Source: a virus. From it: a DNA stretch of 40,216 nt. Positions 1 to 40,216 of the stretch are shown one piece after another (the stretch's first letter is position 1; each line of letters starts with the position of its first letter). The notes under the pieces were generated by a model. It did not search any database. It had not been told where the DNA came from and saw nothing but the letters and a program-made list of their open reading frames with translations. The position numbers were made by a program, and so were the translations under genes. The stretch spans positions 1 through 40,216 of the IMG/VR virus record IMGVR_UViG_3300047494_000085, one strand, 5' to 3'.

Positions 1-1
1 C

Positions 2-49
2 AACCCGCGCAAATACGCGCAGAAATACCGAGGACCAGAATGTAAATGA
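2..49 (+). CDS. C-terminal end of an unknown gene (partial)
   Basis: Only the last 15 codons are inside the window, a basic tail ending in PECK. Its TGA stop at 47-49 overlaps the ATG of the lysozyme gene (ATGA at 46-49), the coupling used throughout this genome, which is why I choose this frame. It is probably the last gene before the lysis cassette, but its function cannot be read from so short a piece. Confidence 0.55.
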   Translation, partial: NPRKYAQKYRGPECK

Positions 50-627
50 GCACGACAGAACCAATCGAGTCCGCCGACTTTATGGCGCAGGCGTACACAC
101 GCTTGAAGATAAACGAAGGTTTCAAGACTACGGTTTATCTGGATTCTATGGGAATCCCGACTATCGGTATGGGATTTAACCTTCAGCGTGAAGACGCAGA
201 CACAATCTTAGCCAGCATCGGCGCGGACCTTCACCTCGTTCTCGAGGGCCATCCGCTTACGGATGAGCAGGTCGAGAAGCTCTTCCAATATAGCTTCGCG
301 CCGGTCATCGGCCAGGCGCGTTCTTCTTTGCAAGAGTTCCATTTCGATTCGATGTCGGATGCACGCAAGTTCGTTATTTGCGACCTCGTGTTCAACATGG
401 GGCTCGAAGGATGGGAGTCGTTCGCGAACACGAGAGCACTCATCGACGAAGCGTGCCATAACATTCGCATCGGCAACTCTGCGGAAGCGCATCGCGTCTT
501 CGGGCTCGCCGCCGACCGTCTCACGGTCTCGGCGTGGGCATCGCAAGTCGGTAACCGTGCGAAGCGTGATATCGCAATGTTGCGTAGCAGTAATTGGGTT
601 GACCCTAACGGAGACGGAACGTACTAA
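46..627 (+). CDS. T4-type lysozyme (GH24 endolysin)
   Basis: A 193-residue muramidase that would cleave the MurNAc-GlcNAc bond of peptidoglycan at lysis. The N-terminal third has the T4 lysozyme catalytic arrangement: Glu24 (INEGF), Asp33 (YLDS) and Thr39 (PTIGMG). The spacings of 9 and 6 residues equal those of Glu11, Asp20 and Thr26 in T4 lysozyme. There is no signal peptide, so export should depend on a holin, and a holin-like gene follows directly. The start ATG overlaps the stop of the preceding gene. The family assignment is firm; the role as endolysin follows from the neighbour. Confidence 0.93.
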   Translation: MSTTEPIESADFMAQAYTRLKINEGFKTTVYLDSMGIPTIGMGFNLQREDADTILASIGADLHLVLEGHPLTDEQVEKLFQYSFAPVIGQARSSLQEFHFDSMSDARKFVICDLVFNMGLEGWESFANTRALIDEACHNIRIGNSAEAHRVFGLAADRLTVSAWASQVGNRAKRDIAMLRSSNWVDPNGDGTY

Positions 628-628
628 C

Positions 629-859
629 ATGCAATCGTTTCTTGCCAAACTCAACACGCCAGCAGTCAGCCGAACAGCCGTCGGATTTCTCGGTGCTGCT
701 GCCGTCGCAGTAGCCGGACAACTCGTTGTTCCAGGCCAAATGGCCGCATTGTTAGCCGAAGCACACGTCAACGCTTCACCTGTCGATATCGCCCTGTTGT
801 GTGCGGTCGTATCAAGTGTGCTGCATCGCTATACGAGCCCTCCTACCACCTCCGCGTAG
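629..859 (+). CDS. Small two-helix membrane protein, holin candidate
   Basis: A 76-residue protein whose ATG lies one base after the lysozyme TAA. It has two hydrophobic stretches, about residues 16-35 (Ala/Val-rich) and 53-67, joined by a short loop, and a short tail ending PPTTSA. Size, topology and position next to a lysozyme without signal peptide fit a class II holin, which would permeabilise the inner membrane. No family motif is recognised, so the call rests on topology and context. It ends the left plus-strand gene group and is followed by about 195 bases without a gene. Confidence 0.6.
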   Translation: MQSFLAKLNTPAVSRTAVGFLGAAAVAVAGQLVVPGQMAALLAEAHVNASPVDIALLCAVVSSVLHRYTSPPTTSA

Positions 860-927
860 GGTTGGTCGTTGTAGGCACGCGCACCCAGACTTAGTAGTAT
901 ATGAGGCGAATGCCCTATAGTGTGACG

Positions 928-956
928 TTGACTTGTGTCCCTCGGGGTACTACACT
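928..956 (+). promoter_or_regulatory. Sigma70-like promoter
   Basis: TTGACT (928-933), a 17-base spacer and TACACT (951-956), preceded by GGTAC at the spacer end. It lies in the 860-1055 gap, would start transcription near 963, and drives the small gene at 1056. The GGTASTA element before the -10 box recurs in other promoters of this window. Confidence 0.6.
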
Positions 957-1055
957 TGTCGTAAGTCGGGTGGATGGGCAATATGAACTAAAGTAGTTGC
1001 TTGTTGCAGCCGTCCTTCTTAGTATACCCTACCAGGGACGTTGGAGTAACCACGT

Positions 1056-1295
1056 TTGGAAGACGAACGCCTCGAAGAATCCATATACAATCTCCTCTGC
1101 CAGCACAATGTTCTGTGCGACAACGCAGTCGCCGAGACGCCGTTCGACGAACTCCCGGAAAACATCCGGATGAGTTTACGTCAAGTTGTAAACCTTGCGA
1201 CCACGCTCACACGCAAAGCACGGCCTTCTATATTTGTCTCATCCCACGAATCTCAAAAAGGCACGATAAAATTCGTCCGAGACGACGCAGCGTAA
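1056..1295 (+). CDS. Small protein of unknown function
   Basis: A 79-residue protein of mixed charge, largely helical in its first half (LPENIRMSLRQVVNLATTL), with a C-terminus ending VRDDAA. I do not recognise a family. The TTG start is chosen because GGAG lies nine bases upstream; no ATG fits. It has its own promoter at 928-956 and its own terminator, so it is a monocistronic unit downstream of the lysis genes and convergent with the minus-strand block. An independently expressed small gene beside lysis genes could be a lysogenic or regulatory gene, but that is only a guess. Confidence 0.6.
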   Translation: MEDERLEESIYNLLCQHNVLCDNAVAETPFDELPENIRMSLRQVVNLATTLTRKARPSIFVSSHESQKGTIKFVRDDAA

Positions 1296-1310
1296 CGTAA
1301 TACCTAATAC

Positions 1311-1375
1311 GAAAAAGAAGCCCCCGGAGACGCCGAACCTAAAAGGTCGGCATCTCATCGGGGGCCTTTTTCTTA
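1311..1375. terminator. Bidirectional intrinsic terminator
   Basis: A long hairpin with GCCCCCG at 1320-1326 pairing with CGGGGGC at 1359-1365. Inner arms also pair (GAGA with TCTC, GCCGA with TCGGC). It is followed by CTTTTTCTT on the plus strand and by TTCTTTTT on the minus strand. It separates the convergent genes at 1056 and 1339 and overlaps the last codons of the minus-strand gene. Confidence 0.9.
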
Positions 1376-1689
1376 TTTCCGACGAATATCCGGAGAATGA
1401 GTTTCGCGATACCCTTCGCGTAGAATCCGAGTTCTCGACTAACCTTTGGGGTTACGTCGATAATACGGCCACCGACATAGGGACCTCGGTCGGTAACGAT
1501 GCACCAGGACCGCCTTTGGTTGGATGGGTTTATGATAGAGACACGCGCTCCTAGCGGTGCGTCTAGCATCGCACAGGAATGGTCGCTCGTATTGAAGATG
1601 GTTCCGCTCGCCGTGAGCCTACCCTCGAATCCTGGGCCATACCATGACCCGATTCCGGATATGACCCAGGCGAGGGCCAGCGCCCTCAC
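1339..1689 (-). CDS. RlpA-like double-psi beta-barrel protein
   Basis: A 116-residue protein with the RlpA/DPBB signature: SWYGPGFEGRLTASG near the N-terminus, LGARVSIIN in the middle, then VTDRGPYVGGRIIDVT, the conserved DRGP-(F/Y)-x-x-GRIID block. RlpA proteins bind or cleave peptidoglycan glycan strands that lack stem peptides. The first 15 residues (MRALALAWVISGIGS) look like a short hydrophobic leader, without a lipobox cysteine. The GTG start overlaps the stop of the HNH gene by four bases. It may help entry or lysis, or modify the lysogen wall. Last gene of its operon, ending in the shared terminator. Confidence 0.8.
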   Translation of the reverse strand: MRALALAWVISGIGSWYGPGFEGRLTASGTIFNTSDHSCAMLDAPLGARVSIINPSNQRRSWCIVTDRGPYVGGRIIDVTPKVSRELGFYAKGIAKLILRIFVGNKKKAPDEMPTF

Positions 1690-2192
1690 TTATGGGGGTC
1701 AGAGGCCAATTCATATTGCTTCGTATCACTATTGAATTGAATGGCCCCCGACCTTACTAGTTGGAACGATAGACGTTCCAACTGAGCATGGACGTGACGA
1801 TGCTCTGATTTATCGGAGCAGAGTAATAGGTTATCTGGGCTGTTGTTCTTTTTATTTCCGTCGAGGTGATGAACGACTTCCTTGGGGTCGAGTTCTCGGC
1901 CATCGCGCTGCTCGACGACTTCGCGGTGCCGCAGCTTTCGAGTTACGTTGTTCTTTACATATCCTGCGTTGGTATCACTTAGCCCGGTTCTAAAACATCC
2001 ATTATTGCTGCCAATTCGTCTGGTTCCATTTGATAAACCCATTCGATGTAGTTGGCCTTGTACTGCGCCGTAGGAGCGCCCGAGAACAGAAGCTATTTCA
2101 TTTGCGCTCATATGACCATAATTAACTACGAGGAAGTTTTTTTCTGTAGCAGACCAATGATTACTTCCTATTTTCGGACCACGTTTATTCAT
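1686..2192 (-). CDS. HNH homing endonuclease with N-terminal HTH
   Basis: A 168-residue protein. Residues 15-55 contain a helix-turn-helix region (ANEIASVLGRSYGAVQGQL), typical of the DNA-binding end of free-standing HNH endonucleases. The nuclease part is near residues 100-130: VVHHLDGNKKNNSPDNLLLC, with the HH pair and the Asn that define the HNH fold, followed by SEHRHVH. Such genes spread by cutting genomes that lack them. It sits between thyX and the RlpA-like gene, overlapping the former by eight bases and the latter by four, so it has been taken into the operon without breaking a neighbour. Confidence 0.88.
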   Translation of the reverse strand: MNKRGPKIGSNHWSATEKNFLVVNYGHMSANEIASVLGRSYGAVQGQLHRMGLSNGTRRIGSNNGCFRTGLSDTNAGYVKNNVTRKLRHREVVEQRDGRELDPKEVVHHLDGNKKNNSPDNLLLCSDKSEHRHVHAQLERLSFQLVRSGAIQFNSDTKQYELASDPHK

Positions 2193-2823
2193 GTAAATTA
2201 AACGCTTTCAAAGAGAACTCAAATGGATTTCCTGGGATATCGCGGACGCATTGAAGCATGGAATTGGCAATTTGATAAATCTCTTGCTGTGCGTGAGGAG
2301 AACGACGCAACCGTATAAAGTTTTCGAAGCTACGAAAATTAAAAGTAACGTAATAGGATATCATCGCCCCGTAAGGGCGTATAAACCTAGCGGACTCCTT
2401 GGCCCGGCTGCGGGATAAACCCGCCTCCACGAGGCGGTCAACGAATTCGTGGTATGCGTCGAAGCATTCCATTGCAAGAGCTTCGTATTCCGCACGCACG
2501 TCCGGCGGCCAATCAAGGGGTATATAAAGTCGGTCGTCCTTTATCTCCCGGTATCGCGCGCTCTCGACATTAAAAGAGATGCCCGCCCGATGACGGATAG
2601 CCTGGATATGCGAAGCAATCTCGCTCGTTACCAAGAAGGTCAGTTGCGAATGCTCGAACGGCGTCCCGTGACCTTGCTCTGCCATAGACTTCAGGAGAGC
2701 GGGCATCCGCGCCCGCTTCTCCTCCGTCATCCCGCCCGTGGAAACCCAAGCCGCTTTGGCATGGGCGATATCCCCACCGGTATGGTTTACAAGCTCTACG
2801 GGGTTCTCGAAGTAGTTAGACAT
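2185..2823 (-). CDS. thyX: FAD-dependent thymidylate synthase ThyX
   Basis: A 212-residue enzyme that methylates dUMP to dTMP using methylene-tetrahydrofolate, FAD and NADPH. The diagnostic ThyX motif RHR-x7-S-x-R is present near residue 80 (RHRAGISFNVESAR). The conserved QxxR-type residues around IRPYGAMISYYVTFNFRSFENFIRLR, and the length, are normal for the family. The ATG overlaps the stop of the SEC-C gene by eight bases. With the RNR in the same operon it would secure dTTP for phage DNA synthesis. I see no missing catalytic residue. Confidence 0.96.
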   Translation of the reverse strand: MSNYFENPVELVNHTGGDIAHAKAAWVSTGGMTEEKRARMPALLKSMAEQGHGTPFEHSQLTFLVTSEIASHIQAIRHRAGISFNVESARYREIKDDRLYIPLDWPPDVRAEYEALAMECFDAYHEFVDRLVEAGLSRSRAKESARFIRPYGAMISYYVTFNFRSFENFIRLRRSPHAQQEIYQIANSMLQCVRDIPGNPFEFSLKAFNLHE

Positions 2824-3511
2824 CCAGCGTCTCCCGGACGACGAACTCGCCCGTCTCCGGATGCTTCACGAGGCCCATGGCCGCGTAGAAGTCTTCGACT
2901 CCGATTTCCCCTTCCTTGAACTGTTTACTGAGCGCCTGGAACTGCGGGTCGGCCTCTAAGGCCGCTTCCGCAGCAACCCGCTCCGCGTCCACGGGAGGGA
3001 TACTCTTCGGCACGGCCGACCAATGGCCGCAGCAATGCTTGTACTTCACCGGAACGTCGATATCGTAGTCGAGTTCACCGTCGTTCTTGTGGACGACTTT
3101 CGCAGCCCCGCATGGGCAGGGGTCATTACGACCCACCTTGTTACGTGTCTGATGTTGCACCAAACCTTTGAACTTAGAGAATATCTTCTCTTTCTTCCGT
3201 TCAAGGTATTCCTCGTGCTTTGCGATGCAAAGCTCCAGGATGTAATCCCCGTCACGGTCGTAGACGCAGAGGTCCTTAAACCGGGTGAAGATAGCGAGGT
3301 CATCCTTGGAAAGGTCGGACGGGATTAACCGCCGGGTTCCGTCCGGCCAATGCTTCGAGCGACGCTGCGGGCTATCGTGCTTGCGAACGTGTGAGGGGAT
3401 ACCCTCGAACATTACTTCGAGGAGATATTCCTCGGTGGACTTACCGGTCGGATGACCGGTAAGCATATTCTCCACCTCGGGTTTCTGGGCTTCTTCAATC
3501 GTATCTGTCAT
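2816..3511 (-). CDS. SEC-C zinc-motif protein
   Basis: A 231-residue, mostly charged protein. In the middle it has a SEC-C type zinc-binding motif, NDPCPCGAAK followed after an insertion by YKHCCGHW, so the CxCx-to-CC pair is separated by about 20 more residues than in the classic short form. SEC-C motifs are known from SecA tails and from many phage and bacterial accessory proteins, where they bind zinc and often a partner. The rest of the chain is not recognised. It lies between RNR (TAATG overlap) and thyX (eight-base overlap), so a link to nucleotide metabolism is possible but unproven. Confidence 0.75.
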   Translation of the reverse strand: MTDTIEEAQKPEVENMLTGHPTGKSTEEYLLEVMFEGIPSHVRKHDSPQRRSKHWPDGTRRLIPSDLSKDDLAIFTRFKDLCVYDRDGDYILELCIAKHEEYLERKKEKIFSKFKGLVQHQTRNKVGRNDPCPCGAAKVVHKNDGELDYDIDVPVKYKHCCGHWSAVPKSIPPVDAERVAAEAALEADPQFQALSKQFKEGEIGVEDFYAAMGLVKHPETGEFVVRETLDV

Positions 3512-5199
3512 TAGGAACTACACGTTCCTCCCTTCGAAATATCGCACATATCGACGGACTCGATGACGACTTGCGAATCGCCGCCTTCTTCGAATTCCTT
3601 ACCGAGATGCTTGAGGGCCGTCTTGACCTTCACCGGGTTGAGCGGCTGTCCGCCGCGCGCCCCGTCTGGGTAGGTCGTAATACCACGCAAATAGGGGAGA
3701 TACTTTATGAGCATATCGCCGAACTCGCGAACGGTTTCGGAGTTATTCGTCTCACTACCCCACGGCGGAAGGTTTATTGTAGACGAGATGCTGTGGTCAA
3801 CGTATCGCTGGAGCCAAGCCTGAAACGCGACGCGACGCTCGGGTCCGATAGTATAGGCATCCTCGATAACGTCCGGGTCGATGCCCTGGTTTATGAGGCG
3901 CATCGCTGCGCCGTCCACGACGTACTGATACGCCCAGGATTTGCCTTTGAGGTACCGGCGTTTATACGCCGCCGTGAAGAGCGGCTCGCATCCTGTCGTC
4001 GTCTCTGCGACGATGCCGATGCTTCCGGTCGGCGCAATCGCCCGCGTCTTCACCGGCCGTGAGATACCCCACTTGTCCGCGTAGTACCACGCATGGGGCG
4101 TAGACTGCGTATAGATGGCTAGGAGGCCCGCAAGCTCCGGGTCCGGCCCGTAAGGCTTGCCACGCTTCAGAAGCCACTCATGCAGCCCCATGATGCCGAG
4201 ACCTAGCCGACGATTCTTCTCTCGCGTCTCACGAATCTTTTCATACGGCACGTCCGAGTAGACCGTGCCCGCGAGCAAGAACATCGTAGCGTACTCGACC
4301 ACCTCTCGCATATCAGCATCGTCTTCGATGTGGGCCATGTTTATCGACCCCAGGTTGCAAATATCAGAGTCGTCGTAGGACGTAATCTCGGTGCAAGCGT
4401 TGCGAAGATTCTCACCTTCGTTATCGCCGCAGTCGATAGAGAATCCGGGCTCACCCGTCTTCACCATTTGCCTAACCACTTCCCAATAGATGGTAGTTGC
4501 AAGGACGTGTTGCGGATGCGATTCGTTGTTATACGCTTCGAAGAAAAGCGTATCGAGGATGATGGAAATGTTCGTCATGTCCATCGTCGCCGGGAAGTTG
4601 TAATCCTTAGCCTTGAGGGCACGGACTTCCGGAATCCAATCCTTGAGATGAATAAACTTCATCGCATCTTTATGGTTCCAATGAAGCCCCGCCCAAATAG
4701 CGGAGCGTCTCGCTCCGCCCTGCATAATCCCACGGCCTGCTTCATTCAACATTTGCATGAGAGCAAGCGGACCGGTGGCAAAGCCGCCGGTACGATGGAT
4801 GACTGAACCTTCGGGACGCACGTCGGAATAAACAACACCGACGCCCGCACCCGTCATCAAAGCCATCGACGAATCGTGGAGCAACTGAGCCCAACCCTCG
4901 CGGCTGTCTGTCGCGCGTTGGAGAACGCAGTTCTGAACTTGGTGAAGAGGCCGCCCGGCCGCATAAAGATAGCGGCCACCTGGGATAAACTTCTTAGCCG
5001 CGATGATGTTCGCGATTTTCTGGATGTCATATTCCGAGACAGGGACGACCGACATTACATTACGCGCAACGCGCAGGGCGAGTTCGCCCCAATTCTCTTT
5101 GTCGCCGTCTTCCGTGTCATGGAAGTATTTCTGTGTGGTGATATCGAGAGCAAACTTAGATTCGAACGGAGCGATAAACTCCGGGACTACGAGTGGCAA
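3511..5199 (-). CDS. nrdJ: Ribonucleotide reductase, probably class II (B12-dependent)
   Basis: A 562-residue reductase large chain making deoxyribonucleotides. The thiyl-radical motif NxCxE is present (Asn267, Cys269, Glu271 in NACTEI). The redox-active cysteine pair fits Cys91 (QNCVLQ) and Cys281 (DICNLGS). The substrate loop PTGSIG and a C-terminal cysteine pair (Cys552, Cys560 in GGTCSS) that would re-reduce the active site are also visible. No ATP-cone precedes the barrel and no small subunit (NrdB) occurs in the window, so I favour adenosylcobalamin-dependent class II. The TTG start is supported by AGGAG five bases upstream. Class I with a distant NrdB is the alternative. Confidence 0.88.
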   Translation of the reverse strand: MPLVVPEFIAPFESKFALDITTQKYFHDTEDGDKENWGELALRVARNVMSVVPVSEYDIQKIANIIAAKKFIPGGRYLYAAGRPLHQVQNCVLQRATDSREGWAQLLHDSSMALMTGAGVGVVYSDVRPEGSVIHRTGGFATGPLALMQMLNEAGRGIMQGGARRSAIWAGLHWNHKDAMKFIHLKDWIPEVRALKAKDYNFPATMDMTNISIILDTLFFEAYNNESHPQHVLATTIYWEVVRQMVKTGEPGFSIDCGDNEGENLRNACTEITSYDDSDICNLGSINMAHIEDDADMREVVEYATMFLLAGTVYSDVPYEKIRETREKNRRLGLGIMGLHEWLLKRGKPYGPDPELAGLLAIYTQSTPHAWYYADKWGISRPVKTRAIAPTGSIGIVAETTTGCEPLFTAAYKRRYLKGKSWAYQYVVDGAAMRLINQGIDPDVIEDAYTIGPERRVAFQAWLQRYVDHSISSTINLPPWGSETNNSETVREFGDMLIKYLPYLRGITTYPDGARGGQPLNPVKVKTALKHLGKEFEEGGDSQVVIESVDMCDISKGGTCSS

Positions 5200-5226
5200 G
5201 GTAACTCCTGGGTGTGAATTTCTGGA

Positions 5227-5937
5227 CTAAACTTCCGGCTCGGCGAAGCCTTCTTCTTCGGCTTTACGGTTCTCGGCGAACAGCGTTTCCTGACCGGCTG
5301 CGTCGGTACGCATATTGCGTTTGCACGACGGAGCCATATCCGTGATTAGCTTTCCACCGTCGGGAAGGCAATGGCAAATTTCATGCTGCACGACTCGTGC
5401 TGCCATGCCTTCGAAGGTATATTTCCGGGGCTTCGGGTGGTGAATCGTTTGGCCGTAAATCGTAATCTTCTTGAGACGCGCTACGTCCAGCCAAATTCCC
5501 GGATGGGAAATACATCCTTCCGTATCCCAATACGTGTTGTCGTCGTTCGCTTCTTCCGCATCGTTAAGCGCGATGCGCGGATTCATAATCACGACGAAGT
5601 TCTTCGTACCGGGAATGGTCATGGCAAACATTTGCACGTTCGCGCCGATTTGCGGCGCAGCCAAGCCAAGACCACCTTCGATGATGTGGCGACCGACGAG
5701 CGTCTTCGCAAGCTCGAGCGTCGTGACGCCCGTGATATCCTTGATTTTCTTATTCGGCGCGTACAGGCGCGGGTCAAGAGGATTCCGGATAACTTGGTAC
5801 TTCTCGTTCAGGAAGATTTGCGAACGCACGTACTTCTCCCGGCGCAGGCGTTCCGCTGTCCGGTAGTCATAGATGAGACCCGGCTTCGGGTCCACCGGAA
5901 TAACAGACGTTGGTTGTGAGACGATTTCAGATAACAT
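5227..5937 (-). CDS. def: Peptide deformylase
   Basis: A 236-residue metalloenzyme that removes the formyl group from N-terminal methionine. All three family motifs are present in order: GLGLAAPQ, EGCIS (metal-ligand Cys) and QHEICH (HExxH with both His ligands and the catalytic Glu). It is longer than compact phage deformylases, with about 70 residues before the first motif and a tail after HEICH. The start ATG has AAAGGA five bases upstream. Phage deformylases are known from cyanophages and others and are thought to speed maturation of phage or host proteins during infection. It stands between the RNR and a small membrane gene. Confidence 0.93.
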   Translation of the reverse strand: MLSEIVSQPTSVIPVDPKPGLIYDYRTAERLRREKYVRSQIFLNEKYQVIRNPLDPRLYAPNKKIKDITGVTTLELAKTLVGRHIIEGGLGLAAPQIGANVQMFAMTIPGTKNFVVIMNPRIALNDAEEANDDNTYWDTEGCISHPGIWLDVARLKKITIYGQTIHHPKPRKYTFEGMAARVVQHEICHCLPDGGKLITDMAPSCKRNMRTDAAGQETLFAENRKAEEEGFAEPEV

Positions 5938-5946
5938 GGCAGTCCT

Positions 5947-6204
5947 TTACTTGCCGAAGCATTTCAATGTCAGTTCGATACCGATGACGGTACCGGTAGC
6001 GCCGCCGATTGCATACGCAATTCGGTCGGCAAGTGTCGAGGCTTCGTGTACTCGTTTGAGGATGGAGAATGTAATGAGGGCGATAACGAGGTTGGTCACG
6101 ATAGACCAACCGATGTTCGCCTGTGCGACCGAACGGAAGTCAACGGTAAGCACGAAATACGAAACGAGATTGAGTAGCCCAAGCTCCAGCGTCTTGCGGA
6201 GCAT
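5947..6204 (-). CDS. Small membrane protein
   Basis: An 85-residue protein with two or three predicted membrane segments: about residues 9-22, 32-48 (SIVTNLVIALITFSILK) and 62-80 (IAYAIGGATGTVIGIELTL). A charged hinge (KRVHEASTLADR) separates the last two. The ATG overlaps the TAA of the upstream gene (TAATG). I do not recognise the family. Its place between a zinc-ribbon protein and peptide deformylase gives no clear functional hint; superinfection exclusion or a second holin-like function are possible but untested. Confidence 0.6.
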   Translation of the reverse strand: MLRKTLELGLLNLVSYFVLTVDFRSVAQANIGWSIVTNLVIALITFSILKRVHEASTLADRIAYAIGGATGTVIGIELTLKCFGK

Positions 6205-6389
6205 TAGTTATAGACTCGCTTTGAATCCGTGGAATAACATGGAGGACAAACGAACTCTGCGAGTTCGTATTGGTACGTCACGTCCATAACCGGGTCGTCT
6301 TTGCGTCCCGTACCTCCGAGGAAGTATCGGTCGCATCCGGTGCAACGCACCGCGAATATCTCAACCGTCGTGTCGATACTATGCTGCAT
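6204..6389 (-). CDS. Small zinc-ribbon protein
   Basis: A 61-residue protein with two CxxC knuckles, RCTGCDRYF and VCPPCYS, about 33 residues apart, which fits a zinc ribbon. I start it at the ATG at 6389, eleven bases inside the polymerase gene; a TTG four codons earlier is the alternative. Short zinc ribbons of this type are common in phage replication operons as DNA- or protein-binding adaptors. No specific family is recognised. Confidence 0.6.
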   Translation of the reverse strand: MQHSIDTTVEIFAVRCTGCDRYFLGGTGRKDDPVMDVTYQYELAEFVCPPCYSTDSKRVYN

Positions 6390-8406
6390 CGTCGTGTTCA
6401 AACTCTACTGCCTTGCCCCACGCTTCATACGTTTCCGTGGAAATGGTGATTGGTATATCCATTGGCACCGCATTTTGCATAATGTGGTCAACTTCTTGAA
6501 GAATCGTCGTGTTGAAATACTCTTCACGATGGATTCGAAAGATTAGCTCATCATGGATTGAGAAGAGCACTTTACTCTTGTAGTTCTTTTCGCGGAAGTG
6601 ACGAGCGCACAGAAGGTGCGAGAGTTTTATTTGGTCGGTGGCGCTGCCTTGAATCGGCGAGTTAATCGCCTGGCGCTCCATCTCGAGCTTCTGCCACTTC
6701 TCGAGGTTCGGGTCATTGAAGTTGAGATGCCGACGCCTGCCCAGAATCGTCTTGACGTAACCGCGCTTCTTAGCGGCATCGACGAGCTTGACTTGCATCT
6801 CTTTGAGACCGGAGAACTTCCGATAAAAGTTGTCGATAAATGCTTGCCCCTCTCGGAACGAGCACTCAAAGACCTCGGCGACCTTGCCAGCCTGCGCGCC
6901 GTAGGACATCGCGAGTACAACGCCCTTAGACTTGTCGCGCTTCTTCTTGTTTTCGCCGTACTTGGTGTAGTCAGCATTGACTCCACCGTACCGGATAGAA
7001 GCGACCTCGGAATAAAAGTCGAGCCCCTGGCGAATGAGTTCCTTGAGAGCCCGGTCACCGGAGATAAACGCTTGGAGTCCAAGCTCCTGACCGGAGAAGT
7101 CTTTCGATACGAGATAGTAGTCCGGTCCGGAAATAAACGTCTGCCGGATGATGGCGCCTTCGCCTTTCGACGGCGCCTGCAAAAGATTCGGGTCGCTCAT
7201 CGCTGCTCGTCCGGTGGTCGAGCCGATGGTCTTGGAACTCGGATGAATCTTACCGTCGATAATAAACTGTGGGAGCGCATCGACGAATGCGTTCTTGAGC
7301 TTCATCACCACGCGATAGCGTGAGAGAAGCGGAATGATTGGACTTTTATCCCGGAGCGATGCAAGGACGTTCTTGTCTACGGAGTTTCCCTTGACTCGAC
7401 GAAGGTCGAGTTTATCGAACAGGAACGTCGCGACTTCTTCGTCCGAGCCCCACGCAGGCGCGTAGCCGACGGCGCTTATAGCTAAGGCGTCCATTTCGTT
7501 ACGCAACTGTTCGATTTCCGCCGTCATCTTCGCGTCCACACGCGGAAGATGCTCAACGTCCACGTCCATGCCATCGCGTTCGAACATGAAGTATTCGTTA
7601 AGAATCGGAATCTCGAGGTCGTAGTATAACTTCGCGAGTTCCTTGTCGAGCTTGCCTTCGACGTAATCGTTTAGCTTGCAATGGAACTCGGCATCCTTGA
7701 GAGCGTAGTAGCTCGCAACGAGCGGGTCAATCGTTATCCACGCCTGCAATCCAAACGCATCATCATACGACGCGCCGTTGCCGAGACTGAGATATCGCTG
7801 GCAGAGCGCCTTTAGGCGGGCCTTCTTATTGTCCGCCATGATATTCTCGTCGAGGAGCCACATAGCCGTACCGGCATCTCCGTGGAGATATCCGACCTGT
7901 ACGCCCATGTTCTCAAGAAAATGCGAGTCGAACTTGATGTTAAACCCGCGACGTTTATATGTATCGTCGAGGAAATACTCACCGAGTTGGTCGCGGAAGA
8001 CTTGCTTGTCGATTTCCGGCAGCAACGGATGCCGGAAATTCACGAGATAGGAATGACCGTTGACCCAGATGGAGATGCAATAAACCTCGTCCTGCCAAGG
8101 ACGTAGCCCGCTTGTCTCCAGGTCGTAATCGAACTTCTTGTGAATCGCGATTTCTCTCGCGATTTGTCCTAGCTCAACCGGTTCCGAGATGACGTGATAG
8201 TTTTGTGGAAGCCCGCCGCTTGCGAGGATTTCCTCCCGCGCCGCTTTGACTTTCGCTGCTATCTCCGCGCTGCACTTGATGGTCGTCTTGAGTTTCGGAC
8301 GACCCCGCTTCTTGGCGTTCGACTTTATCTCTGCTTCCGTCGGCTTTATGAGCTTCTTTGGTGGAGGTCCGCCTAAATCTAGGAGCGGGATTGCGTCGAG
8401 TGCTAT
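6379..8406 (-). CDS. polA: Family A DNA polymerase with 3'-5' exonuclease domain; start unresolved
   Basis: Replicative polymerase of the Pol I family. Polymerase motifs are complete: A (KDFSGQELGLQAF), B (RDKSKGVVLAMSYG) and C (SIHDELIF). At the position of E. coli Phe762 motif B has Leu. The exonuclease domain is also complete: Exo I (DYDLETSG, about 8115-8140), Exo II (FNIKFD) and Exo III (YYALKD). Exo I lies upstream of the first possible GTG start at 8043, so the protein must begin further up. Yet the frame, open to 8433, has no ATG, GTG or TTG above 8043. I set the start at an ATA at 8406 because GAGGAG lies nine bases before it. A +1 frameshift from the nuclease gene is the alternative. 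Confidence 0.9.
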   Translation of the reverse strand: MALDAIPLLDLGGPPPKKLIKPTEAEIKSNAKKRGRPKLKTTIKCSAEIAAKVKAAREEILASGGLPQNYHVISEPVELGQIAREIAIHKKFDYDLETSGLRPWQDEVYCISIWVNGHSYLVNFRHPLLPEIDKQVFRDQLGEYFLDDTYKRRGFNIKFDSHFLENMGVQVGYLHGDAGTAMWLLDENIMADNKKARLKALCQRYLSLGNGASYDDAFGLQAWITIDPLVASYYALKDAEFHCKLNDYVEGKLDKELAKLYYDLEIPILNEYFMFERDGMDVDVEHLPRVDAKMTAEIEQLRNEMDALAISAVGYAPAWGSDEEVATFLFDKLDLRRVKGNSVDKNVLASLRDKSPIIPLLSRYRVVMKLKNAFVDALPQFIIDGKIHPSSKTIGSTTGRAAMSDPNLLQAPSKGEGAIIRQTFISGPDYYLVSKDFSGQELGLQAFISGDRALKELIRQGLDFYSEVASIRYGGVNADYTKYGENKKKRDKSKGVVLAMSYGAQAGKVAEVFECSFREGQAFIDNFYRKFSGLKEMQVKLVDAAKKRGYVKTILGRRRHLNFNDPNLEKWQKLEMERQAINSPIQGSATDQIKLSHLLCARHFREKNYKSKVLFSIHDELIFRIHREEYFNTTILQEVDHIMQNAVPMDIPITISTETYEAWGKAVEFEHDDAA

Positions 8407-8809
8407 GGTCGGAGTCTCCTCTCTTGAATATCTCTATCGCGCCGGGTAGCTCGAGTAGTTTGAAGAATAGCGATGCGTCGATGACTGCGGTAAATCCGCG
8501 CTGTCGTAACGTCTTGGTTATGAGAATGACGTTATCCGGATTGAATCCGTGCTTCTTAGCGTCGGCCTTGGCCGCGTCCATTGTCGATTGATGAACGTAG
8601 GATTTCCGCCGTTTTAACTCGGCGTGGATATCGAGTTCATCCGGGAACGAAACGTCTCCATGATGTGGAGTCCCGTCCGTTCGCCGGTTGTTCGAACCCG
8701 ATAAAGGTACGCGGGTGCAAACGTGGTCGAACCTATCGACCGTTTGCAAAACCCGAGTAAACTCGGCCGCGATATCCCTTTCGTCTTGCTTCCAAGTATC
8801 AGCCGCCAT
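8174..8809 (-). CDS. PD-(D/E)XK nuclease, possibly joined to PolA by a frameshift
   Basis: The first 130 residues look like a small PD-(D/E)XK nuclease of the Holliday-resolvase/VRR-like kind. They contain FPDELDIHAELKRRKSY with the D-x(n)-E-x-K core, then a basic helix and NPDNVILITKTLRQRGF. After about 8420 the frame turns into Arg/Ser/Thr-rich sequence that reads as an out-of-frame shadow of the polymerase N-terminus, and it stops only at 8174. The true protein therefore either ends in a meaningless 78-residue tail or shifts +1 into the polymerase. The ATG at 8809 overlaps the preceding HTH gene by 11 bases. Confidence 0.7.
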   Translation of the reverse strand: MAADTWKQDERDIAAEFTRVLQTVDRFDHVCTRVPLSGSNNRRTDGTPHHGDVSFPDELDIHAELKRRKSYVHQSTMDAAKADAKKHGFNPDNVILITKTLRQRGFTAVIDASLFFKLLELPGAIEIFKRGDSDHSTRRNPAPRFRRTSTKEAHKADGSRDKVERQEAGSSETQDDHQVQRGDSSESQSGAGGNPRKRRASTKLSRHLGTG

Positions 8810-9035
8810 CGGACTCGTCGGGAATAGATTCAGCCGCTTTCTCAAAAGCACCAGCCATATCCAACGGTTCCGAAAGGGCACGAGGCCGAACCGGCCCGAG
8901 TAGCCGGTTTATTGTCGGGACGCTAACACCGAACTCCTTAGCGAGTTTCGTCTGCATCCCATAGGCTTTTCCGGATTTCTTAAACCGAGCGCGGATGTCG
9001 GCTTTATTCTCCGGAGTGAGTTTCCCGCGACCCAC
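8799..9035 (-). CDS. Small helix-turn-helix protein
   Basis: A 78-residue protein with an HTH typical of resolvase- or Mor-type DNA-binding heads: MQTKLAKEFGVSVPTINRLLG at about residues 26-46, preceded by a basic helix (TPENKADIRARFKK). The C-terminal third is acidic. The GTG start shares its G with the TAG of the annealing-protein gene (TAGTG), and the end overlaps the nuclease gene by 11 bases, so the three are translationally coupled. It could recruit the neighbouring nuclease or regulate the operon; nothing decides between these. Confidence 0.7.
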   Translation of the reverse strand: MGRGKLTPENKADIRARFKKSGKAYGMQTKLAKEFGVSVPTINRLLGPVRPRALSEPLDMAGAFEKAAESIPDESDGG

Positions 9036-9793
9036 TAGTACGAGTAACCGTTATTCCCAAAGGTATTATCCTGGGCAACACCACCACCCGCAGCCATACG
9101 AGCATTCAGTTCCTTAACAGCCAGCGGATTCGGGCTTGAACCCGAGGCCCACTTCTGAAGAACCTCGACCGGGATATTCGCATAAGGTACGTTCGCATAG
9201 GTACCTGATTTAGGAGATACCTTCGTACCATCCCACGGACCGTAATCACGCTGCGGAGCGGACTGTCCGCCCCCAGGGGTGGGGCGGTTGCCGGGGAACG
9301 GACGCCGCCCGCCCTGCTGCGGCGGCTGTACGACCGTACCTGCCGGGGGATATGAGGGCTGCGGAGGCGGCGCAGGGGGCGGAGCAACGAATCCCGTCGT
9401 CTGAACCGGTTCGTCGTTCTCATAGAGCCACGCGGCCATTCCCAGGCCACGTAGGAGCGCGTTACCGAGCGCCGTCGTTGCCACGCCGGAAATTCCCATT
9501 TGCGGGTTCTCGCCCTCGGCGGAACCGGGAACCGAAACCCGTTGAAGGACCGCACCCGCGCTCGCACCTTCGCGCTCGCGAATCGTCAGGGTAAGTTGAC
9601 CGACGAAGAAAGCAATTCCGTTCGGCGCGCGGCCCGCTGCAACTGCGTTCCATTCTACGTCCACACCTTCGTCACCGAAACGTGCCAGGCGCTCGAAATA
9701 GGCCCCCGGGGCGCCTTTGAGAACCGAACGGCCATGTGGCCCGGGCTCAAAGTCCTCCGGTGTGAATTCGTTCACATAAGACTGCAAATTCAA
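9035..9793 (-). CDS. Rad52/Rad22-like single-strand annealing protein (probable)
   Basis: A 252-residue protein. The N-terminal half has the pattern of phage Rad52-like annealing proteins: GAYFERLARFGDEGVDVEW, a strand pair around GQLTLTIRE, VLQRVSVPGSAE, and the helix GVATTALGNALLRGLGMAAWLYEN, like the conserved G-x-A-x-x-x-A-x-x-R-A-x-x-x-x-G-x-G-x-x-L-Y of that family. A Pro/Gly-rich linker follows, then a small C-terminal domain (ANIPVEVLQKW). It would anneal ssDNA during recombination. The TTG at 9793 is chosen because AGGAGA lies seven bases upstream; an in-frame TTG at 9868 is really the promoter -35 box. First gene of the minus-strand replication operon. Confidence 0.6.
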   Translation of the reverse strand: MNLQSYVNEFTPEDFEPGPHGRSVLKGAPGAYFERLARFGDEGVDVEWNAVAAGRAPNGIAFFVGQLTLTIREREGASAGAVLQRVSVPGSAEGENPQMGISGVATTALGNALLRGLGMAAWLYENDEPVQTTGFVAPPPAPPPQPSYPPAGTVVQPPQQGGRRPFPGNRPTPGGGQSAPQRDYGPWDGTKVSPKSGTYANVPYANIPVEVLQKWASGSSPNPLAVKELNARMAAGGGVAQDNTFGNNGYSY

Positions 9794-9839
9794 GACAAAA
9801 TCTCCTAGAAAAGTCGGAACAAGAAGTTCCTCTACTGCT

Positions 9840-9868
9840 ACTGTACTACCTAGATAGGTCGTATTCAA
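9840..9868 (-). promoter_or_regulatory. Promoter of the minus-strand replication operon
   Basis: On the minus strand: TTGAAT, then a 17-base spacer beginning ACGACC and ending GGTAG, then TACAGT. Transcription would start near 9833, leaving a leader of about 40 bases with AGGAGA before the TTG at 9793. It shares TTGAATACGACC with the promoters at 11541 and 22704, so the three probably form one regulon. Confidence 0.75.
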
Positions 9869-9976
9869 GTACCCTTTTAGCTAATTTTTATCGAACGTCA
9901 GTTCGACTACGTGAGCTACTTAACAACTCAAGTTCCCCTACCTAAGACGGTTCCTGACCCAACCTGTCTTTTAGTG

Positions 9977-10005
9977 TTGACACCTGGGCCAAGAAAATGT
10001 AATCT
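9977..10005 (+). promoter_or_regulatory. Consensus sigma70 promoter for the HTH regulator
   Basis: TTGACA (9977-9982), a 17-base spacer and TAATCT (10000-10005), the best -35 match in the window. The start site would be near 10012, giving a leader of about 67 bases before the gene at 10079. It diverges from the minus-strand promoter at 9840-9868. Between the two lie about 110 AT-richer bases in which I see no gene. Confidence 0.75.
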
Positions 10006-10041
10006 AAAGCGGCATCCTCCCTCTTCGGGAGGAGCCCCATA

Positions 10042-10078
10042 CCCCTCACTTGAGGGGATGCTCTGAAAAGCAAGTGAG
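10042..10078 (+). promoter_or_regulatory. Leader with two mutually exclusive hairpins
   Basis: CCCCTC (10042-10047) can pair with GAGGGG (10052-10057). Alternatively CTCACTTG (10045-10052) can pair perfectly with CAAGTGAG (10071-10078), which abuts the ATG. The two share one strand and cannot coexist, and the second would close the ribosome binding region. A further hairpin, CCTCCC/GGGAGG, lies just upstream near 10016-10032. Confidence 0.45.
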
Positions 10079-10480
10079 ATGACCGAACAGACGGCTCCCT
10101 TCTATAACGAGCTACACCGAGTCCTAAAGGCGGTTAACGGCCGCCGCCCGAACGGGGAGCAAGTCTCCTACCGACGGGCCGTAGTTGAAGGTCTAGGGCT
10201 TCGTGACTCGTTCACCTCGAAAATCAAAGATGGAACGTACCGACCGACGCTAGACAGACTAATTAGCCTGTCTGCGCTCCTGAACGTGCCGCCAACCACG
10301 TTCGACGCATACGTTAAACGATGGGGGCACGAACAAGTAGATAACGACCCGGCTATGCTCATGCTGCTTCGTGAACTAGCTCGACAAGAGCCCAGGACCC
10401 AAATGCTACTAATGCAAGGGATTAGGAACCACATTGCGACGCTGCTTGAGCAGGCAGGCCCGCAAAAGCAAGTAGCTTAG
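10079..10480 (+). CDS. HTH transcriptional regulator, repressor candidate
   Basis: A 133-residue protein with an XRE/lambda-repressor-like helix-turn-helix in its first half: VSYRRAVVEGLGLRDSFTSKIKDG followed by RPTLDRLISLSALLNVPPTTF, the usual recognition helix and hydrophobic core. The C-terminal half (LLRELARQEPRTQMLLMQGIRNHI) is helical and could dimerise. It is the only plus-strand gene between two minus-strand blocks, with its own promoter, a structured leader and a terminator. That isolation and its place among the early promoters fit a lysogeny repressor or a Cro-like counterpart. Operators were not identified with confidence. Confidence 0.75.
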   Translation: MTEQTAPFYNELHRVLKAVNGRRPNGEQVSYRRAVVEGLGLRDSFTSKIKDGTYRPTLDRLISLSALLNVPPTTFDAYVKRWGHEQVDNDPAMLMLLRELARQEPRTQMLLMQGIRNHIATLLEQAGPQKQVA

Positions 10481-10499
10481 GATTAAACCCACTCTCTCG

Positions 10500-10533
10500 A
10501 ATAAACCGGGCGCCTTATGGCTTCCGGTTTATT
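10500..10533. terminator. Hairpin between convergent genes
   Basis: A perfect 10-bp inverted repeat, AATAAACCGG (10500-10509) and CCGGTTTATT (10524-10533), with a 14-base loop. It lies between the convergent genes ending at 10480 and 10529 and includes the stop codon of the latter. The flanking AT bases give a weak U-tract on both strands. The stem contains the over-represented TTTAT/ATAAA word. Confidence 0.7.
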
Positions 10534-11188
10534 TCCGTGTGACATCCGCCGGAATGTTGCAGGCGATGACTGTATCGAGCGTGCGGTAGTACATCTCGAG
10601 CGTACTAGAGTTGCTGATAACGAGGTCTGCTCCTCGCTCGCCCATTGCTTCCGAAGCATGGCCCGCGATGCCGACGCTCTCCGGCACATTCGGGTTGTAA
10701 ACCCAAATGTCCAGAAGACCCATCTCGCGCAGAGCTTCACGCTCGTTCTCAAAGCGGCAGTCGTCAACTACGACGACGTTACCATCCGCGATAGACTCCC
10801 ACGCCTGGGCCTCCAACTGGCGCACCCAATAGTCAGGGTCCTGACTCCGACGATACTCAGTCCCCCACCATTGCAGCAGAGGCCGTAGCTCAACTTTATG
10901 CAGGTTCACCCACGCGAGCTTCTCTTCTTTGCTGACATAGTATAGGTCACGGCCGGGGAACTCGTAGTCGGGAAGCAAGAGCTTGCCGCCGACTTCGCGT
11001 TGGAAACGCTCGAGCGCCTGTACGACATCCTGTTCTGTCGGGAACTTCCAGAGGCCGTCAAATATCTCGTACTTGAGAGCGTTGGCGAAAGCCATACGCT
11101 CGACTTTGGGCTTCGTCGCCAAGTATATCGCGCCCGTGGACTTCCCGGACATGGCTTTTCCACGCAGGGTAATGACGTTAAAATCCAA
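10529..11188 (-). CDS. Deoxynucleoside monophosphate kinase
   Basis: A 219-residue P-loop kinase that would phosphorylate dNMPs to dNDPs using ATP, feeding phage DNA synthesis. The Walker A loop GKAMSGKST is at residues 10-18. The central part LLQWWGTEYRRSQDPDYWVRQ and the following VVVVDDCRFENEREAL match the phage (T4 gp1-like) dNMP kinase group, in which the kinase also recognises damaged or unusual bases. A TTG start lies within the last codons of the upstream winged-helix gene (11-base overlap). Together they form a two-gene operon read from 11541-11569. Confidence 0.85.
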   Translation of the reverse strand: MDFNVITLRGKAMSGKSTGAIYLATKPKVERMAFANALKYEIFDGLWKFPTEQDVVQALERFQREVGGKLLLPDYEFPGRDLYYVSKEEKLAWVNLHKVELRPLLQWWGTEYRRSQDPDYWVRQLEAQAWESIADGNVVVVDDCRFENEREALREMGLLDIWVYNPNVPESVGIAGHASEAMGERGADLVISNSSTLEMYYRTLDTVIACNIPADVTRK

Positions 11189-11534
11189 GTTTATTACCGC
11201 CTGGTAGCATCTTTATTTCTTCTTTGGTTGGGAACATTCTCTCGTACATCTCGCGCCCGGTTTCGGTAAGCGCGTAGCTTACGCGCGTCTTCGGACGTTG
11301 GGATTTACTCTTGGGATGGTCCGGAATATAAACCTTAGAGATTGCTCCCAACTGGAGCAATCTATCCAATCCTATCTTTATCTTCTTCGCTACCTGGAAG
11401 TAAGGTCGTGGCAGTTCGAGAGTCGTCTCGAAGTACGAATAAACACTCGTGCCCGCGCCCCTCTCCTCAATATCAGCAAACGCAAAAAGAACCGTAGACC
11501 AATCCAAGTTCCCGAGATGTATTTCCTTTACCAC
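11178..11534 (-). CDS. Winged-helix DNA-binding protein, probably leaderless mRNA
   Basis: A 118-residue protein with a winged-helix fold: a helical start, LPRPYFQVAKKIKIGLDRLLQLGAISKVYI as recognition region plus first wing strand, and VSYALTETGREMYERMF as the second strand and final helix. This arrangement is seen in PadR/MarR-like regulators and phage RepA-like proteins. I place the start at the GTG at 11534, six bases after the -10 box, where transcription itself should begin, because the upstream in-frame GTG at 11549 lies within the promoter. It precedes the dNMP kinase and probably regulates the early promoters. Confidence 0.65.
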   Translation of the reverse strand: MVKEIHLGNLDWSTVLFAFADIEERGAGTSVYSYFETTLELPRPYFQVAKKIKIGLDRLLQLGAISKVYIPDHPKSKSQRPKTRVSYALTETGREMYERMFPTKEEIKMLPGGNKLGF

Positions 11535-11540
11535 AATTTC

Positions 11541-11569
11541 AGCATACACCCCGGATGGGTCGTATTCAA
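11541..11569 (-). promoter_or_regulatory. Minus-strand promoter giving a leaderless transcript
   Basis: On the minus strand: TTGAAT (11569-11564), a 17-base spacer beginning ACGACC, and TATGCT (11546-11541). The expected start point, about seven bases downstream, coincides with the GTG at 11534. Confidence 0.7.
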
Positions 11570-11592
11570 GTACCTTCCGGAAGTAATTTCCA

Positions 11593-11617
11593 GACGTACC
11601 TTGTCGGTACGTCTTTT
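11593..11617 (+). terminator. Terminator-like hairpin with no gene upstream
   Basis: GACGTACC (11593-11600), loop TTGTC, GGTACGTC (11606-11613), then TTTTCC on the plus strand. It sits just upstream of the minus-strand promoter at 11541. It may stop plus-strand transcription that runs antisense through the region, or it may be an operator palindrome. Confidence 0.5.
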
Positions 11618-11675
11618 CCTATTAGGGAAGGAAGGAATGGAAGTCCCCCACCCCCTATAATCCCCCTCCCAAATC

Positions 11676-11704
11676 TTCTTACCACGGACGGCACGACCTG
11701 TCAA
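11676..11704 (-). promoter_or_regulatory. Possible second minus-strand promoter
   Basis: On the minus strand: TTGACA (11704-11699), a 17-base spacer and TAAGAA (11681-11676). The -35 box is perfect and the -10 box weak. It faces away from the plus promoter at 11743, so the two -35 boxes are about 38 bases apart, as in lambda-like switch regions. Confidence 0.4.
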
Positions 11705-11742
11705 GGGTGTGACGCCGAAAACATTTTCATATCGAAACCCCC

Positions 11743-11770
11743 TTGACTCTACAACCCGATAGGGTAGTAT
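11743..11770 (+). promoter_or_regulatory. Promoter of the plus-strand early operon
   Basis: TTGACT (11743-11748), a 16-base spacer ending GGG, and TAGTAT (11765-11770); TATTGA with a 19-base spacer is the other reading. It leaves about 100 untranslated bases before 11870 and is the only promoter seen for the 10-kb run of genes up to 22688. Confidence 0.65.
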
Positions 11771-11869
11771 TGAGATAGAGGCGGTGCTGCGGACGAGTGC
11801 CCGGATGAAATACTTATATCCGATGCCACCCCGAGCCACGTCTCCAATAAACTTGAAAGATTCGATAAA

Positions 11870-12145
11870 GTGTTAGCAGACAGACTTATTTATTTCTCGG
11901 GAAACGACGGGGTTTTCGTGAGCTACGCGGGTGGCACGCTCGCGAATATCAATATCGAGGTCACCGGGTCGAACGACCTCAAGATTCACGACGCGAGCGC
12001 GGATGTGAACGAGCAAGTGCTCGTCGCGCTCATCCCGGCGGGTACCAAAGGCATCGTTCAAATCGAGCGCAAGTTCGCGGCCGGTATTTATCTCGAAGGC
12101 CCCGGCTCGGATACTTGGGTCGGCACCCTCGGCTTGGGCGGATAG
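11870..12145 (+). CDS. Small beta-rich protein of unknown function
   Basis: A 91-residue protein made of alternating hydrophobic and polar residues with many Gly and short strands (VFVSYAGGTLANINIEVTG, EQVLVALIPAGTKGIVQIE), so probably a small beta-sandwich. The GTG start has only a weak GAAAG upstream. It is the first gene of the early operon, 100 bases after the promoter. First genes of early operons are often anti-repressors or host-takeover proteins, but I recognise no family and assign no function. Confidence 0.6.
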   Translation: MLADRLIYFSGNDGVFVSYAGGTLANINIEVTGSNDLKIHDASADVNEQVLVALIPAGTKGIVQIERKFAAGIYLEGPGSDTWVGTLGLGG

Positions 12146-12146
12146 C

Positions 12147-12380
12147 ATGAAGCCCACACGATGCAAAGTCAAATGCACGCATACCGGCCAATCCGAGTAC
12201 GGTCCTAAAGAAAACATCCACACGGCGACCTTCGGACCAGTTTATAGAGGTGGCCCAGAGAACGAAAAGTTCTTCGCGGCTACCCCTTCAATCACGATTG
12301 AAGTAGCCATCATGCGCCAGCCCTTCGAAGTCGGCAAGGAATACTATATCGACTTCATCCCGCTCGATGGAGAAGCCTAA
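12147..12380 (+). CDS. Small protein of unknown function
   Basis: A 77-residue protein, one base after the previous stop and overlapping the next gene by 14 bases. It has two cysteines near the start (RCKVKCTHTG) and a C-terminal half with short strands (PSITIEVAIMRQPFEVGKEYYIDF) ending PLDGEA. Short proteins of this look are common downstream of early phage promoters. No family is recognised; the overlaps on both sides support it as real. Confidence 0.6.
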   Translation: MKPTRCKVKCTHTGQSEYGPKENIHTATFGPVYRGGPENEKFFAATPSITIEVAIMRQPFEVGKEYYIDFIPLDGEA

Positions 12381-12798
12381 GACCAAAGCCTGCCCCGGCT
12401 GCGACCGTAAGGAACTCCCGACCGAAGCGTTCCGGAAAGATAAAGGGCGCTACGACGGGCTCGACTCGTACTGCAAGCGATGCAGAAGTCAGCAAGCCAA
12501 AACAAACCGTCCCCGTGAGAACGAGCGGTGGAAGAAACGCCGTAAGGCGCTCGCGGAGGACGGTAAGGTGCCGACCGTGGTCTCCAAAGACCACGTTAAC
12601 GCACGCAGGACTGCTCAACGGAAGAACCCGCCCAAGCGGTGCCTTATTCGCGGGTGTTCGAATCGCGGCCAACGCCACCACTATCTCGGCTACGACAGGG
12701 CACATTGGAACGACGTTATTCCGCTCTGCGGTCCTCACCACGCAAAACAACACGTATTAGAAAGAGCGCGGAAGCGCACGGGTCCCTCCTGGTTATGA
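12367..12798 (+). CDS. HNH-like double zinc-finger protein
   Basis: A 143-residue basic protein with two metal sites. The N-terminal one is a treble-clef-like knuckle (KACPGCDRKELP, then YCKRCRSQQ), the type found in front of phage HNH proteins. The C-terminal one is CLIRGCSNRGQRHHYLGYD followed by VIPLCGPHHAKQH, which resembles an HNH fold with the HH pair and a final HH, but the middle Asn is not obvious. A Lys/Arg-rich linker joins them. It may be a small nuclease or a nucleic-acid adaptor. It overlaps the preceding gene by 14 bases and the next by four (ATGA). Confidence 0.65.
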   Translation: MEKPKTKACPGCDRKELPTEAFRKDKGRYDGLDSYCKRCRSQQAKTNRPRENERWKKRRKALAEDGKVPTVVSKDHVNARRTAQRKNPPKRCLIRGCSNRGQRHHYLGYDRAHWNDVIPLCGPHHAKQHVLERARKRTGPSWL

Positions 12799-13115
12799 AT
12801 CTCTTTAGCTTTCTATTCCGGAAGCATCCTCCGCTTCCGGAAATCCCTACTTACTTCGAAGCTCCGGCGCAGCCGAAGACGAAGAAAGAAATCATCCTCG
12901 CCGCCATCGACGAGGCGAGCATCGACGGAGTGACGGTTGAGGAACTAGAAGCCGCTACGGAAATCTCGCAAAACACGATTCGGCCCCGTCTCCAAGAACT
13001 GATGGAAGACGGAGCGATTAACGCATATAACCACTTGATGGGCCTGACGCGCTCCGGCCGTCAATGCAAGGTTTATGTTACGGCAAACAACTACGTGCGG
13101 AGTCCGCACCTGTAG
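12795..13115 (+). CDS. Winged-helix regulator-like protein
   Basis: A 106-residue protein. After a short proline-rich start, residues 30-95 form a typical winged helix: KKEIILAAIDEASIDGVTVE, then EELEAATEISQNTIRPRLQE as helix-turn-helix, then a strand and GLTRSGRQCKVYVTAN as the wing. It probably binds DNA and may tune early transcription. The ATG overlaps the preceding TGA (ATGA). A gene running upstream in this frame to 12639 is out of frame with the HNH-like gene and is not real. Confidence 0.7.
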   Translation: MNLFSFLFRKHPPLPEIPTYFEAPAQPKTKKEIILAAIDEASIDGVTVEELEAATEISQNTIRPRLQELMEDGAINAYNHLMGLTRSGRQCKVYVTANNYVRSPHL

Positions 13116-13334
13116 GTGGCTGCTGGATTAAAGGTGGGCGACCGGGTAACGGTCGGCACCTTGCACCCGCTCTCGCGTATCGACCCGGCGATGAAGTTGT
13201 ACGCGGCCGAAGCCGGGACAGTCGTTCTCGAACTACCGGCTGAGATGTCGTTCGGCAAAATGTATCGGATTGACTTCGACAACCCCGCTCTGGAATCGCT
13301 GGCATTTTTAGGTAAGGAGCTTAACCGTCTCTAG
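13116..13334 (+). CDS. Small beta-barrel-like protein
   Basis: A 72-residue protein whose GTG directly follows the stop of the winged-helix gene and whose TAG overlaps the GTG of the primase-helicase gene (TAGTG). Its sequence (LKVGDRVTVGTLHPLSR, AAEAGTVVLELPAEMSFGKMYRIDF) suggests a KOW- or SH3-like small barrel. It could be an accessory factor of the adjacent primase-helicase; this is inferred only from the coupling. Confidence 0.6.
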   Translation: MAAGLKVGDRVTVGTLHPLSRIDPAMKLYAAEAGTVVLELPAEMSFGKMYRIDFDNPALESLAFLGKELNRL

Positions 13335-15247
13335 TGTCCGTCCGTAACTTTCTCATTACCCAAGGTCTTATCGCTCCTGCCGACGTTCCTAACTCGCAAG
13401 GCCAATTCCGGATAAACTGCCCGCAATGCCACCACAAGAATGATAAATGCTACGTGGATGGCTCGGGTAAGGGACTCCTGTGTTTCCATTGCAAGTTCCG
13501 CTCGACGTGGCGGGCGTTTATGCGCCGCTACGAGCCGCCCACTCCACAAGAAGTGGAGATGGAAGCGTATGTCTCCGCGTGTCAATCAGCACTCCTGAAC
13601 GACGCGAACCTTATGCAATGGTTTGCCGACCGAGGCATTCCCGAGGATGCCGTCAAGGCGCAGCGATTCGGCTACCACGACAACACCCTTATGGGAAAAC
13701 CGAACGAACTCGATGTCGAACTCGGGCTAACGTGGCCGGATAAATCCAACGGCACCAAAGCTCCCGCGTGGATGCTCGATAAACATATCACCATTCCGTA
13801 TATCAGAGACGGCATCATCGTTGGTGTGCGTGGTCGCATCCATCCCAATCTTCAGAATAACCCTGGCGTCCAGAAGTATATGTCGCTCCATGGTGCTAAG
13901 GGGATGCCGTACTATCCGTCGTCTATCGACCCGGAAGAGCCCGTCATCATTTGCGAAGGCGAACTCGACGCGGTTCTCCTGCGACTCCAAGGCATTCAAG
14001 CCATTGGAGTCCCGGGCGCCCTGAATGCGAACATGGATTGGTTCCAGGGTTTTACTCGGTTGTATATCTCTTTCGATGGAGACGACGCCGGGCGCGAAGG
14101 CGGAGACAAGCTCCTTAAGCACCTCACGGAAGTCCGCCGCATCGAAATGCCGGAAGGCTACGACGCAAGCGATTATATCCAAGCGTTCGGCGCACAGTCG
14201 TTCACCATCCTGATGAATCGCGCCGTGCTTTATCTGCACGGCAAGCCGCAGAAGGAAGACCGTTTCTCAAACCTCGTCACCGACTACGCGAATTGGGCGT
14301 GGTCGAACGGCACTCTTCTCGGACCTCGTATCCCGTGGGCACCACGGTTCGAGGAAAAGATGAGCGGTTGGGCTCCGGGCCTTATCCTCGTCGGTGCGGA
14401 AGCGAACTCCGGCAAGTCGTGCTTCAAGGTCAAGAGCCTGTACGAACTGTGCGTGGAGAATCCGGACGATACGATTGGAGTTTATCTAAGTCTCGACGAT
14501 ACGTGGCAGGAAGCGATGACGCGACTCATGTCGCTTCATTCGGGAATCGACTTCAATAAAATCGTTACGCCACGGCATAATATCGCTCACGACCCGAACC
14601 TCCTCAAACAATATACTGATGCGTTCGAGTCGTTGAAGCAAATCGAGAATCTCATCGTTCGCGACGCGACCTACGGGCGCTCGCTCTCGTACCTCAAGAG
14701 CACGTTCTCGAGCTTACGCTCCAAGTATCCGGATAAACGCATCGTCGTCTTTATCGACTCACTTGCGAAAATCACGAGCGATTCCGGCGACGATGAGACG
14801 CCGATGGAGATGTCCACCAAGACGAATTGGAAATCGTACTTGGCATCCGAACTAAAGTACCTCACGACGAAGCATAATATCTGCGTCGTGACGGCAACGG
14901 ACCTTCGGAAGCTCAACGGCGCTCGTCGCCCGACGCGCGACGACCTCAAGGATGCAGCCGAACTCGCCTACGAAGCCAACGCGATTCTGCTGTGCTACAA
15001 CGACCTACGTCGGATGCGGGACGATGCGGTCCTTTATTGGACCGACCCTGATACCGGCGAACGCGAATCCATCTTCGAAATCATCTTCGACAAGAATAAG
15101 ATTACCGGAAAGCTCGGCACCGTGCGCTTCCGGATGCACGGCGGAACGAGCGACTTCTGGGAATGCGATGCAGCCGAAGACGCAGAGAACGACCGACTGA
15201 TGCAACAGCAATTAGCCGATAAACGTCGGCGGGAAGCGGCAGCATAA
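13334..15247 (+). CDS. Bifunctional DNA primase-helicase (T7 gp4/Twinkle-like)
   Basis: A 637-residue replication protein. The N-terminal zinc domain has CPQCH and CFHC knuckles (about residues 30-55), as in CHC2 primases. A TOPRIM domain follows, with the catalytic Glu in IICEGELDAVLL and the metal-binding YISFDGDDAGREGG. The C-terminal half is a RecA/DnaB-type hexameric helicase with Walker A GAEANSGKS, Walker B VVFIDSLAK and a DnaB-like end (DKNKITGKLGTVRFRMH). It would unwind the fork and lay primers for PolA. GTG start overlapping the previous stop; TAATG joins it to the next gene. Confidence 0.93.
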   Translation: MSVRNFLITQGLIAPADVPNSQGQFRINCPQCHHKNDKCYVDGSGKGLLCFHCKFRSTWRAFMRRYEPPTPQEVEMEAYVSACQSALLNDANLMQWFADRGIPEDAVKAQRFGYHDNTLMGKPNELDVELGLTWPDKSNGTKAPAWMLDKHITIPYIRDGIIVGVRGRIHPNLQNNPGVQKYMSLHGAKGMPYYPSSIDPEEPVIICEGELDAVLLRLQGIQAIGVPGALNANMDWFQGFTRLYISFDGDDAGREGGDKLLKHLTEVRRIEMPEGYDASDYIQAFGAQSFTILMNRAVLYLHGKPQKEDRFSNLVTDYANWAWSNGTLLGPRIPWAPRFEEKMSGWAPGLILVGAEANSGKSCFKVKSLYELCVENPDDTIGVYLSLDDTWQEAMTRLMSLHSGIDFNKIVTPRHNIAHDPNLLKQYTDAFESLKQIENLIVRDATYGRSLSYLKSTFSSLRSKYPDKRIVVFIDSLAKITSDSGDDETPMEMSTKTNWKSYLASELKYLTTKHNICVVTATDLRKLNGARRPTRDDLKDAAELAYEANAILLCYNDLRRMRDDAVLYWTDPDTGERESIFEIIFDKNKITGKLGTVRFRMHGGTSDFWECDAAEDAENDRLMQQQLADKRRREAAA

Positions 15248-15507
15248 TGTCTGACGATTACAAAACGAATCCAGCCAAACGCGAAGCAAGTATCTATGCC
15301 GAGGTCCAGGTTTATGACCCGGGGGCAGACCCGTACTATATCAAGGTCGGTGGCTATGTGAAGTCATCGCGAATCAATATCTCGATGCACGACGGCAATT
15401 CCGATGAATGCGACCAGCCGCTTTGCGCCGACCAACCAAACCTTCAGTTTGACGCCGCGAAGTTCTTCCAGGCCATCCACATTCTACAGAGAGCGACCCA
15501 ATCATAG
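15247..15507 (+). CDS. Small protein of unknown function
   Basis: An 86-residue protein starting in TAATG with the helicase stop. It is acidic and Tyr-rich in the middle (EVQVYDPGADPYYIKVGG) and ends in a helix (AAKFFQAIHILQRA). No family is recognised. It sits exactly between the primase-helicase and the RecB-like nuclease with no spare bases, so it is probably a replication or recombination accessory. Confidence 0.6.
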   Translation: MSDDYKTNPAKREASIYAEVQVYDPGADPYYIKVGGYVKSSRINISMHDGNSDECDQPLCADQPNLQFDAAKFFQAIHILQRATQS

Positions 15508-15508
15508 A

Positions 15509-17497
15509 TTGAGTAACGACCTCACGCAGGATGTCGGCCTCGCACAGACCCCGGTTCTCCGATATTCAGTAAGCGCGCTGCGCCAGCAAGCAACGTGTAG
15601 CGCCCGCCGCTACTTCTGGAGACTCGCGAAAGAAAAACTCATCGAAGTAGACCCGTCTATCGCTCTCGTGACGGGTTCGGCTGCCCATAAAGGCATCGAA
15701 CTCGCACTCAAGGAGGGCGCCGACCCGTTCAAGGTCGCGGCGGATTACGTCCAAGAGAATCTCTTCGACAAGTTCCCGGCAGAGAAAATCGACATGGTGA
15801 AAGCTCAGGAACGCATCGCCGACATGAACGTCTGCATCGCGAACTACATGAAGCACTTCCACAATAACCTTCTCGAGCAACTCGAGGACCCGCAAAGCTC
15901 ACTCGAAGTCACACTCGAGATGCCGTGGCGCAAGGGCGTCCTCAAAGGCGTTATCGACGTTATCGCCGCGGACGGTATCTTTGCCGACTGGAAAGGGCTC
16001 GCGCTCGATACTCCACTTCCAACTCCCAACGGATGGACGACGATGGCCGACGTGCGTGTTGGAGACACGCTTTTCGGACGCGAAGGGCACCCATGCAAAG
16101 TCATCGGTAAGTCCGAAGTATCGAACAAGAAATGTTACCGGGTAACCTTTGATGACAAGACGAGCATCGTGTGCGATGAGGACCATCTCTGGTATACCGT
16201 TAGCGGCTCCAAGCCTAATTCACATGAGGTTCGTAACGTAAAAGATATCGCCGCGACTCTCAAAGATAAGCACCGTATTCCGCTTGCATCCCCGCTAGAT
16301 ATTCCTCGCGCTAATTTAGCCATCGACCCGTATGTTCTAGGAGCATGGCTCGGCGACGGCAAGCATACGGACGGCTCTATTTGTGGAGAAGACGATGAGA
16401 TATTCGAAAACATCGAATCGTGTGGATATACCGTTCTTCCCCCGCAGCATACGGTAAACCGTACTCTTACGAGAACGGTTAAGGGACTGCGAGCGAAGCT
16501 AGGTCTCGAAGAAGGACTACTCGGTGCCAAGCACATCCCCGAAGAATACCTCCGAGGAAACTACGAGCAGCGACTCGCGCTGCTGCAGGGGCTCATGGAT
16601 ACGGATGGGACCTGGAATCCGATTCGTAAGCAAGCAATCTTCACGTCTATCCACCTAGAGTTTGCGGAATCGGTCGAGGAACTCGTCCACTCTCTCGGTG
16701 GACGGGCTCGTATTTTCAAACTCACAAAACGCGGCTTCGGGAAAGAGATAACCGCTTACGATGTAGCGTTTACTCCGGTAGGTTTCAACCCTTTTCGAAT
16801 CTCTCGCAAGAGAGATAGTGTAGTTTATCCTGCAACCCGCAGGTCTTTCAGGAGACTCATCATCGCGGTCGATGAAATCGACTCCGTGCCTACGCAATGT
16901 ATCGCGGTAAACTCTCCGGATAACACATACCTTTGTGGAAAGCAAATGGTACCGACCCACAACACGGGCAAAGTACCGAAGGAAGAGATGTTGGGAACGG
17001 ACCCGCAGGCTGCGGTTTATTACTATATCGCTAAGTCTATCGGGATGACGCCTCCCAGGGTCTTTAACTACGTCTATCTCAAGGGCAAACCGATGACCAA
17101 GAAGCCTGAGCTAGACGAGCATGGCGGGGAGGTCCGGTATAAAACCGGCCCGCGCAAAGGCCAAGTCAAAGAGGTCTGGGACCAAGAAAACAATCTCAAG
17201 TTCACGTTCCCTGTTCTTCAAGACGACGATAAAGTTAAGCGGATGATGAACGACTATATCGTTCCAGTCGCCGTCGCTTACGAGAACGACATCATGTTCA
17301 AGAATCGCTCTGACTATAACTGTGCAAGTTGTGAGTACCGGACGGTGTGCCCGAGCATGACGCTTCCGGAACGAACCGACTACGATATCATCTCGCCCAC
17401 TTCCATTCAGGAAATCATCGACGAGACCCGCGCCCAAGAGGCTGCGGAATCCCAAGAAGAAAGCCCGGCCGACGTGCCGGACGAGGATTCACTCTAA
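15509..17497 (+). CDS. RecB/Cas4-family nuclease interrupted by an intein
   Basis: A precursor of 662 residues that would be 339 after splicing. The nuclease has the PD-(D/E)XK core of RecB/Cas4 proteins: GSAAHKGIE early on, GVIDVIAADGIFADWK, and after the intein TGKVPKEEM, so the spliced product reads ADWKTGK, the classic D-x-K-T-G motif. Four cysteines, one in ATCSARRYF and three in CASCEYRTVC, fit the 4Fe-4S clamp of AddB/Cas4-type nucleases. It probably makes 3' single strands for the annealing protein or RecA. TTG is the start, one base after the previous stop; its ribosome binding site is weak. The active site exists only after splicing. Confidence 0.88.
   Translation: MSNDLTQDVGLAQTPVLRYSVSALRQQATCSARRYFWRLAKEKLIEVDPSIALVTGSAAHKGIELALKEGADPFKVAADYVQENLFDKFPAEKIDMVKAQERIADMNVCIANYMKHFHNNLLEQLEDPQSSLEVTLEMPWRKGVLKGVIDVIAADGIFADWKGLALDTPLPTPNGWTTMADVRVGDTLFGREGHPCKVIGKSEVSNKKCYRVTFDDKTSIVCDEDHLWYTVSGSKPNSHEVRNVKDIAATLKDKHRIPLASPLDIPRANLAIDPYVLGAWLGDGKHTDGSICGEDDEIFENIESCGYTVLPPQHTVNRTLTRTVKGLRAKLGLEEGLLGAKHIPEEYLRGNYEQRLALLQGLMDTDGTWNPIRKQAIFTSIHLEFAESVEELVHSLGGRARIFKLTKRGFGKEITAYDVAFTPVGFNPFRISRKRDSVVYPATRRSFRRLIIAVDEIDSVPTQCIAVNSPDNTYLCGKQMVPTHNTGKVPKEEMLGTDPQAAVYYYIAKSIGMTPPRVFNYVYLKGKPMTKKPELDEHGGEVRYKTGPRKGQVKEVWDQENNLKFTFPVLQDDDKVKRMMNDYIVPVAVAYENDIMFKNRSDYNCASCEYRTVCPSMTLPERTDYDIISPTSIQEIIDETRAQEAAESQEESPADVPDEDSL
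15995..16963 (+). mobile_element. Class 3-type intein with LAGLIDADG homing endonuclease
   Basis: A 323-residue insertion starting GLALDTPLPTPNGWTT and ending VPTHN before Thr of the extein. Position 1 is Gly, not Cys or Ser. The class 3 signature W-C-T is present: Trp in block B (EDHLW), Cys in block F (TQCIAV) and Thr before the terminal His-Asn (PTHN). Splicing would start from the block F Cys. Two LAGLIDADG motifs, LGAWLGDG and LLQGLMDTDG, mark an intact homing endonuclease. The insertion splits the catalytic ADWK/TGK of the host nuclease, a conserved spot where loss of the intein is possible only by precise excision. Confidence 0.9.
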
Positions 17498-17694
17498 TGC
17501 CCTACCGTCGTAAGAAACCAGTCAAGAAGGTAACCGAATTCGACTACCTCGCGTACAGCGTCAACCACCCTCTCCGCGAAGCAGCAAAAGAACTCTCGGG
17601 CCTTATCAGCCAAATCTATAACATCGAATTCTCGCTCATTACGGATAGACACGGTGTTCCGGTCCGGGCGACGTTCAAGGACGAGGTAGTCTAA
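17497..17694 (+). CDS. Small basic protein of unknown function
   Basis: A 65-residue protein with a strongly basic start (MPYRRKKPVKKV) and a helix-strand body (REAAKELSGLISQIYNIEFSLI, then DRHGVPVRATF). It begins and ends in TAATG junctions, so it is translated as part of the operon. The basic head suggests nucleic-acid contact. No family is recognised. Confidence 0.55.
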   Translation: MPYRRKKPVKKVTEFDYLAYSVNHPLREAAKELSGLISQIYNIEFSLITDRHGVPVRATFKDEVV

Positions 17695-18077
17695 TGGGAC
17701 AGTTGACCGTCTACGTGGCTGGTCCGATGCGCGGGTACCCGTTCTATAACTTCCCTGCATTCGACGCGGCGAAGCAAATGCTGGAACGTCTTGGTATGCG
17801 CGTCGTGTCTCCTGCGGACCACGACCGCGAACTCGGATTCAACCCAACCGCCGACATGGACGTATCCAAGCATCCTGAAAAGAACGTCCTGGATATCGGT
17901 GAGGTTCTTTTATGGGACCTCCAGCAAGTCAAGGAATGCGATATGCTCTTCATGCTCAACGGTTGGGATAAATCCCAAGGGGCACGGCTCGAGCACGACC
18001 TTGGACGTGCTCTCGGAAAAGACTTCATGTTTGAGACCGAGGGCGTTGCCCAACTCCTCGCCGAGTTTAGTGTCTAG
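17694..18077 (+). CDS. DUF4406 / nucleoside 2-deoxyribosyltransferase-like protein
   Basis: A 127-residue protein of the DUF4406 group, which shares the fold of nucleoside 2-deoxyribosyltransferases. The N-terminal signature VYVAGPMRGYPFYNFPAFDAA is clear. The later part CDMLFMLNGWDKSQGARLEHDLGRAL contains the conserved Asp, the GW and the S-x-G-A-x-x-E block that holds the catalytic Glu of the family. It may remodel nucleosides or clear signalling nucleotides. Phage members are common, but their role is untested. Joined by TAATG to the previous gene and by TAGTG to the next. Confidence 0.8.
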   Translation: MGQLTVYVAGPMRGYPFYNFPAFDAAKQMLERLGMRVVSPADHDRELGFNPTADMDVSKHPEKNVLDIGEVLLWDLQQVKECDMLFMLNGWDKSQGARLEHDLGRALGKDFMFETEGVAQLLAEFSV

Positions 18078-18295
18078 TGGCGAGAACCAAGAAACCTGTA
18101 GAGAAATCCTCGGCGCTTGGTCTACCCGGAAAAAGGTTCGCTGTTGTCGTGGAATTGTGGGAGGTCGTCGGACCCGACTCTTACATGGTCGGAATCGACG
18201 GGTTCTCCGAGATGCACCGTAGCTTCGCCATCATGCACGATGACCGAGAGACGGCAATCAATACGTTCGAACTAATCGACCGACTCTCCGGATGA
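18077..18295 (+). CDS. Small protein of unknown function
   Basis: A 72-residue protein with a basic start (ARTKKPVEKS) and a compact body (KRFAVVVELWEVVG, then MHDDRETAINTFELIDRL). GTG start in a TAGTG junction, ATGA overlap with the next gene. No known motif. Its neighbours are a DUF4406 protein and a PD-(D/E)XK nuclease. Confidence 0.55.
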   Translation: MARTKKPVEKSSALGLPGKRFAVVVELWEVVGPDSYMVGIDGFSEMHRSFAIMHDDRETAINTFELIDRLSG

Positions 18296-18633
18296 GCGCG
18301 GGCTCCGAAGCCCTCGGCGAAATCCTCCGTAAAGAATTCCGCAGCACGTTCATCCAGTCCGAGTATCCGATAAAGATTGGTCGGGCGACACTCTACCTCG
18401 ACTTCTATCTCCCGACACTCAAGCTCGCATTCGAGTACGATGGCGAACAGCACGCGGCATATAGCTCCCACTTCCACGGCAACCGACAAGGCTTCGAGCA
18501 TTCGAAGCTACGCGATAGACTCAAGGATTCATGGTGTAGGGACAACGGCGTAACCCTTATCCGGATAAACCATAAAGAGCAGGTCACCAAAGACCTCATA
18601 CGCCGGAAAATAATCGAAAGCGTTAATACCTAG
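18292..18633 (+). CDS. DUF559/Vsr-like PD-(D/E)XK nuclease
   Basis: A 113-residue protein with the compact Vsr/DUF559 endonuclease layout: an opening helix (ALGEILRKEF), LYLDFYLPTLKLAFEYDGEQH carrying the catalytic Asp and Glu-x-(D)-x-E/Q, then KDSWCRDNGVTLIRINH as the final strand. Such proteins nick or cut DNA in repair or restriction. In a phage operon it could process recombination intermediates or degrade host DNA. It overlaps its upstream neighbour by four bases (ATGA); the next gene starts one base after its stop. Confidence 0.8.
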   Translation: MSAGSEALGEILRKEFRSTFIQSEYPIKIGRATLYLDFYLPTLKLAFEYDGEQHAAYSSHFHGNRQGFEHSKLRDRLKDSWCRDNGVTLIRINHKEQVTKDLIRRKIIESVNT

Positions 18634-18634
18634 A

Positions 18635-19567
18635 TTGGAACTCGTTCTACAAAACGGAAAGACGTACATCCGAAAGACGGTACTCGTTCCGTTCGACACC
18701 CCGCCGACGATGATGGACTACGAAGTCCCTCCGCCGCTCGCATCCTTGCCGGATGCGCGGATTCGGACTCCAGACGAGCCTATCTATATCGCTCCGCATG
18801 GTGGAGGTCTCGGCGACCAACTACTCTTCTCCACGCTGCCGGAGATGTTTTACCGCCAAGTCGGCTCGCGTGAGATTTACATTCTCGCTTCGGACGACAC
18901 GGCGCGTAACAACCCAACGGTACAGAAGTTCTGTTGGGAGCGCAACCCGTTCGTAAAGCGCGTTATCCCGTACTACGAAGCGCGAAAGATTGAAGCGAAC
19001 ACCGCGTCCCTGCGTGTCGTAGACGGCCACCGATACCACTCACACCTCGTCGCTCGCCGGTATCAGAACAACGTCATGGCGGTTGAGGCGATGAATGGGC
19101 TCTTCCCTACCAACGAGGTTCCCCGTATATATTATCAGCCGAGGTTCCGCGAAGAATTTGCAGGTAAGATATTCGGGGATGCGCGGTGCCATTCGACACC
19201 GCTTCCCGCCGCAGCGTACACCAATTTCGTCCAGTATTGCGGAAAACTTTATGGATTCGACCCCACCGATATCTTTATGCTCGAATCCAAATACTCTGGT
19301 CGCGCAGGCGCCGACGCCTGTCCGGACCAGCCTCGTATCGAAATAAACTCGCTCGAGGATTATGCTGACCTCATCTATTCATGCCGCTTCTTCTGCGGCG
19401 TGGATTCCGGTTCGGCCGCGCTCGCGTCGGCCGTAAAAGGCCACAATTTCTATCCGGAAGTCGCTGTGCTGCAATCTAACCCGCTGCATAGTGACCGCCA
19501 ATGGGTTTGGAGCAACCTCCAGTACCACATGACGGGCAAAGCCATGAAGCACGACTTCCACCTGTGA
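18635..19567 (+). CDS. Glycosyltransferase family 9-like protein
   Basis: A 310-residue protein. Near residue 50 is the loop HGGGLGDQLLFSTLPEMFYRQ, like the G-x-G-D-x-(I/L)-x-x-(T/S) loop at the start of GT-B heptosyltransferase-type (GT9) enzymes. Near the end, FFCGVDSGSAALASAVKG matches the donor-binding G-x-D-S-G-x-x-H/A region. The general GT-B fold is therefore likely; donor and acceptor are unknown. It could alter host surface sugars or glycosylate modified phage DNA. The TTG start lies one base after the nuclease stop. Confidence 0.7.
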   Translation: MELVLQNGKTYIRKTVLVPFDTPPTMMDYEVPPPLASLPDARIRTPDEPIYIAPHGGGLGDQLLFSTLPEMFYRQVGSREIYILASDDTARNNPTVQKFCWERNPFVKRVIPYYEARKIEANTASLRVVDGHRYHSHLVARRYQNNVMAVEAMNGLFPTNEVPRIYYQPRFREEFAGKIFGDARCHSTPLPAAAYTNFVQYCGKLYGFDPTDIFMLESKYSGRAGADACPDQPRIEINSLEDYADLIYSCRFFCGVDSGSAALASAVKGHNFYPEVAVLQSNPLHSDRQWVWSNLQYHMTGKAMKHDFHL

Positions 19568-19572
19568 ATATA

Positions 19573-20376
19573 ATGAAAAGAGCTTCTATTGCGTTGTTTG
19601 CAACTGCAATCGCCACTATCGCACTCGACTTCGCACTTTTCTTCGGCGCACATCACCCCGGAGAAACTCCACTCCAACACGCGCTCAATACATCCGTTAC
19701 GATAACGGATAAAGTTACCGAAGAATTCTTCGACGGAAGTCCCGATATCGTCTCACACCAACAAGTCTGCTCCGGATTTGTAGCCGGGACAGACGGGACG
19801 ACGGAAGTCATTATTACTGCGGCCCATTGTGCAATAAACGAGGTGGATACCGTCGGCGGGCATCTCGTGGAAACGGATATCGGTCTTCCTGAGAGCGTCC
19901 AGTTCTTCGACGGCGATACCGGAACGGTTCAGAATGCCTTTATCAACGGCAAGCATGACATCATGCTTCTGGTCGTCACGTCGAAGCACTTACACGAATC
20001 AGCGAAGACGCAGACTAAGTTCCAAATCGCCGATGACTTCTTCGCCATCGGGATGGCAAATGGCGTGGATTGGACTTACGGCCGCGCGTTTTCCGCGCAA
20101 GGTCCGTTCGAATTCTACGACCCGCTCGACCCGAAGACGAGCGCACGTGGGCTTTATCAAGTCGGAACGACGGATATGGGCCACGGCAATTCCGGCGGTG
20201 CGGTGTACGACAAGAACGGGGAGGTTGTCGGCATCTATGACTGCGATTCGCAAGACCTTCCTGACCAAGGGTTTATGGTCGCCGCAAAATACATCGACCG
20301 CGTTCTTTCGCTGTACTACTCGACGCCAACACCCGCTAAGTTCCGCGAGGCAATCCGGGAGAACGTCGGTGGCTAA
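19573..20376 (+). CDS. Membrane-anchored or secreted trypsin-like serine protease
   Basis: A 267-residue protein of the chymotrypsin fold. The N-terminus has a signal or anchor helix (about residues 5-26, ASIALFATAIATIALDFALFF). The catalytic triad is visible: His in IITAAHC, Asp in KHDIMLLVV and Ser in GHGNSGGAVYD, with GFMVAAKYI closing the domain. It would act outside the inner membrane. A protease between a glycosyltransferase and RecA is unusual; cleaving a surface receptor or a superinfecting phage protein is a guess. No good ribosome binding site precedes its ATG. Its end overlaps recA by eight bases. Confidence 0.85.
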   Translation: MKRASIALFATAIATIALDFALFFGAHHPGETPLQHALNTSVTITDKVTEEFFDGSPDIVSHQQVCSGFVAGTDGTTEVIITAAHCAINEVDTVGGHLVETDIGLPESVQFFDGDTGTVQNAFINGKHDIMLLVVTSKHLHESAKTQTKFQIADDFFAIGMANGVDWTYGRAFSAQGPFEFYDPLDPKTSARGLYQVGTTDMGHGNSGGAVYDKNGEVVGIYDCDSQDLPDQGFMVAAKYIDRVLSLYYSTPTPAKFREAIRENVGG

Positions 20377-21490
20377 GAAGAAACAGGCCGAGGAGCCCGT
20401 CTCACAACGGGAGACGCAGTTCGCCGCGCTCAAGGCGCAATACAAAGAAATCGACCGAGAGACGAAGCCCGCCCAAGTCCCGCGAGACCTTGTTATGCCG
20501 AGCATGTGTATCAGCATGGACCTTCTAACGAACGAAGCCGGTCTACGTCCGGCATCTATCGTGGAGTATTACGGATTACCCGGCGTCACGAAGACTCGGA
20601 CTGCGCTCCAGATGGTGCGCCAAGCTCAACTCTGGGCGCCGGATAAATCCGTAGCTATCGTCGATACAGAAGGCGACGTAGACCTTTATGCTGCCAAGAA
20701 CACGTTCGATATCGACTTCTCTGCACTCCCTGACGGAACGCCTCGTGTCAACTACTGGCCGGACCCTGAGTTCGACGATATCCCGAACTTGGAGTTTATT
20801 CTTAACAGAATACATGACTTTGCCGCTTCAGGATTGTTTTCTCTAATCGTACTCGACTCCGTGGCTATGTGTATGCCATTATGGGAGGCCAAGAACGAAG
20901 ATATTACCGGTACGAAGTTCGGTGGACCGGCGCTTGCGCTGTCCACGGGATTCCGGAAAATCAAAGCCGTCGCGAAGCGAACGGGGACGCGGATATGGCT
21001 CGTCAATCAAATCCGAACGAAAGTCATCCAGACACCGCACGGTTCCATCTCGAAGGATGAACCCGGCGGCGGATACGCGCTGAAGTTCGCAGCATCGCAT
21101 CGCTTCAAAGCGTCGTGGGTCAAGAAGGCCAAGGAAGACGACGAGTACGCCATGCTGCGAATCACCGGCGAGAAAGTGAAGTTCGGACCATCGGACCGTT
21201 ACGCGGATATTCCGGTACTGAACGGACTTATCGACCGCGACGCGGACCTCGTACAGGTCTCGGCGCGTTTCGGAGTCATCGAGAAGAAAGGCGCGTGGTA
21301 TTACTACGACGGCTCGCCGCTCGGTAACGGCCTCGCCCAGGCAGCGAGCGCCCTAAGAAATCACCCTGATACGCTCTACGCAAAGATATACGAGAAGACC
21401 ATTGCTATCGCGAACCCTGTCATGGAAACAGTCGAATTATCTGAGCAAATCAATGACGAACCTGAAGAAACCGAGGCCCCTAACGAATAA
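20369..21490 (+). CDS. RecA-family recombinase with an atypical P-loop
   Basis: A 373-residue RecA-like ATPase. Walker A reads GLPGVTKT instead of the usual GPESSGKT: Lys and Thr are kept but the Gly before Lys is Thr. Walker B is SLIVLDSVA, and the strand VAIVDTEGDVD holds the catalytic Glu. Later come RIWLVNQIRTK (the L2-region Gln-Asn-x-R-x-K) and GGGYALKFAASHRF, as in RecA proteins. It would pair DNA in phage recombination. GTG start with GGGAG seven bases upstream. It lacks a long RecA-like C-terminal domain. Confidence 0.85.
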   Translation: MAKKKQAEEPVSQRETQFAALKAQYKEIDRETKPAQVPRDLVMPSMCISMDLLTNEAGLRPASIVEYYGLPGVTKTRTALQMVRQAQLWAPDKSVAIVDTEGDVDLYAAKNTFDIDFSALPDGTPRVNYWPDPEFDDIPNLEFILNRIHDFAASGLFSLIVLDSVAMCMPLWEAKNEDITGTKFGGPALALSTGFRKIKAVAKRTGTRIWLVNQIRTKVIQTPHGSISKDEPGGGYALKFAASHRFKASWVKKAKEDDEYAMLRITGEKVKFGPSDRYADIPVLNGLIDRDADLVQVSARFGVIEKKGAWYYYDGSPLGNGLAQAASALRNHPDTLYAKIYEKTIAIANPVMETVELSEQINDEPEETEAPNE

Positions 21491-21877
21491 ATGGTAACCC
21501 AGGACTACCCGCCGTACCTTGTCGGTATACTGCTCGAGTACAGCGACGAAATCGAGTCGATTAAATGCAAAATCACTCCGACACTCGTGGCTAATGCGTA
21601 TCCGATAAACAAGGATGAGGGCTTCTATGAGAAGCCCGGCAACACTCTGCGTAACCGAGGGTCGATGACGACCCGCGTTCCCCACAACAGCAACGCCCGA
21701 ATCGAGGCGCTCTGCGATTTGACTTGCGATGTCGCACAGGCACGCAAGGCCGTTCTTACGCCCGCACAAGATATCGCTTTAATGGCGGTTTATTCCGGGC
21801 TGGATGTCTCCGATTACGTGAAGGGAGAGGCATCCAAGGCTTTCGACTTGGTGGTTGCCTACCTAAACCGTTGCTAA
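21491..21877 (+). CDS. Protein of unknown function
   Basis: A 128-residue protein whose ATG directly follows the recA stop. It has a hydrophobic start (YPPYLVGILLEYSDEIESI), a basic middle with SMTTRVPHNSNARIEAL, and a helical end (TPAQDIALMAVYSGLDVSDYVKGEAS). The end resembles the start of a DNA-binding helix pair but I do not recognise a family. It is coupled to the next gene by a seven-base overlap. Confidence 0.6.
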   Translation: MVTQDYPPYLVGILLEYSDEIESIKCKITPTLVANAYPINKDEGFYEKPGNTLRNRGSMTTRVPHNSNARIEALCDLTCDVAQARKAVLTPAQDIALMAVYSGLDVSDYVKGEASKAFDLVVAYLNRC

Positions 21878-22236
21878 TAAAGTTTCCACTCGAAGAGTAC
21901 CTGATTCAATCCGAACGTGGATGGGCGCTAACGACAGCGTTCTACAACTTGTCTCTCGCGGACAAGTACCAAATCGTTTATCTTCTCGAAGAGAACGGCC
22001 TCATCCACAACTATAAACTCTACGAGCGCGTCGTCAAAGCCATCCTGCAACACAGCAGCCCAGAGATAAAGTCAGAGCGAAGTGTAAAAGGGGAACGCAA
22101 ACAACGTCCCGAGGCAAATCGCGCTGATATGCTCGAAGCGTTGAACGCTCTCGCGCTCCATTGGGACGACCTCGAAGAGCAAATCATCGCCTACTTCGCC
22201 GGACGATTCCAGAATATCGTGGCGGCTAATCAGTAA
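21871..22236 (+). CDS. Helical protein of unknown function
   Basis: A 121-residue protein, mainly helical: KYQIVYLLEENGLIHNYKLYERVVKAILQH, then a charged linker (SERSVKGERKQRPE) and a second helical part (MLEALNALALHWDDLEEQIIAYF). The TTG start lies within the end of the previous gene, and the TAA overlaps the next ATG. The linker suggests two small domains. It may act with the nuclease that follows. Confidence 0.55.
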   Translation: MLIKFPLEEYLIQSERGWALTTAFYNLSLADKYQIVYLLEENGLIHNYKLYERVVKAILQHSSPEIKSERSVKGERKQRPEANRADMLEALNALALHWDDLEEQIIAYFAGRFQNIVAANQ

Positions 22237-22688
22237 TGGGGGGCTTCGTCAACGACCTGAAAATAGGAAAGGCCGTCGAGCAAGCCGTCCTCGTTGCCAT
22301 GACAGAAGACAATCCACTCTGGAAGCACGCCGTCGCTGCCGAGGGGCTGGATAAAAAGGCGGACTTCCGGCTCAACCTCGGTGTAGAGGTGAAGTACGAT
22401 TCGATGTCCCAACGCACGGGCAACGTCGCTATCGAGGTCGGGTGTGCGGGGAAACCATCCGGAATCTCCGCAACCTGTGCGGACTTCTGGGTGACCGTCA
22501 TGCTCGGAGAGCACGCGGGCACGTACCTCACGGACACGGCGGACCTCCGCTACCTCGTCCAGGGCCGCCCGGTCATCAAAGGGGGCGACCGGAACGCTGC
22601 GGAGCTAGTCCTCCTCAAGTTCGCGGAGTTCGATGCGGTCTCGCGACGGCTCGGACCGGCGCCTGCCTTCCTGTCCATGAAAAGATAG
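22236..22688 (+). CDS. PD-(D/E)XK endonuclease-like protein
   Basis: A 150-residue protein with the core of a small phage endonuclease: DKKADFRLNLGVEVKYDSMS, in which the Asp and the E-x-K of PD-(D/E)XK are spaced normally, followed by QRTGNVAIEVGC, a strand frequent in phage resolvase-like nucleases. It may resolve branched DNA or degrade host DNA. It is the last gene of the first early transcription unit; a new promoter follows within 20 bases of its stop. Confidence 0.7.
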   Translation: MGGFVNDLKIGKAVEQAVLVAMTEDNPLWKHAVAAEGLDKKADFRLNLGVEVKYDSMSQRTGNVAIEVGCAGKPSGISATCADFWVTVMLGEHAGTYLTDTADLRYLVQGRPVIKGGDRNAAELVLLKFAEFDAVSRRLGPAPAFLSMKR

Positions 22689-22703
22689 GCCGAAGTACCC
22701 CCT

Positions 22704-22732
22704 TGAATACGACCTTCCTTGGTAGTATCATA
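22704..22732 (+). promoter_or_regulatory. Promoter giving a leaderless transcript
   Basis: TTGAAT (22704-22709), a 17-base spacer beginning ACGACC and ending GGTAG, and TATCAT (22727-22732). Only about five bases separate the -10 box from the ATG at 22738, so the mRNA should start at the start codon. It opens the operon that ends with xis and int. Confidence 0.8.
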
Positions 22733-22737
22733 AAAGC

Positions 22738-22926
22738 ATGATAGATGCCCCGATTCAATCCAAGGAAGAAGCCGTTCGTATTGCCACCGCGATGCTCACG
22801 CATGGTAAAAAGCCCTGCGTGTGCATCTGCGATGAAGTTTATGGGCGCGACTTCCGCCCCCGGTACTACAACGACGCGAACGGCGTGAAACGCTGCGTAG
22901 CGTGCAACTGCAAACCCAAATCTTAG
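22738..22926 (+). CDS. Small zinc-binding protein
   Basis: A 62-residue protein, first in the xis-int operon, with four or more cysteines in two groups, PCVCICDE and RCVACNCKPKS, which can form one zinc site. The N-terminal helix (SKEEAVRIATAMLTHG) is regular. There is no Shine-Dalgarno sequence, as expected for a leaderless message. No family is recognised. Confidence 0.65.
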   Translation: MIDAPIQSKEEAVRIATAMLTHGKKPCVCICDEVYGRDFRPRYYNDANGVKRCVACNCKPKS

Positions 22927-22945
22927 AACGGAGCAACCTTCCTAC

Positions 22946-23092
22946 GTGGTAGAAACAGGAAATTGGTCGGCGCTCGCTGCCGACCGCAAGTGGAACTGCG
23001 GGATATTCACCGCTAACCCAGGCCATACCGGAGAAGATAACTGCAAATGCCCGGGTTGTTCCGGAGCGCGGAAGGCGCGGGGTAAGGAATGA
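22946..23092 (+). CDS. Very small zinc-knuckle protein
   Basis: A 48-residue protein with three C-terminal cysteines (CKCPGCSG) and one earlier (WNCGIF), enough for one zinc site, and a basic end (ARKARGKE). GTG is chosen as start because no ATG exists in frame; its ribosome binding site is weak. The TGA overlaps the mazG-like ATG (ATGA), which supports translation. Confidence 0.5.
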   Translation: MVETGNWSALAADRKWNCGIFTANPGHTGEDNCKCPGCSGARKARGKE

Positions 23093-23436
23093 TTACGAAG
23101 ATTGATACCCCGAGCGAGTACGAACAACTCCTCGACCACGTAGACCTTTTCAATAAAACTTTCGAGTCTAAGAACGACGCGAGCCTTCGGCTTGCGCTCG
23201 TGACGGAAGAATCCGCTGAACTTTGGAAGGCGATTGTCAAGGAGAAATCCCCGGAAGAAATCGAGGGGGAATTCGGAGACCTTTTATACGTCGTCTTTGG
23301 ATGGGGTTTATTGCAGGGCATAAACCCGTATCGCGCCATCGAGAACGTCATGGCAAAGAATCAGAAGAAGATTGACAACCGTGCGAACTATCGGATTAGC
23401 GCGGCTGGCAAGGTCTTGAAACCGGATGACGAGTGA
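23089..23436 (+). CDS. MazG-like nucleotide pyrophosphohydrolase
   Basis: A 115-residue all-alpha NTP pyrophosphatase. The metal-binding motif EExxE is in VTEESAELWKAI and the second site ExxD in EGEFGDLLYVVFG; both are complete. MazG enzymes hydrolyse (d)NTPs, and phage members are thought to clear unusual nucleotides or alter the alarmone response of a starved host. It continues the xis-int operon with ATGA at its start and an 11-base overlap at its end. Confidence 0.85.
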   Translation: MITKIDTPSEYEQLLDHVDLFNKTFESKNDASLRLALVTEESAELWKAIVKEKSPEEIEGEFGDLLYVVFGWGLLQGINPYRAIENVMAKNQKKIDNRANYRISAAGKVLKPDDE

Positions 23437-23638
23437 GAAGTTCATCGTCGGCACGCTCAGGGCATACGCATTCGCCTACTACCACCTGTGGAAATGCACA
23501 TTTTATCCGCAACTCAAGCAAGCATTCGCACCGGCTAAAAAGAGCCGGTTCAAGATGATTCCGCCGGTGAACGAACCCGCTCCCGGCAGCGACTTCTATG
23601 TGGAATGTCACCCGTGCGGGGCAATTCACTCATGGTAA
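23426..23638 (+). CDS. Small protein of unknown function
   Basis: A 70-residue protein with an aromatic N-terminal helix (AYAFAYYHLWKCTFYPQLKQAF), a proline-rich middle and an end with YVECHPCGAIHSW, where two Cys and two His could bind a metal. It overlaps both neighbours (11 and 7 bases). No family is recognised. Confidence 0.55.
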   Translation: MTSEKFIVGTLRAYAFAYYHLWKCTFYPQLKQAFAPAKKSRFKMIPPVNEPAPGSDFYVECHPCGAIHSW

Positions 23639-23751
23639 TTAGCCCGCTGTTCATCATCCTCGGTTGGGGATTCGCCCTCGTATGCGGATATTTCGTATGC
23701 GGATATTTCGCTGGATATATTGACGGATATTGGAAAGGATTACGACGTTGA
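23632..23751 (+). CDS. 39-residue membrane microprotein with Gly-Tyr repeats
   Basis: A single membrane helix (SPLFIILGWGFALV) runs into a repeated glycine-tyrosine segment, CGYF-VCGYF-AGYIDGYW. It is encoded in part by an exact tandem DNA repeat of 15 bases (GTATGCGGATATTTC twice, 23691-23720). The ATG overlaps the end of the previous gene; the TGA overlaps the next start. Its function is unknown. Confidence 0.5.
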   Translation: MVISPLFIILGWGFALVCGYFVCGYFAGYIDGYWKGLRR

Positions 23752-23861
23752 TTAGTTGCTTGTCCAAGTTTATCGGAATCATGCTGTTTATTACCGGTGA
23801 CCCCGTTCATGCGTGCTATTGGCTTATTGCCGGTATTGTCATCGGAGCTTTCGGTTGGTAG
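23748..23861 (+). CDS. 37-residue membrane microprotein
   Basis: A hydrophobic protein with two short apolar stretches (SKFIGIMLFI, WLIAGIVIGAF) and a Gly-Asp turn. The TTG start overlaps the preceding TGA by three bases, and the TAG overlaps the TTG of xis. It may be a pair with the preceding microprotein. The evidence is only its exact fit between genes. Confidence 0.4.
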   Translation: MISCLSKFIGIMLFITGDPVHACYWLIAGIVIGAFGW

Positions 23862-24049
23862 CGGAGCCACTCCTAACCGAATCCCAACTCCTGGAACTCG
23901 CGCGGTTCTTGAATATCCCTCTCGCACGGTCTACACTCTACCGGCAACGGGCGATTGGCAAGTTCCCGTTCTATCGCATCGGCACGAGCGTCCGCTACAA
24001 AGCGTCCGACCTCGATGCCTTTATGGAGAGATGCCGCAGAGGAGCGTAA
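23855..24049 (+). CDS. xis: Excisionase-like MerR/HTH_17 protein
   Basis: A 64-residue protein with the small winged-helix layout of recombination directionality factors: LLTESQLLELARFLNIPLARST as helix 1 and turn, TLYRQRAIGKFPFYRIGTSVRY as recognition helix and wing, then KASDLDAFMERCRRG. It ends directly before the integrase ATG, the usual place of an excisionase. It would bend attP DNA and drive excision. TTG start overlapping the stop of the preceding microprotein. Confidence 0.8.
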   Translation: MVAEPLLTESQLLELARFLNIPLARSTLYRQRAIGKFPFYRIGTSVRYKASDLDAFMERCRRGA

Positions 24050-25213
24050 ATGGCACGTCAAAGGACCCTAAACGTCAAAATCCGGTCAAAGGGTGGGGGG
24101 TTTGAGGCCCGTCCGACCATCGACGGTCGGCAGAAGTCTATCTTCAGAAAGACCAAACAAGAGGTCGAATCCGAACTCGCAAAACTCTATTTGAGTAAAA
24201 CTCGCCAGGAGCGTGGTACAACGACCCTTGGCGAGTTTATTGCTATCTGGAACGACCGTGAGAAAGCGCGAGCGGAAGACCCGAACGTCCGGTCACCTAA
24301 AACCTATCTCGGGCGCAAGGGACTGCTCGCGACCCACGTCGAGCCCCAACTCGGCCATGTCCGGCTATCATCTATCGACCGGGACCTCATTCGGGATTGG
24401 TCAGAACGGGCCGAGAAGCGGCTTAAGAGCGCACCCGCGCGGAAAGGCAAGGGAAAGGGCACCCGGAGCCTCCAGGCCGCGTATAGCGCCCTTTCTGCGT
24501 GCTTATCCGAGGCCGTAGATGACGGCCTCCTCGAGTCCAACCCCTGCCTCCAGCAAGGTCGGCGCTCGATAAAGCCTCTCCACAAGAAGTCAGACATCGA
24601 AATCCTCATCGCCGACGAGCTTCGAAAGCTCTGGATTGCCGCGACCGCATCGGCCCGCGCCAAGTACACAGCACCGCTCATTTACCTCGCTTCGGCTACG
24701 GGAATGCGTCAGGGTGAAATCCTGGCGCTGAAGTGGGAGGATGTGGACTTGGTGGCGGCGACCATTCGTGTGCGCCGGAACCTCACGAAGGACGTGGAGG
24801 GAAAGGCCCTCTCGAAGCGGCCGAAGACCGCTGCCGGGACGCGGACTATCGGACTGCCTCCCTACGCCGTCCAGGTCCTCAAGCATTGGCAGGCGACCGG
24901 ACGAAAGTCGAGCCTTGGGCTCGTCTTCCCGAACCTGCGTGGGAAGCACCTAAACGCGACCAACTTTATGGCCCGGGAGTTCCGGCCTGCGCTGCTCGAG
25001 GCGAAGGTCCGGCCTGTCACGTTCCACTCGCTGCGTCACACGCACGCGAGCCAACTGATATCCTCCGGAGCCAACCTCAAGGCGATATCCGCTCGCCTCG
25101 GTCACGAGAATATCCAGACGACCTTGGATATCTATGGGCACCTGATGCCGGGCGACGACGCGGTACTCGCGGCCGTCGTGGAGCGGGAGTATCATTCCCT
25201 GATTATTCCCTGA
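24050..25213 (+). CDS. int: Tyrosine integrase
   Basis: A 387-residue recombinase with three parts: a basic N-terminal arm-binding domain (residues 1-60, RSKGGGFEARPTIDGRQKS), a SAM-like core-binding domain and the catalytic domain. Catalytic residues are complete: Arg in ATGMRQGEILALKW, Lys in SKRPKTAAGTRTI, His-x-x-Arg in HSLRHTHASQL, His in LGHENIQ and Tyr in LDIYGHL. It inserts the phage at attP, which lies just downstream. The last codons and stop overlap two arm-type repeats. Confidence 0.95.
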   Translation: MARQRTLNVKIRSKGGGFEARPTIDGRQKSIFRKTKQEVESELAKLYLSKTRQERGTTTLGEFIAIWNDREKARAEDPNVRSPKTYLGRKGLLATHVEPQLGHVRLSSIDRDLIRDWSERAEKRLKSAPARKGKGKGTRSLQAAYSALSACLSEAVDDGLLESNPCLQQGRRSIKPLHKKSDIEILIADELRKLWIAATASARAKYTAPLIYLASATGMRQGEILALKWEDVDLVAATIRVRRNLTKDVEGKALSKRPKTAAGTRTIGLPPYAVQVLKHWQATGRKSSLGLVFPNLRGKHLNATNFMAREFRPALLEAKVRPVTFHSLRHTHASQLISSGANLKAISARLGHENIQTTLDIYGHLMPGDDAVLAAVVEREYHSLIIP

Positions 25214-25302
25214 AATGGGCGAATATGTGGGAATAGTAGGGAATTCTGGGACACCCAGGGGGACTAAAAGTTGTGACGCCGGACCTCGATAAAACTCTTA
25301 CA

Positions 25303-25330
25303 GGCAAAGAAAAACCCCGCATTTGCGGGG
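25303..25330 (-). terminator. Intrinsic terminator next to attP core
   Basis: On the minus strand CCCCGC-AAAT-GCGGGG is followed by TTTTTCTTTGCC. It lies just after the tRNA-like segment in the direction of the tRNA, so integration would give the rebuilt tRNA gene a terminator. Between int and this hairpin (25214-25302) I see only arm repeats. Confidence 0.85.
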
Positions 25331-25332
25331 TA

Positions 25333-25375
<43 letters not shown>

Positions 25376-25451
25376 TCGCGAACAATTTCTCGAATAAACC
25401 ATACAGGATAAGGGTTTTATGAAATCCATTCCCTGACAAATTCCCTGAAAT

Positions 25452-25937
25452 CTACTTGTCGGACGTACAGTAGGGACACCGGGTAACGTCCAACCGGCGC
25501 CGACGACGGCACCACAAGCACGGCCAGGAGGGGATGGTCATTTTGTCCGGGGCTACTCCCGGAGCGTGGTTCGTCTCACAGAACCGCTTGATAGACTCGG
25601 CGTTCATCTTCACGATATCTAGCTCGGACTTTATGCGGTGATATGCGTCCTGATGCGATTCGCAGCATGCCCGCTCGTCGGCGAACGACTTCTCGGCCTG
25701 AAGCGCCCGGGCCGTTAGCTCACCTACCGGAGATGCTTGTAGCGATGCTTTAAGAAGCGCAATCTCCGCGTCCTTCTCTGCGACGACTTCGCGAGCGATG
25801 TCGGCGGCTGCGTCAAAACCCGCGTAAAACACATCCGCGATTAGTGGAGTTTCTTGAGTAGGCCATCTTTCCGTTGACGCTTTGCAAGCGCCTTGAAAGC
25901 GAGCTTCGGCGAGGCGATTTTCAGGATATTTCAACAT
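25452..25937 (-). CDS. Coiled-coil protein with C-terminal zinc site
   Basis: A 161-residue protein: a helical start, then a coiled coil built around REVVAEKDAEIALLKASLQ, more helix with ACCESHQDAYHRIKSELDIV, and a C-terminal zinc-like module (WPCLWCRRRRRL, CPYCTSDK). The DAEI module is shared with the two genes upstream. Start placed at the ATG at 25937, overlapping the previous stop by seven bases. Last gene of the minus block, running towards attP. Function unknown. Confidence 0.6.
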   Translation of the reverse strand: MLKYPENRLAEARFQGACKASTERWPTQETPLIADVFYAGFDAAADIAREVVAEKDAEIALLKASLQASPVGELTARALQAEKSFADERACCESHQDAYHRIKSELDIVKMNAESIKRFCETNHAPGVAPDKMTIPSWPCLWCRRRRRLDVTRCPYCTSDK

Positions 25938-26245
25938 ACATGCTTCCAACGCGAAAGTTCATCTTTGAGCCGCGATATCTCCGCGTCTTTCGCTTCTAGC
26001 GCGTCGTCGTGTTCGCTTTGCATCCGTTCGATTGTTGCGTTCTTGTATTCGAGCGCGGTTCGAATACGAGCAATCTCGCCGTCTTTCTCTGCGGCCTCCA
26101 ATCGCGCAATCTCCGCCTCCCGTGCAATCACCTCGGAGTCCTTGCCGATATGTTCGTCGGGTTGTAGGAACAGGCGGCTATCAAGTTCGCGCTTCAGCCG
26201 CGCAATCTCGCGAGCTTCGGTGAGTCGTTTATCTAAGTCAGTCAC
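25931..26245 (-). CDS. Coiled-coil protein
   Basis: A 104-residue protein that is almost entirely coiled coil, with the repeated module (E/D)-(A/G)-E-I-A-R-(L/I) at EAEIARLEAAE, DGEIARIR and DAEISRLKDEL. It starts with TDLDKRLTEAREI, like its paralogue at 26432 (SDLESKLAEARERI). GTG start; eight-base overlaps on both sides. It may form a scaffold with its neighbours. Confidence 0.6.
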   Translation of the reverse strand: MTDLDKRLTEAREIARLKRELDSRLFLQPDEHIGKDSEVIAREAEIARLEAAEKDGEIARIRTALEYKNATIERMQSEHDDALEAKDAEISRLKDELSRWKHVC

Positions 26246-26435
26246 GGCTTTTCAACTCCGCGCATGCAGAGCAATACGTGAAAGGGTCGCTCTGCTCCTT
26301 AAGATTCAAGAAGCCGCCCTCTCGCCATGTGTGACCGTAAGCTCTACACATCATGCGCGCAGTATCGAGCTTGCTTTCGTAATGTTTAATCAAACGGTCA
26401 ATACTAAGGTCTTGAAAATCGTCGGGCTTACTCAT
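26238..26435 (-). CDS. Small protein of unknown function
   Basis: A 65-residue protein with a helix (SIDRLIKHYESKLDTARMMCRAYGH) and two cysteines at the end (YCSACAELKSRD). With Cys and His of MMCRAYGH these could hold a metal. It lies between two coiled-coil paralogues and overlaps both (8 and 4 bases). No family is recognised. Confidence 0.55.
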   Translation of the reverse strand: MSKPDDFQDLSIDRLIKHYESKLDTARMMCRAYGHTWREGGFLNLKEQSDPFTYCSACAELKSRD

Positions 26436-26677
26436 CCTTTATCCTCAAACTCATCTTCAATGATTCTCGGGGTTTGAATCATGCGTGTGAGACGCGCAAT
26501 CTCCGCGTCTCTCTGCGCAACGATTTCGCTAGCGATTGCATCGCAGGCATCGAAGGCCGATAAAGCGGCGTCGCATCCGTCGCATATAGAATCGGCCCTC
26601 GGGTCGGAGCCTAGTGCGTGATATGCGCATGAAATTCGCTCGCGAGCCTCGGCGAGTTTGGATTCGAGGTCACTCAT
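26432..26677 (-). CDS. Coiled-coil/cysteine protein, paralogue
   Basis: An 81-residue protein beginning SDLESKLAEARERISCAY, with a cysteine pair ICDGCDAA and then SEIVAQRDAEIARLTRMIQ, nearly the same module as in the genes at 25452 and 25931. It seems to be one of three copies from local duplication and divergence. ATGA overlaps at both ends. Confidence 0.6.
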   Translation of the reverse strand: MSDLESKLAEARERISCAYHALGSDPRADSICDGCDAALSAFDACDAIASEIVAQRDAEIARLTRMIQTPRIIEDEFEDKG

Positions 26678-27042
26678 TTCGTCACCCGAACGCTCCCGAA
26701 CAGCCGAGCGTACCCGTACACCTGAGCGTTCTCGTACACCCGAGCGTACCCGTACACCCGAGCATTGGGGCCGACGTAGGCCGTGTCCGCAACCGTCGCG
26801 GTGTCGGCAACCCAGCCTCCACCATTGGAGTGCTTGTGAGCGGGTACGGGCCCGTTACCGTCGCCAAAGTCAAACGTCGTGACAGCGGGCTTTTCGGGTT
26901 TCTCTGCGGGAGTTGCGTTCTCTGCGAGCATCTCACGCACGACGGCGCGAACGTGTGCGTCGATGTCGCCCGCGACGCCTAACGGACTGCGCTCGCCGAG
27001 AGCATCCTGGAGCCTCTCGAACGTCAACTTACTCGTATTCAC
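26674..27042 (-). CDS. Hexapeptide-repeat (left-handed beta-helix) protein
   Basis: A 122-residue protein. The N-terminal 60 residues are helical and charged. The C-terminal half is a short left-handed beta-helix: VADTATVADTAYVGPNARVYGYARVYENAQVYGYARLFG, read as six-residue turns with V/A/Y at inward positions. Only about seven turns are present, far fewer than in acyltransferases of this fold, and no catalytic His is obvious, so it is probably structural, perhaps self-trimerising. GTG start with GAGG seven bases upstream, where the spacer is TTTATCC. Confidence 0.65.
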   Translation of the reverse strand: MNTSKLTFERLQDALGERSPLGVAGDIDAHVRAVVREMLAENATPAEKPEKPAVTTFDFGDGNGPVPAHKHSNGGGWVADTATVADTAYVGPNARVYGYARVYENAQVYGYARLFGSVRVTK

Positions 27043-27076
27043 GGATAAACCTCACTTGCTTTACACGCTTGTCTCT

Positions 27077-27595
27077 TCATAATGCCGCCAACTTCGCTTC
27101 GAGATAGTTGGGGCGGCGTTCGGACTTCTTGGGCGCGACCGTGCCGGTCTCTTCCCCGTAGTGGCGGAGATACGCCCGCATCTTCGCAGCAACGTCTTTC
27201 GGCTTTATATCAGCATGGTTGTTAACTCCGTAACGCCCGGGTAGGAACCATGCCGACGCAACGGCATACGGAATATTGAAGAACCTACTAAGGGCGTCCA
27301 GGCCCGTGAAAATAGAGTAGGTGACGCTTCCGCTTTCGCCCTCGTCACGCATGTCGTGCCGACGAGCCCTGGAGCCATAAACCTTTACCTTGAGACCCTT
27401 TTCCTGGAATTCCGGAAGAAGGGCGAGGTAACCGCCAGCACACGCGGCGGTACCGCAGAACCACGTATCCATGTTGAATTGGGTAACCGGCTTCTCGCAG
27501 AACTGCCGCGCTTTATCGAATTTCTCGAGCGCGATTACTGCTGCACGGATGCGGTCGCACCGCCGGGATTTTACTTCGTCAGTAAGGTCAAACAT
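27077..27595 (-). CDS. Conserved-looking phage protein with CGT-AAC motif
   Basis: A 172-residue protein. The region FNMDTWFCGTAACAGGYLAL resembles a motif I have seen in many phage hypothetical proteins (FDM...W......CGTxACxxG), where the two cysteines may form a disulfide or metal site. The rest is helical and basic at the end (KKSERRPNYLEAKL). SD GAAGGA lies six bases before the ATG. Function unknown. Confidence 0.65.
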   Translation of the reverse strand: MFDLTDEVKSRRCDRIRAAVIALEKFDKARQFCEKPVTQFNMDTWFCGTAACAGGYLALLPEFQEKGLKVKVYGSRARRHDMRDEGESGSVTYSIFTGLDALSRFFNIPYAVASAWFLPGRYGVNNHADIKPKDVAAKMRAYLRHYGEETGTVAPKKSERRPNYLEAKLAAL

Positions 27596-27598
27596 ATT

Positions 27599-27694
27599 TT
27601 ATCCTTCGAGTCCCAGGCTTGCAGCCCAGAGTAATAAAAAGCAAATGATAACCGCCGCAACCCAAATGAGCGCGTCGCGCACGAGCTTGTTCAT
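27599..27694 (-). CDS. 31-residue membrane microprotein
   Basis: Short protein of one membrane helix (LIWVAAVIICFLLLWAAS) flanked by Lys/Arg at the N-terminus and Glu at the C-terminus, three bases upstream of the next gene. It is below the usual size cut-off but fits exactly between its neighbours. Role unknown. Confidence 0.5.
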   Translation of the reverse strand: MNKLVRDALIWVAAVIICFLLLWAASLGLEG

Positions 27695-27699
27695 CACGA

Positions 27700-27939
27700 T
27701 TAAAGTCCTGTCGTTAGGTGGAAATGGTCCCCGCATGGGTAGGTTTTATAGATATTCGAACCGTTGCGGGATATCCAGGCAGTTGCGTCGTCTTGGGTCC
27801 GGAACACGAGTTTCGGTTTACCGGTCTTAGGGTTGCGGCACGACTGCTCGTTGTGGATAGGTTTGTTCTGGAACCCGGGTACGCGCGGGATAAAAGCTAG
27901 GGGGATTCCATGTTTGTTCCGTCGCGAACTGATATTCAT
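27700..27939 (-). CDS. Small protein with C-terminal CxGDHxH motif
   Basis: A 79-residue protein. The second half, VFRTQDDATAWISRNG, then YKTYPCGDHFHLTTGL, looks like a short alpha-beta module ending in a Cys-Gly-Asp-His-x-His metal-binding tail. The same tail ends the protein at 33948. The first half overlaps the membrane gene at 27827 by 113 bases, unusually long here, so the start may be wrong; no later start codon is available. Confidence 0.5.
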   Translation of the reverse strand: MNISSRRNKHGIPLAFIPRVPGFQNKPIHNEQSCRNPKTGKPKLVFRTQDDATAWISRNGSNIYKTYPCGDHFHLTTGL

Positions 27940-28066
27940 GGACGTTCACTTTCCGGGGTATAGCGATTCCCCAATGGGAGAGACAGTAAATGGCGCCGCC
28001 CACCATGAGGCCGATTACGACCGACCCGGTGAGTATAACACAGGTGGAGACCACGGTGCAATCCAT
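27827..28066 (-). CDS. Small membrane protein
   Basis: A 79-residue protein with one or two membrane segments at the start (VSTCVILTGSVVIGLMVGGAIYCL) and a polar, proline-rich tail (NPPSFYPARTRVPEQTYPQ). Its ATG shares bases with the previous TAA (TAATG), the main evidence for it. Its tail overlaps the gene at 27700 in another frame. Confidence 0.5.
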   Translation of the reverse strand: MDCTVVSTCVILTGSVVIGLMVGGAIYCLSHWGIAIPRKVNVHEYQFATEQTWNPPSFYPARTRVPEQTYPQRAVVPQP

Positions 28067-28449
28067 TAGCGTTTCCGCAGTCCTTCCATCCACTCTAGGT
28101 GGGTTATATGCTTACCTTGCGGGAGGGAGCCGAGGCCGTCCTCGGCGCTGCTTACGAGAATGATATTCAGGAGGGTTCCGTCGAGGAAGCGCGCCTCGTA
28201 TTCCCGATGGAAATACGGCGCGTCGTTTTCCGTCACGTATCCGGCGCTGCTAACCCCGAGAAGGTTGGAGACAATCATCGTTATCTCACCCGTGAACGGG
28301 ACAATGGCGGCGCCGCGTTCGAGGACTCCATCCTCGGTTATAAAGTACGCAGGCCCACGTGTCGGAAGCCCTTTCGCGCGGAACGCCGTACGCGGCACGT
28401 ATCCGTCTGGTAATGAGTATTGACAGATAATATCAGCTAATAATTCCAT
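28066..28449 (-). CDS. Protein of unknown function
   Basis: A 127-residue protein with strand-rich sequence (GPAYFITEDGVLERGAAIVPFTGEITMIV) and a basic end (EWMEGLRKR). The ATG at 28449 is preferred over an earlier in-frame start at 28497 because GGGGGAG lies seven bases upstream. That ribosome binding site can pair within a small hairpin (GCTCC/GGAGC), so translation may be controlled. No family recognised. Confidence 0.6.
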   Translation of the reverse strand: MELLADIICQYSLPDGYVPRTAFRAKGLPTRGPAYFITEDGVLERGAAIVPFTGEITMIVSNLLGVSSAGYVTENDAPYFHREYEARFLDGTLLNIILVSSAEDGLGSLPQGKHITHLEWMEGLRKR

Positions 28450-28478
28450 GTGTACGCTCCCCCTTTGGAGCGCGCCGA

Positions 28479-28520
28479 AACGAAGAAATGGTCCCACGGC
28501 ATTGCTACCGTGGGACCATT
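28479..28520 (-). terminator. Strong hairpin, probable terminator
   Basis: A perfect 13-bp inverted repeat, AATGGTCCCACGG (28487-28499) and CCGTGGGACCATT (28508-28520), loop of eight. On the minus strand it is followed by TTCTTCGTTTCGG, a weak U-tract. It closes the lipoprotein gene. Just upstream, minus-strand GAGGTAGTACAAT near 28517-28530 resembles the extended -10 element of other promoters here, but no good -35 box is seen. Confidence 0.65.
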
Positions 28521-28582
28521 GTACTACCTCAAGCGTGAGGATGGAAGTGGGCTATGATACTACGAAGGTCGGAAGTTTATTC

Positions 28583-30400
28583 TTAGCACGTTCCGTTCGT
28601 GCAGAACGTCACACTCTTCGAGAGGTCTATTCCGTTGGTCGTAACGGGAATCGAGTAGGTTGGTGTTGCGTTGGGATTGATACCAAGCTCGGCGGCTGGC
28701 CCAAGCCAGGCGTCGTGGCGCCACGCGAACGAAAGGCCCGGCGCTCCGGACCAATTCGTGTCTCCGATATACCCGCCGTAGTGTTCTCTATCGACCGTGC
28801 GTAGTAGCACCTTCACATAGGGAAGGTTGTTCGTTGCGTTTATTTGGGCGTCGGTCAAGTTGAGAAACCAGCGCGTACCCTCGGGAGGCCGCTGTCCTGC
28901 GCCTGTATGACCCACACACGCACTCGAAGAGTTCGTGTTGGCACCGTCGCTCGATTTCGCGGGATAAACGAAGCTCGGGTCCCCGCAGAGCACGGATGCC
29001 GAGATGGCATACGGGAGCGTACCGTTCGGGGATGCCTCCGCAGCCGCGAGGGCGTTCGGGTCGATTCCACCCAAGCTCGTCGCGATATCCGTCGCGGTCG
29101 AGCCGGAGCATCCGGTTCCGTCACCCGACCAAGGGCAAACGCCCCCACCACCGAGATTCAGCGTCGGCGAGACCACCGGGTCATCGCAGAGCCAGCCGTC
29201 GAATTCCTCGCCCATGATGACGATATCGGCCGCGCAATGATGGTCGCTGCCTTGTTCGACGTACATGCCCACCGGAAGCGCGAGAGGCGTCCCAGAGGGC
29301 ACGCCGTTACCTTTACAGGTACCGGCAGCATACGGCTCTTTATTGCAGGACGTGACGACGTTTATGGACGGGTCGGCCGGATTGAGTTGGTCGAGGGGCT
29401 CGGAGCCCTCGTTTACATTACCGGTACACGCACCGGCGCAGCCGAGGCCGCCGATATTGTCGTGTCCGGATTGGAATTCGAGCGCGGCCCACGCGGCCGA
29501 ATTCGGAGATATTGATGGATTACTCGGAAGCGGTTTGCATATCGGATTGGAGACATATATCGTCACGCACCGGGATGCTGATAAACTGCCGGATGGCACG
29601 GGAGTTGGTGTGGGCGGCGGTGGCGCCGCATAAAACTCCACGACCTCCGGGCTCGAGGTTATATTCGTATAGGCGACGTTACCAGACGGCGCCCCAACGA
29701 GCGTGCCTCCGGATAAAACCGCAATCTTTACGATTTGCGTCGGCCCATTATATGTCAGATTAGCAGCACCGATATTACCGGTAACCGTAACCGTAATATC
29801 TCCGGAAGAATCTATCGAGGTCGATAAACTCTCACAGCACGACGGAGCGATACTGACTAGTGGAGTCGCAGTCGGGGCAATGGTAGGGGCAAAGGTGGGC
29901 GCCGGGGTGGGCGTTATCACCGCAGTAGGAGGCGCAGTCGGCACGGGCGTTGGCGATGGCGATGCGGATGCGGTGGGGGACGGGCTCGGGGTTGCAGGTG
30001 GGACAGTTGGCGTAGACACAGGGATGGGTGTAAACGAAGTTGTCGGCACCGGCGAGGGCGTCGCAGATGAGACGGGTGTAGGCGACGGGCTTGTCGGAGC
30101 CGGTGATAAACTCGCGGACGGCTTCGGTGTCGTCGAGGCGGACGGGCTCGAGGTAGCCTTCGGTGGGCTGGCCGACGCAGACGGTTTGGGCGTCGGGGCT
30201 GTCGTTGGTTTTGATGATGGCACTCCTGTCGGGGAAGGTGAGGGAGACGGCGTTACGCAGTCTACCGAAACTCCTCCGGACGCACTCGTAACGGTTGCGG
30301 ACGAACACTTTATTATCGTATCTGCCGAACATGAGGATGCCGCGACCGCGCTAACGGCGAGGAGCGCGGTCAATAGGAATCTTCGTATGGGGTTTATCAC
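28583..30400 (-). CDS. Large lipoprotein with Pro/Ser/Thr-rich stalk
   Basis: A 605-residue exported protein. The N-terminus is a lipoprotein signal: Arg-Arg, a hydrophobic core (FLLTALLAVSAVA) and the lipobox AASSC. Residues about 50-185 are a stalk of Thr-Pro/Ser-Pro repeats that would span a wall. A short beta domain follows (DITVTVTGNIGAANL), a second proline linker (PPPPTPTPVPSG), and a Cys-rich C-terminal domain of about 280 residues (WAALEFQSGHDNI, HHCAADIVIMGEEFDGW, FCTNGTC). A surface protein in an accessory region suggests lysogenic conversion. GTG start; no close relative is recognised. Confidence 0.8.
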   Translation of the reverse strand: MINPIRRFLLTALLAVSAVAASSCSADTIIKCSSATVTSASGGVSVDCVTPSPSPSPTGVPSSKPTTAPTPKPSASASPPKATSSPSASTTPKPSASLSPAPTSPSPTPVSSATPSPVPTTSFTPIPVSTPTVPPATPSPSPTASASPSPTPVPTAPPTAVITPTPAPTFAPTIAPTATPLVSIAPSCCESLSTSIDSSGDITVTVTGNIGAANLTYNGPTQIVKIAVLSGGTLVGAPSGNVAYTNITSSPEVVEFYAAPPPPTPTPVPSGSLSASRCVTIYVSNPICKPLPSNPSISPNSAAWAALEFQSGHDNIGGLGCAGACTGNVNEGSEPLDQLNPADPSINVVTSCNKEPYAAGTCKGNGVPSGTPLALPVGMYVEQGSDHHCAADIVIMGEEFDGWLCDDPVVSPTLNLGGGGVCPWSGDGTGCSGSTATDIATSLGGIDPNALAAAEASPNGTLPYAISASVLCGDPSFVYPAKSSDGANTNSSSACVGHTGAGQRPPEGTRWFLNLTDAQINATNNLPYVKVLLRTVDREHYGGYIGDTNWSGAPGLSFAWRHDAWLGPAAELGINPNATPTYSIPVTTNGIDLSKSVTFCTNGTC

Positions 30401-30448
30401 TACATGGGTTACCTTGCTTTCGTGTGATTATTGCGGCGTGTTGGTGAA

Positions 30449-30916
30449 CTATGGCTCGTGAACGACCACGAAACGGTTGTCCATATACCGTTCCAATATA
30501 CTTCGGACTTCCGGCCAGGGGTGTCCATCCCCCACGGGCGGGAGGTACACTCGTGCGAGGCGCACCGAGTCTACCATTTCCACTAGCTCACGAGCGGAAC
30601 GCTCGATGAGCGATAAATCCGCGTCCTCCCAGAAGTTCCATTTTACCGCTAGGGTAAAGATAGGCGGATTCAACCAAATGGCCGTGACGTGGTTTCCCGT
30701 CCCGAGGTCCTTACCTCGATGGCCGGGAACTCTGCCCTGGCCGATGAGCTTCCGGCCAAGAACTTTATCAATTCCTGGATATCGGTGCTTTGCCTGCGCG
30801 AGTATACCGCGTGCAAATACGGCGCGGCCGTTCTTCGCAACGTACCCCGACGTAGGTAGAGCCAGGGCCGCACCTTGCGGCACGGCGTTCCAGAAATTGA
30901 ACACACGCTCTTTCAT
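30449..30916 (-). CDS. Macro-domain (ADP-ribose-binding) protein
   Basis: A 155-residue protein that looks like a macro domain. It has an opening strand-helix, then NGRAVFARGILAQAKHRYPGIDKVLGRKLI, in which the Gly-rich loop and the helix line up with the ADP-ribose-binding loop of phage and bacterial macro domains. A strand VKWNFWEDADLSLIERSARELVEMV follows, and VYLPPVGDGHPWPEV with the second binding loop. Macro domains bind or hydrolyse ADP-ribose groups. AGGGA lies six bases before the ATG. It stands two genes away from an ADP-ribosyltransferase-like gene. Confidence 0.75.
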   Translation of the reverse strand: MKERVFNFWNAVPQGAALALPTSGYVAKNGRAVFARGILAQAKHRYPGIDKVLGRKLIGQGRVPGHRGKDLGTGNHVTAIWLNPPIFTLAVKWNFWEDADLSLIERSARELVEMVDSVRLARVYLPPVGDGHPWPEVRSILERYMDNRFVVVHEP

Positions 30917-30948
30917 AGAACATCCCTACTAAGGCCGGTGTAGTGTAA

Positions 30949-30975
30949 CGCTAAGGACATCGCATAGGTCCTAAG
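30949..30975. promoter_or_regulatory. Palindromic hairpin
   Basis: CTAAGGAC and GTCCTAAG form an 8-bp inverted repeat overlapping the stop of the small basic gene, with TAACGCT repeated directly on both sides. No U-tract follows, so an operator or RNA-processing site is as likely as a terminator. Confidence 0.35.
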
Positions 30976-31114
30976 TAACGCTTTCCTTGGCTTCTTCGCG
31001 CTCGAGCTTCTCTAGCTCGGTGCGTTTATCGGACTTATGGGCGCCGCCGGGGCGCAGGTTCGTCGGCGGACCCAACCGCCCGACGATGGGCTTGGGCTTC
31101 GGTTTCTTAGCCAT
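30971..31114 (-). CDS. 47-residue basic protein
   Basis: Small Lys/Pro-rich protein (MAKKPKPKPIVGRLGPP) with a Gly-rich middle and a charged helical end (KRTELEKLEREEAKE). SD AAAGGA lies seven bases before the ATG, and the start overlaps the stop of the DUF7694-like gene by eight bases, so it is very probably translated. It could be a nucleic-acid-binding adaptor. Confidence 0.6.
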   Translation of the reverse strand: MAKKPKPKPIVGRLGPPTNLRPGGAHKSDKRTELEKLEREEAKESVT

Positions 31115-31559
31115 CGAATTTCCTTTGCTTGGTCCCGCGCACCTCAATATCGGTTACGAGACGTTCGTTGAATCCCACATCTATGCGGACACTCGGGTCG
31201 GCGAAGACCCATAGGTGATACTGATTGCTGGAGTCAACGAGCCGAGACTCGGCCGGATAAAGTTCGATACCCTCGTTGTCGGGACCAACGAGTTCGTTCT
31301 TTATTTGCTGGAGGTGGCGCCAATCGTGTATCGGCTCTTTATCGAGGCGTTTGATAGAAAGCCAATACATCTCGCCACGGTTACGCTTTATTACTTGGTA
31401 AGTATCGTTAACCCATATCTCTTGCTGGTCGGCCTCGGCCCGTGCCATGAACTCCCTGACTTGGCGCTCGGCTTCTTCGATTGCTACGCCAGCCACCTTA
31501 GCTAGGTCAGCAACATTTAGATTCGCTCCTCGAGATTCAGCCCGCACAAACTTATCCAC
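31107..31559 (-). CDS. DUF7694-like phage protein
   Basis: A 150-residue protein. The N-terminal part is a small HTH-like helical region (LNVADLAKVAGVAIEEAERQV). The C-terminal part has a pattern I associate with DUF7694 proteins of phages: GEMYWLSIKRLDKEPIHDWR, QQIKNELVGPDNEGIELYPAE, NQYHLWVFADP. The GTG at 31559 is used; it overlaps the stop of the ART-like gene by eight bases. Sequence further upstream in this frame is an Arg/Ser-rich shadow of the neighbour. Function unknown. Confidence 0.7.
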   Translation of the reverse strand: MDKFVRAESRGANLNVADLAKVAGVAIEEAERQVREFMARAEADQQEIWVNDTYQVIKRNRGEMYWLSIKRLDKEPIHDWRHLQQIKNELVGPDNEGIELYPAESRLVDSSNQYHLWVFADPSVRIDVGFNERLVTDIEVRGTKQRKFDG

Positions 31560-32304
31560 AGTTGCTCGCTTCTGCCAGGTTGCTCGCGCCGAGCAACGAG
31601 ACAACCTCGACGGTCTTATTCCGATGTTCGATGAGTTCGCGGACTTCTTTGGCATACGCCATTTCGTATTCTTCCGTTCCGGGGATGAGCGGCATTCCCG
31701 CTTCCGCATCAAATATGAATAGTTGCGCCTTTGCAGCGTCTATTTCCCCATCAAATATGAGGCGAATATATTCCCGGTTCCGCGACCCGAGTATCTGGTG
31801 AGCCATCGGATTAATCGAATGGTCGTACCGAAACATGTGCGTCGCGTCCCGTTCGAACGTAGCGTACCGGGTGATAGCTTCCGGTGGGATATGGCCGAGG
31901 TACGCGCAGGTACCGATGGCCCGGATACTATCGGACCATAACTCCTGGTTCGCGAGCATGAGATGTATCCATTGGCGGAAAGAGTTCTTCTTTGGGATTT
32001 CCGATTGGCGCCCAAATTGCGCCAGGGAAATACGAAGAACGTCCTCGTCGGGTAGGAGCATGAACGGGATGAGTTTATCGGTATCGACCTCGAGGAGAAG
32101 CCCACGACTTCCGTTCGTATCCGAATCTTTCTGACACCATGCAGCAAAGTATGTGGCGATAGAGTCGGATAGATAAACACAGTCCGGCATCGACACATTA
32201 CCGTTGCCCCAATTACCCTTACTCGATTTGCCTCGGGGTTTAATTCCGTCCTTGAGGATATTCTCCAAGTACATGGATGAGGTACCGTGATAGAGATATT
32301 TCAC
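31552..32304 (-). CDS. ADP-ribosyltransferase-like protein
   Basis: A 250-residue protein that begins KYLYHGTSSMYLENILKDGIKPRG. The LYHGT-x(n)-I-x-x-x-G-I layout is that of the PARP/KptA-type NAD-binding half of ART folds, with His and Gly in place. A second block, CVYLSDSIATYFAAWC, fits the Tyr-containing strand-helix that follows in such enzymes. The third catalytic position (Glu or Gln) I cannot fix by eye. It could modify a host protein or nucleic acid with ADP-ribose. GTG start in a TAGTG junction. Confidence 0.7.
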   Translation of the reverse strand: MKYLYHGTSSMYLENILKDGIKPRGKSSKGNWGNGNVSMPDCVYLSDSIATYFAAWCQKDSDTNGSRGLLLEVDTDKLIPFMLLPDEDVLRISLAQFGRQSEIPKKNSFRQWIHLMLANQELWSDSIRAIGTCAYLGHIPPEAITRYATFERDATHMFRYDHSINPMAHQILGSRNREYIRLIFDGEIDAAKAQLFIFDAEAGMPLIPGTEEYEMAYAKEVRELIEHRNKTVEVVSLLGASNLAEASNCG

Positions 32305-32645
32305 TAGACTGTATACTTATCGACGAGGATTTTAACCAAGTCGATATCCTCCGGCCCAAGGCCGACCATCTCGGAATCCTTCGTTTTGCAAACGAAGAAC
32401 GTCCCCACAAGAACGTCCTGCCCGCCGAATATCATTCGGTTGTACGGCTTCTCCTTCATCTTGCCTTCTTCATCGCCCACGACGATATAGTTATGGGCTC
32501 GCGGCCCGAGTATCGTCGGCATAACCTGGATATACCCTCCCACGAGCTTCTGCATCGCTGTAAGTTGGGCATCCGGGTCTTCGCTTCCAGGAATAGATTC
32601 GAGCCGGGGATTCTCCCCCGGCTCGTAAACGAGTACGTCCATCAT
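32304..32645 (-). CDS. DUF3846-like protein
   Basis: A 113-residue protein with the layout of phage DUF3846: AQLTAMQKLVGGYIQVMPTI, an NYIVVGDEEGKMKEKPYNRMI strand pair, GGQDVLVGTFFVCKT and a final helix (LGPEDIDLVKILVD). Members are common in phages and plasmids, and their role is unknown. ATGA overlap with the recombinase stop; TAGTG overlap with the next gene. Confidence 0.75.
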   Translation of the reverse strand: MMDVLVYEPGENPRLESIPGSEDPDAQLTAMQKLVGGYIQVMPTILGPRAHNYIVVGDEEGKMKEKPYNRMIFGGQDVLVGTFFVCKTKDSEMVGLGPEDIDLVKILVDKYTV

Positions 32646-33445
32646 AAAAAGTCCACCATCTTTCCTAGACTAGTGTAGTCAACTCTTGCATATCGTTGGC
32701 GACAAACCTCCACGGTATTCCCGAGAAGGTCGCTGATTTCTTCGTAACTGAATCCGTTCGCTCTTAGCTTCGTTGCAACGCCGTGGCGAAACCAATGGGG
32801 CTTTATCCGCACCCCGGCCTCCTTCTCCGCTTTGCGGTAGGCGTTGCGAATCGTGTTCTGATGAGGCTTGTGGTCGAGGGACACCCAATACTCGAAGGCG
32901 TCGAGAGCTTCGGCATTCAGGGACACGGTGCGCTCGCCCCGGCCCTTCCCGCGAAAGCGAATCGCGTGAAGCCCGGGAGCGGGTTGCCAATAGTTCGCGG
33001 CCGTAAGGTCGTATGCTTCGCTAAACCGAAGCCCGGTGTTGCGAAGTAGTACCGCGTGACAATGGGCGGCGTGTGAAATACCCTTGAGCGCGGTCATAAA
33101 CCGTAGAGCATCCGCGTCGTCTACCACGACCGGAAGGGTGAGGGATAGCTTGCTTTGTTGGAGCGTAAAGCTACCGACCGTCGTAATCGTGTAGGCCGGA
33201 TACTTTCGGCGCAGCCACGTAACGAACGAGCATAAATGCGCGAGGACTTTATTCCTCGTCGCGATATTCTCGTACCTCTCGAGGAACAATTCTACTGTGG
33301 CATCGTCGATGACGGTCGTGCCGGATTGAATATAAAGCCGGTACGTGGTTTCATAACTCCGGATAGTTTGTTTGCTCTTGCCGCGCTTCTTGAGTACCTC
33401 GACGTACTCTGCAAACTGCTCGGCAAGCGTGCTTGGAATTGCCAC
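32642..33445 (-). CDS. Second tyrosine recombinase (XerC/D-like)
   Basis: A 267-residue recombinase with a SAM-like N-terminal half (KQTIRSYETTYRLYIQSG) and a catalytic domain. Visible residues: Arg in LRNTGLRFSEAYDL, Lys in FRGKGRGERTV, His-x-x-Arg in PHWFRHGVATKL and Tyr in CRQRYARV. The usual second His is Asn (LLGNTVEV). It has no arm-binding domain and no att-like site nearby. It may resolve dimers, invert DNA or be a captured Xer-type enzyme. GTG start with AAGGAG eight bases upstream. It opens the DUF3846/ART/macro gene group. Confidence 0.88.
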   Translation of the reverse strand: MAIPSTLAEQFAEYVEVLKKRGKSKQTIRSYETTYRLYIQSGTTVIDDATVELFLERYENIATRNKVLAHLCSFVTWLRRKYPAYTITTVGSFTLQQSKLSLTLPVVVDDADALRFMTALKGISHAAHCHAVLLRNTGLRFSEAYDLTAANYWQPAPGLHAIRFRGKGRGERTVSLNAEALDAFEYWVSLDHKPHQNTIRNAYRKAEKEAGVRIKPHWFRHGVATKLRANGFSYEEISDLLGNTVEVCRQRYARVDYTSLGKMVDFL

Positions 33446-33473
33446 GCGAATAACTCCTTTTTACAAGGGGACA

Positions 33474-33511
33474 ATGGTACACGAAAAAAGACCACCCTGC
33501 AAGGGGTGGCC
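33474..33511 (-). terminator. Terminator overlapping the next promoter
   Basis: On the minus strand GGCCACCC-CTTGCA-GGGTGGTC is followed by TTTTTT, ending the AT-hook gene. TTGCAG in its loop and stem (33502-33497), a 17-base spacer and TACCAT (33479-33474) form a promoter for the recombinase at 33445. Confidence 0.75.
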
Positions 33512-33536
33512 TCTTTCCGTTAGGTGCTTTCTGCTA

Positions 33537-33896
33537 CTAGCTAGGCGAACCCACCAGCGCCGCGAGCCGGTCCATATCCACCGCCTCACCACCTTTGAGG
33601 ATGACATCCGTCGTACCGGTCCCATCCTGTACCGCTTCGGCTTGCAGGTCGGCGGGAACACGTCGCGGGCGGCCAGGCGGACGTTTCTCGCCCGTTGCTA
33701 CGACCGGGGCCGTGGCTGCTTTCTTCGGCCGCCCACCCTTGTTCTTTGGAGGCACGCCACTCACCGGCCCAATGCCAATAAGATTCAGCACGTTCTGCGC
33801 GTCCGTGATACTCGAGACCGTCGCGATGACGGAGAACTTCTCGACCTTTCGGATTTCAACGCTGCCGTTAGGAAGCGTAAAGAGATAGGTATTCAT
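33537..33896 (-). CDS. AT-hook-containing protein
   Basis: A 119-residue protein. The N-terminal 60 residues form a small beta domain (TYLFTLPNGSVEIRKVEKFSVIATV). Two AT-hook-like cores follow, GGRPKKAA and PPGRPRRVP, each with the R-G/G-R-P type centre flanked by basic residues, and then an acidic tail. AT-hooks bind the minor groove of AT-rich DNA. It has its own promoter and terminator. SD AAAGGA lies five bases before the ATG. It could be an H-NS-like or nucleoid-associated regulator. Confidence 0.65.
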   Translation of the reverse strand: MNTYLFTLPNGSVEIRKVEKFSVIATVSSITDAQNVLNLIGIGPVSGVPPKNKGGRPKKAATAPVVATGEKRPPGRPRRVPADLQAEAVQDGTGTTDVILKGGEAVDMDRLAALVGSPS

Positions 33897-33924
33897 AAAT
33901 ATCCTTTCGTGGGGTGTTTCCCCT

Positions 33925-33961
33925 ACAATAACAAAAACCTCAGTTAATTACAACTGAGGTT
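33925..33961 (-). terminator. Terminator overlapping the AT-hook promoter
   Basis: A perfect 10-bp stem AACCTCAGTT (33936-33945) and AACTGAGGTT (33952-33961), then TTTTTGTT on the minus strand, ends the gene at 33948. Within it TTGTAA (33953-33948), 17 bases and TATTGT (33930-33925) give a promoter for the AT-hook gene. Confidence 0.75.
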
Positions 33962-34271
33962 TATGGCCTACGTGGTAATGGTCGCCGAATGGACATTTGT
34001 AGGGGGCCGGACTTCCCCGCCCGTCCATCCGGATTTCATCGGCCGCTTGGACGGCCTCGTCGTATGTGTACGGTTGCTTACGTTCGCACACCCAATTCCG
34101 AATCCGGTTAACTGCCCGTGAGTTCCAGGCTTTTCCGCACCGGCAAATACGCCGGTCGAAGTTTATCTTCCGGTTAATGCCGTCGTGGGTTATTCGGTGA
34201 CAGGTTGGGCAGAGCGTCGGGCTACACGCCAGCACGGGGTTTATGAGCGCGCCAAAAGGCGTCGTGTGCAT
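33948..34271 (-). CDS. Zinc-finger protein with CxxGDHxH tail
   Basis: A 107-residue protein with zinc-binding groups CPTCHRITHD and ICRCGKAW, a helix (YTYDEAVQAADEIRMDG) and the tail YKCPFGDHYHVGHK. The last part resembles the end of the gene at 27700. The ATG overlaps the previous gene by 50 bases; a GTG at 34235 would reduce this to 14. Its stop lies in a terminator. Confidence 0.6.
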   Translation of the reverse strand: MHTTPFGALINPVLACSPTLCPTCHRITHDGINRKINFDRRICRCGKAWNSRAVNRIRNWVCERKQPYTYDEAVQAADEIRMDGRGSPAPYKCPFGDHYHVGHKPQL

Positions 34272-34602
34272 GTGTCACAATAAACTTAGCCTCGTCATAG
34301 GGAAGAAGGGTCTTGCTGTACTCTTCGATGGCGCGGTCTTGAAGTGCCTTCCGGTCCCCACGGTGAATAAAGTTCGAGCATGGGTCGCATCCAGCCCATG
34401 AGCCCTCGCTCACATGCCCTGGAAATAGCTCGATATTCTCTGCATCGTGGCTCTGAAGTGGCACGCTCACCGCGCCACAGAAGTCACACACCGCCTCGAA
34501 CTCGGACTTGGGCTCGAGCGCGATGTCGCCGTTGCCCAGGTCCACGGCCCGCAGGCGTTCCACGTATCGCTTCTCGAAGTTGTCTGCTTGCTCGTCGGTC
34601 AT
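34222..34602 (-). CDS. Small zinc-binding protein
   Basis: A 126-residue acidic protein with one likely zinc site: AVCDFCGAVSVP and, 30 residues on, GCDPCSNFIHRGD. The ATG at 34602 is used because it overlaps the stop of the preceding microprotein (ATGA) and GGGAG lies eight bases upstream. Function unknown. Confidence 0.6.
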   Translation of the reverse strand: MTDEQADNFEKRYVERLRAVDLGNGDIALEPKSEFEAVCDFCGAVSVPLQSHDAENIELFPGHVSEGSWAGCDPCSNFIHRGDRKALQDRAIEEYSKTLLPYDEAKFIVTHAHDAFWRAHKPRAGV

Positions 34603-34691
34603 TTCGCGTTCTCCCTCTTGCATTCGTTGGAATGGTTGTATGGAAACGGCGTGCCCACATAGCACCCCCGGCAGTTATATGTCTCAGTCAT
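34599..34691 (-). CDS. 30-residue zinc-finger microprotein
   Basis: A very short protein with Cys7, Cys10, His20 and Cys24 (NCRGCYVG, NHSNECKREN), the spacing of a zinc knuckle. AAGAGG lies six bases before the ATG, and the TGA overlaps the next ATG. Both points support translation. Confidence 0.55.
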   Translation of the reverse strand: MTETYNCRGCYVGTPFPYNHSNECKRENAK

Positions 34692-34703
34692 TCCATGCCT
34701 CTT

Positions 34704-34934
34704 TCATAACAGTATCGCGACCTCTTCGGAAGTCATACTGATGATATACTTCGCGACGTTTATCGAGAAGTTTGCTGTCCCGTTAAGGTTGCGCTTGAGT
34801 TGCTCTTGGGCGTCCGATAGACAAGACATCGCTGCCATAACCTGGGCGCGCTCGCGCGCCCACTTGTTGGCCTTGAGATAAAGCTCTGCCTCGACCCGCC
34901 ATCCGGTAGGGTTATCGTGTGGAAGCCTAGTCAT
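34704..34934 (-). CDS. Small helical protein
   Basis: A 76-residue protein, largely helical (RVEAELYLKANKWARERAQVMAAMSCLSDAQEQL), ending in a hydrophobic stretch (VAKYIISMTSEEVAILL). The ATG overlaps the stop of the previous gene by eight bases. The long frame that continues upstream is a shadow of that gene. Function unknown. Confidence 0.55.
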   Translation of the reverse strand: MTRLPHDNPTGWRVEAELYLKANKWARERAQVMAAMSCLSDAQEQLKRNLNGTANFSINVAKYIISMTSEEVAILL

Positions 34935-35220
34935 AGTCCACCAAATGGGCATATTCTTGTTCGTGGGCGTCAATCTCGACGAGACAGTCCTTGCAAGGAT
35001 TATCCTCGCACTTTTCTTCGTCGTGCTGGTCGCCATCCGGCGCCGCACGATACTGCTCCTGGCGCTCGCGCTTCTTGCGTAGCGCGGCGACCTGTGCATG
35101 AGCCTTGTCGATAATCTCTTGTTCGACACGCTCGTCGCTCGTCATCGTTGCCTCCCGGCAGAATATCTCGCCCGTTTCCGCCTCGTAATGCCCGCAACAG
35201 GGGAAGTCCTCACATCTCAT
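34927..35220 (-). CDS. Small Cys-rich charged protein
   Basis: A 97-residue protein with two Cys clusters, CEDFPCCGHYE...FC at the start and CEDNPCKDC near the end, separated by a charged coil (IIDKAHAQVAALRKKRERQEQY). Two zinc sites at the ends of a helix are likely. It overlaps neighbours by four and eight bases. No family known to me. Confidence 0.55.
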   Translation of the reverse strand: MRCEDFPCCGHYEAETGEIFCREATMTSDERVEQEIIDKAHAQVAALRKKRERQEQYRAAPDGDQHDEEKCEDNPCKDCLVEIDAHEQEYAHLVDYD

Positions 35221-35414
35221 TCGCTCGGACCCTCACCAAGTACGGCATCAGGTGTAGCGATTATAGTAATTTTCCAACCCTCCGGCCCTGCTAAATCATG
35301 GAAAAAACCAAACACAGCCATACTCGCTTCCGCAACGCTGTTGTATCCTTGCTGTGACCACAGGTATCCGTTGGGTTTAGTAATGGTTGCGAGGTATCGC
35401 ATCGGTTTACTCAT
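35217..35414 (-). CDS. Small protein of unknown function
   Basis: A 65-residue protein with an alpha-beta pattern (RYLATITKPNGYLWSQQGYNS, then EASMAVFGFFHDLAG, then WKITIIATP). AGGAGG lies five bases before the ATG, one of the best ribosome binding sites here, so expression is probably high. No known family. Confidence 0.6.
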   Translation of the reverse strand: MSKPMRYLATITKPNGYLWSQQGYNSVAEASMAVFGFFHDLAGPEGWKITIIATPDAVLGEGPSE

Positions 35415-35928
35415 CGTCGCCTCCTAACGGGACGCGGGTGTCGTTGCATCCCTCACAGACGCACTCCAGCCCGTGTTTCTCGGGCTTGGCAACGTGAATG
35501 CAATTCCCATAGGCCGGTTGCTCGCCACAGGCAGAGCAACGGAGCCAGGGGTTGAGGCGAAGCCGTTGGAGTTCATCCTGGAGTTCCGTACCCCACGGAA
35601 TGCACATCGGATGGACGTACATCGTCGGGTCCTTGGCGTCCCACGGGAGCGTCGGCGCTGCCTGCATGGCATCGCGACGGTCGGTGAGCTTACGCACGAG
35701 GTCTGCAACGGACCATACGGTGTCCGATGCCTTGGGATTCTTGGGGTCCACGTTGGACGTGTCACGCTTGGGGGCATTGTAACGGTTGGCGACCACGCCA
35801 TCCGGTACGCTGTACTGTGTGGTTGCCGGTCGTTCGGTCGTTGTACGCGGCGTGTTGGTGAACTTCTGGGCAGGCGATTCAATTGTGTCGATGCCTGCCA
35901 TGTCCCCGGAAATAAACTCGTTGCTCAT
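35407..35928 (-). CDS. Protein with C-terminal zinc module, MSNEFI leader
   Basis: A 173-residue protein. It starts MSNEFISGDMAG, like the protein at 36092 (MSNEFIGGEFDG). The middle is polar and low-complexity; the end has zinc groups RCSACGEQPAYGNC and CVCEGCNDT. The shared start could be a sorting or binding peptide. ATGA overlap with the previous microprotein. Confidence 0.6.
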   Translation of the reverse strand: MSNEFISGDMAGIDTIESPAQKFTNTPRTTTERPATTQYSVPDGVVANRYNAPKRDTSNVDPKNPKASDTVWSVADLVRKLTDRRDAMQAAPTLPWDAKDPTMYVHPMCIPWGTELQDELQRLRLNPWLRCSACGEQPAYGNCIHVAKPEKHGLECVCEGCNDTRVPLGGDDE

Positions 35929-36089
35929 TTGATACGTCTCCCTCCGTTGTATCCGCCGAAGCCGATACGATGCTGCTCTGCTTTCATGCGTCGATACTCG
36001 ACGCTCGATGCGCTCGCTATCCCATGCAATACGAGATAGATTCCTAGATAGATGATGAACCCAAAGAAGAGTTCGAAGATAAAGACCAT
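35925..36089 (-). CDS. 54-residue membrane protein
   Basis: A short protein with one membrane helix (FIFELFFGFIIYLGIYLVLHGIA) and a basic tail (EYRRMKAEQHRIGFGGYNGGRRIK). AAAGGA lies six bases before the ATG with the spacer ATAAAC. It ends in an ATGA overlap. Function unknown. Confidence 0.6.
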   Translation of the reverse strand: MVFIFELFFGFIIYLGIYLVLHGIASASSVEYRRMKAEQHRIGFGGYNGGRRIK

Positions 36090-36091
36090 GT

Positions 36092-36748
36092 TTATTCCTT
36101 TACCCCGTATCCGTCCCGGCCTTCGCTATCCATAAGCGAACCCGGTCCGACGAGGAGCTTGAGTCCGGCAAGACCGGACGGTTCGATAACTGACACTTCA
36201 TACATGACGAGCGCGCCGATAGTTACGGTCTTAGCGCCGGGCCTACCTAACACTTCAACCTTAATGGTCTTAGGTAGGATGCTCGGCTTTGTGGTGTACT
36301 GCGTCGCCGTACCGTTGTCGTTAATGAACTCAACGTATCGTTTGATATCGTCGGGCGCATTGAACTCTTGGATATACGTCTCGCCACCACCATAGACTTG
36401 ACCCTGCGTGAGCGTGCTTGCCATGAGCCCGCTCTTATAGGTGAGGATATCGCCGCCCTTAAAACGGCGCGTGTCGTTAAGGTGTTCTTCCTCCCACCCT
36501 GGTCCGTGAAGTTCTACCTTGCGGCCCCAACCATCATAGCAGAGTAGCTCTGCGTCCGGGTCGAGCATCGGCTTCTTCTGCCATTCCTCGAGGGTCGAAC
36601 GACGCTGGCCTTCGACCTTCGATTTGATTGCCGTTGCTGCGGACGGGTTGGCTTTCTTCGGCGCATGGGCGATAGTCGCCGGGCGCTTGGCTACCGGACG
36701 TTGCTCTTCAACGCCGTCGAACTCGCCGCCAATAAACTCGTTACTCAT
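36092..36748 (-). CDS. Protein of unknown function, MSNEFI leader
   Basis: A 218-residue protein. After the MSNEFIGGEFDG start and a Lys/Ala-rich linker, the rest is a beta-rich domain (ELLCYDGWGRKVELHGPGW, IKVEVLGRPGAKTVTIGALVMY). AAGGAG lies six bases before the ATG. It overlaps the previous stop by eight bases. I recognise no family; the fold suggests a phage decoration or single-strand-binding-like protein, without proof. Confidence 0.6.
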   Translation of the reverse strand: MSNEFIGGEFDGVEEQRPVAKRPATIAHAPKKANPSAATAIKSKVEGQRRSTLEEWQKKPMLDPDAELLCYDGWGRKVELHGPGWEEEHLNDTRRFKGGDILTYKSGLMASTLTQGQVYGGGETYIQEFNAPDDIKRYVEFINDNGTATQYTTKPSILPKTIKVEVLGRPGAKTVTIGALVMYEVSVIEPSGLAGLKLLVGPGSLMDSEGRDGYGVKE

Positions 36749-36965
36749 TGTTATCTCCTTGAAAGCAATCGACGACGTTCACATCCGGGTCGGAGTAGTT
36801 CGTCGGGTCTGAATAAGGCATGGCATATACAACCGTGAGCATGCGGGGCTTACCACACACGGTCGTCATTAGGGTTACGTCCGGTTTCGATAGCAGCAAC
36901 ATGAAGCCGACCACCGCTCCGGCGGATAAAGAGAAGGCGAAGTGAGCGAATTCTTTCGTACTCAT
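36741..36965 (-). CDS. Small membrane protein
   Basis: A 74-residue protein with one membrane helix (AGAVVGFMLLLS) and a polar C-terminal half with one Cys near each end. The ATG overlaps the stop of the HNH gene (ATGA). Its function is unknown. Confidence 0.5.
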   Translation of the reverse strand: MSTKEFAHFAFSLSAGAVVGFMLLLSKPDVTLMTTVCGKPRMLTVVYAMPYSDPTNYSDPDVNVVDCFQGDNNE

Positions 36966-37456
36966 AGATGGGACCACAACTTCCGCGATATGATATAGGA
37001 TATAACTTGCTGGCTACATCCGAACTCAATCGCTAACTGCCGTTGCGTAACGACACGAGGTATATACCGGCGTCGTATCTCTTTAACTTGGTCCTCAGTC
37101 AGTACAGCCATTGGGTTGGTCGTACCAATAAAGTGAACCGGGTTGTGCCTTCCCCGTGCTACCATCTGACCTTGGTTCTCTAGTCGTGTTCCCTGCGATA
37201 GATGAGCCGGGTTGCAGCACGGCGGGTTGTCGCACGAATGCAAGACTTGTAAGTCCGGGTCGATGTGACCGTTGACTAACTCATACACCGCACGATGGGC
37301 TACGACCGAACCGTTGCGTCGTCCCGTCTTTGCGATACGTCCATAACCGAAGTTAGTCTTACTCTTACCAATCCAAGGCCAGCATTCATGCGGGCCTTGG
37401 ATGTCTATTTTAGCCCAGAGTCGTTCACTAAACGTCATGGTTACATGACCGCTCAT
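36962..37456 (-). CDS. HNH homing endonuclease with HTH tail
   Basis: A 164-residue protein of the HNH_3 type: ECWPWIGKSKTNFGYGRI, then HRAVYELVNGHIDPDLQVLH-SCDNPPCCNPAHL containing HNH and a Cys-Cys zinc pair, then a DNA-binding tail (LTEDQVKEIRRRYIP, QRQLAIEFGCSQQVISYII), an HTH that usually fixes target choice. The ATG at 37456 overlaps the VWA gene stop (ATGA); it has been inserted between two genes without loss. Confidence 0.9.
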   Translation of the reverse strand: MSGHVTMTFSERLWAKIDIQGPHECWPWIGKSKTNFGYGRIAKTGRRNGSVVAHRAVYELVNGHIDPDLQVLHSCDNPPCCNPAHLSQGTRLENQGQMVARGRHNPVHFIGTTNPMAVLTEDQVKEIRRRYIPRVVTQRQLAIEFGCSQQVISYIISRKLWSHL

Positions 37457-40032
37457 GGTTTGCACATCCGTTTAAGATGGCGTCCCAACACCTTACCGAT
37501 GGTCTCTTCGGTGATTTGCTCGGCACGATGTTCGCCAACGAACTGCGCGGCATACGATGCCGAATAGCCAACCGTCAACACGACCATCTCGACGCCATCC
37601 TTAGCGAGGTTGTTAATCGCTTCGCGAATATCAGACTCAGAGTTACCGAACTCACCGTCCGATAAAACAATGAGCATCTTTTTCTGAGCGGAAGACTTCT
37701 TAAAGTCTTCGCGCAGTTCGATAAGCGATGGCAGTATATCCGTACCGCCGGAGTTTCTGAAGTTCAGGAACCAATCGAGAATCTTAGCTTTATGAGAGCC
37801 GTTCATTCTCGAGCGAAGGTCCTTGAGATTCGTATGCGCCGAGTGTACCTGCGGCTCATACTCCAGACGATACTCGCCGGTCTCTGGGTCGTACACACTT
37901 GACGGGTAGTACGGTCCGTCATTCTTCATGCCGGGAACGTACTGATATGGAGTAGCGAATCCAGAGTAGCCGACGTGTACGTCTTGGAACGAACGGAACG
38001 CTTCCGCAATGGCGACACACATACGAGTCGCCATAAGGATACGACTACCGACGCCGCCTTTTAGCTTCCAACTCGTGCCGTCGATGAGAGCTTGCTCTTG
38101 TTGCTTGAGGGTTTCGATAGCATCGAGAGTCTTCGCGGTGTTACGCGACCCTCGACCGAGACGCTCGGCGATATCCTTACCGAGTCGGTTAATCTCTCGC
38201 TGTTTCGAGAATATCTCCGGATACGCTTGGGTACCGCGAACAGCACCGCCCATGCTGGACGACGTATCGACCAAAACGTGAACGGCAAAGCTACGCTGTC
38301 CCTTCTCGGAACGACGTGAGTAAGCGCGGTCGTTGCTGTTGCGTGCTGCCGCCATAGCGGCCTTCACGTCGAACTTACCGGAACGATAGCCGCGAACTTT
38401 ATCGACGGTCTCGTTCTCTTTGAGATACCGTTCGATGCTCTTACGAATCGGCGCGACGTAAGGCGCGACCGTTGAGACAACCTGTGCCCATGTAGGAGTG
38501 AACTCGTACTGTTCGGGATTGAGTTCGCTCGTACCTAAGCCCGCACCACCACCGAGAAAGCTATCGCTGGTGTTACCCTTCTGTGCTTTAGTCTCGTCCG
38601 TGACATCGCCCTGTGCCTGTTGCTTCGGCTCTTGCTTTGCCTTGTCACGAATCTCTTCGAGTTCGTCTTTGGGTGCGGCTTCGATATCATCGTCGTCATC
38701 GTCGCCGGGTTCGTCTTCGTCAACCGCTTCGTCACCGGCGCCCGTGCCTTGGTACGGGTCGCCATCGGTGTCACCCTCGTCATCCGATTCGTCATCGTCG
38801 TCTTCGGGTTCGTCTTCTTCGTCTTCCTCGTCTTCGTCCTCGTCGTCGTAGTCATCGTCCTCGTCGTCATCATCCTCATCGGATTCGTCTGACTCTTCGG
38901 ACTCGTCTTCGTCTGACTCTTGCGGTTGGTCTAACCCTTCGCCGCTACCGTCGGCGAAGTTCTCGTCGTCCTCTTGGTCTTGCTTATCGTCTTGCTGGTC
39001 TTGACGATTGTCCTGACTGTCTTTGCTCGTGTCATCGTTGTCTTGCTCTTGGTCCTGGTCGTCCTCGTCTTGGTCTTCGGACTCACCGGCACCATTAGGT
39101 TCGGGCTCGTCGTCACGCTCGCGCTTGTCGTTCTCCGAACCTTCTTCGGTGTCACCCCAACCCTGCGTATTCTCGTCGGGCTTCGGACCACCAGAGCCAC
39201 CGGATGGCTGCGAATCTTCCGGCTCGATGACATACTCGGGAGACTGTTGTGGTTGGTCGCCCTGTTCACCGTCGCCGTCCTCGGGCGTCGGCGGTGGTGG
39301 CGTACCGGTCGGTGGGACGAACTCTTCCACCGGTCTTGCCGCAGCAATCTCCGGTGCAAGCGAAGCCCACTTGCGAAGCGCGCCGTTAACCGTCGGCTCT
39401 TTGCGTAACGCAGCGATGCGTTCACACAGAGCTTCCGACCACGGCATATCCTCGGGCAGGTCGTCGTGAGTAAGCGCGCCCGATACGAGGCCGCGCACCA
39501 TGGTCTGCGCTCGCAGGTAGTACAGACTGTTGCCATCCTTGTCGATGGCACCCTGCGGACTCACACGTTGAAGCTCTTCGTACTTCTTGAGGAACCACTC
39601 GCGGCGATATCCCTGGTCCCAACGTGGTAGGTCACCGTTCTTTAATCCCGGATATCGTTTCGTTCGGAGACGATACTCCGAACGCTCGTCTTCCGTAGCC
39701 CGCATGAGCATCTTAACGCTCTCGGCATGAATCGCTTTCGCGCCGAGCTTACGGTTAATGTTGCGTGCGATATCCATAGAGATAGCGCGCGGGCTTAGGT
39801 CGGTCTGACTATAGAGACAATGACCGAGGTTCTTAAACACAAGACCCTTGGCTTGCTGGAAAGATAAACCAGACATAGCGGCGACGTTGTATATCAGTTG
39901 CCGCTTGTCGTGATTATATTCCCACCGCGCACCGGGTACCATGTGGACGTTAAGCTCGCCGCCCACCGCATTAGCGATGTTCTCGAGCGCAGTCAGTTCG
40001 TCCGTTGCTCTGTGTGTCTGAAGTGTACTCAC
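37453..40032 (-). CDS. CobT-like VWA-domain protein
   Basis: An 859-residue protein in three parts. Residues 1-240 form a helical domain. A very acidic Asp/Glu/Gln-rich linker follows (about 240-490). The C-terminal VWA domain has the MIDAS residues DTSSSMGG and a later LSDGEFG, as in CobT and the VWA partners of MoxR-like AAA+ ATPases. Such pairs remodel or insert metals into target complexes. The gene upstream (40076, partial) may be the ATPase. The GTG has a perfect AAAGGAGG six bases upstream, spacer TTTATC. Well expressed by this sign. Confidence 0.85.
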   Translation of the reverse strand: MSTLQTHRATDELTALENIANAVGGELNVHMVPGARWEYNHDKRQLIYNVAAMSGLSFQQAKGLVFKNLGHCLYSQTDLSPRAISMDIARNINRKLGAKAIHAESVKMLMRATEDERSEYRLRTKRYPGLKNGDLPRWDQGYRREWFLKKYEELQRVSPQGAIDKDGNSLYYLRAQTMVRGLVSGALTHDDLPEDMPWSEALCERIAALRKEPTVNGALRKWASLAPEIAAARPVEEFVPPTGTPPPPTPEDGDGEQGDQPQQSPEYVIEPEDSQPSGGSGGPKPDENTQGWGDTEEGSENDKRERDDEPEPNGAGESEDQDEDDQDQEQDNDDTSKDSQDNRQDQQDDKQDQEDDENFADGSGEGLDQPQESDEDESEESDESDEDDDDEDDDYDDEDEDEEDEEDEPEDDDDESDDEGDTDGDPYQGTGAGDEAVDEDEPGDDDDDDIEAAPKDELEEIRDKAKQEPKQQAQGDVTDETKAQKGNTSDSFLGGGAGLGTSELNPEQYEFTPTWAQVVSTVAPYVAPIRKSIERYLKENETVDKVRGYRSGKFDVKAAMAAARNSNDRAYSRRSEKGQRSFAVHVLVDTSSSMGGAVRGTQAYPEIFSKQREINRLGKDIAERLGRGSRNTAKTLDAIETLKQQEQALIDGTSWKLKGGVGSRILMATRMCVAIAEAFRSFQDVHVGYSGFATPYQYVPGMKNDGPYYPSSVYDPETGEYRLEYEPQVHSAHTNLKDLRSRMNGSHKAKILDWFLNFRNSGGTDILPSLIELREDFKKSSAQKKMLIVLSDGEFGNSESDIREAINNLAKDGVEMVVLTVGYSASYAAQFVGEHRAEQITEETIGKVLGRHLKRMCKP

Positions 40033-40075
40033 GATAAACCTCCTTTCATCATGCGTGGATTGAGAACTTCATGGC

Positions 40076-40216
40076 TTACCACGTTCCGGCGAGAACCGAT
40101 TCGTCATCGGTCGAGGTCTCGTCGAGGTCCGCTGCGTTCTCCGGGAAGCGAGCGTTAACGAGAGCCTCGATATACTTGAACTCTTCGCTGTCAACGTCTT
40201 CGACGACCGCGAGGAT
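40076..40216 (-). CDS. C-terminal end of an unknown gene (partial)
   Basis: The last 46 codons of a gene that enters from the right edge: helical EDVDSEEFKYIEALVNARFPE, then an acidic tail ending LAGTW. By its place in front of a CobT-like VWA gene it could be a CobS/MoxR-like AAA+ ATPase; the visible part has no decisive motif. Confidence 0.6.
   Translation of the reverse strand: MLAVVEDVDSEEFKYIEALVNARFPENAADLDETSTDDESVLAGTW

Follow-up and report, generated by a model that had tools for sequence, protein, structure and literature searches.

A probably mobile class 3 intein directly after the catalytic lysine of a putative phage Cas4-like nuclease

What interrupts the active site of a phage nuclease immediately after its catalytic lysine, how would the enzyme be restored, and how often has this junction been entered? 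These questions are raised by a virus record of 40,216 bases (the whole of which is called the window below), where a long insert parts the two halves of a nuclease gene. The best explanation is very probably that the insert is a mobile, self-splicing and homing class 3 intein, which interrupts a phage Cas4/RecB-like PD-(D/E)XK nuclease just behind its motif III Lys. Class 3 inteins are defined by Trp at B:12, Cys at F:4 and Thr at G:5 (the WCT triad), without a nucleophile at position 1 (PMC3196547, PMC5050341). The features are collected in Table 1.

Table 1. Coordinates of the features discussed, with the basis of each assignment.
Feature	Position	Strand	Basis
Intein-containing nuclease precursor gene; likely TTG start 15509, stop 17495-17497	15509..17497	+	ORF; start inferred
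N-extein, first nuclease part, ends ...FADWK	15509..15994	+	Pfam PDDEXK_1 positions 2-144
Cys29, lone N-terminal Cys of the Cas4-like 4-Cys (Fe-S type) set	15596..15598	+	invariant with JC27 Cas4 and L003; cluster inferred
His59, nuclease G-x-x-x-H motif	15686..15688	+	invariant in alignments A2 and A3
Asp149, nuclease motif II (GVID)	15956..15958	+	invariant in alignments A2 and A3
Asp159-Trp-Lys161, nuclease motif III (D-x-K), intein directly after Lys	15986..15994	+	D159 and K161 invariant in A2 and A3
Lys codon before the intein	15992-15994	+	
Class 3 intein, 323 aa, Gly1 to Asn323	15995..16963	+	structure matches, alignment, model
Intein Gly1 codon	15995-15997	+	
Block B His64-Leu-Trp66 (His B:10, class 3 Trp B:12)	16184..16192	+	aligned with 6bs8/6rix; invariant 61/61
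LAGLIDADG motif 1 (block C) LGAWLGDG, catalytic-type Asp121	16337..16360	+	
LAGLIDADG motif 2 (block E) LLQGLMDTDG, Asp202 and Asp204	16580..16609	+	Pfam LAGLIDADG_3
Block F Cys302 (F:4), in QCIAV; expected initiating nucleophile	16898..16900	+	class 3 structure alignment; invariant 61/61
Block G Thr321-His322-Asn323 (G:5 Thr, penultimate His, cyclising Asn)	16955..16963	+	
Asn323, last intein codon	16961-16963	+	
C-extein, second nuclease part, TGK...	16964..17494	+	Pfam PDDEXK_1 positions 151-247
+1 Thr codon, first of the C-extein	16964-16966	+	
C-x2-C-x5-C, three C-terminal Cys of the Cas4-like set	17321..17350	+	invariant in alignment A3
L009 and L018 nuclease genes, inteins 24% different	3016-4014		

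The surrounding genes are those of phage replication and nucleotide metabolism: a primase-helicase, RecA/UvsX, DNA polymerase A, ThyX, a B12-type ribonucleotide reductase and integrases. A comparison at the DNA level brought up no phage closely related to the surrounding 7.8 kb. Several neighbours may be recorded in their own right. Three genes downstream of the nuclease, a small ORF (18292-18633, plus strand) matches the HNH/homing endonuclease families of phrog_559 (1.2e-19) and, weakly, DUF2726/DUF559; it may be a free-standing homing-type endonuclease. The ribonucleotide reductase (3511-5199, minus strand) is only 562 aa long, its barrel domain is matched in three stretches, and ORF 2816-3511, which has no PHROG match, starts at its stop, so that this gene may be split or shortened. 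Two tyrosine-type integrases lie on opposite strands (24050-25213, plus; 32642-33445, minus), a phage-borne peptide deformylase (5227-5937, minus) matches phrog_2890 at 5.7e-25, and a large protein of 859 aa near the window end (37453-40032, minus) has a C-terminal VWA/CoxE-like stretch.

The precursor gene probably starts at a TTG two bases past the stop of the upstream ORF (15247-15507), which gives a protein of 662 residues; Cys29 is numbered in a translation counted from 15512. That the two flanks belong to one enzyme is evident from their match to PDDEXK_1 (PF12705, cut-off 22). The joined exteins score 62.6 bits (E = 7.2e-17) in a single stretch over positions 2-247 of 247, the precursor with its intein 41.3 bits in two stretches, and the halves apart 22.1 and 25.6 bits. 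Residues H59, D149, D159-x-K161, C29 and C281/C284/C290 (joined-extein numbering) are invariant with JC27 Cas4 and L003. The sequence thus has the residue pattern of a Cas4-like nuclease, one N-terminal and three C-terminal Cys, for which an Fe-S cluster is predicted. Motif and family, not a solved homologue, are the basis on which these catalytic positions are assigned; a sequence search of the PDB with the joined extein returned chance matches only, none of them a nuclease. Relatives of the joined extein were absent at E <= 1e-5 from phages and at E <= 1e-3 from viral contigs. At E up to 5 there were weak matches, which include Cas4 genes of mycobacteriophages and RecB-like nucleases of phages, and because the search gave only such weak matches the nearest intein-less relatives must be far.

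The insert comes between motif III and the next strand, and also between Cys29 and the triplet of C-terminal Cys. Because motif III and that triplet are parted by 323 residues, the nuclease is expected to stay inactive until splicing; judged by the position of the intein, an inactive unspliced form is very likely. The AlphaFold2 model of the precursor is poor in the exteins, where the pLDDT is about 25-50, and gives no guide to the effect on the nuclease fold.

The first-pass annotation had placed the intein between ADWK and TGK, directly after the catalytic Lys, and its limits prove exact to the codon. Right after ...FADWK the intein begins with GLALDTPLPTPNGWTTM..., it ends in ...MVPTHN, which is followed by the extein TGKVPKEEM, and its 323-codon frame is open throughout. 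Its AlphaFold2 model is confident (mean pLDDT 93.7) and supports a HINT domain with an inserted LAGLIDADG domain. In a VIA-align comparison the modelled splicing domain superimposes on the class 3 structure 6bs8 with Z 21.9 and an rmsd of 1.5 over 126 residues (47% identity), above the Z of 16-19 reached by class 1 mini-inteins. The entire model aligns with PI-SceI at a Z of about 27. The endonuclease proposed from the sequence motifs is borne out by a Pfam LAGLIDADG_3 match (E = 3.7e-6) and by a predicted family fold that matches both PI-SceI and I-DmoI. The splicing domain itself was recognised through the PDB, PHROGs and structure and not through Pfam: PF14890 (Intein_splicing) has no match in the window, and the Pfam search of the precursor reported no splicing-domain model, while PHROGs built on intein-bearing terminases match the intein at 3.7e-29. 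A profile search of the window's six frames, with an HMM that included the window sequence, found no second intein of the same family.

All the class 3 marks are present, namely Gly1, H64-x-W66, C302, T321-H322-N323 and a +1 Thr. The best matches by phmmer against the PDB are two class 3 DnaB inteins, one from M. smegmatis (6bs8, E = 3.8e-26) and one from M. chimaera (6rix, E = 3.3e-25), with H-x-W, the block F Cys and T-H-N in register, whereas the best class 1 intein, gp41-1, is far weaker (8.7e-8). Phages, viral contigs and bacterial genomes supplied the 61 inteins of an alignment in which H64, W66, C302, T321 and N323 are invariant, as is D204 of the second LAGLIDADG motif. The earlier reading of the WCT signature, including the Trp in block B and the Cys in block F, thus stands when the blocks are aligned with solved structures, and alignment and predicted fold together confirm the element as a class 3 intein.

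A Gly at position 1 might also be expected of a class 1 or class 2 intein whose first nucleophile had been lost by a recent point mutation, the more so as class 2 inteins likewise lack that nucleophile. The chance of this is negligible: the WCT triad is complete and in register with class 3 structures, and Gly1 is common to all 28 members of the clade described below. Homologues with Cys or Ser at this position, which the first-pass annotation had named as evidence against its own call, did not appear in that clade (no Cys, Ser or Thr in 28/28), and the other relatives in the tree set have none of the three either (31/31). Ser1 occurs only in Momo, which belongs to the separate C1 lineage. A point mutation is, in effect, already refuted as the source of Gly1.

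A different possibility is that the intein is decayed, its frame open but its splicing lost, as in Arthrobacter Arth_1007, or its endonuclease dead. Inactive class 3 inteins do exist (PMC3196547). However, Arth_1007 is without the F:4 Cys and the B:10 His, both of which the window intein has. With no catalytic residue lost from blocks A, B, F or G, and with the Asp motifs of both LAGLIDADG stretches in place, decay is very improbable. By its sequence the window intein is real and looks intact.

For an intact class 3 intein the chemistry, taken by analogy from the published class 3 mechanism, would rest on Cys302, the +1 Thr and Asn323. Once the precursor has folded, Cys302 in block F, activated by His64, would attack the Lys161-Gly1 peptide bond, so that the N-extein moves onto Cys302 as a thioester. 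The +1 Thr would then accept the N-extein, and Asn323 would cyclise with the help of His322 to release the intein. A final acyl shift would leave the ligated nuclease, ...DWK-TGK..., which would have been switched off up to this point. The LAGLIDADG domain, for its part, would cut intein-less alleles across the same codons, and the intein would be copied in by recombination.

Such an arrangement could also serve as a timed switch, in which splicing conditional on redox state or metal holds the nuclease inactive until a given stage of infection. The intein adjoins the catalytic Lys itself and separates Cys29 from the three C-terminal Cys. Two papers report, respectively, that oxidative stress affects the splicing of a mycobacterial class 3 DnaB intein (PMC6195587) and that zinc inhibits DnaB splicing (PMC7360933). 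On the other hand, catalytic motifs are conserved homing targets from which intein loss is hard, so that no extra function is needed to explain the position, and JC27 and similar close relatives manage without an intein. We consider a timed switch unlikely; a regulatory role is possible, and nothing in the analysis demands one. The simpler reading, a self-splicing mobile intein, is kept in what follows.

Has this junction been entered once or more often? In a tree built from 33 inteins, one clade (100/96) unites 20 from the nuclease site, that of the window among them, whereas Momo and ScoobyDoobyDoo, of the C1 type, join the LittleE terminase intein (100/99). A single clade for all nuclease-site inteins is rejected (AU p = 0.0012). 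In a 61-row tree the window's clade enlarges to 28 (SH-aLRT 98). Most of its exteins come from phages or viral contigs and some from Actinomycetota genomes (Nonomuraea, Frankiaceae, Nocardioides, Brevibacterium), where the copies are likely of prophage origin. Some of these exteins reach the PDDEXK_1 cut-off, and the rest are called nucleases, on weaker grounds, by their D-x-K junction and context. The 'DxK' pattern also caught non-nuclease E-G-K sites (LEGK^SS, and QEGK^STLLE in L138), which were moved to the non-nuclease group after their flanks had been read.

The first residue of the intein varies with the site in the set examined. It is Gly after D-x-K in 28/28 members of the window's clade, and among the 31 other relatives it is Ala in 26 and Gly in one. 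In Momo it is Ser, though the WCT triad is present.

It could be argued that the window intein and the C1 RecB inteins descend vertically from one lineage and that the two-lineage tree is an artefact, because both groups share the insertion point (D/E-x-K^) and some branches are long. We regard this as improbable, given the outcome of the AU test under the one-clade constraint. Trees built from the splicing domain only and from the endonuclease only each require two label changes, and in both the C1 pair falls beside the LittleE terminase intein; RecB and TerL1-d inteins likewise group together in Kelley 2016 (PMC5050341). In these trees the window intein falls outside the C1 mycobacteriophage RecB lineage (Catera Gp206 type). 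Because the C1 inteins group with the Omega-type terminase intein, the same catalytic Lys has apparently been entered by inteins at least twice. We think it likely, though with less assurance than the nature of the intein itself, that a broad undescribed Gly1 lineage is restricted to this repeatedly invaded Lys junction across diverged nucleases, and that the C1 intein came to it separately via a terminase-type intein.

Evidence for mobility comes from relatives. In the window, the joined DNA site around the junction would read GACTGGAAA^ACGGGC. The first-pass annotation had proposed intein-less homologues as a comparison; an empty site was found in the Cas4 gene of JC27, and none was found close to the window's own gene in the phages and viral contigs searched, for which reason the evidence for an empty site comes solely from relatives. 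The Cas4 genes of DiMaria and JC27 are 93-97% identical in DNA on either side of a clean 990-nt insert, which in DiMaria lies at DYK^T; JC27 there reads DWKT with the same codon junction. The Cas4 gene of Dexes, like that of DiMaria, holds an intein of the same clade, whereas that of JC27 has none. In a second pair, L009 and L018, the extein DNA is 96-97% identical and the intein 75.9%, and the identity shifts abruptly where the intein begins and ends. One intein appears to have been replaced, or the two to have been gained separately, and on the DNA comparison we call this a clear case of intein replacement. Both the turnover seen between L009 and L018 and the comparison of DiMaria with JC27 agree with the predicted cleavage of an intein-less allele.

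The same picture emerges on a wider scale. Among 30 nuclease-site inteins all 435/435 pairs match by BLAST (E <= 0.01), whereas just 48/435 pairs of their exteins do. The dN/dS of the endonuclease domain is 0.13-0.28 in four pairs of relatives (rough values, as synonymous sites are near saturation), and because of these values the endonuclease appears to be held under selection. Within the window, GC3 is 0.54 in the intein and 0.67-0.72 in the exteins, and the lower value agrees with a foreign origin. We infer homing into empty alleles, which the turnover in relatives supports.

Besides the Walker A loop of terminases and DnaB, class 3 inteins thus appear to favour a second place, the nuclease active site, which they have apparently entered twice. 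The variation of residue 1 with the site bears on how the first residue is accommodated in the class 3 active site. For annotation, many phage records speak of a plain Cas4 exonuclease or HNH endonuclease, and such genes would be better labelled as intein-split Cas4-like nucleases. To our knowledge, limited to open-licence papers, a second nuclease-site lineage has not been described, and an earlier description elsewhere is possible.

The closest published parallel is in the C1 mycobacteriophages, whose RecB/Cas4-like exonuclease carries class 3 inteins at the PD-(D/E)XK motif (Kelley 2016, PMC5050341). The first-pass annotation's suggestion of a possibly new host gene for the class has to be given up: a class 3 intein at this motif of a RecB/Cas4-like phage nuclease is already known. 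What is new, as far as the trees can be trusted, is that the window intein belongs to a lineage separate from, and wider than, the published one at the same site. A related class 3 intein in a like host, that of Catera Gp206, spliced in a model precursor (PMC3196547). Like the window intein, the C1 inteins (Catera Gp206, Momo gp215) combine the class 3 WCT triad with a LAGLIDADG domain and lie directly after the motif III Lys, the Momo junctions reading VELK^S...THN^T. They differ in being only about 37% identical, in having Ser1 (Momo) or Ala1 (ScoobyDoobyDoo) in place of Gly1, and in forming a separate lineage allied to the Omega-type terminase intein. Momo gp215 (L026) and its relatives are annotated as HNH endonuclease or homing endonuclease.

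Members of the window's own clade, with the same junction, are the Cas4 inteins of the cluster A mycobacteriophages DiMaria, Dexes, Zeeculate and Traft412 and of Streptomyces phage Frankenweenie. The inteins of DiMaria and Frankenweenie are 50-51% identical to that of the window, while the exteins of these two, the ones checked, have no BLAST match to the window extein. In the records of these five phages the intein is mostly unannotated; that of Frankenweenie carries the note 'Cas4 exonuclease and intron'.

The DnaB mini-inteins 6bs8 (M. smegmatis) and 6rix (M. chimaera) resemble the splicing domain of the window intein at 44-47% identity and an rmsd of 1.5-2.0, and share its H-x-W, Cys and THN, but they reside in the Walker A site of DnaB, start with Ala1 and have no endonuclease domain. 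PI-SceI, the yeast VMA intein, which is of class 1, shares the combination of HINT and LAGLIDADG domains over the whole length, but differs in its Cys1 and is only 18-20% identical in the structural alignment.
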